A stretch of 44,352 bases of DNA, taken from the NCBI GenBank assembly GCA_003696775.1, contig RFFS01000158.1, forward strand, positions 1 through 44,352. Reading direction: 5' to 3'. The notes under the pieces were generated by a model. The model worked only from the letters and a program-made list of their open reading frames with translations. It searched no databases and was not told the origin of the DNA. The position numbers were made by a program, and so were the translations under genes. This DNA comes from Calditrichota bacterium (GTDB lineage: Bacteria; Calditrichota; Calditrichia; Calditrichales; J004). Below, in pieces: positions 1 through 44,352 of the stretch; positions within the stretch are counted from its first letter, which is position 1; every line of letters starts with the position of its first letter.

Positions 1-1
1 C

Positions 2-268
2 ATCAACCAGCAGGTACGCATCCGGGAAGCGGCCCGGGCGATCGATTTTCTGCAAATTGGCGACGAAACATACAGCCTGTTGGAACATTTTGACGAAGCC
101 CTGCAACTGACCCCCCTGGCAGACGGCGCCACGGAAGTACGATGGAGCTACCATTACCGTCTGCCGGGTCTGAGCGCGCGTCTGTTAAACCATTGGGTTT
201 ACGGGCCGCTGTTTCAACAAAGCCTGCGACAATCCGCCCTCCGTTTCAAACAGTTTATGGGAGAATAA
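2..268 (+). CDS. SRPBCC/START-like domain protein, C-terminal fragment
   Basis: The frame is open from the left edge, so the gene starts outside the window and only about 88 C-terminal residues are present. The fragment alternates beta-strand-like stretches (TEVRWSYHYRL) with a long amphipathic C-terminal helix (residues RLLNHWVYGPLFQQSLRQS), the usual end of the helix-grip SRPBCC (polyketide cyclase/START-like) fold that binds hydrophobic ligands. This is inference from pattern only; no catalytic motif is visible. It is followed by 185 bases without a gene. It could also be another small alpha/beta ligand-binding protein. Confidence 0.5.
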   Translation: MNQQVRIREAARAIDFLQIGDETYSLLEHFDEALQLTPLADGATEVRWSYHYRLPGLSARLLNHWVYGPLFQQSLRQSALRFKQFMGE

Positions 269-453
269 ATCAGCTTTCCATGACTTGATATCCGCCATCG
301 TTTTATCTGACTTTATAACTTCCGGAAACACATCCCATACCCGGGCGGGGTTCACCAAACCTTCAACTTATTCTCACATTTTACTTTTGTGCCCTTCCGT
401 GAAGCTTTTGCCACATTTTTTATTTTTATTGACGTCCAAAGGAGATAAAAAAT

Positions 454-1422
454 ATGCGGGCTTTCATCGGGTTTACCACGGTATTCTTTTTATGGGCATC
501 GTCCCTCACGGCGCAAACCTGCTGCTCCGCCGGTACTCCCGTCCTTTCGGCCATGACCGGTGCGGCGCCTTCCGCGGGACTCTTCCGTCTGTCCGTCGAT
601 TACGATTTAAACCGGGTGACCCGGGTATTCAATCGTGATCAGGCTATCGATGCCATCCGGCAACGCACCACGCAAGCGTTGTTACTTCGCCTTTCTTATG
701 GCTTTACCCGGCGCTGGGGCGTGGAGGCATTGCTGACCTATATCCGTCATCAACGGCAATTGAACCAGCCCAACAGCAGCGGTTCGCTGGAACCCCTGCT
801 TGCCGCCGGCGTGGGGGACGCCATTGTAATGCTTAACCATAACCTGATTGTCCCGGATATTGTATCACCCTGGCAATGGAGCATGGGGCTGGGACTCAAA
901 GCCCCCCTGGGCACTCCCGATCTGACCAGTGGCGGCATACTGCTTCCCGCGGACATGCAACCCGGCAGCGGCTCGTGGGATGGCCTGGGCTGGACGCGCG
1001 TCGGATTTTCGCTACGCCCGCATTGGCCCTTAACAGTGTTGCTGCAAATAGCCGCCCGTCACAATGGCACCTACAATCGTTTTAAAGTTGCCGGGAACAG
1101 CGCATTTAAACATTATGCGTTCGGTGATGTTATTTCATTGACCACGGGTGGCGCCTATCGCGCGGACGCCTTGACCATCCGGCTCCATGCCCGTTACCGT
1201 TATGCCCTGCGCGATCGCTTCGCGGATCAGCCTGTCGCCAATACAGGCGGGCAATGGCTTTTTCTGCTGGCCGGGCTGACTCTGGATACCATGGCGCCAT
1301 TCAGCTATCATTTCACCTTCACCTGGCCGGTTTGGCAAAAATTAAATGAAATACAGCTCACCACAACCTGGCGCTTGCTTGTGGGGATCGGCTGGCACTT
1401 TTACCGGGAGGCGAACTCATGA
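454..1422 (+). CDS. Secreted beta-barrel-like protein (putative outer-membrane protein)
   Basis: The 322-residue protein starts with a signal peptide (about residues 1-20, ending SLTAQ) and then the motif TCCSAGTP. I associate a Cys-Cys start of this kind with a group of uncharacterised FCB barrel proteins. The rest is amphipathic alternating sequence rich in Trp, Tyr and Gly (LSYGFTRRWGVEALLTYIR, FSLRPHWPLTVLLQIAARH), consistent with a 10-12 strand outer-membrane barrel, and it resembles the loosely annotated 'transporter / phenol MetA-pathway' type. The start has a good AAAGGAG ribosome site 9 bases upstream. Its stop overlaps the next start by 4 bases (ATGA), so it is translationally coupled to the DUF3179 lipoprotein and the pair probably works together in the envelope. 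The transported or bound substrate is unknown. Confidence 0.7.
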   Translation: MRAFIGFTTVFFLWASSLTAQTCCSAGTPVLSAMTGAAPSAGLFRLSVDYDLNRVTRVFNRDQAIDAIRQRTTQALLLRLSYGFTRRWGVEALLTYIRHQRQLNQPNSSGSLEPLLAAGVGDAIVMLNHNLIVPDIVSPWQWSMGLGLKAPLGTPDLTSGGILLPADMQPGSGSWDGLGWTRVGFSLRPHWPLTVLLQIAARHNGTYNRFKVAGNSAFKHYAFGDVISLTTGGAYRADALTIRLHARYRYALRDRFADQPVANTGGQWLFLLAGLTLDTMAPFSYHFTFTWPVWQKLNEIQLTTTWRLLVGIGWHFYREANS

Positions 1423-2492
1423 TACGTTTTATAGTTTTTTTGGCGGCTATCGGGCTGGTTGCATGTGATTTGGTACAGGACGCCGGTCCCGTACCGGAGG
1501 GCGCCTGGCTGATTCCCAAATCAGAAGTGCGGGACGGCGGCCCCGGCAAGGACGGTATCCCGGCTCTTACCCTGCCGGCATTCACCTCAACCGACGCCGC
1601 CCGAAGCTATCTTAAAGATGAAGACTTGGTTGTGATGGCCCGTGTGGGCGCGCTGATACGATTTTATCCGCATCGTATTTTGGATTGGCATGAAATTGTT
1701 AATGACCAGATGGACGAAACTTTCCTTACCGTTTCCTACTGCCCCTTAACCGGCTCGGCGGTGGGGCTGTTGCGTATATTACCGATCGACGGGCAAGCAA
1801 TCGCCACCACCTTCGGCGTATCCGGCCTGTTGTATAACAGCAATCTGATTCTTTACGACCGGGCCACGGACAGTTATTGGTCGCAAATGCGCAATCAATG
1901 CGTTTCCGGAAAACTTATCGGGCAAAAGCCGGTCAACATCCCTTTGGTGGAACTGCCCTTTGCCACGGCCCGGGCCCTATACCCCCGGGCGCGTGTTTTA
2001 TCGAACCAAACCGGGGTATATGGCAGCAGCCGGTACAACACCTACCCCTATGGAGATTACCGAACCAACAATGATTTTTTACTGTTTGATGTGAAACACG
2101 ACGATAACCGGTTACCCCGTAAGGAAAGGGTTTTGGGCGTTACCGTTAACGGCGCATCCAAAGCCTATCGCTTTTCGACTTTTACTCTCGGCACGCAAAT
2201 CGCCCGTGATAGCGTAGGCGGAACGCCGATTATCATCATCGGTGATTTCAGGCGTCGATTTATGGTGGCACTGGAACGCCACCGGGGTATCGTCCCCGTG
2301 GAAGGTTTGCAGGTATATGACGACCCGGCGCATCCGGAAGCGGTTATGAAAGACACCGATGGCCGTCTGTACGATTTATTCGGTCAAGTCATCTTTGGGC
2401 CGGATACGGGCAGTGCGCTCAATCCGCTGGAAAGTTACATCGCGTTCTGGTTTGCCTGGGCAGCATTCCACCCCGAAACCGACCTTTACTGA
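1419..2492 (+). CDS. DUF3179 domain-containing lipoprotein
   Basis: This is a 357-residue lipoprotein: a hydrophobic N-terminus ends in the lipobox GLVAC (Cys16), so it should be lipid-anchored in the envelope. The body matches the DUF3179 family: VSYCPLTGSAV in the first half, SGLLYNSNLILYDRATDSYW and then WSQMRNQCVSGKLIG in the middle, and a C-terminal VNGASKAYRFS segment. Two conserved cysteines, in SYCPL and NQCVSG, are typical. The family has no established biochemical role that I know of. It shares a 4-base ATGA overlap with the upstream barrel gene and has an upstream GGGAGG ribosome site. Its end overlaps the convergent peptidase gene by 7 bases with no hairpin between them. Confidence 0.88.
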   Translation: MIRFIVFLAAIGLVACDLVQDAGPVPEGAWLIPKSEVRDGGPGKDGIPALTLPAFTSTDAARSYLKDEDLVVMARVGALIRFYPHRILDWHEIVNDQMDETFLTVSYCPLTGSAVGLLRILPIDGQAIATTFGVSGLLYNSNLILYDRATDSYWSQMRNQCVSGKLIGQKPVNIPLVELPFATARALYPRARVLSNQTGVYGSSRYNTYPYGDYRTNNDFLLFDVKHDDNRLPRKERVLGVTVNGASKAYRFSTFTLGTQIARDSVGGTPIIIIGDFRRRFMVALERHRGIVPVEGLQVYDDPAHPEAVMKDTDGRLYDLFGQVIFGPDTGSALNPLESYIAFWFAWAAFHPETDLY

Positions 2493-3592
2493 CGCCATCC
2501 TTCAAGAGCGTCTTTATGGACCACAAAAGCCAGCACCTTCAGGCACACGTAATCGTCACGCATCATAAAATAGCCCTTCAGCCGGCCGTCCCAGGCTGTG
2601 CGCCAGGAATCCTTTACCAGGAACCAGTCGGCGTTTTGGTAGGTGGTTAACCCCACGATGTGCATCAAATGATCATCCGTGGTTGCACCGTTTTCAAAGC
2701 GTAATTCACGGGCCATTTGCGTAACACTTTGCGGAAAATCAAACGATGGTATGAAGCAGACATCCTTTACGGGCACGCGCCCCGGCTCGCTGATATCGGC
2801 GTCAATGGCCGCGGAATACCCTTTTTCAACGGCATGCTTCAACAGGCTGTAAAACGCGTCCAACGGCAGGTTTTGGTAAACGGAATCCCGCGCCCAGTTA
2901 TCGGGCACATCCAATACGATTTGAGAATGGAACGGCGCGTAGGTAAAAGACGTGAACATCCGGTAATCATCCGGGTTGAGCCTGCAGTAATCGTGTAAAA
3001 AACTTTGAGGGGTGTATTGTTGACCCTTGAAATTAAAGGTTGCCGGAGGCGGTCCCAGATATTCATCCAAAATACGACGGATATTGTGCAGCCCTTCTTC
3101 CATATCCCAATTACCGATTTTAGTGATTTCCTCGAGATATTTATCCAGCGCGGCGTATAACGGATCATGATTGAATGTTTTACAGGAACGGGTTTGCCCC
3201 GGATAGGCCGATTGCGGCACAATGCCGTACTTTTTTACAATCTTTAAAACACCGGTGAACAGATCGCCCGGCGCGAAACGGGAACGGCCGCGGGTTTGTA
3301 TGTAACGACGGGCCTTTTCCACAAAAGCCTGATAAACCGGATACATCATCGCCAGACGCACCGGCTGCACGCCCCGGCGCGCCATCTCCGATTCCAGAAA
3401 GGAAAGCGTGGAGAAACTCCAACAGGACGACGTGGTATCCTGATTGATCGGCTCAAGGTGTTGCAGGGGGTTAAAAGACTCCAGAGACGGCGGGGCTTGT
3501 AATTGTTGCGCCTCGGCCCGGGCGGCGTCATGCGGGGATTGCGCCCCAACCCGGAACGTCAGGCTGATCATCAAAATAAGAACGGTTTTCAT
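2486..3592 (-). CDS. Secreted C1 (papain/bleomycin hydrolase-like) cysteine peptidase
   Basis: The 368-residue protein has a signal peptide (residues 1-17, ending RVGAQ) followed by a C1-family peptidase. The nucleophile sits in QDTTSSCWSFST (Cys57), with the usual Gln at 51, and the catalytic histidine is probably His308 in DHLMHIVGL, matching the H-x-M-x3-G pattern of aminopeptidase C/bleomycin hydrolase. The third catalytic position reads VKDSW (Asp328) where papain-like enzymes have NSW. The C-terminal GYFMMRDDYV...VVHKDAL is also bleomycin-hydrolase-like. Export suggests degradation of peptides in the periplasm or outside, which would suit the nearby amino-acid symporters. The start ATG has a GAGGT site. 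It lies downstream of the ABC exporter on the same strand, 59 bases away. Confidence 0.85.
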   Translation of the reverse strand: MKTVLILMISLTFRVGAQSPHDAARAEAQQLQAPPSLESFNPLQHLEPINQDTTSSCWSFSTLSFLESEMARRGVQPVRLAMMYPVYQAFVEKARRYIQTRGRSRFAPGDLFTGVLKIVKKYGIVPQSAYPGQTRSCKTFNHDPLYAALDKYLEEITKIGNWDMEEGLHNIRRILDEYLGPPPATFNFKGQQYTPQSFLHDYCRLNPDDYRMFTSFTYAPFHSQIVLDVPDNWARDSVYQNLPLDAFYSLLKHAVEKGYSAAIDADISEPGRVPVKDVCFIPSFDFPQSVTQMARELRFENGATTDDHLMHIVGLTTYQNADWFLVKDSWRTAWDGRLKGYFMMRDDYVCLKVLAFVVHKDALEGWRQ

Positions 3593-3621
3593 AAGTACCT
3601 CGTCATAATGTTAAAATGTAA

Positions 3622-3636
3622 CCGCATACGGTGCGG
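3622..3636 (-). terminator. Weak stem-loop between ABC exporter and C1 peptidase
   Basis: A 5-bp stem (CCGCA/TGCGG) with a 5-base loop lies in the 59-base gap. On the minus strand it is followed by TTACATTTTAA, a broken T-rich run. It may attenuate transcription after the ABC gene, but the stem is short and it may be chance. Confidence 0.25.
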
Positions 3637-3651
3637 CCATGCCTTTGTGCA

Positions 3652-5460
3652 TTAATCCAGTTGCTCCAATTGTTCCTGTATCATCTGTCTGGCGTACAGG
3701 TCCGCATAAAGCCCGCCCTGTTCCATCAATTGATCATGGGTGCCCTGCTCGCCAATGCGGCCCTCATCCAACACGATAATCCAATCGGAATCCCGGATGG
3801 CCGAAATACGGTGCGACACCCAAAAACAGGTGCGATGGCGCATCACTTCTTTAAGATTATGCAAGATGGCTTCCTCGGTAATGGTATCGACCGCCGAGAG
3901 AGCGTCATCCAGCAATAAAATACGCGGATTTTTCAATATGGCCCGCGCAATGGCCAGGCGCTGTTTTTGTCCGCCGGAAAGATTGATGCCCCGCTCTCCG
4001 AGCATGGTGTCATAACCATCGGGCATATCCCGGATGGCGTCCGCCAGTCGGGCTGTTTGCGCCGCCTGTTCAATGGCTTCCAGTGAAGCGTCCGGCTGTC
4101 CAAAGGCGATGTTGTTACGGATGGTATCGGAAAACAGAAAGGTTTCCTGCGGTACGTACCCGATCGCCCTGCGTAATTCTTTTAAAGGAATGTGGCGGAT
4201 ATCCTGCCCATCCACAAATACCGTTCCAGGCGGGGGATTAAATTCACGGGTCAGCATGTGCATCAGCGTGGATTTACCGGCGCCGGTGCGGCCGACCACC
4301 GCCACTATTTGCCCGGCGGGCACTTCCAGACTGATATCCCGCAAAACCGGACGCTCATATCCGGGATAATGGAAATTCAGCGTATTGAAGGTGACGCGCC
4401 CCCCGCTCACCCGCGTTTGCGAGCGGGCTTCCGAATCATCCACCCGTGGCCGGGCGTTTAAAATATGCAGCAGCCGTTTGTGAGCCGCCGTTCCCTGTAA
4501 AAAGATACCCATCACCCAGCCCAGGGCAATAGAAGGCCAGATCAATTGACCAAGATAAAGGGTGAAGGCCACAAAATCACCGAGCGTGATCACTTTGGCA
4601 ATAATCAATCGACCGCCAAACAACAAAATCAATGCGGAACTTATACCGACAATCAGCATCATCGACGGGCGGAATCCGGCTTCGGCGCGGGCGTAATGCA
4701 TATTGCGATCCAGGTAAACGGCGTTTAATGCGTTAAAGCGTTGCCGTTCGTTTTTTTCCAACGCATAGGCTTTTATCACACGCATGCCGGCCAGATTTTC
4801 CTGTGCGCGGGTACTGAGCGCGGCGAACTGTTCCTGCACTTTTAAATAGCGCTGGTGAATCACGGCTCCAAAACGGTTGACCACCACGGCCATCACCGGC
4901 ACCGGTAGCAGGGCGATCAACGTCATCAGGGGGCTGATTTGCAACATCATGGCCGTAACAAAGATAAAGGTAGTAATCAGATTAACCGTGTACATCAACC
5001 CCGGCCCCACAACGGAACGGATGGCATTCAGATCGTTCGTCAGGCGGGACATCAGATCACCGGTATCGTTTTTGAGATAAAACGCGCGATCCAGGTGCTG
5101 CAGCTTACGGAACAGATCATTACGCAGATCATTCTCAACCAGCCGCGATACCACGATGACGGTACGGCGCATAAAATAACGGAAAACACCGGCCAGCAGG
5201 GTAAAGCCGATGATCCAGCCGGCATAGCCCAACAGTTCCGCCCATTTCACATCACCCTGTAAATAGTCGATGGACTGCTTGACGATGCGCGGCGCGATTA
5301 CGCCGGCCAGATTGGAAAGAATGATAAACAGCAAGCCCCATAACAAACGCCCTTTATACCGGGCCATGTAGGGCCGCAACCAACGCGCCAGATTTTTGAT
5401 AAACACCTCCCGGTTAAAAGGGGTAAAATAGCCCGCGCGGCCTTTTAATACAAATGGCAA
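3652..5460 (-). CDS. ABC transporter, fused permease/ATPase (MsbA-like exporter)
   Basis: A 602-residue half-transporter of the lipid/drug exporter type. The N-terminal half (about residues 35-310) carries six hydrophobic segments of a type 1 exporter membrane domain. The C-terminal half is a complete ATPase: Walker A GRTGAGKST, Q-loop YVPQETFLFSDTI, signature LSGGQKQR, Walker B ILLLDDALSAVD, H-loop SHRISA. It would act as a homodimer in the inner membrane, or pair with another half outside the window. The open frame begins at a TTG preceded by GGAAAG; the first in-frame ATG is residue 32, just before the first membrane helix, so the true N-terminus is uncertain. The substrate cannot be told from sequence. 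It is divergent from the CopD-like gene. Confidence 0.93.
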   Translation of the reverse strand: MPFVLKGRAGYFTPFNREVFIKNLARWLRPYMARYKGRLLWGLLFIILSNLAGVIAPRIVKQSIDYLQGDVKWAELLGYAGWIIGFTLLAGVFRYFMRRTVIVVSRLVENDLRNDLFRKLQHLDRAFYLKNDTGDLMSRLTNDLNAIRSVVGPGLMYTVNLITTFIFVTAMMLQISPLMTLIALLPVPVMAVVVNRFGAVIHQRYLKVQEQFAALSTRAQENLAGMRVIKAYALEKNERQRFNALNAVYLDRNMHYARAEAGFRPSMMLIVGISSALILLFGGRLIIAKVITLGDFVAFTLYLGQLIWPSIALGWVMGIFLQGTAAHKRLLHILNARPRVDDSEARSQTRVSGGRVTFNTLNFHYPGYERPVLRDISLEVPAGQIVAVVGRTGAGKSTLMHMLTREFNPPPGTVFVDGQDIRHIPLKELRRAIGYVPQETFLFSDTIRNNIAFGQPDASLEAIEQAAQTARLADAIRDMPDGYDTMLGERGINLSGGQKQRLAIARAILKNPRILLLDDALSAVDTITEEAILHNLKEVMRHRTCFWVSHRISAIRDSDWIIVLDEGRIGEQGTHDQLMEQGGLYADLYARQMIQEQLEQLD

Positions 5461-5579
5461 AATGGAAAGTCTTTCCGGGTAATCCCCAACCTTTATTTGT
5501 CTCCAGGCGCGGTCTTATCATCGTTTAATTACAAAAAAAAGACATAAAAGACTTTTTTACAATCTTTCATCAGCTTAAA

Positions 5580-5593
5580 TTAACATACGTTAA
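5580..5593. promoter_or_regulatory. Inverted repeat TTAAC-N4-GTTAA upstream of CopD-like gene
   Basis: A perfect 5-4-5 inverted repeat lies 27-40 bases before the CopD-like start, in the 159-base divergent region shared with the ABC exporter. It is followed by a second TTTAACATAA copy at 5599-5608. It could be an operator; no regulator is identified and AT-rich chance is possible. Confidence 0.3.
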
Positions 5594-5619
5594 GCACATT
5601 TAACATAAGGGACATCTTT

Positions 5620-6066
5620 ATGCTTTTTAAAATTCTGGTTTTGATTCATGTATTAAGCGCCACCATCTGGACGGGCGGTCATCTTATATTAACCACGCGC
5701 ATCCTGCCCGGGGTATTAAAAAACAGCGATGTGGACATGCTTAGGGATTTTGAGGCGCGTTATGAATCCATCGGCATTCCGGCGCTGCTGCTTCAAATCA
5801 TCACCGGTCTGTGGATGGCCCGGATCATGCTGCCGGACTGGAGCGCCTGGTTTGACATGTCCAATATCGCAGCCTTTCATATCATGATTAAGCTGGTTTT
5901 GTTGCTGTTAACCGCCCTTTTGGCCGTGGACGCCCGCTTTCGGGTCATTCCGAATCTGGACGCTTCCCGTCTCACGGACATGGCTGTCCATATCATCGCC
6001 ATTACCGTCCTGGCCGTTTTGTTCGTGATAACAGGCGTTAGTTTAAGCACGGGCGGGCTTTATTAA
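5620..6066 (+). CDS. CopD-like four-helix integral membrane protein
   Basis: A 148-residue membrane protein with four predicted helices (about 1-22, 52-70, 85-107 and 122-142). The N-terminal LIHVLSATIWTGGHL places a His in helix 1 and Trp-Thr-Gly-Gly-His at its end, and FHIMIK in helix 3 supplies another His. This arrangement is common in CopD/DUF2269-type membrane proteins that may bind heme or copper. Copper transport is not shown by this alone. A ribosome site (AAGGGA) lies 10 bases upstream. It is a single gene, divergent from the ABC exporter and convergent with the AGCS symporter. Confidence 0.65.
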   Translation: MLFKILVLIHVLSATIWTGGHLILTTRILPGVLKNSDVDMLRDFEARYESIGIPALLLQIITGLWMARIMLPDWSAWFDMSNIAAFHIMIKLVLLLLTALLAVDARFRVIPNLDASRLTDMAVHIIAITVLAVLFVITGVSLSTGGLY

Positions 6067-6074
6067 ACACAAAA

Positions 6075-6092
6075 GGCGTCCGTTGGGACGCC
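6075..6092 (-). terminator. Intrinsic terminator of the symporter operon
   Basis: A perfect 7-bp stem (GGCGTCC/GGACGCC) with a GTTG loop on the plus strand. On the minus strand it is followed by TTTTGTGTTT, so it ends transcription of the AGCS symporter, whose stop is 27 bases away. On the plus strand there is no T run, so it does not clearly serve the CopD-like gene. Confidence 0.75.
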
Positions 6093-6119
6093 CTGGATAT
6101 CGAATTGCCGCCGTACGGC

Positions 6120-7580
6120 TCAGGCCGCTTCTTCACTGAATTTTTTACGTGTGTACGAAGCCACCATGCCGGCCAGAAACAACAGGCCCACCAGATTGGG
6201 AAAAGCCATTAAGGCGTTACCGATATTACCGAGGTTCCAGACGATATTTAAGTATTCCAGGCTTTCACCGGCTATGGGCGTTATTATCGCTCCGATAAAA
6301 AGAAAGGCGATGAAGGTGTAACGGAAAGGCATGATCACTTTATTACCGCCCAAAAACTCTATGCATTTTTCACCATAATACGACCAGCCGATAAGGGTTG
6401 TATATCCGAAGATGAACGATGAAATGGCAATAATCGTCCCGCCCAGCCCAAACGGGATCACACTGTCGAAGGCTTGTTGGGTAACCAGAATACTGGTGAT
6501 GTTGCCCTCCACGCCGGCGCCGCGCCAGGCCTGGGTGAACTGATAGGCCCCCGTTAGCACGATCGTCAGGGTGGTCATGGTATTTACCAGAATGGTATCG
6601 ATAAACACACCGGTCATGGCGATCAGGCCGTTATGCACCGGTTCATCCGAAGCAGAAGCGCCCTGGGCAATCGCCGCCGACCCCAGCCCGGCTTCATTGG
6701 ATAGCAAACCACGGCTGACCCCGTTTTGTATGGCCAGACCCACCGAGGCGCCCACCAGTGGCTGCCAGCCAAAGGCCGATTTAAAAATCAAAACATAGGC
6801 GGCGGGTATCTGATCCACATTGGCAAGAATGATCCACAGGGAAAAAAAGATGTAAAAGATGATCATGGCCGGGACCAGTTTTTCGGAAACAGCGCCGATC
6901 TTTTTAATACCGCCGATGATCACCATCCCCACCAGCAGGGCAATAATCGCGCCGATTACATAATAATAAACGGCAGGCGCCTGTTCACCGGTAACACCGG
7001 CATGCACATATTGATTAATGGTATTGGCCAGAGATGCGGTCATGCTGTTGGATTGCGCCATGTTCCCGGTACCGATTAAGCAGGCGATAACACCGAAAAC
7101 GGCAAAAGCCGTTCCGAGCATATGGCCCAGTTTTTTGTTTTTAAGCCCGTTTTTCACATAATACATGGGGCCCCCGGCCATGGTACCGTTGGGCGCTACT
7201 TCGCGGTATTTTACGCCGAGAAAGCCTTCCGCGTATTTGGTGGCCATGCCAAACAATCCGGCTATCCACATAAATACCGGCGCGCCCGGCCCGCCGATGG
7301 CTATGGCCGTCGCCACACCGGCAATATTCCCGTTACCCACCGTGGCGGCCAACGCTGTCATCAACGCTGCGAACGGGGATATATCGCCATGCCCTTGTTC
7401 CGTGCGCGCTTCACGCGAAAAAATCAGTTTCAGGGAATACCACATTTTAGTGAATTGGATACCGCGTGTTACAAAAGTTAGAATGATGCCGGTAATCAAC
7501 AGCAGGCCGATCATGATCGGTCCCCACATTATATCATCCAGACGGGTAGTGAATTGAAGTACCTTATCAAAAAAAGTCAT
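6120..7580 (-). CDS. Sodium:alanine (AGCS-family) symporter
   Basis: A 486-residue inner-membrane carrier with about 11 hydrophobic segments. The family-defining stretch is clear near residue 80: GNGNIAGVATAIAIGGPGAP, then MATKYAEGFLGVKYR, and later GLLSNEAGLGSAA. AGCS proteins import alanine or glycine, and sometimes glutamine, with sodium or protons. The start ATG has an AAAGGAG site 7 bases upstream. It follows the SNF-type transporter by 21 bases on the same strand, so both are probably on one transcript that ends at the hairpin at 6075-6092. Family assignment is firm; the amino acid carried is not. Confidence 0.95.
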   Translation of the reverse strand: MTFFDKVLQFTTRLDDIMWGPIMIGLLLITGIILTFVTRGIQFTKMWYSLKLIFSREARTEQGHGDISPFAALMTALAATVGNGNIAGVATAIAIGGPGAPVFMWIAGLFGMATKYAEGFLGVKYREVAPNGTMAGGPMYYVKNGLKNKKLGHMLGTAFAVFGVIACLIGTGNMAQSNSMTASLANTINQYVHAGVTGEQAPAVYYYVIGAIIALLVGMVIIGGIKKIGAVSEKLVPAMIIFYIFFSLWIILANVDQIPAAYVLIFKSAFGWQPLVGASVGLAIQNGVSRGLLSNEAGLGSAAIAQGASASDEPVHNGLIAMTGVFIDTILVNTMTTLTIVLTGAYQFTQAWRGAGVEGNITSILVTQQAFDSVIPFGLGGTIIAISSFIFGYTTLIGWSYYGEKCIEFLGGNKVIMPFRYTFIAFLFIGAIITPIAGESLEYLNIVWNLGNIGNALMAFPNLVGLLFLAGMVASYTRKKFSEEAA

Positions 7581-7601
7581 CTATCGGCTCCTTTGGCGCA
7601 A

Positions 7602-8945
7602 TTAGAAAATATGAACGGTGTTTAACAGCACAAGCAAAATCACAAGGGGAATAACAAATCGTATGATGAACTTCCATAAGCCCCGGGTTTTGGCAAATAG
7701 CGGCGCGCCTTTTTCAACTTCATCGGCGGCCTTATCAATACCCCACACCCAGCCGACAAAAATACTAAGCGAAATGGCACCCACCGCCAGGGCGATATCC
7801 CCAAAGATAAAGCTCATCTGACTCAAAAAATCGGCGCTGGTAAAAGACGCCGGGATCAACCCGAAATTACTAAAAAATTCCGACGCGCCCTGCGACAGTG
7901 CCGAAGGCAGCCCCAACAAAAAGGTGATCCCGGCTACAATCCAAACGATGGTTTTACGATCCATTTTATGATCGTCGATTAAATAGGATACCGGTACTTC
8001 CAACAACGAGATGGTGGAAGTCAGCGCCGCGACGGTAAGCAATACAAAAAAGAGGGCACCCACCACCAATCCTCCGGGCATTTGGGCAAACAGTTCCGGT
8101 AATACAACAAATACCAGCGTGGGCCCCGCGGACGGGTCTTTGCCCATGGTAAACAAAGCGGGAAAAATAATAAGTCCGGCAAACAAGGCGATCAGCGTAT
8201 CAAAAAGCGCCACGCTGACGCCCGAAGTAACCAGGTTATCATTCTTGCTCAGATAGCTGCCATAGGTGATCATCGTGCCCATGCCCAGGCTTAATGAGAA
8301 GAAGGCCTGGCCCAGCGCCGCCAACAGGGTGCGTCCGGTAATTTTGGAAAAATCGGGTTTCAGGTAAAATTCCAATCCTTTTCCCGCGCCGTCCAAGGTC
8401 ATGGCGTATATAACCAGAGCCAACAACAGAATAAAAAAGAGCGGCATCAAAATTTTAGACCAACGTTCGATCCCCTCGGACACCCCTTTTTGCACAATCA
8501 GGGATGTAAGGGCCACAAACAGGGCAAACAGTGAAATCTCCGACCAGGGATCGGCAACAAAAGCTCCGAAACCGCCGACCTGCCCCACAAACATTTTATA
8601 GATATAGGCAACCGTCCATCCGGCGATAACCGCGTAAAAAGATAAAATTCCCACACCGGTGATCACCCCGAGAAAACCGGCCATGCGCCAAAAACTTTTG
8701 GGACGAATTTTTTCTATGGCGCCCACCGGGTTTTGTTGCGTCGCCCGGCCCAATGCCAGTTCGGCATACATATAGGGCAAACCGATCAACACCACAAATA
8801 TCACATAAAACAGGACAAAAGCACCGCCGCCGTTTTCTCCCGTTACGTAGGGGAAACGCCAGATATTACCTAAACCGATGGCCGATCCGGCCGCTGCCAT
8901 GATAAAACCTATTTTTGAATTCCATTGACCCCTGGGTGCGCTCAT
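7602..8945 (-). CDS. Sodium-dependent transporter, SNF/NSS family
   Basis: A 447-residue neurotransmitter:sodium symporter homologue of the LeuT/MhsT fold. Helix 1 carries the diagnostic AAGSAIGLGNIWRFPYV, followed by ENGGGAFVLFY, and the unwound helix 6 region reads GQAFFSLSLGMGTMITYGSYL. Length and an 11-12 helix profile are normal for bacterial members. It should import an amino acid with sodium. A strong AGGAGG ribosome site precedes the ATG, and a good TTGACA-type promoter lies about 120 bases upstream. It is the first gene of a two-gene amino-acid uptake operon with the AGCS symporter. Confidence 0.95.
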   Translation of the reverse strand: MSAPRGQWNSKIGFIMAAAGSAIGLGNIWRFPYVTGENGGGAFVLFYVIFVVLIGLPYMYAELALGRATQQNPVGAIEKIRPKSFWRMAGFLGVITGVGILSFYAVIAGWTVAYIYKMFVGQVGGFGAFVADPWSEISLFALFVALTSLIVQKGVSEGIERWSKILMPLFFILLLALVIYAMTLDGAGKGLEFYLKPDFSKITGRTLLAALGQAFFSLSLGMGTMITYGSYLSKNDNLVTSGVSVALFDTLIALFAGLIIFPALFTMGKDPSAGPTLVFVVLPELFAQMPGGLVVGALFFVLLTVAALTSTISLLEVPVSYLIDDHKMDRKTIVWIVAGITFLLGLPSALSQGASEFFSNFGLIPASFTSADFLSQMSFIFGDIALAVGAISLSIFVGWVWGIDKAADEVEKGAPLFAKTRGLWKFIIRFVIPLVILLVLLNTVHIF

Positions 8946-9061
8946 GAATTGTGGTCCTCCTAAAAAAATATGGGCGGGATTGAGTTAGTCCGGTACGGCC
9001 TTACGGCCAATAAAGCATTGAATATAAATAAAAAAACTAAAAATGAAAATGTAACTGAAGT

Positions 9062-9091
9062 ATTAAGGTGTTTTTATTAACAAATTGTCAA
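9062..9091 (-). promoter_or_regulatory. Promoter for the SNF/AGCS transporter operon
   Basis: On the minus strand a perfect TTGACA (9091-9086) is followed after 18 bases by CTTAAT (9067-9062, 4 of 6). It sits just past the terminator of the cyclase operon, so one transcript ends and the next begins within about 40 bases. The leader before the SNF start is AT-rich and holds a small GGCC-TTAC-GGCC hairpin (8997-9008). Confidence 0.45.
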
Positions 9092-9103
9092 AAATTAAAA
9101 AAA

Positions 9104-9121
9104 GGAACGGCCAACCGTTCC
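9104..9121 (-). terminator. Strong intrinsic terminator of the CHASE2/cyclase operon
   Basis: A perfect 7-bp stem (GGAACGG/CCGTTCC) with a CCAA loop lies 6 bases past the cyclase stop. It is flanked by A-rich sequence on one side and nine Ts on the other, so it can work in both directions. In context it ends the minus-strand operon. Confidence 0.85.
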
Positions 9122-9127
9122 TTTTTT

Positions 9128-11284
9128 TTATTTCGTAGTCATGGTAAAGACGCCATCCCACTCTTCACCCGGATCGTTCACTTTGAATTCCAGGCAACGT
9201 TTACGATACAGGCGGGATGGCGGGTCATCCGGCACCAGTGAAAGACAGTGTTCAAAAAACTGAATGGCCGCGCTCCACCGTCGCTGTCGATAGGCCTCCA
9301 TCCCCTGCTTATAGACCGACAACATTTCCAGATAGCCGGAAGACAATGGTTGTGTGCGCTCGGCTATCAGCTCAAAAACTTCAATCGGTTTGTTTTTTCC
9401 CTTTACACGGATCAAATCAAGCGGTCGGGTATAAAAGTCGTTTTTTACATATTCATGGGTAAATTCACTGATCATAATAAATGTGCCATATTGCTTATTG
9501 GCGCCTTCAAGACGTGAACCCAGGTTCACATGGTCACCCATAACCGTGTAATCAAACACCGTCTCCGAACCCATGTTGCCCACAATCACTTCGCCGGTAT
9601 TGATACCGATACGCGCTTCCAGTTCCGGCTTGCCTTCGTTTTTCCATTTTTCGCGCAATTCCCTGAGCTTCTCTTGCATGCGCAATGCCACCCTGCAAGC
9701 CACCTGCGGATGATCCTCATAAGGTACCGGCACGCCGAATTCCGCCATGATCGCATCGCCTTCGTACTTGTCGATGATACCGTTATGCTCCAGAACAATA
9801 TTGGTCATGGCCGTAAGATATTCGTTCAACAAGACCACCAGTTCCTTGGGTGTCAGCTTTTCGGAAATGGTGGTAAAACCGGCCACGTCGGAAAACATGA
9901 CGGTTACCACGCGCTCTTCGCCGCCCAGTTGCAGTTTTTCGGGATTGGCCACGATATCCTGCACCACTTTTTCGGGAACATATTGGGCAAAAGCGCCACG
10001 CAGCATTTTCTTTTCCTGCTGGGTTTGCAGATAGTGATGTAAAATATGGCCGACATAGGCGAAACTGACAATAAGGGTTGGCGGCACCATATCCACAATC
10101 ATATTATGATTGGTAAATAAATAAAGCGCGATGAAAAAGAAACCTACAAAACCGGACAACACAGCGGCGGCCGACCACAATGTGGGCAAATAACGTGTTA
10201 CCAAAAAGGTGATGAGCAGCGCCAGAAGAATATTCCCCCAATGGAACAGCATCGGAGCGCGTTTCAGAAAACGCTTTTGCAGCATGGTCAGCAATGCATT
10301 GGCGTGGATTTCCACTCCCGGCATTTCCACCTTGGCATTTATACCTTCCGCCGTGGTGCTTTCCAGAAAAGGCGTTGGGAAGTTATCATGCAATTCCTGC
10401 ATGGTGGAACCGATCAACACGATTTTATCTTTTAGCAGACCGGAATATTTCAGGCCGGGCGTAATACCCGCTTCGGGGTCGCCGGGATCGTCAAACGCAT
10501 CAAGATCATAATCTTCCAACAGATCGAAATCTTCCGTATCCAGGATGTTATCAAAGGAATAGTTGGGGAACGAATAAGCCGGCCCGATGAAATTGACCAG
10601 CATGCTGTGCATATCATATTTGGGAATAATCAGATTACCCAGTTGAAAATCATCTTCCCGGCTTTCCAGCATAGCATCCGGTTGATCGGTATATAGCTTG
10701 TACAATTCCGCGGCAAAGGATGAATAAAGGGAATCATTGTGTGTATCGCCGATGATATAGCGTCTGTAAAAACCGTCCAGGTCGGCTTCAAGGGAAACCA
10801 GCCCCCACCGTGTTTTGGAGGTCATAAATTTTTCATAGGGCGGTATGACCGTACTGTACGAGCCCCGTTCAAAACTACGCAACATTTTACCCACCAGTAC
10901 GATATTTCCATAGGTGTTGAGTACCTGGGCCAGCTCATCATCTTCCTTTGTTCCGTACTTATCGGGCTGATCAAAGATAACGTCCACACCGATGGCTTTG
11001 GCGCCGGCTTCGTTTAAATTACGTAGCACATGCGCAAAATAAGAACGCGGCCAGGGCCAGCGATGCGGGGTCGATTCATCGGACTGATCATCAATTTTAA
11101 CAATCACGATGGGGTTATCCGGCACCTCCACCGGACCGCGCAGCCCAAAACGCATATCCAGCGATTTCAGTTCCAGGGTGCGGAAAGTTGTGGTGGAGGC
11201 CAGAAAAACAGCAACGATTACCGCCGCCAGACTGATCCCGAAGGCGATCAGCCCTTCGGAAATGTTGGATTTCTTCTTTTCCAT
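9128..11284 (-). CDS. CHASE2-domain adenylate cyclase (class III)
   Basis: A 718-residue membrane receptor. One helix (about 11-30) leads to an extracytoplasmic CHASE2 sensor (about 35-340; VPDNPIVIVKIDDQSDE, RWPWPRSYFAHVL, KAIGVDVIFD), followed by three closely spaced helices (about 348-412). Next come a linker (AFAQYVPEKVV) and a class III cyclase domain (about 455-642). Metal-binding aspartates are Asp466 (FSDVAGFT) and Asp510 (YEGDAIMA). Lys506 and the DYT at 578-580 fit ATP rather than GTP; transition-state residues Asn587 and Arg591 (VNLGSRLEG) are present, so the enzyme looks active and should make cAMP. The C-terminal 70 residues resemble a single TPR-like pair. An acidic insert lies at residues 245-272 of the sensor. 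It starts 8 bases after the barrel gene and is the last gene of its operon. Confidence 0.93.
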   Translation of the reverse strand: MEKKKSNISEGLIAFGISLAAVIVAVFLASTTTFRTLELKSLDMRFGLRGPVEVPDNPIVIVKIDDQSDESTPHRWPWPRSYFAHVLRNLNEAGAKAIGVDVIFDQPDKYGTKEDDELAQVLNTYGNIVLVGKMLRSFERGSYSTVIPPYEKFMTSKTRWGLVSLEADLDGFYRRYIIGDTHNDSLYSSFAAELYKLYTDQPDAMLESREDDFQLGNLIIPKYDMHSMLVNFIGPAYSFPNYSFDNILDTEDFDLLEDYDLDAFDDPGDPEAGITPGLKYSGLLKDKIVLIGSTMQELHDNFPTPFLESTTAEGINAKVEMPGVEIHANALLTMLQKRFLKRAPMLFHWGNILLALLITFLVTRYLPTLWSAAAVLSGFVGFFFIALYLFTNHNMIVDMVPPTLIVSFAYVGHILHHYLQTQQEKKMLRGAFAQYVPEKVVQDIVANPEKLQLGGEERVVTVMFSDVAGFTTISEKLTPKELVVLLNEYLTAMTNIVLEHNGIIDKYEGDAIMAEFGVPVPYEDHPQVACRVALRMQEKLRELREKWKNEGKPELEARIGINTGEVIVGNMGSETVFDYTVMGDHVNLGSRLEGANKQYGTFIMISEFTHEYVKNDFYTRPLDLIRVKGKNKPIEVFELIAERTQPLSSGYLEMLSVYKQGMEAYRQRRWSAAIQFFEHCLSLVPDDPPSRLYRKRCLEFKVNDPGEEWDGVFTMTTK

Positions 11285-11292
11285 GACCGACT

Positions 11293-13635
11293 CTAAAAAG
11301 TTACATCATAACGCACATTCACAATAGTGTCTTTCCAGTCCACGCCTGCCAGATCGCTGTAATCCATATAGTCCCAACGCAGGGATAAGGCGCCGAATTT
11401 TTCGGTGCGCAAATAAGCGCCCGCTGAATAATTCAGACGATTATAGGACTGACTTCCTTTAATTTGCTGCAACATCACATTGGCAAAAGGTTTCAGGCTC
11501 ATATTGCCGCTGCTGTTTTTATAAAGATATTCCACCCCCCCGTCATAGCGGGCAATTTCCGTGGTGCTGGCCGTGGCGCCGCTACCAAACGTGCTGTTGG
11601 TCTGACTGAATCCCAGACGCGTGGCAAAGGGAGCATCAAACTGATTGCGCAATCCCAGGCTGAATACGTTAAAGCTGGATTGATTGGTGGCTATGGCGCG
11701 ATCATCACGGGTAAAATTGTTAAAACTGACTGTTACCGTATTTTTTACGGAAGCCGTGTTAAATTTATAGCTGGAGGATAATCCGTAACGCTGGGTCGAA
11801 TTATCTTCCCGGTATAAGGCTTCATTATTGGGGTCCGCGTTATTGATGCGCGACTGGTTGCCAAAAGTTAACGTTACCCCCGGCAGATTGGTAAGCGGAA
11901 AGTAAGAAATGGATGCGCCAAAGTCTTTATTGTCGGTTTCCGCGCCTTCCTGGGAGAGATTATCCGTATAGGCGTTAAAATAAAGATTCATGAAAATCTG
12001 ATTATCCAGCAGGCGGATATTATCCGAAACATAAAGCCCGCGCACGCCCCGCAACAGGTATGGATTACCGGCTGTGGTGTAGTTGGCATCAATGGATTTG
12101 TAAGCCACTTTCAGCAACTGGTCAAAGTAGCTGAAATAGGCTTCGGCCTGCAATGCCAGGGACGGTATGGGGGCCAGGCCCTGGGAAAGTGTCAGAAAAC
12201 CGGTTGATTCCAACAGGTCCACATACGGTTTGACTCCGGAAGGAATATCGAATTGTTTGGCCAGGGTATCAAACTCTACTTTGCCCCGGGCATTGGTATT
12301 GCGAATACTGGCCTGCACGCTGCTTTTTATACGAACACGGTTATTATCCAGGTTGATATTAAGCGTGCTGCCCATGACCAGCGATTCCCTGGGATTCGCA
12401 CCGTATTTAATGGAACCGGGGTCTTCCTTGCCATTCACCAGATTGAGCCCCCAGCTCACATAACGACCAAAATTGAAAACCGGCCGTATGGCAATAAACG
12501 TTTCCTTATAGGTACCGTAACGGGATACAACCTCCGCGCCGCTGGAATCCTGCGTGGCGCTTCCTTCCACCGCGTTGGCTGTGGTACCCAGACTGACATC
12601 CAGGTCAAACCAGGCGCTTTTGAGACCGGTGGAGACCCCAAGGACACGGCGGTTCCAGAAGGTTAACGGATCATAGTTGCCGGAGAAATCCCCGCCCTTA
12701 ACATAAACACGGGTACGCGGTGTGAAATTATAGGCCATCAAAGCGGAATAACGGGTAGCGTTTTGAGAACTGTATCCCGGATTATTGTTATACTGTAAAC
12801 GCAGACCAATGTCCAAATCCTTATAGGCTCCGTCAAAATTTAGTCCCGCGCGTAAAAAATTATCTTGTTGTTTACTGATATTTTGAAATCGGTTATCGAG
12901 ATAAAAATTTGTACGGGAAGTAAAAGCCGCGCCGGAATTCCCCGAAGAACTTACCCGAAACGACCATTCTTTTTTACCCAACAGATTGCCGCTGCTGTTA
13001 AAAATTTTAAATTCCAGGTTATGATGCCCCACCGCCATTTTTTTCGGCGTCAGCATATAAAGGATGCCTTCGTTGTTCACCAGTTGGGACACGTTCACGC
13101 CATCAATAAGCAAACGCGTCCGGGCAGGATCGATATCGAGGTTTTCATCGGGAACGGATACGGCGATCAGCATTTCATCCTGAGGCACAACCGACTCCGG
13201 TTCCGGGCTGAGTACGATGATTTCCGCCAGGGCCTGGTTGACAGGTTCTTCAGCTCCGGCAATGACCTCGAATGACAAAGGATTGTTTTGAGGATCAACC
13301 GCGGGATAATAAAAAACACGACCGTCATACGCCTGCATGGCCAGGTAATATTCAATATGCCCCGGTGTCAGCTTTTTGGTGTCGATTTTGGTGGTAAGGC
13401 TCAGCCCTTCCTGACGCATGGGCGTCGAACGGTAGTCGGACGCGCCACGCGAACGGTAAAATAAACGCGCTTCATACACATCGCCGTCGAAAGATGAAAT
13501 GTTAAAAGCAATATCCGCGGAATGGCCGGCAACCACCGGTTGCAATTCCGTATGAAAAATCATCGGTGATCCGGCCAGGGCCACAGATGCCATTCCCACT
13601 GCCAGGAATGCTAAAAAAGTGCGAAACATACGCAT
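11293..13635 (-). CDS. Large outer-membrane protein: Ig-like domains plus beta-barrel
   Basis: The 780-residue protein has a signal peptide (1-21, ending VALAG). Residues about 25-125 and 135-235 look like two Ig-like beta domains; the first resembles the repeated YRSRGASDYRS / YYLAMQAYDG pattern of extracellular Ig folds. From about 240 to the end it is a long run of alternating amphipathic strands rich in Asn, Tyr and aromatic residues, and it closes with RYDVTF. A terminal Phe with alternating hydrophobics is the usual signal for outer-membrane barrel insertion. No TonB box or plug domain is seen. The ATG has GGGAGG 7 bases upstream. It lies between FecR and CHASE2-cyclase genes with short gaps, so it may be the outer-membrane partner of that sensor. 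I do not recognise a named family. Confidence 0.75.
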   Translation of the reverse strand: MRMFRTFLAFLAVGMASVALAGSPMIFHTELQPVVAGHSADIAFNISSFDGDVYEARLFYRSRGASDYRSTPMRQEGLSLTTKIDTKKLTPGHIEYYLAMQAYDGRVFYYPAVDPQNNPLSFEVIAGAEEPVNQALAEIIVLSPEPESVVPQDEMLIAVSVPDENLDIDPARTRLLIDGVNVSQLVNNEGILYMLTPKKMAVGHHNLEFKIFNSSGNLLGKKEWSFRVSSSGNSGAAFTSRTNFYLDNRFQNISKQQDNFLRAGLNFDGAYKDLDIGLRLQYNNNPGYSSQNATRYSALMAYNFTPRTRVYVKGGDFSGNYDPLTFWNRRVLGVSTGLKSAWFDLDVSLGTTANAVEGSATQDSSGAEVVSRYGTYKETFIAIRPVFNFGRYVSWGLNLVNGKEDPGSIKYGANPRESLVMGSTLNINLDNNRVRIKSSVQASIRNTNARGKVEFDTLAKQFDIPSGVKPYVDLLESTGFLTLSQGLAPIPSLALQAEAYFSYFDQLLKVAYKSIDANYTTAGNPYLLRGVRGLYVSDNIRLLDNQIFMNLYFNAYTDNLSQEGAETDNKDFGASISYFPLTNLPGVTLTFGNQSRINNADPNNEALYREDNSTQRYGLSSSYKFNTASVKNTVTVSFNNFTRDDRAIATNQSSFNVFSLGLRNQFDAPFATRLGFSQTNSTFGSGATASTTEIARYDGGVEYLYKNSSGNMSLKPFANVMLQQIKGSQSYNRLNYSAGAYLRTEKFGALSLRWDYMDYSDLAGVDWKDTIVNVRYDVTF

Positions 13636-13652
13636 GGTTTACCTCCCGATGA

Positions 13653-14330
13653 TTATTCGGATTTCTTAACTTTAAATTTCAACATTTTGCTTTTGCCCTG
13701 GGCATCCTTGAATTCCAGTTCAAATTCGTCGCCGGCGGCGTTGTCTTCATTCAGACCGGGTTTTTCGCCGGGTTTGGTTTTACGCACCACCGGTTTACTG
13801 TTTTTGGAGGTCACCACGCTTGTTTCACCTTTGTGCAACAAAGCCACACCGGCATCGTTGGCAATTTCCACAACGCCTTCTTCTCCGAAATAACTGGTTT
13901 TTCCTTTGTATTCCTGTACCGTCCAGAATTTGGTTCCCTTTACAGACGCCACCGAGGTGGGGGTGGTTACCCTGAAAAAACTGTTTTGCTTTGTGATGCT
14001 GGAAAAGATCGCTCCGAATTCAACAAAAATATTTTTGACGATGGAATTTTTTTCTTTTTTGGCCTGAATGAGACAAGTGGAATTGGGACGGATACGCAAC
14101 AGGCTGTTATCATCAATGAATTTGACCGCCGCGCGTCCTTTTTTACCGGTGGCAATTTTATCGCCGTCATTTAAACGCGTGCCGCGCCTGGCCTGCATGG
14201 ATTTACCCGTCTCTTTGTTTTTTATGGTTACCGTTCCCTTGGCCTTGATAACGATTGCGACCGTTTTCGCCTGCGCGCTAAGCACCAACAGAGTAAACAA
14301 CATTAAAAAAACTAATTTTACCGTTTTCAT
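13653..14330 (-). CDS. FecR-domain periplasmic protein
   Basis: The 225-residue protein has a signal peptide (1-21, ending LSAQA). The core is a FecR domain: KGTVTIKNKETGK, then RRGTRLNDGDKIATGKKGRAAVKFIDDNSLLRI, and the diagnostic FRVTTPTSVASVKGTKF at about 118-134. The C-terminal 60 residues are Lys/Glu rich (KVKKSE end) and probably flexible. Unlike true anti-sigma FecR proteins it lacks an N-terminal cytoplasmic anti-sigma segment and a transmembrane helix, and no ECF sigma gene is near. It is therefore more likely a periplasmic adaptor in the barrel/CHASE2 operon. Start ATG with AAGGAG; 17 bases separate it from the barrel gene. Confidence 0.88.
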   Translation of the reverse strand: MKTVKLVFLMLFTLLVLSAQAKTVAIVIKAKGTVTIKNKETGKSMQARRGTRLNDGDKIATGKKGRAAVKFIDDNSLLRIRPNSTCLIQAKKEKNSIVKNIFVEFGAIFSSITKQNSFFRVTTPTSVASVKGTKFWTVQEYKGKTSYFGEEGVVEIANDAGVALLHKGETSVVTSKNSKPVVRKTKPGEKPGLNEDNAAGDEFELEFKDAQGKSKMLKFKVKKSE

Positions 14331-14340
14331 GGCAATCTCC

Positions 14341-15444
14341 TTATCGTACCGTTACATCGGATAATTTATACTGACCCTTACTGCTGTACGTACTCAACTT
14401 TTTCAGCAGTTCCTGTGCCGACATAATCGAGCCGTTGAAACGAATCTTATTTAAATCGTAGCCTTCCAATTGACTAAAAACGGCGCGCATGTCATCTTCG
14501 GATAAGAGATTTAAGGCATTGATCAACTGATCCTTGGAAGCGCTCATAACCGTTTGGCCCTTTGCGGGATCCACAAGGGTAAACTCCCATAGCTCGCTTA
14601 ACAATTCATTTTCACCCGAACTGGTGGTAATAAACGATTTGACCAGCCAGACATAGGTTTCACCCACCTGCAGGGGGTAGGCGTTGGCCGTGGGGTACTG
14701 GAATACGAGGCCGTCCAACCGACCGGATTCAAAAACAGGCACGGAATTCAAAATATCATCAGCCGAGCTTGCTTCCTGCTGTTTTTTAAAAACCACCAGC
14801 TGATACTGACCACTGTTACCGTTCCATTGAAAAATCGGATTTTCCGTATAAACTTCATACTTTATACCGCTGTTAAGTTGCGTGCCGGGCGTAATCAGGT
14901 TTAACAACGTTGGATTCTGAATGACAAAGCTTTGCTCGTCGGTTGTTTCCTGTTGTACACCGTTTGCGGTATAATTCATGGTCAGAATCAATTGATATAA
15001 GCCGACCGGCAACTGACTGGTGGCCAGTATTTCATTCTGCAACTGTTCACCCACATCTTCCACGCCGCTTTCGGCGATTTTTATCTCCACGCCGTCAATC
15101 GTTTTGCCCTGAGATAAATCCACGTTTGTAAATACCCACTCCCTGGCATCTTCCGGCAGGGAAAAGGGTTTGGTTTTGATAAACGCCAGGGATTTACCGT
15201 CCAATTTAAAATCAAAACGGATCACCGCTTCTTCCACACTACCGGGCGTTTTATTGATGTGCAGGGCAAACAACTCTTCCGTGGCTCCCACCTGCAAAAA
15301 GTCAAAATCCGACAGATAAACGGACTGGTACTGCGACAAGCCGCGGTCTTCCAGCGTTACGGTAATTACCGCCGATTGGGATACGGCCGGCATCACGGCA
15401 AACAATAAGGCCCAAAGACCCCACAATAATTTTTGTCGCTTCAT
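14341..15444 (-). CDS. Secreted Ig/fibronectin-like protein of the CHASE2 operon
   Basis: This is the first gene of the operon, 367 residues from the ATG at 15444, which has an excellent AGGAGG site. An in-frame ATG 27 codons upstream lacks one. A signal peptide (1-23, ending SQSAV) is followed by about 170 residues of beta-rich sequence, a domain around 175-290 containing ENPIFQWNGNSGQYQLVVFK and GETYVWLVKSF, which is a fibronectin/Ig-like pattern seen in many extracellular proteins, and a helical C-terminal 60 residues (SEDDMRAVFSQLEGYD). I do not recognise a family. The QWNG...YQLVV pattern resembles the Ig-like modules of DUF928-type proteins found near CHASE2 genes in cyanobacteria, but that is a resemblance only. 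It ends 10 bases before FecR. Confidence 0.7.
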   Translation of the reverse strand: MKRQKLLWGLWALLFAVMPAVSQSAVITVTLEDRGLSQYQSVYLSDFDFLQVGATEELFALHINKTPGSVEEAVIRFDFKLDGKSLAFIKTKPFSLPEDAREWVFTNVDLSQGKTIDGVEIKIAESGVEDVGEQLQNEILATSQLPVGLYQLILTMNYTANGVQQETTDEQSFVIQNPTLLNLITPGTQLNSGIKYEVYTENPIFQWNGNSGQYQLVVFKKQQEASSADDILNSVPVFESGRLDGLVFQYPTANAYPLQVGETYVWLVKSFITTSSGENELLSELWEFTLVDPAKGQTVMSASKDQLINALNLLSEDDMRAVFSQLEGYDLNKIRFNGSIMSAQELLKKLSTYSSKGQYKLSDVTVR

Positions 15445-15514
15445 GATATTTCCTCCTGTTTGGTTGTGCGGATAAAGCACGTCATTATTTACAATATTTG
15501 TTATGACACAAAAC

Positions 15515-15529
15515 ACAGATGACATCTGT
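15515..15529. promoter_or_regulatory. Perfect 15-bp palindrome upstream of the CHASE2 operon
   Basis: ACAGATG-A-CATCTGT is a perfect 7-1-7 dyad, 71-85 bases before the first start codon of the operon. It directly abuts the CRP-like box. As DNA it may be an operator; as RNA it would make a poor hairpin because the loop is one base. It may pair with flanking CACA/TGTG to extend. Confidence 0.45.
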
Positions 15530-15545
15530 TGTGACGCTACTCTCA
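15530..15545. promoter_or_regulatory. CRP-like box (TGTGA-N6-TCTCA)
   Basis: TGTGA-N6-TCTCA matches the CRP/FNR-family consensus TGTGA-N6-TCACA at 9 of 10 positions. It lies 86-101 bases before the start codon of the operon that ends in an adenylate cyclase. If transcription starts near 15479, after a possible TAAATA -10 at 15491-15486, the box centre is about 58 bases upstream, close to a class I activator site. No -35 element is convincing, which would suit an activator-dependent promoter. The regulator gene is not in the window, so the assignment is tentative. Confidence 0.35.
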
Positions 15546-15731
15546 GGTTATGCGTGACAAGGGACAGATTTCTTTGCTGTCTATATTGAAATTAATACAG
15601 TTTTGTCGTCAAAATAAAGCTTCGACCCCAATTGTTTTAAATGTAGCGGTCTAAGCAGATTTTTGTTTCAAATTGTATATTACCGGCTGGTTCAAGTGGT
15701 TCAGAAATAATCTCAACAATTCATACAACGG

Positions 15732-16538
15732 TTATTCCATTCCAAATATTTCGGTTACAATGGCCGAAACCAGCGCTATAAATGTCTTTTTTACCTTATT
15801 TGCTGTAATGGTAACCTCTTCGTGTGTAAGCTTCTCGTTACTGATACCTGTCGCGTAATTGGTCAGGCAGGAAATACCCAGGGTTTGCATCCCCAGCGAA
15901 GCCGCCATGATCACTTCCGGCACGGTGGACATACTGGCCGCGTCACCACCCATTTTACGAATCATATTTACTTCGGCGGCGGTTTCGTATGTGGGACCGG
16001 AAGAGACCCATAACACCCCCCGTTTGAGCGGAATACCCTTTTCCAGAGCCACCCGCTCCACCTCCTGTTTCAATTCCGAGGCATACGGATTGGACATATC
16101 CGTAAAGCGCGGTTTTCCGCGTAAGGGCGATGTAAACAAAAAATTGACCTGATCATCGATCAACATCAGATCGCCGGGTTTATAACGGGGGTTCACACTG
16201 CCTGCCGCGTTGGTTACCACCAGTTTACCAATGCCCATTGCGGCCATGATTTCCACTACAAAACTTACCCGGGCGATCGGGTAGCCTTCGTAATAATGCG
16301 TGCGGCCCTGCACGGCCATCAGAGGGATATTTTTATGGGTTCCGAATACAAGAAACCCCTTATGGCCTTCCACCGTGGAACGGGGATAACCCGGTATTTC
16401 CGAAGTGGGGATTTTTACGGCATCATCAAAAGTATCGGCAAAATCGCCCAGACCGCTTCCCAGAATCAACGCGGCGCGGGGCGTCCAGGCCACCCGTTCT
16501 TTTATATAGTCAACAGCTTGTTTAACGTTTTCTTTCAT
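15732..16538 (-). CDS. punA: Purine nucleoside phosphorylase
   Basis: A 268-residue trimeric-type (PNP/MTAP family) phosphorylase that splits purine nucleosides into base and ribose-1-phosphate. Visible motifs include the phosphate loop ILGSGLGDFAD near residue 26, the EGHKGFLVFG segment, QGRTHYYEGYP, TNAAGSVNP, and the purine-binding GPTYETAAEVNMIRKMGGDAASMST, with CLTNYATGIS further on. It is the last gene of the nucleoside-salvage operon; its start overlaps the pgsA stop by 17 bases, with GGGAAAAGG as ribosome site. No hairpin follows it in the gap to the CHASE2 operon. The symbol could also be written deoD or pnp; the sequence is of the punA type. Confidence 0.95.
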   Translation of the reverse strand: MKENVKQAVDYIKERVAWTPRAALILGSGLGDFADTFDDAVKIPTSEIPGYPRSTVEGHKGFLVFGTHKNIPLMAVQGRTHYYEGYPIARVSFVVEIMAAMGIGKLVVTNAAGSVNPRYKPGDLMLIDDQVNFLFTSPLRGKPRFTDMSNPYASELKQEVERVALEKGIPLKRGVLWVSSGPTYETAAEVNMIRKMGGDAASMSTVPEVIMAASLGMQTLGISCLTNYATGISNEKLTHEEVTITANKVKKTFIALVSAIVTEIFGME

Positions 16539-17070
16539 CCTTTTCCCGTGATATGTAGCGTATGAATACCATTGTATAAGAGATTAACGACACCAATAAA
16601 GCACCTATTACAGCATATATGGCATACTCGAACAAGGTATGCCATCCCATCAGAAAAAACAAGATGCTAAGCGCTATGACATTAACACTGATTTTACCGG
16701 GCATATTAGAGGCGGTGATCCGATGCCGTTTTTCGTAGATAAACAAGGCGCCGATAATGATAAACAGATCGCGCGCGACGATCAGGGTGGCCAACCACAA
16801 AGGAAACCCCTGATAAAGATATAAGGCGATAACCGCCCCCGCCACGGTGACCTTATCCGCCAACGGATCGAGTATTTTACCCAGTTCGGATATCTGATGC
16901 CACTTTCGGGCCAGATAGCCGTCAAGAAAATCGGTCAGCATGGCCAGCGCCGCCAGATACAGGACATACACATTGTGTTGTTCTTTTATAAAATAGAAAG
17001 CCGGAATGACAAACAAAATCCGGATAAAACTTAATAAATTGGATAAGGTTTTATTTTCAGCTTTCATCAT
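16522..17070 (-). CDS. pgsA: CDP-diacylglycerol-glycerol-3-phosphate 3-phosphatidyltransferase
   Basis: A CDP-alcohol phosphatidyltransferase of about 182 residues that makes phosphatidylglycerol phosphate in the inner membrane. The catalytic signature D-x2-D-G-x2-A-R-x8-G-x3-D-x3-D is intact: TDFLDGYLARKWHQISELGK then ILDPLADKV. Four to five hydrophobic segments follow the family pattern. The ATG at 17070 forms a 4-base ATGA overlap with the sppA stop; a GTG two codons upstream is also possible. PgsA is the best-supported member, although other CDP-alcohol transferases share the signature. Its place inside a nucleoside-salvage operon is unusual and probably reflects co-transcription rather than pathway logic. 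Confidence 0.85.
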   Translation of the reverse strand: MMKAENKTLSNLLSFIRILFVIPAFYFIKEQHNVYVLYLAALAMLTDFLDGYLARKWHQISELGKILDPLADKVTVAGAVIALYLYQGFPLWLATLIVARDLFIIIGALFIYEKRHRITASNMPGKISVNVIALSILFFLMGWHTLFEYAIYAVIGALLVSLISYTMVFIRYISREKDERKR

Positions 17071-18773
17071 TGCCACACTATTTTATATGGCCACAGCGCC
17101 AACGCCCGGTTTTGAAATGGCTTAAAAGATTCGATTTTTTCCCGTAGCATCTGCTCCAAAGAGGGCGCGGAGGCAATAAACCGACTCAAAGAGCCCAACC
17201 AGTCCTTTTCCCCCGGATACCACACCAGTCGCACGGAATGTTCCGTGGGAATACCCGCTTTTTGCTTGGCCACCGCCAGCGCATCGTAAAAAGAACCCGT
17301 GATATCCGTTAATCCGGATTGAACCGCATCCTCTCCGCTCCACACACGCCCCTGGGCTAATTTATCCGCCGTGTCAATAGGCATCTTTCGTTCCTTGGCC
17401 GTCAGACGGACAAAATGCTGATAAAATTCATCAATCAGCCCTTGCATCACGGTACGTTCGGCATTGCTCCACGGTTTATAGATGGAAAAAAGTGTGGCGT
17501 TTTGACCTCTTTTTAAAACATCCACGCCTATGCCCGCTTTTTCACTCAGTCCGGCCATGTTAAATTTTCCGGCAAACACGCCAATGGAGCCGACCAGGCT
17601 TAACGGTTGGGCGATAAGTGTGTCGGCCGCCAATGCGATGTAATAGCCACCGGATGCGCCATAATCGCTGATGCTGGCAATGACCGGTTTTTTTTCACGG
17701 GCCCGGGCCACGGCTTCATAAATGGCGTCAGCCGTTGTTGCCACACCCCCCGGACTGTTTATGCGCAACATGATCGCGCGGGTGCTTTTGGATTCGGCGG
17801 CATTATGGATGGCCTTAATGATTTCCGCACTGCCGGTTGTTTTTCCCGTAAAAGGATTCGATCCGGCCGCACCGGAGGCGATCACACCTTCCACTTCCAC
17901 AACAACGATACGCTCCTTATCGCGTATTTTTAACGAACTGGCCGGAAGACGCGCGTAATCCTGGGCCGCATAACGCTTCCAACCGTTTTTCCTGAATCGC
18001 TCTTTCAGCCATTCCAAGCCCCGCACATCATCAATCAAACCGGATTGAAGAGCACCCTGCGCGGTGAAGCCGGTGACATCATTGATCAATTTTGTCACGC
18101 GTGGCGCCTGTAGGGATCGATCCGCCGCGATGGCGGACACCATGTAGTCAAACGCCTGATCCAGGATGCGCCCGACGGCTTCTTTATGTTCCGGTGAGGC
18201 GTGACGACGGGTGTATTGCTCCGGCGCTGATTTGTATCGCCCGGCATGGACATATTCCGCTTCAACACCGAACTTTTCCAACAATTCTTTATAATGCACC
18301 GATTCACTGCTGATGCCCGATAAAAAGAGATTGCCCGCAACGGGCATATACACGGAATCACATGCCGAGGCCATAAGATATTCCCGCGTGAACGCGAAGG
18401 GAAACCAGGCGTAGATTTTTTTGCCGCTTTCCCGATAGCGCCGGATGATGGCGCGTATTTCATCGGTTTGCGCCAGTCCGGGTTGGGCAAAATCAAAACG
18501 CAGCAATACGGCGTGAATCCGCTCATCGACGGCGGCTTTTTCCATAATATCCCTTAACGACTGCATGGACAGGGGGCGTTTTTGAGTCAGTTCATTAAAG
18601 GGATTCGGCGCCACATAATCATCCAGCGTGCCGCTCAGGGAAATATCCAGCCAGGCCTCATCGGGTACGGTCGGCTCGGAGGATCCGATAACGGTCATAA
18701 AAATGAAAAGCGTTACGATTATCACAATAAAACCGGAAAGCAGAACCAACAGATATTTCAGAAAAGATTTCAT
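17067..18773 (-). CDS. sppA: Signal peptide peptidase SppA, 67K type
   Basis: A 568-residue membrane-anchored serine peptidase with the duplicated SppA architecture. The N-terminal helix is about residues 7-30. The first copy carries the catalytic Lys in GRYKSAPEQYTR, and the second carries the nucleophile Ser in ISDYGASGGYYIALAAD. The second copy is announced by VVVEVEGVI and INSPGG. It digests signal peptides left in the membrane after secretion. The start has AAGGAAGA 4 bases upstream; the gene begins 14 bases after nupC and overlaps pgsA by 4 bases. Both catalytic residues are present, so activity is expected. Confidence 0.93.
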   Translation of the reverse strand: MKSFLKYLLVLLSGFIVIIVTLFIFMTVIGSSEPTVPDEAWLDISLSGTLDDYVAPNPFNELTQKRPLSMQSLRDIMEKAAVDERIHAVLLRFDFAQPGLAQTDEIRAIIRRYRESGKKIYAWFPFAFTREYLMASACDSVYMPVAGNLFLSGISSESVHYKELLEKFGVEAEYVHAGRYKSAPEQYTRRHASPEHKEAVGRILDQAFDYMVSAIAADRSLQAPRVTKLINDVTGFTAQGALQSGLIDDVRGLEWLKERFRKNGWKRYAAQDYARLPASSLKIRDKERIVVVEVEGVIASGAAGSNPFTGKTTGSAEIIKAIHNAAESKSTRAIMLRINSPGGVATTADAIYEAVARAREKKPVIASISDYGASGGYYIALAADTLIAQPLSLVGSIGVFAGKFNMAGLSEKAGIGVDVLKRGQNATLFSIYKPWSNAERTVMQGLIDEFYQHFVRLTAKERKMPIDTADKLAQGRVWSGEDAVQSGLTDITGSFYDALAVAKQKAGIPTEHSVRLVWYPGEKDWLGSLSRFIASAPSLEQMLREKIESFKPFQNRALALWPYKIVWQ

Positions 18774-18787
18774 TCTTCTTCCTTAAA

Positions 18788-20101
18788 TTACAGAAAACTG
18801 GTCAACACACCGGCAATGGTGGCCGTCATAAAAGTGGCCAGTGTTCCCCCCAAAACCGCTTTCAGGCCCATGCGGGCGATATCCGAACGTCGGCGCGGGG
18901 CAATACCGCCGATACCGCCGATCTGTATGGCAATGGATGAAAAATTCGCGAAACCGCATAAAGCATAGGTGGAAATAATGATCGCCTTTTCACCGATTTG
19001 ACCGGTGGGAATAATACGGGACAGGTCCAGATAGGCAATAAATTCATTGATGATCATTTTTTCACCGATCAGCGAACCGACTATGGTCGCGTCATGCCAG
19101 GGAACGCCGATCAGCCAGGCGATGGGGCTCAACAGATAGCCCAACACCACCTGCAGGGTGATGGGACCGCCGGTGGCCGTTGTCCAGCCGAACACACCCG
19201 TCACAGAAGTAAGGATGTAATTGACCATGGCGATGAGCGCGATAAATGCCAGCAGCATGCCGGCCACATTCAGGGCCAGTTGCAAACCATCCGCCGCGCC
19301 GGTAGCCGCCGCTTCGATTACATTGGAATTTGTTTTTTCCACAGCCACTTTTACTTCACCCATTGTGCGGGACTCTTCGGTTTCCGGCACAAGTATTTTG
19401 GAAATCACAATGGTGGCCGGGGCCGCCATGATGCTGGCGCTGAGCAAATGTTTGGCGTAAAACAATTGTTGCGCCGGGTCCGCTCCGCCCAACAAACCCA
19501 CATAAGCCGCCAAAACACCACCGGCAATGGTGGCCATCCCGCCGATCATCAAAGTGAGCAACTCGGATTTGGTCATAGGATCCACATACGGGCGCACCAC
19601 CAAAGGGGCTTCGGTTTGGCCGATGAACACATTGGCGGCTACCGAGATCGATTCCGCACCGCTTACTTTTAATATTTTGGCCATAACCCAGGCCATGCCC
19701 TGAACAATTTTTTGCATGACGCCCAGGTGATATAAAACAGACATCAACGAAGAGAAAAAGATAATGGTGGGTAAAACCTGAAAGGCAAAAATGAACCCCA
19801 CGCCTTTGGATTGCAATTCCGGCGAAAAGGCCTGCCCGAATTTACCCTGATCGGCCAGAGCGCCAAATACAAAGGCCGAACCTTCGTTGGTAAAGGAGAT
19901 GATTTTCACAAAAACCTGTCCAATGGCGTTGAAGACCGTTTCACCCCAAGGAACTAAAATCACAAAAATGGCAAAGATAACCTGCATGGCCACGCCGGCG
20001 CCCACCTGTCCCCATTTTACAGCGGAACGGTTATTGGAAAACATAAGGGCGATACCGACCAAAACAGTAAGTCCAAAAATTCCGAACAGTATATCTGTCA
20101 T
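18788..20101 (-). CDS. nupC: Concentrative nucleoside transporter (NupC/CNT family)
   Basis: A 437-residue inner-membrane carrier with about 10 hydrophobic segments. Motifs of the CNT family are clear: [13 protein letters not shown] in the middle, the [13 protein letters not shown] segment, and the C-terminal [21 protein letters not shown]. It should import nucleosides with sodium or protons. Its start overlaps the tdk stop by 4 bases (ATGA), so import and phosphorylation are translationally linked. The neighbours cdd, udk, tdk and punA give the fate of the imported nucleosides. The symbol reflects the family; substrate preference is not determined by sequence here. Confidence 0.94.
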
Positions 20102-20670
20102 TTCTTCCTCTCTTCTTTTGGCGGTTCAAAACAGTTTCGACAACGGGCTTCATATAAGTCCGAAGCGCCGATGACCACTTTACGGGTATCATCCGAGATG
20201 CGTTGCGTATGATTGGCCGGATTGCCGCACATGACACAAATCGCATGGGTTTTGGTGATATATTCGGCAATCGCAAGCAATTCCGGTATGGGATCAAAAG
20301 GAATGCCGCGATAATCCTGATCCAGGCCGGCAACGATCACCCGTTTACCCATATTGGCCAGCGTTTGACACACTTTCACCAGACTGCGGTCAAAAAACTG
20401 CGCTTCATCTATGCCCACAACCTGGGCTTCCAGGGCAATATTTAAAATCTCACGGGGCTTTTTTATCACATGAGAGGGGATTTTTTGACGGTCATGCGAA
20501 ACGATTTCAGTATCACTGTAACGCTTGTCAATTTCCGGTTTAAACAGTTCAATTTTTTGGCGGGCGATTTGCGCGCGGCGCATGCGGCGTATCAACTCTT
20601 CGGTTTTGCCGCTGAACATACTGCCGCAAATCACTTCTATCCATCCGGTATGTTGTTTTAATATGTTCAT
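20098..20670 (-). CDS. tdk: Thymidine kinase (type II)
   Basis: A 190-residue cytosolic kinase making dTMP from thymidine. The P-loop is [14 protein letters not shown] near residue 16, the Walker B region is [10 protein letters not shown], and the lasso/zinc site has four cysteines in CVMC and CRNC with the usual spacing of about 36 residues. The thymidine-binding region [18 protein letters not shown] is intact. Length is normal for the bacterial TK1-like family. The start overlaps the udk stop and the stop overlaps nupC, both by 4 bases. Confidence 0.96.
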
Positions 20671-21311
20671 CGGGTGGCATCATCCCTGTTGGAGTTTGCG
20701 AGCAGGTCCTTAATCTTCGCGGATATCACATCAATCGCCACGGTGTTTTTTCCACCGCGGGGGATGATCAGGTCCGCATGACGTTTGGATGGTTCGATAA
20801 ATTGGAAATACATGGGGCGGACGGTTTCCATATATTGGTTGATCACGGAATCCACCGTTCGGCCGCGTTCCGCAATATCGCGTTTGAGACGGCGGATAAA
20901 ACAGATATCCGGCGCGGTATCCACAAAAATTTTAATATCCATCAATTCCCTCAAACGCGGTTCGTTTAAAATCAAAATGCCTTCAAGAATAATGATGGTA
21001 TGCGGCTCCACCTTCCGTGTTTCTTTCAATCGGCTGTGGGTTTTATAATCATATACCGGATGCGAAATACTGCGACCATGCAACAAATCGTTCATCTGCT
21101 CATACAGGAGTTCATGATCAAACGCGTCCGGGTGGTCAAAATTACGGCCTGTTCTCGAATCAAATGGGATATGAGACAGGTCTTTATAATACGCATCTTC
21201 CTGTATCATGGTTACACTGCTGGAAACCATCTGATCCATAATGGTACGCGCGATGAGCGTCTTTCCGGAACCGGAGGCTCCGGAGATACCTATTAATATG
21301 CCTTTTTTCAT
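20667..21311 (-). CDS. udk: Uridine kinase
   Basis: A 214-residue kinase that phosphorylates uridine and cytidine to UMP and CMP. The P-loop [11 protein letters not shown] is near the start, followed by the DAYYKD and NFDHPDAFD substrate loops, and the lid region has [22 protein letters not shown]. All are typical of bacterial Udk. The start overlaps the cdd stop by 4 bases (ATGA) and has no clear Shine-Dalgarno, which fits coupled translation. It works with cdd upstream (cytidine to uridine) and nupC. Confidence 0.96.
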
Positions 21312-21721
21312 TGTGCTTTCAATTGGGATTCGTCAAATGCCAGGGGTAATAAATCTTTTAAGCGGTATGTTTTGTATTGTTTGCCGTTGGTCAGATAAAT
21401 CGTCAGGTCGGGCGCGTAGTCATATAAAAGTTGGCGACATGCCCCGCAGGGCGGACAAAAATCAAATTTTTCGGCATAAATAGAAATAGCAGAAAAACGG
21501 GTGATCCCCTCTGAAAGCGCTTTGACAAGCGCCACCCGTTCCGCACATATGGTAAGCCCGTAGGAGCTGCTTTCCACATTCGAACCGATGATCACCTTAC
21601 CCTCTTCCGTTTCCAGAGCAGCGCCAACCCGAAAATGTGAATAACGGGCTTGTGCGTGTTTTACGGCGTCCTGAGCCGCCGCATTCAATCGGGCAATCCT
21701 GCCTTCTTCTTTATCCGTCAC
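21308..21721 (-). CDS. cdd: Cytidine deaminase
   Basis: A 137-residue zinc enzyme converting cytidine and deoxycytidine to uridine forms. Zinc ligands and catalytic Glu are in ICAERVAL and CPPCGACRQ; the substrate loop is GSNVESSSYGLT. Length fits the homotetrameric bacterial type. The start is a GTG with AAGGAC 5 bases upstream. It follows ssb by 17 bases and is joined to udk by an ATGA overlap. Confidence 0.96.
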   Translation of the reverse strand: MTDKEEGRIARLNAAAQDAVKHAQARYSHFRVGAALETEEGKVIIGSNVESSSYGLTICAERVALVKALSEGITRFSAISIYAEKFDFCPPCGACRQLLYDYAPDLTIYLTNGKQYKTYRLKDLLPLAFDESQLKAQ

Positions 21722-21738
21722 GTCCTTATACCTTTCCG

Positions 21739-22188
21739 TTAAAATGGCAGATCGTCTTCGTCCTGCGCGTTATCGGCGGCAGCCGGTGCTTCTTCCGCCG
21801 GTTTGGACTGAGACGGGCGACTGGCTTGCGGAGCACCACCCTGCTCATCGCCTCTGGAACCGACCATCTGAAGATCATTCACAACGATTTCCGTGCGATA
21901 TCGTTTTTGACCTTTGTCATCTTCCCAACTGGAAGTTTGCAAACGGCCTTCGACAAACACCAGTTTGCCTTTGCGTAAATACTCACCGGCCACTTCCGCC
22001 GTTTTATTAAAGGCCAGAATGTTGTGCCACTCCGTCTTTTCTTCCCACTCACCATCCTTATTCTTTTGACGATGATTGGTTGCCAGGCTAAATGTGGCGA
22101 TCGCCATTCCGCTCGGGGCGTAACGCATTTCCGGGTCTTTACCCAGACGTCCCAGCAGAATCACCTTATTGACCGTGCCTCTGGACAT
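21739..22188 (-). CDS. ssb: Single-stranded DNA-binding protein
   Basis: A 149-residue SSB. The OB-fold (about 1-108) starts [21 protein letters not shown] and includes [23 protein letters not shown] and [13 protein letters not shown] Gln/Ser/Ala-rich tail ends in the acidic tip DEDDLPF that docks replication and repair partners. A strong AAAGGAGG ribosome site precedes the ATG. It heads the salvage operon, so DNA maintenance and nucleotide supply share a transcript. A terminator-like hairpin lies 33 bases upstream. Confidence 0.97.
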
Positions 22189-22220
22189 AGCGCCTCCTTT
22201 ATGTTATAGTGAAACAAAAA

Positions 22221-22246
22221 AGCCCCGGAGTAAGCTCTCCGAGGCT
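22221..22246 (-). terminator. Terminator between CxxC mini-peptide and ssb
   Basis: On the minus strand this is a full 10-bp stem (AGCCTCGGAG/CTCCGGGGCT, with one G-U pair) and a 6-base loop, followed by TTTTTTG. The G-U pair would be a C-A mismatch on the plus strand, so it is oriented for the minus-strand mini-peptide gene. It could also attenuate read-through into ssb. Confidence 0.75.
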
Positions 22247-22331
22247 TTAAAAATAATCAAAATCCGTTAAAAACGAAAACGTTTTGAAAAAATATTACGG
22301 AAAGCGTTACACAACTCCCCAAAATAATTTC

Positions 22332-22520
22332 TTAGTTATCTCCGTCTTTTTTCTTACAAATTTTGCAATTGGGATCCAGCCACGGTGGAGGCAGGGTAAT
22401 TATGGAAGAATACGTTTGACCATTTTTTGGGCTAATGGTCGTTTGGGCCGTGTCCAGTATCGACATTGTAATTACCAGGGTAAATACAAAGGCGACGACA
22501 AATGCAGCTACCTTCTTCAT
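22332..22520 (-). CDS. Orphan secreted mini-peptide with C-terminal CxxC
   Basis: A 62-residue product from the ATG at 22520, which sits 5 bases after AAAGGAG; an ATG one codon earlier is too close to that site. Residues 1-25 form a signal peptide or single membrane helix (KKVAAFVVAFVFTLVITMS). The rest is a short exported tail with a proline run (LPPPW) and the end NCKICKKKDGDN, containing a CxxC pair and a Lys/Asp-rich terminus. I do not recognise a family. It has its own candidate promoter at 22690-22717, a leader of about 160 bases and its own terminator at 22221-22246, so it looks like a monocistronic, possibly regulated gene. The signal sequence, ribosome site and stop placement support real coding; function is unknown. 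Confidence 0.6.
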   Translation of the reverse strand: MKKVAAFVVAFVFTLVITMSILDTAQTTISPKNGQTYSSIITLPPPWLDPNCKICKKKDGDN

Positions 22521-22689
22521 CATATCTCCTTTCTGTTTGGTGAATAAAGAAGTCTTGCATAACATATTTCACACAGTACGGGAAGCCTTGTTTGGGAAGA
22601 ACTTCCAAAACCGTATGGTAGCTAACTTTGTCTGATTCCGTTCAGGTAGGTTTTATCCGTAAAAAAGTAATAACCGATAAATATGGGCT

Positions 22690-22717
22690 AATATAAAATG
22701 TACTCGGAAAAATGCAA
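22690..22717 (-). promoter_or_regulatory. Promoter for the CxxC mini-peptide gene
   Basis: Minus strand TTGCAT (22717-22712), 16 bases, TATATT (22695-22690). The same TTGCAT hexamer occurs in the SDR promoter at 39593-39621. Between it and the gene are about 160 bases of leader containing a short dyad (GGAAG-TT-CTTCC). I see nothing else in 22524-22795. Confidence 0.45.
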
Positions 22718-22795
22718 GAAATATGTAGAAAGAATTTGATATTTTATTAGATATTGAAGGGCAATTTGACGACGATCACAACTTTTACCCGTAAT

Positions 22796-23866
22796 TTACG
22801 AAGCAATATTGTCCAGTTGGGCGGAACGTTCCGCTAATTGCAGGGCCTCAATAAGCTCATCCAAATCGCCTTCCATAACCCGATCCAGCTTATACAACGT
22901 CAGATTTATACGGTGATCGGTCACCCGGCCCTGTGGATAGTTGTAGGTACGTATCTTGGCGCTGCGGTCGCCGCTGCCCACCATGGATTTACGCTGTTGA
23001 TCCACCTGTTGCTTCTGTTCGGAAAGGGCCATGTCCATCAGGCGGCTGCGTAGTACTTTCAACGCTTTGACTTTGTTTTTTAACTGCGATTTCTCATCCT
23101 GGCAACTCACAACAATACCGGTGGGTATATGTGTAATGCGCACAGCGGAATCCGTGGTATTGACGCTTTGACCGCCCGGACCGCTGGAGCGGTACACATC
23201 GATGCGCAATTCATTAGGATCGATTTCCACATCAACTTCCTCGGCTTCGGGAAGAACCACCACGGAAACAGCCGAGGTATGTATCCGTCCCTGTGTTTCG
23301 GTATCGGGTACGCGCTGCACCCGGTGTACGCCGCTTTCAAACTTTAACGTGCCGTATGCGTGGTCGCCGTCCACGGAAAAGATGACTTCCTTAAAACCAC
23401 CACGTTCCGAGGGGTTGGAGTTCATAATCTCGGTCTTAAAGCCGTGCTGTTCACAATATTTACTGTACATACGATACAAATCACCGGCAAAGATCGCCGC
23501 TTCATCGCCACCTGTACCGGCGCGTATTTCCACAATGGCGTTTTTGTGATCTTCGGGGTCTTTGGGTAGCAATAAAACTTTAAGCTCTTCTTCAAATCTT
23601 TCGATTTGGCCTTTTAATTCCTCCAGCTCCATTTGTGCCATCTCCACCAACTCCGGGTCTTCCGCTTCGGCAATCAATTCCTGATTGCCTTCATAATCAG
23701 ATAACGCTTTCAGGTAAGGCTCTCCCACTTCCATGATTTTGGAGACTTCACTATGCTCACGACTTAAATCGCGGAAGCGCTTGGGGTCCTGATGGACACC
23801 GGGCTGCGACAGAGCTTCGTTCAGTTCATCCAGTTTTTTGCGAAGGGTCTCGATTTTATCTTTCAT
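22796..23866 (-). CDS. prfA: Peptide chain release factor 1
   Basis: A class I release factor (about 356 residues) that reads UAA and UAG. The peptidyl-hydrolysis loop is [17 protein letters not shown]. The stop-codon tripeptide region reads [14 protein letters not shown], so the P-x-T motif of RF1 is present with Asp in the middle, and SPF of RF2 is absent. Length fits RF1. I start it at the ATG at 23866; a GTG three codons upstream at 23875 is also possible, and neither has a strong ribosome site. It lies just downstream of rpmE and its terminator. Confidence 0.96.
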
Positions 23867-23900
23867 GCTACTCACGTGGTTTGACGGGCTATAAACAAAA

Positions 23901-23928
23901 AACGGAATGACAAGGCGGCCATTCCGTT
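23901..23928 (-). terminator. Terminator/attenuator between rpmE and prfA
   Basis: A perfect 9-bp stem (AACGGAATG/CATTCCGTT) with a 10-base loop, followed on the minus strand by TTTTTGTTTATA. It ends rpmE transcripts 19 bases past the stop. prfA begins 35 bases further on, so either it has its own promoter or the terminator is leaky. Confidence 0.8.
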
Positions 23929-23947
23929 AAAATAGGGTTCCGATGCG

Positions 23948-24190
23948 TTATCGGTTGTATTTTCTTCTGAATTTCTCCACACGACCGGCGGAATCCACCA
24001 GCATTTGTTTACCGGTAAAAAACGGATGAGAGGCGCTGGAAATTTCCACTTTGATCAACGGATATTCCTTGCCGTCTTCCCACTTAATCGTTTCTTTTGA
24101 GGTCGCGGTTGATCGGGTTAAGAAAGCCAAATCCGACGAAGTGTCTTTATACACAACGAAATCGTATTTGGGATGTATATCTTTTTTCAT
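23948..24190 (-). CDS. rpmE2: 50S ribosomal protein L31 type B (zinc-free)
   Basis: An 80-residue L31. The MKKDIHPKY start, [17 protein letters not shown] and the end [10 protein letters not shown] are typical. It has no cysteine at all, so it is the zinc-independent type B form used by many bacteria instead of the CxxC form. The ATG at 24190 has GGAGGA 5 bases upstream; an in-frame ATG four codons earlier lacks one. A good promoter ends about 30 bases before it. Confidence 0.95.
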
Positions 24191-24218
24191 GTAATCCTCC
24201 AATGTCCAATAGCCTTGA

Positions 24219-24247
24219 AATATACAGAGCGCGGGCTATTTTAGCAA
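24219..24247 (-). promoter_or_regulatory. Promoter for rpmE
   Basis: Minus strand TTGCTA (24247-24242), 17 bases, TATATT (24224-24219). It fits entirely in the 76-base gap after rho and predicts a leader of about 22 bases that contains the ribosome site. The same hexamers, with one change, appear before plsX. Confidence 0.6.
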
Positions 24248-24266
24248 ACCTTTTTGCACATTGCCG

Positions 24267-25517
24267 TTATGAATTCATGGAACGCAAAAAGTCCTTATTG
24301 CTTTTTGTTTCACGCATTTTATCCAATAAAAATTCCATCCCCTCGATCACATTCATCTCATTCAGGAATTTACGCAACACCCAGATACGGGAAAGTTCCT
24401 CACGGGTGAGCAACAGTTCTTCCTTACGCGTTCCGGATTTATTGATGTCGATCGCAGGGAAAATACGGCGGTCGGACAGTCGTCGATCCAGCACCAGCTC
24501 CATATTACCCGTCCCTTTAAATTCTTCAAAAATCACTTCATCCATGCGCGAGCCGGTATCGATCAACGCCGTGGCGATAATGGTCAGACTGCCGCCTTCT
24601 TCCAGATTACGGGCGCTACCGAAAAAGCGCTTGGGCTTTTGCAGGGCATTAGAATCCACTCCGCCGGAAAGGATTTTACCACTGTGCGGGATTACGGTAT
24701 TGTGCGCGCGGGCCAGGCGGGTTACGCTATCCAGCAGTATCACCACGTCCTTATTGTACTCCACCAGCCGCTTGGCTTTTTCCAAAACCATATCGGCCAC
24801 CTGAACGTGGCGTTCGGCCGGTTCGTCAAAAGTTGAACTGATCACTTCCGCCTCAACGGAACGTTCCATGTCGGTTACCTCTTCGGGTCTTTCATCGATC
24901 AGCAGCACCATCAACTCCACTTCCGGATGGTTTTGCGATATGGCGTTGGCGATTTTTTGCATCAGAATGGTTTTACCGGTACGCGGCTGGGCGACAATCA
25001 AACCACGCTGCCCTTTACCTATCGGTGTAAGCAAATTCATTATGCGCATGGAGTAATCATTGCGCACGGTTTCCAGCTCTATTTTTTCATTGGGATAAAG
25101 CGGCGTCAGCGTATCAAAAAATTTACGTTCGCGGGCCTTGTCCGGGCTTTCAAAGTTGACCGCTTCCACCCGCAACAGGGCAAAAAAGCGCTCGTTATCC
25201 TTGGGCGGACGAATTTGACCGGTAACCGTATCGCCTGTACGCAGACCAAATCGCTTAATTTGTGAAGGCGATACATATATGTCATCTGGGCCGGGCAGGT
25301 AACTGTAATTTTGCGATCGCAAAAAGCCGTATCCGTCCGGTAAAATTTCCAGCACGCCCTTGGAAAAGATCAGGCCTTCCTGGGCGGTCTGTTCTTCCAG
25401 AATCCGGAAAATCAATTCCTGTTTTTTTAATCCCGATGCGCCTGAAATATTAAGCTCATTAGCTATCTCGGTCAATTCGGTTATTTTTTTCTTCTTTAGT
25501 TCTTCAATATCCAACAT
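24267..25517 (-). CDS. rho: Transcription termination factor Rho
   Basis: A 416-residue hexameric RNA helicase. The N-terminal domain (about 1-45, [26 protein letters not shown]) precedes the cold-shock-like RNA-binding domain (about 48-120, with GYGFLR and [24 protein letters not shown]). The ATPase core has the P-loop [24 protein letters not shown], Walker [14 protein letters not shown], and the Q-loop region [21 protein letters not shown]. Length is close to the E. coli protein. Ribosome site AAAGGACC. The 160-base leader has a short UUCG-capped stem (25584-25597) but no obvious terminator. Several convergent gene pairs here lack intrinsic terminators, so Rho probably matters. Confidence 0.97.
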
Positions 25518-25583
25518 GGCAGGTCCTTTTAAGTTATAAATTATGCGATGGTATGTCCGGGAATATGTATTTGTTATATAATG

Positions 25584-25597
25584 ATACCCGAAGGTAT
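25584..25597 (-). other. Small UUCG-tetraloop stem in the rho leader
   Basis: On the minus strand ATACC-TTCG-GGTAT makes a 5-bp stem with the very stable UUCG loop, about 70 bases before the rho start. It has no T run after it, so it is not a terminator. It may be chance or part of a structured leader; rho is autoregulated in other bacteria. Confidence 0.3.
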
Positions 25598-25677
25598 TTT
25601 TAAATGTATGTTTTTTGAAGTTTTAGTTTTTTTACACGTCGAGGTTGTTTGAAAGAAACAATAACAAGGCTGGCAAT

Positions 25678-26955
25678 TTACTTAACAAGCCCGTATATGT
25701 CAACCGTTCTTTTTAGGGCACCGATCAAATAGTGGCTGCCCATGACCAGCAGCACATCTTTTTGATCGATTCCTTTCTTCACAAACTCGTATGCCTCCCG
25801 GGAATCTTTAATTAATTTTGCTTTTTGCCCCTGTCGTTCAAACGCATCCGCCAAAAGACGTCCGTCCTGACGCCGTCCGCTTTCCGGCTCGGTTACCGTC
25901 ACCGACGCGAACCGGGCAACCAGCAAACGCACGATGGCTTCCATATCCTTGTCGTTAACCAACCCAAGAATCAGGTGCGCTTTTCTTTTTCCAACAAGCG
26001 AGAAAAACGTCTCGACGGTACGGGCAATGCCCTGTGCATTATGGCTGACATCGAAATAGATATCAGGGGAACGCCGCACCAGCTCCAGACGTCCCGGCCA
26101 ACGCATGGCGGACAACCGCTCTTCCAGGGCGACTCCATTCCACGCAAGGCCATGCTCCCTTAAAAAATTATAAGCGACCAGACATGCCAAAGAGAAGTTT
26201 TCCACCTGCATGGCGCCGGGCTGGGGTAAATGTCCCCGCACCGCTCCCCAGGGACCTTCCACATGGAAACCATCACCCGGAGTGTATTGCCAACGCACTG
26301 CATCGGACAAATAAATCCATCGGGCTTTTTGGGACCCGGCTCTTGCTTTCAGCACTTCAAGCGCCCCGGCCTGTTGTGGCGCGGAAATCACCTGAGCGTT
26401 TTCCTTAATTATACCCGCTTTTTCTCCCGCGATATCGCGCAGGGTATGGCCCAACTGTTTTTGATGATCAAAGGAAACGGGCGTGATCACCGCCCAACGC
26501 GAGGGAACGATATTTGTGGAATCCAGTCGGCCGCCCAACCCGGTTTCCATAACCGTAACATCCACCTGCTGACGGGCAAAATACCACAAGGCCATGGCGG
26601 TAGTGGTATCAAAAAAAGTGGCCTTACGTTGCAGCACTTGCGGTTTTACCTGTTTCCAAAAATCCATGACATCCTGTTCCGGAATCAAACGCCCGTTTAC
26701 GCGGATGCGTTCGCGAAAGTCCGTTAAATGTGGCGAGGTAAACAGGCCGGTTTTCAGACCATGCGCCTGCAGAATATGCGCCAGATACAGGCTGGTACTG
26801 CCTTTTCCGTTGGTGCCGGCTACATGAATGACGGGATAACGTTCCTGAGGATTTTGCAGAGCGGCGCACAGGGCGCGGATATTTTCCAGACCCAGTTTAA
26901 TGGCAAATTTTTGGAGGTCATACAGCTCGCTGACAACCGTTGCATAATCGGACAT
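25678..26955 (-). CDS. folC: Folylpolyglutamate synthase / dihydrofolate synthase
   Basis: A 425-residue Mur-ligase-like enzyme that adds glutamate to folates. The P-loop is VAGTNGKGSTSLYLAHIL near residue 46; the Mg site region is VTVMETGLGGRLDSTNIV; the FDHQKQLGHTLRDIAGEKAGIIK segment and the C-terminal ILGLVNDKD are family hallmarks. One gene presumably provides both activities, as in many bacteria. It starts 2 bases after the upstream membrane-protein gene and has no strong ribosome site, so it is probably translated by coupling. Confidence 0.96.
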   Translation of the reverse strand: MSDYATVVSELYDLQKFAIKLGLENIRALCAALQNPQERYPVIHVAGTNGKGSTSLYLAHILQAHGLKTGLFTSPHLTDFRERIRVNGRLIPEQDVMDFWKQVKPQVLQRKATFFDTTTAMALWYFARQQVDVTVMETGLGGRLDSTNIVPSRWAVITPVSFDHQKQLGHTLRDIAGEKAGIIKENAQVISAPQQAGALEVLKARAGSQKARWIYLSDAVRWQYTPGDGFHVEGPWGAVRGHLPQPGAMQVENFSLACLVAYNFLREHGLAWNGVALEERLSAMRWPGRLELVRRSPDIYFDVSHNAQGIARTVETFFSLVGKRKAHLILGLVNDKDMEAIVRLLVARFASVTVTEPESGRRQDGRLLADAFERQGQKAKLIKDSREAYEFVKKGIDQKDVLLVMGSHYLIGALKRTVDIYGLVK

Positions 26956-26957
26956 GG

Positions 26958-27374
26958 TCAGATTATTTTACCGAGGATAAATCCGATGACGATCCCCACC
27001 AACAGCACAACGGTCAGGATGCGATAATTCACCACATCCTTGCTGTAGCCCCTTTTTATGGCGATGATCGACACAAAATAGCCCAGGGCATTGATGAGCC
27101 AAAACAGAGGCAGGGCCAGCACTTTGGCCACGATGGGCCCCACAATCGGAACCAGACCGATGATATTGATGAGCCCGATAAAAGCCTGGGAAACAATACC
27201 GAAGATCACCACAAACCCACCGATCACCGACTTATCCACATTATAATGGATGGCCACCACGACAAAGGTTACCAGGATGATCCAGGTGAGTATGGTTTTC
27301 CAGAAAGCCTGAAAGAACAGCTTAAAGGAAAGCGTATAGTGCTTTATCTGTTTGATTTTTTTTTGATCGGGCAT
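26958..27374 (-). CDS. Small hydrophobic inner-membrane protein, unknown
   Basis: A 138-residue protein with a basic N-terminus (DQKKIKQIKHY) and about four membrane segments (near 28-46, 50-75, 85-108 and 116-136). Gly/Pro-rich central sequence GLVPIVGPIVAKVLALP may form a re-entrant loop. I do not recognise a family. It is wedged between uppS (1-base TAATG overlap) and folC (2-base gap), so it is co-expressed with isoprenoid-lipid and folate genes. The sequence gives no further clue to its role. Confidence 0.75.
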   Translation of the reverse strand: MPDQKKIKQIKHYTLSFKLFFQAFWKTILTWIILVTFVVVAIHYNVDKSVIGGFVVIFGIVSQAFIGLINIIGLVPIVGPIVAKVLALPLFWLINALGYFVSIIAIKRGYSKDVVNYRILTVVLLVGIVIGFILGKII

Positions 27375-28168
27375 TACATCTGGGGGACAGTCGCCTTATT
27401 CTGAACCTGTTCGGAAATCATGCCGAAGCGGCGCTCGCGTTGCAAAAAGCTCCACAAAGCGTCCGCCAGTTGCGGTTTACGAAATTCCGGCCAGGGTGTT
27501 GGCGTTACGTAAATTTCAGAATAAGCGATTTGCCACAATAAAAAGTTACTGATCCTGTTTTCACCGCCGGTACGGATAATCAAATCCGGGTCCGGCTGCC
27601 CTTTGGTATCCAACTCATTACTGATCAGTTGATCGGTGATTTCATCCGGACTGATTTCACCGCGGCTTACCAGATGAGCCAGTTTGCGAAAAGCGTCAAT
27701 CAATTCCTGACGCCCGCCGTAGGAAAGGGCCACATTAAGGATCAGACCGGTGTTACGTCTTGTCTTTTCAATGGCCGACATCATGGTGCGTTGCGCGGCC
27801 GAAGGCAGTTTGTTTAAATGGCCGATGGTTCGGATTTGGACATTTTGCTGAACAAGCTTTTTCAGTTTACGATTAATGGTGGCTACCAAAAGCTGCATCA
27901 ACGCCGCCACTTCACGCGGGGGGCGTTTCCAGTTTTCCTCGGAAAAGGTATAAATAGTCAGATTGTTAATGCCGATCTCGGCGCAACCTTCCACCACATC
28001 TTCCACGGAATTTACACCCATGTTATGCCCCGCAACCCGTGGCAGCCCCTTGGCCCTGGCCCAGCGGCCGTTTCCATCCATGATGATGCCGATGTGACGC
28101 GGCAGGTCTTCCCGTTCCTTTAACCGACCGATTTTTTCTTCAAGTGGCAGATTATAAAAGTTTTCCAT
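27374..28168 (-). CDS. uppS: Isoprenyl transferase (undecaprenyl diphosphate synthase)
   Basis: A 264-residue cis-prenyltransferase that makes the lipid carrier for cell-wall and polysaccharide synthesis. The catalytic Asp is in IIMDGNGRWARAKG, followed by GHNMGV, TIYTFSEENWKRP, and the substrate-binding C-terminal motifs DLIIRTGGENRISNFLLWQ and AYSEIYVTPTPWPEF. All are intact. The start has only a weak ribosome site (GCGGAAAT). A candidate promoter lies about 90 bases upstream. It is divergent from lepA. Confidence 0.96.
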   Translation of the reverse strand: MENFYNLPLEEKIGRLKEREDLPRHIGIIMDGNGRWARAKGLPRVAGHNMGVNSVEDVVEGCAEIGINNLTIYTFSEENWKRPPREVAALMQLLVATINRKLKKLVQQNVQIRTIGHLNKLPSAAQRTMMSAIEKTRRNTGLILNVALSYGGRQELIDAFRKLAHLVSRGEISPDEITDQLISNELDTKGQPDPDLIIRTGGENRISNFLLWQIAYSEIYVTPTPWPEFRKPQLADALWSFLQRERRFGMISEQVQNKATVPQM

Positions 28169-28253
28169 TTCAATTTCCGCTACAATTCCATGCTTAAAAC
28201 CGGTTTCAAATTTCCCATTCTACCGCCGATTATTGATTTTGATAAATCGTCAT

Positions 28254-28281
28254 AATTTAAAGCATATGCTCTTAAAATCAA
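28254..28281 (-). promoter_or_regulatory. Candidate promoter for uppS with palindromic spacer
   Basis: Minus strand TTGATT (28281-28276), 16 bases, TAAATT (28259-28254). The spacer contains the perfect palindrome AGCATATGCT (28261-28270), which could be an operator. Both hexamers match the consensus only at 4 of 6 positions. Confidence 0.35.
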
Positions 28282-28389
28282 GTTATATCATCGGATAGCC
28301 GGCACGGAGAGTTTACCCCCGCGTTTTTTTTCGACAAAAGGAAAACCGCCGCGGCATCCGTGACTCCGCCGTCCGATTGCTTTTAAACA

Positions 28390-28418
28390 TGGTTATCATT
28401 AAGTTGCAAGGCTAAAAT
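28390..28418 (+). promoter_or_regulatory. Candidate promoter for lepA
   Basis: TAAAAT (28413-28418, 5 of 6) preceded at 17 bases by a weak TGGTTA. It would start transcription about 18 bases before the lepA ATG. The rest of the 273-base divergent region holds no gene that I can see. Confidence 0.3.
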
Positions 28419-28441
28419 TTAACGTTGACCATCGGAATTAC

Positions 28442-30250
28442 ATGAATCAGGATAATATCCGCAACTTTTGTATAATCGCTCATATCGACCATGGAAAATC
28501 GACCCTGGCCGATCGTTTACTGGAAGAGACCCAAACCATCGCCAGCCGGGATTTGAAGGAACAGGTTTTGGACAGCATGGACCTGGAACGGGAACGGGGC
28601 ATCACCATTAAATCCCATGCCATCCGCATGACCTATCACGCCGATGATAAGCAGACCTATATCTTCAATCTGATCGACACTCCGGGCCATGTGGATTTCA
28701 GCTATGAAGTATCGCGCAGCCTGGCGGCCTGTGAGGGGGCGCTGCTGGTGGTGGACGCTGCACAGGGTATCGAGGCTCAAACCATCTCCAACCTTTTCCT
28801 CGCGCTGGAAAATGACCTGGCCATCATCCCCGTTATAAACAAAGTGGACCTGCCCAGCGCCGAGGTGGATAATGTTAAACGCCAAATTGTCGATCTGATC
28901 GGTTGCGATCCGGACGAAATATTACCGGCCAGTGCCAAAACCGGCCTGGGCATACATGATATTCTGGAAACCATCATCCATGAAATCCCGCCGCCCAAAG
29001 GCGAGCCGGATGATAAATTACAGGCTCTGATCTTCGACTCCATTTTCGACAGTTATCGCGGCGCCATTGCTTTTATCCGCATTTTTAACGGCACCCTGCG
29101 CAAAGGTGATCCGGTTAAATTCATGAGCACCCGGCAGGAATACAACGCCGATGAAATCGGCATTTTACGCCTGAACCGGGAGCCGGTGAAAGAACTGAAA
29201 GCGGGCGAAGTGGGCTATCTGATTACCGGCGCCAAAAATGTGCGCGACACCAAAGTGGGCGATACGGTAACACATACAAAAAACCCAGCGGATGAACCGT
29301 TGAAGGGCTATAAAGATGTTAAGCCTATGGTTTTTTCCGGCATTTATCCCATCATCAGCGAAGACTTTGAAGACCTTCGCGACGCACTGGAAAAACTCTC
29401 CCTGAACGATTCCGCGCTGGTTTATGTGCCCGAAACATCCAAGGCGCTCGGCTTTGGATTCCGCTGCGGCTTTCTCGGTCTGCTGCACATGGAAATCATT
29501 CAGGAACGGCTGGAAAGAGAATATGATTTAAGCATCATCAACACCGTGCCCAACGTGGTATATCGCGTCCATTTAACTAATGGCGACATCAAGGAAATAG
29601 ACAATCCCGCCGATCTTCCCAATGCCGGTGTTATCCAAAAAATTGAAGAGCCCTATATCCGAGCGCAAATCATCTCGCCACCGGAATACATCGGCAACAT
29701 CATGCGTCTCAGCACGGAAAAACGCGCCATTTATGTCAATCAGACATACCTGGACACCAACCGGGTGGACATGACCTTTTTATTCCCCCTGGCCGAGGTG
29801 ATTTTCGATTTTTACGATAAATTAAAATCCTATACCCGCGGGTACGCTTCGCTCGATTACGACTTTGACGCATACCGTGAATCCAAGCTGGTGAAGCTGG
29901 ATATTCTGATCAACGGCGAACCCCTGGACGCCCTTTCCACCATTGTCCATCGCGACAAAGCCTACGACTGGGGGCGCAAACTGACGCGCCATCTGAAAAC
30001 TCTGATTCCCCAGCAAATGTTCGAAGTGGCCATTCAGGCCGCCATCGGCAGTAAAATCATCGCGCGGGAAACGGTGAAGGCCCTGCGCAAAAACGTGCTG
30101 GCCAAATGTTACGGCGGTGATATTTCGCGTAAGCGCAAACTATTGGAGAAACAAAAAGAAGGTAAAAAACGTATGAAGCAGGTCGGCCGGGTGGAAATTC
30201 CCCAGGAAGCGTTTCTGGCGGTGCTTTCCATGGACGGTGACGGCGATTAA
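28442..30250 (+). CDS. lepA: Elongation factor 4 (LepA)
   Basis: A 602-residue ribosome-associated GTPase. G1 is [15 protein letters not shown]3 DTPGHVDF, G4 NKVDLP and G5 SAKTG; the EF4-specific C-terminus includes [22 protein letters not shown]. Length fits the family exactly. The ribosome site is weak (CGGA). It heads a plus-strand operon and overlaps or abuts lepB, the usual lepA-lepB order. Confidence 0.98.
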
Positions 30251-30263
30251 TTCCGGAGGCATT

Positions 30264-30974
30264 TTGGCACATAAAAAAGAAGAAAAGAACAAACGCGAAC
30301 GCGGTTTTTTTGAAGGCTTATTCATGGCGCTCATCGCCGCGCTGGTTATCCGCCAGTTCATCGTTGGTGCATACACCATCCCCACCTCTTCCATGGAAGA
30401 TACCCTGCTGGTGGGTGATTTTCTGTTGGTCAACAAATTCACGTATGGCATGCGTACCCCGGACTGGATCGGCATCCCCTTTACTTCCATTGGCGTTAAT
30501 CTGCCGTGGTACCGCTTCCCCGCCCTGCGCGATCCGGAACCGTACGACATCATCATCTTCCGTTATCCCGTCGATCCAACGCAAGATTACATCAAACGCT
30601 GCATCGCCAAGGAAGGACAAACCGTCGAAGTCATCAATAAAGAGGTATTTGTGGATGGCAAACCCTTTCCCAGGCCCCCGCACATGAAACATATATACAG
30701 CGATATCATCCCGAAAAACCGCCCCATGTCGCCCACGTTTATGCGCCTGGGCAGCCGGGACAACTACGGCCCGATCACCATTCCATCCAACGCATACTGG
30801 GCCATGGGCGATAACCGCGACAACAGTCTGGACAGCCGCTATTGGGGCTTTGTTCCACACGAAAATATTATCGGACAGGCATTGGTGATCTACTTTTCTT
30901 TTGACACACGTCAGCCCCTAAGCCGTTTTTACAACATGATCCGTTTCAACCGCATCGGGACCATTATCCGCTAA
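30264..30974 (+). CDS. lepB: Signal peptidase I
   Basis: An inner-membrane serine peptidase of about 236 residues that removes signal peptides. One N-terminal helix (about 18-34) is followed by TIPTSSMEDTLLVGD with catalytic Ser43, the Lys111 box in QDYIKRCIAKEGQ, and MGDNRDNSLDSRYWG near the C-terminus. I place the start at the TTG at 30264, which has GGAGG four bases upstream. An in-frame ATG at 30237 lies inside lepA and has no ribosome site. The S-M-E-D-T version of the Ser box (rather than S-M-x-P-T) is seen in FCB bacteria. Confidence 0.95.
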   Translation: MAHKKEEKNKRERGFFEGLFMALIAALVIRQFIVGAYTIPTSSMEDTLLVGDFLLVNKFTYGMRTPDWIGIPFTSIGVNLPWYRFPALRDPEPYDIIIFRYPVDPTQDYIKRCIAKEGQTVEVINKEVFVDGKPFPRPPHMKHIYSDIIPKNRPMSPTFMRLGSRDNYGPITIPSNAYWAMGDNRDNSLDSRYWGFVPHENIIGQALVIYFSFDTRQPLSRFYNMIRFNRIGTIIR

Positions 30975-30988
30975 CACGGGCTGCACGC

Positions 30989-32143
30989 ATGGCGCACACC
31001 AATAATTTGCCGGGACTCTATCTGCACATCCCCTATTGCGACACCAAGTGCGCCTATTGCGATTTTTATTCCATCACGCAACAGGATACACGCCCGGCAT
31101 TTGTCCCCGCTTTGTGCCGGGAAATCCGTTCTTATGGAAAGCCACCCTATAATCTTCAACCTTTTGATACCATCTATTTGGGCGGCGGCACCCCTTCCCT
31201 GTTGGAAATCGACGAACTGCGGGAAATTTTCGACACACTGACCCGGACCTTTTCCATTACCCAAAACCACGAAATCACTCTGGAAGCCAATCCGGGAACC
31301 CTGACCCTCCAAAAGTTGAAAGCCCTGCGCCTCATGGGCGTTAACCGATTGAGCATGGGGGTGCAAAGTTTTAATGATGACGATCTCCGTTCCCTGGGGC
31401 GCATCCACACCGCGCGTCAGGCGTTGGAGTCTTTTTACAACGCCCGGGAAGCGGGATTTGACAACATCAGCCTGGACCTGATTTTTGCTTTGCCCGGCCA
31501 AACCCTGAAAGGCTGGCGGGCCAATCTGGAAACGGTGTTGCGTCTGGAACCGGAGCATATATCCGCATACAGCCTGATTTTTGAACCGGGTACCCTGTTT
31601 ACCCGTTGGCGGGACGAAGGCAAGCTGCGCCAGGCTCCTCAGGAGTTGGAACAACGTCTCTACGGCGAAACCATACGAGCGCTGACGGACGGCGGATACA
31701 CGATGTACGAAGTATCCAATTTCGCTCGGAACGATAGGCTCATTTCCAGGCATAACAGCAAATATTGGAACCATACCCCGTGGCTGGGATTCGGACCTTC
31801 CGCGCACAGTTACTGGCCGGAAGAAAGGTGGAGCAACGCGCGCAGCGCCCGAACCTACATACAACGCATACAAAAAGGCGAATCACCCGTCACCTTTCAC
31901 GAAAAACTGGATCGCCCCACGCGGATGTTTGAAACCATTATGCTTGGCCTGCGTACCCGTACAGGCATCGATATGGAAAAATTTGCCCGGGATTATCATA
32001 TCCCCTTCCAGGAACAGTTTGGAGAAACATGTCGGATGTTGACCGATAACGGATACGCAAAAGAAGAAGACGCCTGTTTTCGTCTGACCCAAAAAGGAAT
32101 GATGATTTGTGATGAAATTATTACCCGTTTTACTATTGCTTAG
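30989..32143 (+). CDS. hemW: Heme chaperone HemW (radical SAM, coproporphyrinogen-oxidase-like)
   Basis: A 384-residue radical SAM protein. The iron-sulfur motif is HIPYCDTKCAYCDFY (Cys17, Cys21, Cys24) with Phe26 following, which is the HemW pattern and not the extra Cys of true HemN. GGGTPSLL, TLEANPGTL, NRLSMGVQSFNDDDLRSLGR and SKYWNHTPWLGFGPSAHS are further hallmarks, and the C-terminal HemN-like domain ends near 380. HemW inserts heme into target proteins. It lies 14 bases after lepB with no strong ribosome site and overlaps the TPR gene by about 32 bases. Confidence 0.95.
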   Translation: MAHTNNLPGLYLHIPYCDTKCAYCDFYSITQQDTRPAFVPALCREIRSYGKPPYNLQPFDTIYLGGGTPSLLEIDELREIFDTLTRTFSITQNHEITLEANPGTLTLQKLKALRLMGVNRLSMGVQSFNDDDLRSLGRIHTARQALESFYNAREAGFDNISLDLIFALPGQTLKGWRANLETVLRLEPEHISAYSLIFEPGTLFTRWRDEGKLRQAPQELEQRLYGETIRALTDGGYTMYEVSNFARNDRLISRHNSKYWNHTPWLGFGPSAHSYWPEERWSNARSARTYIQRIQKGESPVTFHEKLDRPTRMFETIMLGLRTRTGIDMEKFARDYHIPFQEQFGETCRMLTDNGYAKEEDACFRLTQKGMMICDEIITRFTIA

Positions 32144-33917
32144 CATAGGCGGGCTCAATACCGTTTCCGCCCTCAGCCCGCCCCCCGTCCAAAACGGTAC
32201 GGGCCGCGTGGAACGGCTGATGCGCGCCGGTCAATATGACCAGGCGCTGAATCTGTTGCTGCCCCTTTATCGTTCCGGACAACATACGCCCAAAATCATC
32301 GGCAATATCAACCGTTGTTACAATGAGCTAAAAAATTATCCGGAATGGATTGTTTTTTTAAATGATGTTGTCCTACAATTCCCCACACAGTATGGCTATC
32401 GGCTTACCCTGGGCAGCGCCTATTTTCTGAACGGTGAAAAGGAAAAGGCAATGGCCGTGTGGCGCGCCATTTACCAAAAACCCGACGCCACATTGATGCA
32501 TTACCGCCGTGTGGCGCAAACCCTGTACGCCCATCGTTTATGGGATGAAGCCACGGAAGTTTACATCGCCGCGATGCAAAAATTCCCCGATGAATCCACT
32601 CTCTGGATGGATATGGGCAATCTTTACCGTGTTCAATCGGATTATGAAAAGGCCACCACATATTATATGCGTTACCTGCTGGCCCGTCCCAAACAGGGCG
32701 GCTATATCCGTTCCGTTTTATTGGGCCTGGCGCGGGATGCCGAAGCCGCGGATCGCATCATAAGCGTATTGGAATCTGAGAAAAACGCCAACCCGGCGGT
32801 GGCGGAACTGCTGATGTATTTGTACATGCGCGCCGGACGGTATGACGACGCCTATCAACAGACACTACTTCTGGAGAAAAGCACCCAAAGTGTCAACAAG
32901 GGGCTTTATCTTAACCGCTTTATAAATGAAGCCGGACGCAGCCGGCAGTGGCCGTACGTTTTAAAGGCTTACCACGATCTGTTGCAGAACCTTTCCGGGC
33001 CCCGGGCCGACAATCCCTCTTACATGCTGGCGCGCGCCGAATACCGTTACGCCCAAAGCATCCGCGTGGCACAAGCCGATAAGGCGGCGGAACTGATACG
33101 TGACGCGCTGGAACGCCTGCGGCAACTCATGGATCGCAACAGTCATAAAAAAGTGGCCGCCGCCATGCTTGCCGGCGATATTTACAAAAATTTTTACGGC
33201 GACCCGGACGAGGCCCTGCGGTTTTATACTCTCTTCCCCCTGCAAAAAATCGGCAAACGCGATGCCGACCGCCTGCGTTTGAAAATCGCCCGCATCCACA
33301 TCGAAAAGAATCAGATTGAAGAGGCGCGGCGACAATACAACGCCTTACAGAGCCCTTCCTTAAAAAATATCGCCCGCTGGCACCTGGCGGAACTGGACTT
33401 TTACAGCGCCCGTTTTAAACAAGCCCGGAAAAAATATACCACGCTCTTAAGTGCCGCGGGGCTGTCGGATACCTTGTCCAACAATGTTTTGCAACGGCTG
33501 TTTTTACTGGAAAATTTACCGGGCGACAGCAGCGCGCTGGCCGTTTATGCCCACGCGCTTTTTCTGGAAAAACAAAATAAACCGGACAAAGCCGCCGCCG
33601 TCTTTTCCACTTTGGCCACCCGGCACGGCCCCCTGTCCCGCGAGGCTTTAAATAAAGCATTGGAGTTGTATGCAAGGCTGCAAACCCCTCAAAAGGGGAT
33701 TGAGGTCGCCGAACAATGGCTGCGGCAAAACGCCGATGATCCGCAGGCGGATGAAATTATTTACACCCTGGCCGGTTTATACCGGGATAGCAAAGCGTAT
33801 GAAAAAGCGCGCAACTGGTACGAACAGATCATGATTCGTTTTCCCTCCGGCTTCTACGCTGATGAGGCCCGGAAACAGGCACGTATGTTAAACAAAACCG
33901 AAACGAGACAACCGTGA
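32112..33917 (+). CDS. Exported tetratricopeptide-repeat protein
   Basis: A roughly 601-residue protein with a signal peptide (about 1-20, LLPVLLLLSIGG...VSA) and then repeated helical hairpins of TPR type along most of its length. Examples are near 32-60 (RLMRAGQYDQALNLLLPLY), 130-165 (DEATEVYIAAMQKFPDE), 370-400 and the C-terminal YEKARNWYEQIMIRFPSGFYADEA. It is probably a periplasmic scaffold or adaptor. The ATG at 32112 is chosen; a GTG one codon earlier is possible. It starts inside hemW and its stop overlaps the next gene's GTG start (GTGA), so it is tightly coupled to the GATase-like gene. Confidence 0.85.
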   Translation: MKLLPVLLLLSIGGLNTVSALSPPPVQNGTGRVERLMRAGQYDQALNLLLPLYRSGQHTPKIIGNINRCYNELKNYPEWIVFLNDVVLQFPTQYGYRLTLGSAYFLNGEKEKAMAVWRAIYQKPDATLMHYRRVAQTLYAHRLWDEATEVYIAAMQKFPDESTLWMDMGNLYRVQSDYEKATTYYMRYLLARPKQGGYIRSVLLGLARDAEAADRIISVLESEKNANPAVAELLMYLYMRAGRYDDAYQQTLLLEKSTQSVNKGLYLNRFINEAGRSRQWPYVLKAYHDLLQNLSGPRADNPSYMLARAEYRYAQSIRVAQADKAAELIRDALERLRQLMDRNSHKKVAAAMLAGDIYKNFYGDPDEALRFYTLFPLQKIGKRDADRLRLKIARIHIEKNQIEEARRQYNALQSPSLKNIARWHLAELDFYSARFKQARKKYTTLLSAAGLSDTLSNNVLQRLFLLENLPGDSSALAVYAHALFLEKQNKPDKAAAVFSTLATRHGPLSREALNKALELYARLQTPQKGIEVAEQWLRQNADDPQADEIIYTLAGLYRDSKAYEKARNWYEQIMIRFPSGFYADEARKQARMLNKTETRQP

Positions 33918-35176
33918 AGCGCATCCTACTGAGTGTGATTGTATGTTTGCTGAGCGCGCAAACCATCCGCGCGCAATACATCCTCATCCCCATGGACAAT
34001 ACTCAGCAAAATCATCTTAAAGCTTATGGCGTGGCCTACCGTGTTTTAAAATCCGGGATTAATGTAGAGTGGCTACTCAACTATCGTGGCGGTTCGTTTT
34101 TATTTACCGGCACCCCGATGTTCGAAAAAATGCTGCGCCTGCGCGGCGTCAGCTATCAAAATATAAACGGCGCAACCGTGAACAATATTTATAACACCAT
34201 AGAAGAAAGCAATATGGAAAAGGTGCTGTTGGAAAAAGCGCCCAAAATCGCCGTTTACTCGCCGCCGGGCTACCAACCCTGGGATGATGCCGTTACACTG
34301 GCCATGACCTATGCCGAGATCGAATACGATCAGATTTACGACCGGGAAGTGCTGGATGACAAGTTAAAAGAGTACGACTGGCTGCATCTGCATCACGAGG
34401 ATTTCACCGGTCAATACGGGAAGTTTTGGGGCAGTTTTCGCAACGAAAGCTGGTATATCCGCAATCAGGCCGAGGCTGAAAAACTGGCCCGGGAACTGGG
34501 GTTCGACAAAGTATCAAAAGAAAAACTGGCGGTTGCCCGCGCCATTCGCCAATATGTGCTTAACGGTGGTTTTTTATTTGCCATGTGTTCCGCCACAGAC
34601 GCCCTGGACATCGCCCTAAGCGCCGGTAACACCGATATTTGCGCCTCCGTTTTCGACGGCGATCCCGTTGACCCGGCTTACGCCTCCAGGCTGGATTACA
34701 GCCAAACGTTTGCCTTTAAGGATTTTAAATTGATCACCGATCCGGGAGTGTACGAATATTCGGACATCGATGTGCCACCCAGCAACCAGCCGCGGGTGCG
34801 CGACCCGGAAGCGGATTATTTTAGCTTGTTTGAATTTTCCGCCAAATACGATCCCGTGCCGACCATGCTAACCCAAAACCATGTGGCTCTTGTAAAGGGA
34901 TTTATGGGACAAACCACCATGTTCCGCGAAGAAAAAATCAAGGACGCCGTGACGATTATGGGTAAAATCGAAGGAACGAATGAGGTGAAATATATTCATG
35001 GCAACCTGGGTCGGGGCACCTTTACCTTTTACGGCGGACACGACCCGGAAGATTACACCCACCGGGTGGGTGATCCGCCTACGGACCTGGATATTCATCG
35101 CAATTCTCCGGGCTATCGCTTAATTTTAAATAATGTGCTGTTTCCCGCCGCCCGCAAAAAGAAACTCAAAACCTGA
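33914..35176 (+). CDS. Secreted GATase1-like protein (database type 'asparagine synthetase B')
   Basis: A 420-residue protein with a GTG start and a signal peptide (1-20, ending TIRAQ). I recognise it as the FCB family usually labelled 'asparagine synthetase B', with the YILIPMDNTQQNHLKAYGVAY start and WLLNYRGGSFL. It has neither the N-terminal Cys glutaminase nor the ATP-binding synthetase domain of AsnB, so that label is misleading. GGFLFAMCSATDALDI (Cys225) looks like a nucleophile elbow, and LHLHHEDFTG has clustered histidines, suggesting a class I glutamine-amidotransferase-like (ThuA-like) fold. Its export also argues against amino-acid biosynthesis. It is coupled to the TPR gene by a GTGA overlap. 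The true activity is unknown. Confidence 0.75.
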   Translation: MKRILLSVIVCLLSAQTIRAQYILIPMDNTQQNHLKAYGVAYRVLKSGINVEWLLNYRGGSFLFTGTPMFEKMLRLRGVSYQNINGATVNNIYNTIEESNMEKVLLEKAPKIAVYSPPGYQPWDDAVTLAMTYAEIEYDQIYDREVLDDKLKEYDWLHLHHEDFTGQYGKFWGSFRNESWYIRNQAEAEKLARELGFDKVSKEKLAVARAIRQYVLNGGFLFAMCSATDALDIALSAGNTDICASVFDGDPVDPAYASRLDYSQTFAFKDFKLITDPGVYEYSDIDVPPSNQPRVRDPEADYFSLFEFSAKYDPVPTMLTQNHVALVKGFMGQTTMFREEKIKDAVTIMGKIEGTNEVKYIHGNLGRGTFTFYGGHDPEDYTHRVGDPPTDLDIHRNSPGYRLILNNVLFPAARKKKLKT

Positions 35177-35185
35177 CGAGGCATT

Positions 35186-35581
35186 ATGAAGGCATTTCAC
35201 ATCCAAACGCACAACAGGACGGAATTCCCCGACATTACAACTGAAGTTGCGGCCATCGTCGCCGAAAGTGGCATACAAGAGGGAATAGTCACCGTGTTTA
35301 TCCCCCATACAACCGCGGGCGTAACCATCAATGAAAACGCCGATCCCGATGTACGGCACGACATGATTTATGAAATAAACAAAATCGTTCCCTTTGAGGA
35401 TGGCTACCACCATTTTGAAGGGAATTCCGCCGCGCATATCAAGGCATCCCTGTTCGGCTCTTCGGTTCAGATTATCATACACCGGGGCCGCCTGCAACTG
35501 GGACGCTGGCAGGGCATCTATTTTTGCGAATTTGACGGTCCCCGACAACGCTCCGTATGGGTGCAAACACATGGCGATTAA
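35186..35581 (+). CDS. yjbQ: YjbQ/UPF0047 family protein
   Basis: A 131-residue protein of the YjbQ (secondary thiamine-phosphate synthase) family. Family motifs are complete: VTVFIPHTTAGVTINENADPDV, YHHFEGNSAAHIKASLFG and the end GRWQGIYFCEFDGPRQR. YjbQ proteins form trimers with a metal-binding His/Glu site and show weak thiamine-phosphate synthase activity in other bacteria; the true role is uncertain. The ATG has GAGG 5 bases upstream, 9 bases after the GATase-like gene. Confidence 0.93.
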   Translation: MKAFHIQTHNRTEFPDITTEVAAIVAESGIQEGIVTVFIPHTTAGVTINENADPDVRHDMIYEINKIVPFEDGYHHFEGNSAAHIKASLFGSSVQIIIHRGRLQLGRWQGIYFCEFDGPRQRSVWVQTHGD

Positions 35582-35601
35582 AATTATAATCGGTCGGCTA
35601 T

Positions 35602-35630
35602 TTGCCCCCTTGGTTCATTACACGTAAATT
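35602..35630 (+). promoter_or_regulatory. Candidate promoter for the 438-aa gene
   Basis: TTGCCC (35602-35607), 17 bases, TAAATT (35625-35630), each 4 of 6 to consensus, inside the 82-base gap after yjbQ. It would give a leader of about 27 bases with the AGGAG site. Confidence 0.35.
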
Positions 35631-35663
35631 AAAAAAACAAGCCCGCAATTACAGGAGTATGAC

Positions 35664-36980
35664 ATGCTGGAAAAAACCATCGATATTTTTACCGACCGGA
35701 TGCGCGAAATTGTGCTTAAAGATAAACGCATGACCTCGATTCCCCTCGCCTATCTGAAAACCCTTGATATACCCCAAAGCCTGCAGCATTTTTTCGACCA
35801 GGAAGTTCAGATGTGGATCCGCGAGGAAGAGGAAAAATTCGTTTCCGAACGCTTTGATTATGACGATCCGCAGGTACGCATGTTGATCGATAAAATTTTT
35901 GATCATTTACAAATGAACGCCGTTTTTTCACTGACGCAGTTCAACCATTTATTGGAACGGGCCATAAAACTGGAACTGACGTACGTGGTGAAACCCCACC
36001 GTACGCTCACTCAGTTTATCTTCCGCAATAATGATGTGGTGTCCACCATGGAGGTATATGACACACTTAAATATTTTTCGCGCTTTGAATATTACAAAAA
36101 CGCCATCTCCGACTATTTCAACGCCAAATATCTGCATTCCATATCCAAATCTCAATTTGTGGACCTGATCGATCAGATCGATGAAAAAGCATTTGAAAAT
36201 AATACACTGGAAACAACCATGAAAACGGTGAAGGCCATCATGGGAGCCATAGGTGAAGCCCGGCAGGAGGATGTAAACGAACTTTCCACCGAAATATTAT
36301 ACGATGCGTTAAGCGACCGTAATCTGGATGACTTTTCCGATCTGGTACAAAACATCAAATATCGGGATGAAGTGGAAGTTTTAACGCTTGAGGAAATCGA
36401 GACCCTGTTGCGTGACGGCCAACTCAAGGGCAAGGGTGAAACCGCCGCGGCGGAATCCGCATTTGTGAAATACGAAGACATTGAATCGGCCGCCCCGACC
36501 GTGGACGTGGAGGAAATTGCCGTGGCCGAAGCCCCGGTGGAAGAAACACCGGCTTTTATAGCAGAAAACGCGGAAGATGATTTTGATGATGAGGAAGAGG
36601 AAACACCGGTAGCAACCGCCACGCCGGCAGCCTCCGCAAGTCATAATGTCGCCGAAGACCTGGCCGACCATGTGGCGCGGCAAATTCAGAGCGACTCCCC
36701 TCTTGAAGACCTGAACACCATGATCACAGGTCGGATTCGCCGGAAAATTATTAAAAAATTATTTAAAAAGAATGAACAGGACTTCGTAAACTTTTTAAAC
36801 ACACTTAACGCCGAAAGCACCTGGAAGGCGGCTTCGCGCATTATCGACGATGTGTTTTATGAAAAAGAGATCAATCCGTACTCCAAGGAAGCCATTGCTT
36901 TAAGCGATGTCATCTATCTGAGATTCTTTCCCAAAGACAAATACGTTGGAGAAAAGAGCGACGATGTCAAATGGGATTAA
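35664..36980 (+). CDS. Unrecognised cytosolic protein with two helical domains and an acidic linker
   Basis: A 438-residue protein without signal peptide or membrane segment. Residues 1-250 are mostly helical and contain no motif I know (FNHLLERAIKLELTYVVKPHRTL, NDVVSTMEVYDTLKYFSRFEYYKNAISDYF). Residues about 255-330 are a low-complexity Ala/Glu/Val/Pro linker with a run of acidic residues (EDDFDDEEEE). Residues 330-438 form a second helical domain with a basic patch (GRIRRKIIKKLFKKNEQ). The layout suggests a scaffold or regulatory protein. It has an AGGAG ribosome site and a candidate promoter of its own. Its end overlaps the DUF2520 gene by 17 bases, so the two are linked. Confidence 0.8.
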   Translation: MLEKTIDIFTDRMREIVLKDKRMTSIPLAYLKTLDIPQSLQHFFDQEVQMWIREEEEKFVSERFDYDDPQVRMLIDKIFDHLQMNAVFSLTQFNHLLERAIKLELTYVVKPHRTLTQFIFRNNDVVSTMEVYDTLKYFSRFEYYKNAISDYFNAKYLHSISKSQFVDLIDQIDEKAFENNTLETTMKTVKAIMGAIGEARQEDVNELSTEILYDALSDRNLDDFSDLVQNIKYRDEVEVLTLEEIETLLRDGQLKGKGETAAAESAFVKYEDIESAAPTVDVEEIAVAEAPVEETPAFIAENAEDDFDDEEEETPVATATPAASASHNVAEDLADHVARQIQSDSPLEDLNTMITGRIRRKIIKKLFKKNEQDFVNFLNTLNAESTWKAASRIIDDVFYEKEINPYSKEAIALSDVIYLRFFPKDKYVGEKSDDVKWD

Positions 36981-37836
36981 GGGCAAACGGTTTCTGATCA
37001 TCGGATCGGGACGTTTGGGCACATCACTCTACCGCTTTCTGGATACACACTTTCCCGGCTCGGCATTGATATTGGGACGCAAGGAGAAAAACCTCTTTTC
37101 CAGCCAATACCTAACCCCGGGCGATTATACCAATTTTTTGGATATCAACATGGTCTCCTCGCTGGAGGCCATTTTTATTACCGTTCCGGATGATTACATC
37201 AAGGAAGCCTCACGCAAGCTTTTACTGTTTTACCAGCGGCAACGGGTCATCGTCCATATGAGCGGCTCTCTGCCCGCTTCCGAACTGGATTATCTGCGTA
37301 GCAAAGGCGGCTATTACGGATCGCTGCATCCCTTACAGTCCTTCCCGGCCCCCTTTATGCCGCCGGAGCGTATGGAAAACATCATCTATTCCTTTGAAGG
37401 CGATGAAGAATGTTTACCGTTTATCTACAAATTTGTCCAGACGGCCCATTCCCGTCTGCTCAAACTTGATGAAGACCAAAAGCTGGCGTTGCACATTGCC
37501 GCGGTTTACGCGTCGAATTTTGTAACGGCCGTACTAAGTTTCGCGGAAAATATTCTTGTCAGCACGGGCATACAAGACATCCCCAAAAATGAGGTCCTGG
37601 CCCCTTTGGTGCGCGGCATCGCCGAAGGTCTGGAAAACAGCTCCACGGAAAACCTGCTCACCGGCCCTGTGCAACGCGGCGATGTGCAAACACTCAGCAA
37701 GCACATGCACTATTTACAGCTTCATAAACTGGATTATAAAAATTATCAAACCCTGACCGATATGATTCTGGACAATCCGCATTTTAATATTCCAAACAGT
37801 ACCAAAATCAAGGAATTACTCAGACGTTTATCATGA
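36964..37836 (+). CDS. Rossmann-like and DUF2520 domain protein
   Basis: About 290 residues. The N-terminal nucleotide-binding fold begins with RFLIIGSGRLGTSLYRFL and continues with FITVPDDYIKEAS and HMSGSLPASELDYL, then YYGSLHPLQSFP. The C-terminal half is the all-helical DUF2520 domain (LALHIAAVYASNFVTAVLSFAENIL). This is the COG5495 type, related in architecture to NAD(P)-dependent 6-phosphogluconate/ketopantoate-like dehydrogenases; its substrate is not known. The ATG at 36964 lies 12 bases after GGAG; a TTG six codons upstream is less likely. Its stop overlaps the CoA-binding gene by ATGA. Confidence 0.9.
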   Translation: MSNGIKGKRFLIIGSGRLGTSLYRFLDTHFPGSALILGRKEKNLFSSQYLTPGDYTNFLDINMVSSLEAIFITVPDDYIKEASRKLLLFYQRQRVIVHMSGSLPASELDYLRSKGGYYGSLHPLQSFPAPFMPPERMENIIYSFEGDEECLPFIYKFVQTAHSRLLKLDEDQKLALHIAAVYASNFVTAVLSFAENILVSTGIQDIPKNEVLAPLVRGIAEGLENSSTENLLTGPVQRGDVQTLSKHMHYLQLHKLDYKNYQTLTDMILDNPHFNIPNSTKIKELLRRLS

Positions 37837-38237
37837 TGCCAACGCGTGAGGCAATCGCCACCCTGCTCAAAAAAGCCCGACGTATCGCCATTGTCGGCGC
37901 CTCGCCGAATTTTTACCGGCCTTCATACGATATCGGCCATTATTTGCTTAAAGCGGGTTACACGATCATTCCCGTCAACCCCAACCACGAAACCATTTTG
38001 GGGCAGCGGTGTTATCCGGATTTACTATCCATACCGGAACCGGTTGATATTGTGAATGTTTTCCGGCGTTCTTCGGCGGTGCCGGAAATAGTGGCGCAGG
38101 CCATACAAAAGAAGGCGCCTGTTTTGTGGCTGCAATTGGGGGTACATCATCCGGAAGCGGAAGAACGGGCACGCCGGGCGGGACTAACAGTAATTAGCGG
38201 ATTATGTATTATGGTGGTACACAGACAAATAATTTAG
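37833..38237 (+). CDS. CoA-binding protein (YccU family)
   Basis: A 134-residue single-domain CoA-binding Rossmann protein. Motifs include IAIVGASPNFYRPSYDIGHYLLKAGY, VNPNHETILGQRCYPDL, VDIVNVFRRSSAVPEI and LWLQLGVHHPEAEERA, close to YccU-like proteins. It resembles the CoA-binding domain of succinyl-CoA synthetase alpha but has no catalytic His domain. It is coupled to DUF2520 by a 4-base overlap and runs into the convergent HD gene by 4 bases. Confidence 0.93.
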   Translation: MMPTREAIATLLKKARRIAIVGASPNFYRPSYDIGHYLLKAGYTIIPVNPNHETILGQRCYPDLLSIPEPVDIVNVFRRSSAVPEIVAQAIQKKAPVLWLQLGVHHPEAEERARRAGLTVISGLCIMVVHRQII

Positions 38238-38785
38238 CTTCCCAGCCCCAGCCGCTCCGCGGCGGGTTTGAGCGCATCGATTACAAACCGGACGTGCTCA
38301 TCAAATTCCACTCCCAGTTCCATGGCGCCCTGACGCATTTCATCCCGGTTAACCTTGGCCGCGAATCGTTTATCTTTCATCTTCTTTTTAACGGATTTTA
38401 CCGTTACCTCGCTCAAGGCTTTGTTCGGACGTACAAGGGTCACGGCGGTTATAAAGCCGCATAACTCATCCACGGCAAACAAGGCCCTGGCCATCAGGGT
38501 TTCCCGCAGGACGCCCGTATAGACAGCATGCCCCATTATGGCCTGAACGATTGCATCATCCACGCCCATTTCCCGAAGCATGTCACACCCTTTATAGGGA
38601 TGGGTTTCGGGGTATTTCTCATAATCAAAATCATGAAGCAAACCGGTTACCGCCCATTGTTCTTCATCAGCCTGGAACTTGCGGGCGTAAGCACGCATGG
38701 CCGCTTCCACCGCAAAAGCATGTTTTTGCAACCCGGGAGTTTCCGTATAATCCAGCAATAATTTTAAAGCTTCATCGTAGGTCAT
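38234..38785 (-). CDS. HD-domain phosphohydrolase-like protein
   Basis: A 183-residue HD-superfamily protein. Metal-binding residues are visible: His in QKHAFAVEAAMRAYA, the paired HD in VTGLLHDFDYEKYPE, His in ETHPYKG, and HAVYTG. These suggest an active metal-dependent phosphohydrolase, perhaps acting on nucleotides; the substrate is unknown. The ATG has GAGGGG upstream. It follows the SDR gene by 9 bases. Confidence 0.88.
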   Translation of the reverse strand: MTYDEALKLLLDYTETPGLQKHAFAVEAAMRAYARKFQADEEQWAVTGLLHDFDYEKYPETHPYKGCDMLREMGVDDAIVQAIMGHAVYTGVLRETLMARALFAVDELCGFITAVTLVRPNKALSEVTVKSVKKKMKDKRFAAKVNRDEMRQGAMELGVEFDEHVRFVIDALKPAAERLGLGS

Positions 38786-38794
38786 TGTATCCCC

Positions 38795-39550
38795 TCAATC
38801 ATATAAAACGCTGCCGCCATTCATACTTAACACCGCACCGGTCATGGCACGTGCCATATCCGAAGCCAGAAACAAAATACCCGGCGCGATATCATCCGCC
38901 TCGGGGATGTTTCCAAGCGGCATGTTTTTAAGAATATCAGCTTCGTTTTCCTTAATGGCCGCGGCGCTCATATCCGTACGCACCCAGCCCGGCGCCAGCG
39001 CATTGATCCGTATGCCGTGCGGGCCCAGTTCGCCGGCCATGGATTTGGTGTAACTGATAATGGCGCCCTTGGTGGCCGCGTAATGGGCGTGCCGGGTTTC
39101 GCCTTGTTGACCGGCCGTGGAAGCAATATTGATGATGGCGCCTTTTATTTCGTTCTCTTTCATGCGTCGCGCCACCAATGTGGTAAAATAAAAGACCGAA
39201 TCGAGGTTGATTTGCAGCATTTTACGCCAGATATCCACCGTAATGCTTTCAAAATCGGCGGCATTCCAAATACCGGCGTTATTGACCAATATATGCGGGG
39301 TACCGAACTTTTTTTCAACTTTTTCCAAAAAGGGTTCTACTTCCGTATAAACGCTCACATCGCATTCGGCAAAAAAGATATCGCCATCGTAGCGTTCACA
39401 TTTTTGGGCCAGCTCCAGAGCCGCTTTGTAATTTTTGTTATAGCTAAAGGCCACGTTAGCGCCGGCCCGGGCAAAGGCTTTCACCGTCGCCGCGCCAATA
39501 CCCCGGCTGCCGCCTGTTACAACAACCGTTTTACCCTTAAAATCCAACAT
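38795..39550 (-). CDS. Short-chain dehydrogenase/reductase (FabG-like)
   Basis: A 251-residue classical SDR. The cofactor motif is VTGGSRGIGAA, with NNAG at about 86-89, catalytic Ser in NIASTAGQQG, and Tyr-x3-Lys in HYAATKGA. PGWVRTDM and GAVLSMNGG follow. It could be a 3-oxoacyl-ACP reductase, but it lacks other features that would fix this, so no symbol is given. The ATG at 39550 has GAGGAG; an in-frame ATG 19 codons upstream has none. A strong promoter lies 43 bases upstream. Confidence 0.92.
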   Translation of the reverse strand: MLDFKGKTVVVTGGSRGIGAATVKAFARAGANVAFSYNKNYKAALELAQKCERYDGDIFFAECDVSVYTEVEPFLEKVEKKFGTPHILVNNAGIWNAADFESITVDIWRKMLQINLDSVFYFTTLVARRMKENEIKGAIINIASTAGQQGETRHAHYAATKGAIISYTKSMAGELGPHGIRINALAPGWVRTDMSAAAIKENEADILKNMPLGNIPEADDIAPGILFLASDMARAMTGAVLSMNGGSVLYD

Positions 39551-39592
39551 AGACGCTCCTCTGCGATTGATAGTATTCGAAAAGACCATTTC

Positions 39593-39621
39593 ATTATAAC
39601 CGAACAAACCATTTAATGCAA
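39593..39621 (-). promoter_or_regulatory. Promoter for the SDR-HD operon
   Basis: Minus strand TTGCAT (39621-39616), 17 bases, a perfect TATAAT (39598-39593). This is the best promoter in the window. It predicts a leader of about 36 bases. Confidence 0.65.
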
Positions 39622-39712
39622 TCCCATTTCCAACCGTCTAAGGATAAAGAACAAAGCGCCTCTTTTTTTTTATGCGCCATTTATTAAATTATAACACCCC
39701 ACAATGGAATAG

Positions 39713-39741
39713 CTGCTATGGGCAGTAATTTCGACTATATT
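39713..39741 (+). promoter_or_regulatory. Promoter for plsX
   Basis: CTGCTA (39713-39718), 17 bases, TATATT (39736-39741), nearly the same as the rpmE promoter (TTGCTA-N17-TATATT). Transcription would begin about 10 bases before the ATG, so the leader is little more than the AAGGAG ribosome site. Confidence 0.5.
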
Positions 39742-39757
39742 AACATAAGGAGTCATT

Positions 39758-40807
39758 ATGTCCCATAAAATCATCGTGGACGCCATGGGTGGCGATTACG
39801 CCCCGGCGGAGATTATTAAAGGTGTCACCCAGGCCATGCGGGAAGAACCCGACATGGATATCATCTTTGTTGGCGATCAGGAAGCCGTACGGCGCGAGCT
39901 GGAGGCCAACCATTGTACCCGCGATGTGGAAATCGTACATACAGACTCTTTTATCACCATGGATGATTCCCCCAAAAAAGCTTTGGCCGCCAAACCGGAT
40001 GCCAGCATAATTCTGGCGACGAAATTACTGAACGAAGGCAAAGCCGATGCCCTGGTCAGCGCGGGGAATACCGGTGCCACGGTACTGGCCTCGGCCAAAT
40101 ACCTGCATATGATTGAAGGCCTGGAGCGCTCGGCCCTGGCCGCCATTTATCCCACCGCCAAATTTACGCCGGACAGCAACGGGTTTGCCCTGATGCTGGA
40201 TGTGGGGGCGACCTTAAAATGTACCGCCAAGCAACTGGTGCATTTCGCTTTTATGGGCAGCCACTATGTGGAAGAAGTCATGGGCGTACACAAACCGCGG
40301 GTCGGCTTATTGAACAACGGTGAAGAAGAAACCAAGGGCGGTCCGGTGCTTACGCAAACCTATCAATACCTTAAAAACGAACCTTCCATAAATTTTATTG
40401 GCAATATTGAGGGCAAGGATATCCCGCGTGGCGAAGTGGATGTGGTGATCACAGAAGGCTTTGTGGGTAATGTAGTGCTTAAACTGCTGGAAGGCGTGGG
40501 CGAAGTGGCCAAAGATATGGGCAAATACGCCTTTAAGAAAAAACTGACCTGGAAAATCGGCCTGGCGTTTTTGGCCAAGGGCATCAAAAAAGTCAAACGT
40601 AAAACCGATTATTCGGAATACGGCGGCGCGCCGATTTTGGGATTTAATCATCTCGTTATCAAGGCCCACGGCCGTTCCAACGCCAAGGCCATAAAAAACG
40701 CCACAAAAGTGGCGTTACGTTCGGTGGAACACAATTTTATCGACCATGTGGCCCGTTCCATTCAGGCTTTCAATGAAAAACATCAGGCCGACGATCTGGC
40801 TATTTAG
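39758..40807 (+). CDS. plsX: Phosphate acyltransferase PlsX
   Basis: A 349-residue enzyme that turns acyl-ACP into acyl-phosphate, the first step of phospholipid synthesis in most bacteria. It begins KIIVDAMGGDYAPAEIIKG and has ALVSAGNTGATVLASAKYL, LLNNGEEETKGGPV, NFIGNIEGKDIPRGEVDVVI and GFVGNVVLKLLEGVG, all PlsX hallmarks. An AAGGAG site lies 7 bases upstream. It stands alone here, without rpmF or fabH. Its stop overlaps the convergent rhodanese gene by 8 bases. Confidence 0.97.
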   Translation: MSHKIIVDAMGGDYAPAEIIKGVTQAMREEPDMDIIFVGDQEAVRRELEANHCTRDVEIVHTDSFITMDDSPKKALAAKPDASIILATKLLNEGKADALVSAGNTGATVLASAKYLHMIEGLERSALAAIYPTAKFTPDSNGFALMLDVGATLKCTAKQLVHFAFMGSHYVEEVMGVHKPRVGLLNNGEEETKGGPVLTQTYQYLKNEPSINFIGNIEGKDIPRGEVDVVITEGFVGNVVLKLLEGVGEVAKDMGKYAFKKKLTWKIGLAFLAKGIKKVKRKTDYSEYGGAPILGFNHLVIKAHGRSNAKAIKNATKVALRSVEHNFIDHVARSIQAFNEKHQADDLAI

Positions 40808-41219
40808 TCTGCTGTTGCATGCGGCGCCAGCCTTTCATGCCTCCGGTCATGTTAACCGCCTTATAACCGTGGTTTAACAAAATTTTGGTGCCAAATCGGC
40901 TGCGGTTCCCGCTACGGCAATAAACGATGATCTGTTTATCCTTGTAAGGTTTAAGTTCATCTACTCTTTTTTCCAATTCCTGAACCGGTATCAGGATCGC
41001 GTTGTCGATATGTCCCAGCGGACCGTCAAACTCTTCCGGCGTGCGGACATCCAACAGCACCACATCGGCTTTTTTATCCAGCAAAGCTTTTACTTCCGCC
41101 GGCGCAATATTTTCAAAACCCGTTGGAGCTTGCCCGGCTTTATCATTGCCGCAAGCCATTAACAAAGTACCAATTAACAACCAGGCAGCCAGGGCCCGGA
41201 CATTATTAAAAAGACGCAT
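40800..41219 (-). CDS. Rhodanese-domain lipoprotein
   Basis: From the ATG at 41219 (GGAG upstream) the product has 139 residues: a hydrophobic leader ending in the lipobox LLMAC, then a single rhodanese domain (about 40-135) with LLDVRTPEEFDGPLGHIDNAI, and the active-site Cys in VYCRSGNRS, followed by GYKAVNMTGGMKGW. It should be an envelope-anchored sulfurtransferase or sulfur carrier. An in-frame ATG ten codons upstream lacks a ribosome site. It is the last gene of the ptsI-holin-M64 operon. Confidence 0.92.
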   Translation of the reverse strand: MRLFNNVRALAAWLLIGTLLMACGNDKAGQAPTGFENIAPAEVKALLDKKADVVLLDVRTPEEFDGPLGHIDNAILIPVQELEKRVDELKPYKDKQIIVYCRSGNRSRFGTKILLNHGYKAVNMTGGMKGWRRMQQQTK

Positions 41220-41257
41220 GCTGTGCTCCTTTTTTGGTTTGTATTTCATTTTTTATT

Positions 41258-42664
41258 TTATTGGGATAGATATTGGATTACCCGAACCAGGGCGTGGTTA
41301 CACACCGGATCAAAATCCACCAGACTCAGGCTGAACATGCGGCAATCCACGGAGGGACGGTATAAGCCGCGGGATTCATACCCCGCGCCTTCAAACGCGC
41401 CCACCTTCCCGGCAAAAGGACTGTGTGCCAGCAATTCATGTTGTTTACGGATATAGGGTTCGCGTTTTACATAATAATCCGGCGCCAGGCGGTCCAGTTT
41501 GGCCCGCGCCGAAGCCAGACGATCATATTCCTTTTTGTTCCACGGGGTCGGTATTTCAATACCCGGGGTAATGAATTCCTTCCACTTAATATTGTTTTTA
41601 TCCAGTAACGCGGTCACATTGGGTTCCCAGGGTTCCACGCCGGCGCTGTAAAACGCATCATATCCCGTGGACGAACTGTAATATTCATCCCCCAAACCGG
41701 CAAAGGCATGGCCAAATTCATGCACATACACATAATCCATCTGCCATTCCTGTCCGGGCTGATCCACACGCATATAGGTAGTGGTGTATAAGTTGTAAAT
41801 TCCCCCACCGCCGTAACGGTTGTCATTCACCAGAATATTGATATAGTCATAAGGCGCCAGACCGGCGGCATCTCTTAAGGCTTTGTTGTTTTCCGTGAGG
41901 ATGTAACGTGGCGAGCCAAAGGTAAAATACGCGCAACCGAGGGCATTGTCTTTCCAGATTCCCTTATCCGGTTTGGATATCCCCGATTCCGGAGAAATCA
42001 CCTCCACCACCCAGACATTAAAAGCCTTGCGATGACTTTTAAACGGTTCGGTATCAAACATCACCGTATTGTAATGCCGGGCATCCCGGCGAAATTGCTC
42101 CATTTCTTCCTTTGTATAACCATCGCCCAAAATGACGATATCCACTTTTTTAGACGGGTCACCGTTTTGCATGAGCGGCCAGACCTTATATGCCGGCCGA
42201 TGGGGCTTATCATGTATCAGGTGGGGCAGAGCCGGATCGATCTCCGTGCTCCATATTTCCCTGAACCGCATTTGTTTATCGCGCCGCGCCACCGTTAGTC
42301 GTACCGTTTTACGCGGCATGGGCACCCGCCAGCTTTCGTGAACGGTTTTAAAACTTTTTTTAGCTTCGGCGGTGGTTTGCCACTCATTAAACAGCGTGGA
42401 ATAACCTCGGCTGTACAGCAATGTCCCACTGGCCACATCGTACATGCGTATCTGATATTCCCCCAAATTCAGGGGTGTTACCCGTTCCACACGCGCGCCG
42501 GACCATGTTCCCGTTTTATACATGGCATCCAGGGCAAAATATTCTTTTTCCGCCGTGCCGCTGTGAAAATAATCAACGCGCAGCGTGGCCCCGGTAAACC
42601 AGGTATCAAAATCTCCGGCCCGTACCCCGCTAATCAGCAAAACCGTTAATATTAACAAACGCAT
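41258..42664 (-). CDS. Secreted M64-family (IgA peptidase) zinc metallopeptidase
   Basis: The 468-residue protein has a signal peptide (1-16, ending SGVRA). Residues about 20-145 match the M64 N-terminal beta domain (LRVDYFHSG, YSRGYSTLFNEWQTT). The catalytic domain has DIVILGDGYTKEEMEQF and the zinc site VHEFGHAFAGLGDEYY (His315, Glu316, His319, with Asp326 as possible third ligand). The family includes Clostridium ramosum IgA protease and many FCB proteins of unknown target. The protein is likely secreted. Start with AGGAGAGA. It lies 8 bases after the holin-like gene. Confidence 0.93.
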   Translation of the reverse strand: MRLLILTVLLISGVRAGDFDTWFTGATLRVDYFHSGTAEKEYFALDAMYKTGTWSGARVERVTPLNLGEYQIRMYDVASGTLLYSRGYSTLFNEWQTTAEAKKSFKTVHESWRVPMPRKTVRLTVARRDKQMRFREIWSTEIDPALPHLIHDKPHRPAYKVWPLMQNGDPSKKVDIVILGDGYTKEEMEQFRRDARHYNTVMFDTEPFKSHRKAFNVWVVEVISPESGISKPDKGIWKDNALGCAYFTFGSPRYILTENNKALRDAAGLAPYDYINILVNDNRYGGGGIYNLYTTTYMRVDQPGQEWQMDYVYVHEFGHAFAGLGDEYYSSSTGYDAFYSAGVEPWEPNVTALLDKNNIKWKEFITPGIEIPTPWNKKEYDRLASARAKLDRLAPDYYVKREPYIRKQHELLAHSPFAGKVGAFEGAGYESRGLYRPSVDCRMFSLSLVDFDPVCNHALVRVIQYLSQ

Positions 42665-42672
42665 ATTCTCTC

Positions 42673-43017
42673 CTAATCTTCATATAAAATGGAACTTAAC
42701 GCGGAACTGACGATACTGATGACAATGGAAGCCAGGATGGCGGTCATAAACGTATCGATATAAAAACGATCCACCCACCAGTCGGCCAGCTCCAGGATCA
42801 TCGCGTTAACAACAAAGGTAAACAAGCCCAGTGTTAAGATATTAATGGGCAAGGTCATGATGATCAGCACGGGCCGGATAAAGGTATTGAGCAAGCCAAA
42901 TATCAGGGCGGTAAGCAACAAGGCGCCCGTACTTTCAAACCAGACACCGTCGAACAGACCGTCCACCAACCAGAAGGCGGCGGCGTTAATAAACAACCGG
43001 AGTAATAAATGGCGCAT
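42673..43017 (-). CDS. Phage-holin-like membrane protein (4-TM superfamily IV)
   Basis: A 114-residue protein with four hydrophobic helices. The LLLTALIFGLLNTFIRPVLIIMTLPINILTLGLFTFVVNA stretch is the signature of the 'Mycobacterial 4 TMS phage holin' family (PF04020). Despite the name, this family is widespread on chromosomes without any phage nearby, as here, and its role is unknown. The ATG has AGGGGG. It starts 24 bases after ptsI. Confidence 0.9.
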   Translation of the reverse strand: MRHLLLRLFINAAAFWLVDGLFDGVWFESTGALLLTALIFGLLNTFIRPVLIIMTLPINILTLGLFTFVVNAMILELADWWVDRFYIDTFMTAILASIVISIVSSALSSILYED

Positions 43018-43041
43018 GGTTCCCCCTATCGGGTTTATGGT

Positions 43042-44352
43042 TTAAACAAATGGCTTTACTTTAGCGGCTAAATATTTTTTAAGATTTTCCGGACGTTTAA
43101 AACGGAACAGCCGCTGACGGATTTCGCGCAGATCGGTTTGGGTGGTATGCCGGATCACATTCTTCACAACCGGGATATGCGCCGGCTGCATGCTGAAGAC
43201 ATCCACATCCAGGGCAAGCAACAACTGGGTGTACAGGGGATTGCCGGCTATTTCCCCGCATACGGACAATGGCGTCTCTTTGCGTTTACACGCCCGGGCC
43301 ACTTTGTGTATCAGTTGCAAAACAGCCGGATTAAGCGGATTATAAAACGAAGCGACACGTTCATTTCCCCGGTCCACCGCCAGCGTGTATTGCACCAAAT
43401 CATTGGTACCGATGCTGACAAAATCGCTGTAAGGCAGCAACTGGTCTATCAGCAGGGCCGCCGAAGGAATTTCCACCATAATCCCCACGGGGACATCCTT
43501 TTTATACTTAATCTTCTCCCTTTCCAGATCGTCGCATACGGTTTGAATAAGTTTTCGCGCTTTCAGCACTTCTTCACGACTTGAAATCATCGGCAGCATG
43601 ATGCGGGCCCGACCGTGAACCGCGGCGCGCAGAATGGCCCGTATCTGGGTTTTGAAAATATCCGGCTGGGTCAACAGGGCGCGGATGGAACGCAGCCCCA
43701 GAAAAGGATTGGCTTCGTGATGCGTCCCGGCAAAAGGCAGAAATTTATCCCCTCCCAAATCGAGGACGCGTATGGTCACCGGTTGTTCAGGGAAGGCCTC
43801 CAATATTTGCCGATACAGAGTGTATTGTTCGGCCTCGGTCAGAAGGCGTTCCTTGGCTATAAACTGTAATTCCGTGCGATACAATCCCACACCGCGCGCC
43901 ATGTATTTTTGCGCCATGGGCACTTCGGAAATTTCATTGATGTTGGCCAGCAGCCGAATTTGCCGGTTGGGCAGGGTGTGAATGGCCTCGTCAAGATGAG
44001 CGATCAGTTCCTTTTTATGTTCCTGATAGGCCGTTTGCTTTGCCCGGTATTCAGCCAGTTCCTTATCATTGGGGCGCAGTATCAGCTTACCCCGCAGGGC
44101 ATCCAGGATCACCGTATCGCCATTTTGCACTTGTTTCATTAGCTGATTGACACCCACAATGGCCGGCACCTCAAGGGAACGGGCCAGAATGGCCGCGTGG
44201 CTGGTGGGGCCGCCATATTCGGTTACCAGCCCTATTAAAGCCCGGCGATGGAAATGGATGGAATCCGCGGGAGTGAGTTCCCGCGCCACAATGATACAGG
44301 CATCCACATCCTGATGTTCATGGGCATCGTACTGAAGCAAATGATAAACCAG
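43042..44352 (-). CDS. ptsI: Phosphoenolpyruvate-protein phosphotransferase (enzyme I), C-terminal part
   Basis: About 437 residues are visible; the N-terminus runs off the right edge. The phosphohistidine loop is EYGGPTSHAAILARSLEVP near the edge. The PEP-binding barrel follows with GVGLYRTELQFIAKERL, LDLGGDKFLPF, NPFLGLRSIRALLTQPDIF, PMISSREEV, GIMVEIPSAALLID, GTNDLVQYTLAVDRGNE and the catalytic Cys in SVCGEIAGNP. All active-site residues are present. Enzyme I passes phosphate from PEP to HPr, starting sugar transport or PTS regulation. It probably heads, or follows HPr in, the operon that ends with the rhodanese gene. Confidence 0.96.
   Translation of the reverse strand: MVYHLLQYDAHEHQDVDACIIVARELTPADSIHFHRRALIGLVTEYGGPTSHAAILARSLEVPAIVGVNQLMKQVQNGDTVILDALRGKLILRPNDKELAEYRAKQTAYQEHKKELIAHLDEAIHTLPNRQIRLLANINEISEVPMAQKYMARGVGLYRTELQFIAKERLLTEAEQYTLYRQILEAFPEQPVTIRVLDLGGDKFLPFAGTHHEANPFLGLRSIRALLTQPDIFKTQIRAILRAAVHGRARIMLPMISSREEVLKARKLIQTVCDDLEREKIKYKKDVPVGIMVEIPSAALLIDQLLPYSDFVSIGTNDLVQYTLAVDRGNERVASFYNPLNPAVLQLIHKVARACKRKETPLSVCGEIAGNPLYTQLLLALDVDVFSMQPAHIPVVKNVIRHTTQTDLREIRQRLFRFKRPENLKKYLAAKVKPFV

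Follow-up and report, generated by a model that had tools for sequence, protein, structure and literature searches.

The window, by which we mean the whole 44,352-nucleotide stretch of DNA analyzed (contig C9 of a 3.25-Mb Calditrichota genome, with named relatives in Caldithrix and Calditrichota), carries a minus-strand unit at positions 9128–15444 in which four genes, IG, FECR, BARREL, and CHASE2-AC, follow one another in that order. Judging from sequence and gene order, the four products very probably act in one pathway, and the mechanism is most likely signaling from the outer membrane to cAMP, by analogy with the Sinorhizobium NsrA-CyaK system. On balance, we consider it probable that the unit is an operon for a single envelope-spanning cAMP signaling pathway of the NsrA-CyaK kind, for which we infer the localization of the proteins, their contacts, the direction of the signal, and the ligand. 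The sequences themselves show the four genes, their order, its conservation, the joint inheritance of the parts, the intact catalytic residues, and the predicted folds, and the gene order is conserved far beyond chance.

Organization of the Locus

The original prediction described four genes separated by 8–17 bases and closed by one terminator, and this layout was found, with intergenic gaps of 10, 17, and 8 bp (Table 1). Clear purine-rich ribosome-binding sites were present for the first three genes. As called, the open reading frames on the minus strand were 14341–15525, 13653–14330, 11293–13635, and 9128–11284. The start of IG was placed at 15444 rather than 15525 because an alignment of 32 homologues and the sequence AGGAGGAAATATC-ATG (AGGAGG, then ATG) position it there; the 27 extra residues of the longer reading frame are not conserved. 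The first gene keeps its description as a secreted Ig-like protein, its Ig-like domains being seen in the AlphaFold model, with its start corrected. An upstream control region had also been proposed and found no backing: a promoter scan upstream of IG returned 14 matches against 11.6 ± 4 expected, nothing above chance, and an Rfam search of this region gave no match. The flanking open reading frames, named by reading their sequences, look like transporters and PNP/PgsA/SppA-type genes.

Table 1. Features of the four-gene unit, in window coordinates.
Feature	Position	Strand	Evidence
IG, secreted Ig-like protein, 367 aa	14341..15444	-	SD AGGAGG, conserved start, AlphaFold
FECR, periplasmic FecR-domain protein, 225 aa	13653..14330	-	PF04773, hydropathy, 36 aligned homologues
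BARREL, outer-membrane protein, 780 aa	11293..13635	-	AlphaFold, Foldseek
CHASE2-AC, inner-membrane CHASE2 receptor with class III cyclase, 718 aa	9128..11284	-	PF05226, PF00211
Intrinsic terminator, bidirectional, strong, touching the CHASE2-AC stop	9097..9128	-	14-pair stem with T-run

Predicted Envelope Proteins of the Unit

The IG protein, with homologues in 32–46 genomes, was modeled as two Ig-like beta-sandwich domains followed by a C-terminal helical domain (AlphaFold, pLDDT 88.9). No Pfam family matched it, and the folds that Foldseek found were no more than generic ones, of Ig and transglutaminase type, whose TM-scores were poor. DUF928 (PF06051) did not rise above the cut-off in the IG family, where one of 46 members matched (E 0.002) and none from Calditrichota did; the second Ig domain aligned remotely with DUF928 in hhalign (probability 81%). 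The FECR protein has a FecR domain at residues 57–155 (PF04773, 9e-13) and a signal peptide, and is otherwise free of hydrophobic segments. PF04773 was its sole domain match, in agreement with its earlier description as a FecR protein lacking an anti-sigma or membrane part, and its C-terminal segment is conserved across the aligned homologues. Searching the PDB with the FecR and IG sequence profiles gave no meaningful match.

BARREL has a signal peptide and a C-terminal Phe, and its AlphaFold model (pLDDT 87.9) has two N-terminal Ig-like domains ahead of a barrel of 26 strands and no plug, which bears out the Ig-plus-barrel protein ending in Phe that had been described. It matched no Pfam model. 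In the PDB, its first Ig domain (residues 26–125) matched that of peptidylarginine deiminase chains (E 6e-10), and Foldseek found generic outer-membrane barrels only, the most balanced being MtrB of the Mtr complex (TM 0.40/0.47). Inner and outer segments were assigned by strand parity in the model, which is an argument from a prediction and not a measured topology; by this assignment, the longest outer segment is residues 447–491. Most predicted outer loops in the first half of the barrel are conserved, not variable, a pattern that counts against a rapidly evolving receptor of ligands from the environment.

The CHASE2 Adenylate Cyclase

CHASE2-AC matched CHASE2 (PF05226, 3e-58) and Guanylate_cyc (PF00211, 1e-27) in Pfam. 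It has one N-terminal membrane segment, a cluster of further segments ahead of the cyclase domain, and a TPR-like tail at its C-terminus. The catalytic set is complete and invariant in 25 homologues, comprising D466 and D510 (metal), K506 and T580 (base selection), and N587 and R591 (transition state). The sequence features of a CHASE2 class III adenylate cyclase are present in the protein (the CHASE2 domain, the membrane segments, and the metal, adenine-selecting, and transition-state residues), and the original reading of a CHASE2 receptor with an intact class III cyclase stands. By its sequence, CHASE2-AC is a predicted cAMP-making class III (type IIIb-like) adenylate cyclase. Class IIIb cyclases, many of them responsive to bicarbonate, are distinguished by a Thr at the second base-selecting position. 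The genome of the window encodes six cNMP-binding domains, which could be candidate readers of cAMP.

Conservation of the Gene Order

Within a sample of 40 Calditrichota genomes, the barrel family was present in 38, and in 35 of these the barrel gene was directly followed by a CHASE2 cyclase gene (for G008, G024, G032, and G037 the junction was read on a second contig, onto which the barrel gene runs with its end). In 27 genomes a single contig carried the four genes in order, and every family whose locus is complete keeps them side by side; PNP, PgsA, and SppA neighbors adjoined the cassette in some families only. The remaining loci were varied. The contig stops within the G017 locus, G018 (76% complete) has BARREL-CHASE2 and no adjacent IG and FECR, and G029 keeps IG-FECR-BARREL with an unlinked cyclase. 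G027 (94% complete) keeps the same trio and has only distant CHASE2 proteins, so IG-FECR-BARREL may have a CHASE2-independent role. In G016 (98% complete), both the trio and the cassette cyclase have been lost.

The search for the four-gene order in other genomes that was suggested with the original prediction found it conserved both inside Calditrichota and beyond the phylum. The concern that homologues of the four genes might never occur together elsewhere is not borne out: the complete order was observed in 20 genomes outside Calditrichota (G046, G060, G061, G064, G067, G070, G072, G073, G075, G076, G079, G082, G096, G099, G125, G134, G220, G268, G396, and G404). The carriers outside Calditrichota span separate phyla, including that of G046 and that of G045 and G099. 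The G046 locus (L061) is flanked by superoxide dismutase-like and acyltransferase-like genes, unlike those flanking the unit in the window. The order is permuted in G337, with CHASE2 first, and contig ends account for the position at which barrel and cyclase are separated in G065, G062, and G078. G066 (L128) has IG and FECR as one reading frame ahead of BARREL and CHASE2; this apparent fusion contains an internal stretch resembling a signal peptide and was set aside as fusion evidence.

Co-occurrence with Unlinked Cyclases

Where the trio was found without an adjacent cyclase, a cassette-type CHASE2 cyclase was encoded elsewhere in all genomes but one. The cyclase was unlinked in about nine genomes. 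Eight of them, all outside Calditrichota (G068, G131, G224, G271, G274, G318, G400, and G403), carry the trio or FECR-BARREL with no cyclase following and a full-length cassette-type cyclase at another site. Calditrichota also carry a second, partner-less CHASE2 cyclase, here called the orphan paralogue. In the cyclase tree, unlinked cyclases fell among linked ones, with L145 sister to L054, L239 to L134, and L232 to L196, and the orphan paralogues stood apart. Cassette-type cyclases share conserved residues at CHASE2 positions 249, 255, and 260, where the orphan paralogues have gaps or other residues.

Across 345 panel genomes outside Calditrichota, a cassette-type CHASE2-AC was present in 18 of 18 genomes with a substantial barrel match and in 3 of 327 without one. 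The Fisher p-value of about 3e-27 for this co-occurrence is indicative only, because the cut-offs were set once the data were known and the genomes share ancestry and are not independent. Among the three cyclase genomes counted as lacking a barrel, G098 has a shortened barrel next to the cyclase and G040 is 59% complete.

Comparison with Known Systems

The closest parallel is in S. meliloti, where NsrA and CyaK are both reported to be needed for signal perception and cAMP output (PMC7529298, PMC13001267). NsrA is required for the CyaK-dependent response, genetics that supports signaling from barrel to cyclase (PMC7529298), and ribosomal protein uL2 is a candidate signal upstream of the pair (PMC7529298, PMC13001267). 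We found nsrA immediately upstream of the CHASE2 cyclase gene cyaK, and NsrA to contain a FecR domain at residues 66–160 and TPR repeats; its C-terminal half has been described as a beta-barrel (PMC7529298). The unit in the window resembles NsrA-CyaK (with CyaD1/CyaD2) in the order FecR, barrel, CHASE2 cyclase, all in one direction, and in its cAMP output, which here is predicted from the genes. A FecR domain and an outer-membrane barrel are encoded with a CHASE2 cyclase in both systems. The two differ in that NsrA joins FecR, TPR, and barrel in one 1200-aa protein, whereas FECR and BARREL are separate genes in the window, and in that the NsrA-CyaK pair has no Ig-like partner, the window set having Ig domains where NsrA has TPR repeats. 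A BARREL profile did not match NsrA and no sequence similarity between the barrels was detectable; the unit has neither the FecR/TPR/barrel fusion nor a detectably homologous barrel.

Other published clusters share parts of the arrangement. In Campylobacterota, the genes clustered with CHASE2 cyclases encode a phosphodiesterase, a TPR protein, and an outer-membrane protein with a FecR domain (PMC9239204). These clusters resemble the window set, as judged from their published description, in pairing a CHASE2 cyclase with a FecR-domain protein, and differ from it in their cAMP phosphodiesterase and TPR protein, both absent from the window set. The Burkholderia BiofilmReg operon encodes a LysM-FecR protein and a CHASE2 kinase, and its disruption abolished biofilm (PMC5192318). 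There too a periplasmic FecR-domain protein adjoins a CHASE2 receptor, but a histidine kinase and response regulator provide the output, the FecR protein carries LysM, and there is no barrel. Further pairings were seen in Methylocystis, where a FecR-TPR protein similar to NsrA precedes a CHASE2-AC, and in Azospirillum, where a CHASE2-AC is paired with a ShlB/FhaC secretion barrel.

DUF928 loci had a CHASE2 protein within 1.5 kb in 12 of 19 cases, in genomes that are cyanobacteria-like as judged by their DUF928 content, and the 3-kb DUF928-CHASE2 loci contained no FECR or BARREL match. What these pairs have in common with the window set is the CHASE2 neighbor, the similarity between IG and DUF928 being remote only. 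Taken with the alignment of the second Ig domain to DUF928, this adjacency suggests that the Ig-like partner may also recur.

Cell-surface signaling of the FecIR-FecA type likewise combines a FecR domain with an outer-membrane barrel, but the window set has no sigma factor, anti-sigma part, plug, or TonB receptor. No ECF sigma factor gene was seen among the neighboring open reading frames (named by reading their sequences), and BARREL gave no Pfam plug or STN match and has no plug in its model. Membership in the FecIRA class was rejected, FECR having neither a cytoplasmic anti-sigma domain nor a transmembrane helix.

Proposed Pathway and Alternative Readings

In the proposed relay, BARREL would lie in the outer membrane and place its Ig domains in the periplasm, and a change in BARREL or in its outer-membrane surroundings would pass to the soluble FECR, probably jointly with IG. 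The periplasmic FECR/IG complex would then contact the inner-membrane cyclase at its CHASE2 domain and alter cAMP synthesis, with the cell's cNMP-binding proteins reading the cAMP. In favor of such a relay we counted the conserved order, the changed flanks, the co-occurrence, the cyclase tree, the double loss in G016, NsrA-CyaK, and the cNMP-binding domains; against it we counted G027, G018, the unlinked cyclases, the dissimilarity of NsrA and BARREL, and the conserved BARREL loops.

Several of these points bear on another reading, in which the trio is a separate outer-membrane complex with a role in structure, assembly, or transport, the cyclase monitors the state of this complex or merely controls its expression, and the barrel does not act as a receptor for outside ligands. 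IG, FECR, and BARREL keep together most tightly: about 10 genomes have them with no cyclase alongside, and G027 has them with no close cassette-type cyclase at all; the conserved outer loops and the secretion barrel beside the Azospirillum cyclase also fit such a complex. However, the near-perfect co-occurrence of the trio with one CHASE2-AC clade implies that the function still includes the cyclase, and the NsrA genetics speaks for the analogous barrel being a receptor (PMC7529298). We regard this reading as the main alternative, though less likely than the relay.

A third reading limits the CHASE2 partner to FECR, which would sense some state of the periplasm, such as that of the cell wall, and makes BARREL and IG co-transcribed effectors or targets. 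It would account for the recurrence of FecR beside CHASE2 with differing partners, as in the Burkholderia LysM-FecR and kinase operon (PMC5192318) and the Campylobacterota FecR and CHASE2-AC clusters (PMC9239204). It seems improbable given that FecR and a C-terminal barrel lie within one protein in NsrA, that an NsrA-like FecR-TPR protein precedes the Methylocystis cyclase, and that BARREL and IG remain beside FECR even when the cyclase is unlinked. That the four genes are co-transcribed neighbors by chance and functionally unrelated is hardly credible; no observation spoke for it, and chance adjacency was rejected because the four-gene order is conserved across phyla, despite changed flanks, and the parts co-occur even when unlinked. 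A dedicated, envelope-spanning partner set, as originally predicted, is supported by the conserved order and the unlinked co-occurrence and, by analogy, by NsrA-CyaK.

The novelty claimed for such a set did not survive. The kind of system, a FecR domain and an outer-membrane barrel with a CHASE2 cyclase, is already known, and a dedicated partner set is not new because NsrA-CyaK, the Campylobacterota clusters, and the Burkholderia operon came first. The unfused four-gene form, its spread over multiple phyla, the barrel family without a Pfam model, and the dedicated Ig-like partner appear undescribed in the open-licence literature, in which nothing was found on Calditrichota cyclases.

Implications

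CHASE2 receptors are common and, to our knowledge, their stimuli are almost unknown. The retention of the four-gene set across several phyla narrows the CHASE2 partners to a defined list, brings in a new barrel family, and points to specific contacts for testing; it also ties the isolated case of NsrA-CyaK to a wider pattern of FecR, Ig-like protein, and outer-membrane barrel around CHASE2 enzymes. More tentatively, and as a possibility that we hold with less than even confidence, CHASE2 may in general be an inner-membrane dock for a barrel-carried periplasmic FecR/Ig-like complex rather than a sensor of small molecules. CHASE2 enzymes across phyla would then be the inner half of one architecture reaching from the outer membrane to the cytoplasm, of which the unfused four-gene set would be one widespread form and the 26-strand barrel a new receptor family. 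The four-gene relay, if confirmed, would represent a route from the outer membrane to the control of cAMP that uses neither sigma factors nor TonB.

The genome that carries the cassette (G000) encodes a second CHASE2 adenylate cyclase, which was kept throughout Calditrichota. No FecR, barrel, or Ig partners accompany this cyclase, and the cassette-specific positions near CHASE2 residues 249-260 were either gapped or different in it. The same genome also contained a second FecR-domain protein adjoining a barrel-like protein of weak similarity; related genomes encode proteins similar to this pair, and no CHASE2 gene was found near it in G000. Direct adjacency of the cassette to its two downstream transporter genes was not retained in more distant relatives.

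Coordinates of features discussed in this section
Feature	Source	Positions	Description
Two transporter genes	Window	6120-8945	Sodium-coupled amino-acid-type; directly downstream of terminator
Second CHASE2 adenylate cyclase	G000, C95	L143:7877-10024	
Second FecR/barrel-like pair	G000, C173	L161:5056-8244	479 aa and 580 aa
Extended CHASE2 cyclase	G077	L130:4984-8640	One 1218-aa ORF
CHASE2 cyclase, then secretion barrel	Azospirillum	L246:5977-9857	ShlB/FhaC barrel

Other architectures were observed, including an ORF with an extra CHASE2 region (~430 residues) preceding a complete CHASE2 cyclase, and a further CHASE2-barrel pairing in Azospirillum. Among cyanobacteria-like genomes, CHASE2 proteins adjoined DUF928 genes in 12 of 19 loci (L248-L266). 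The second Ig domain of the secreted Ig-like protein showed remote similarity to DUF928.

Two cyclases encoded in non-Calditrichota genomes (L232 from G318 and L196 from G133) were placed within the Calditrichota clade, which suggests that the cassette moved by horizontal transfer.
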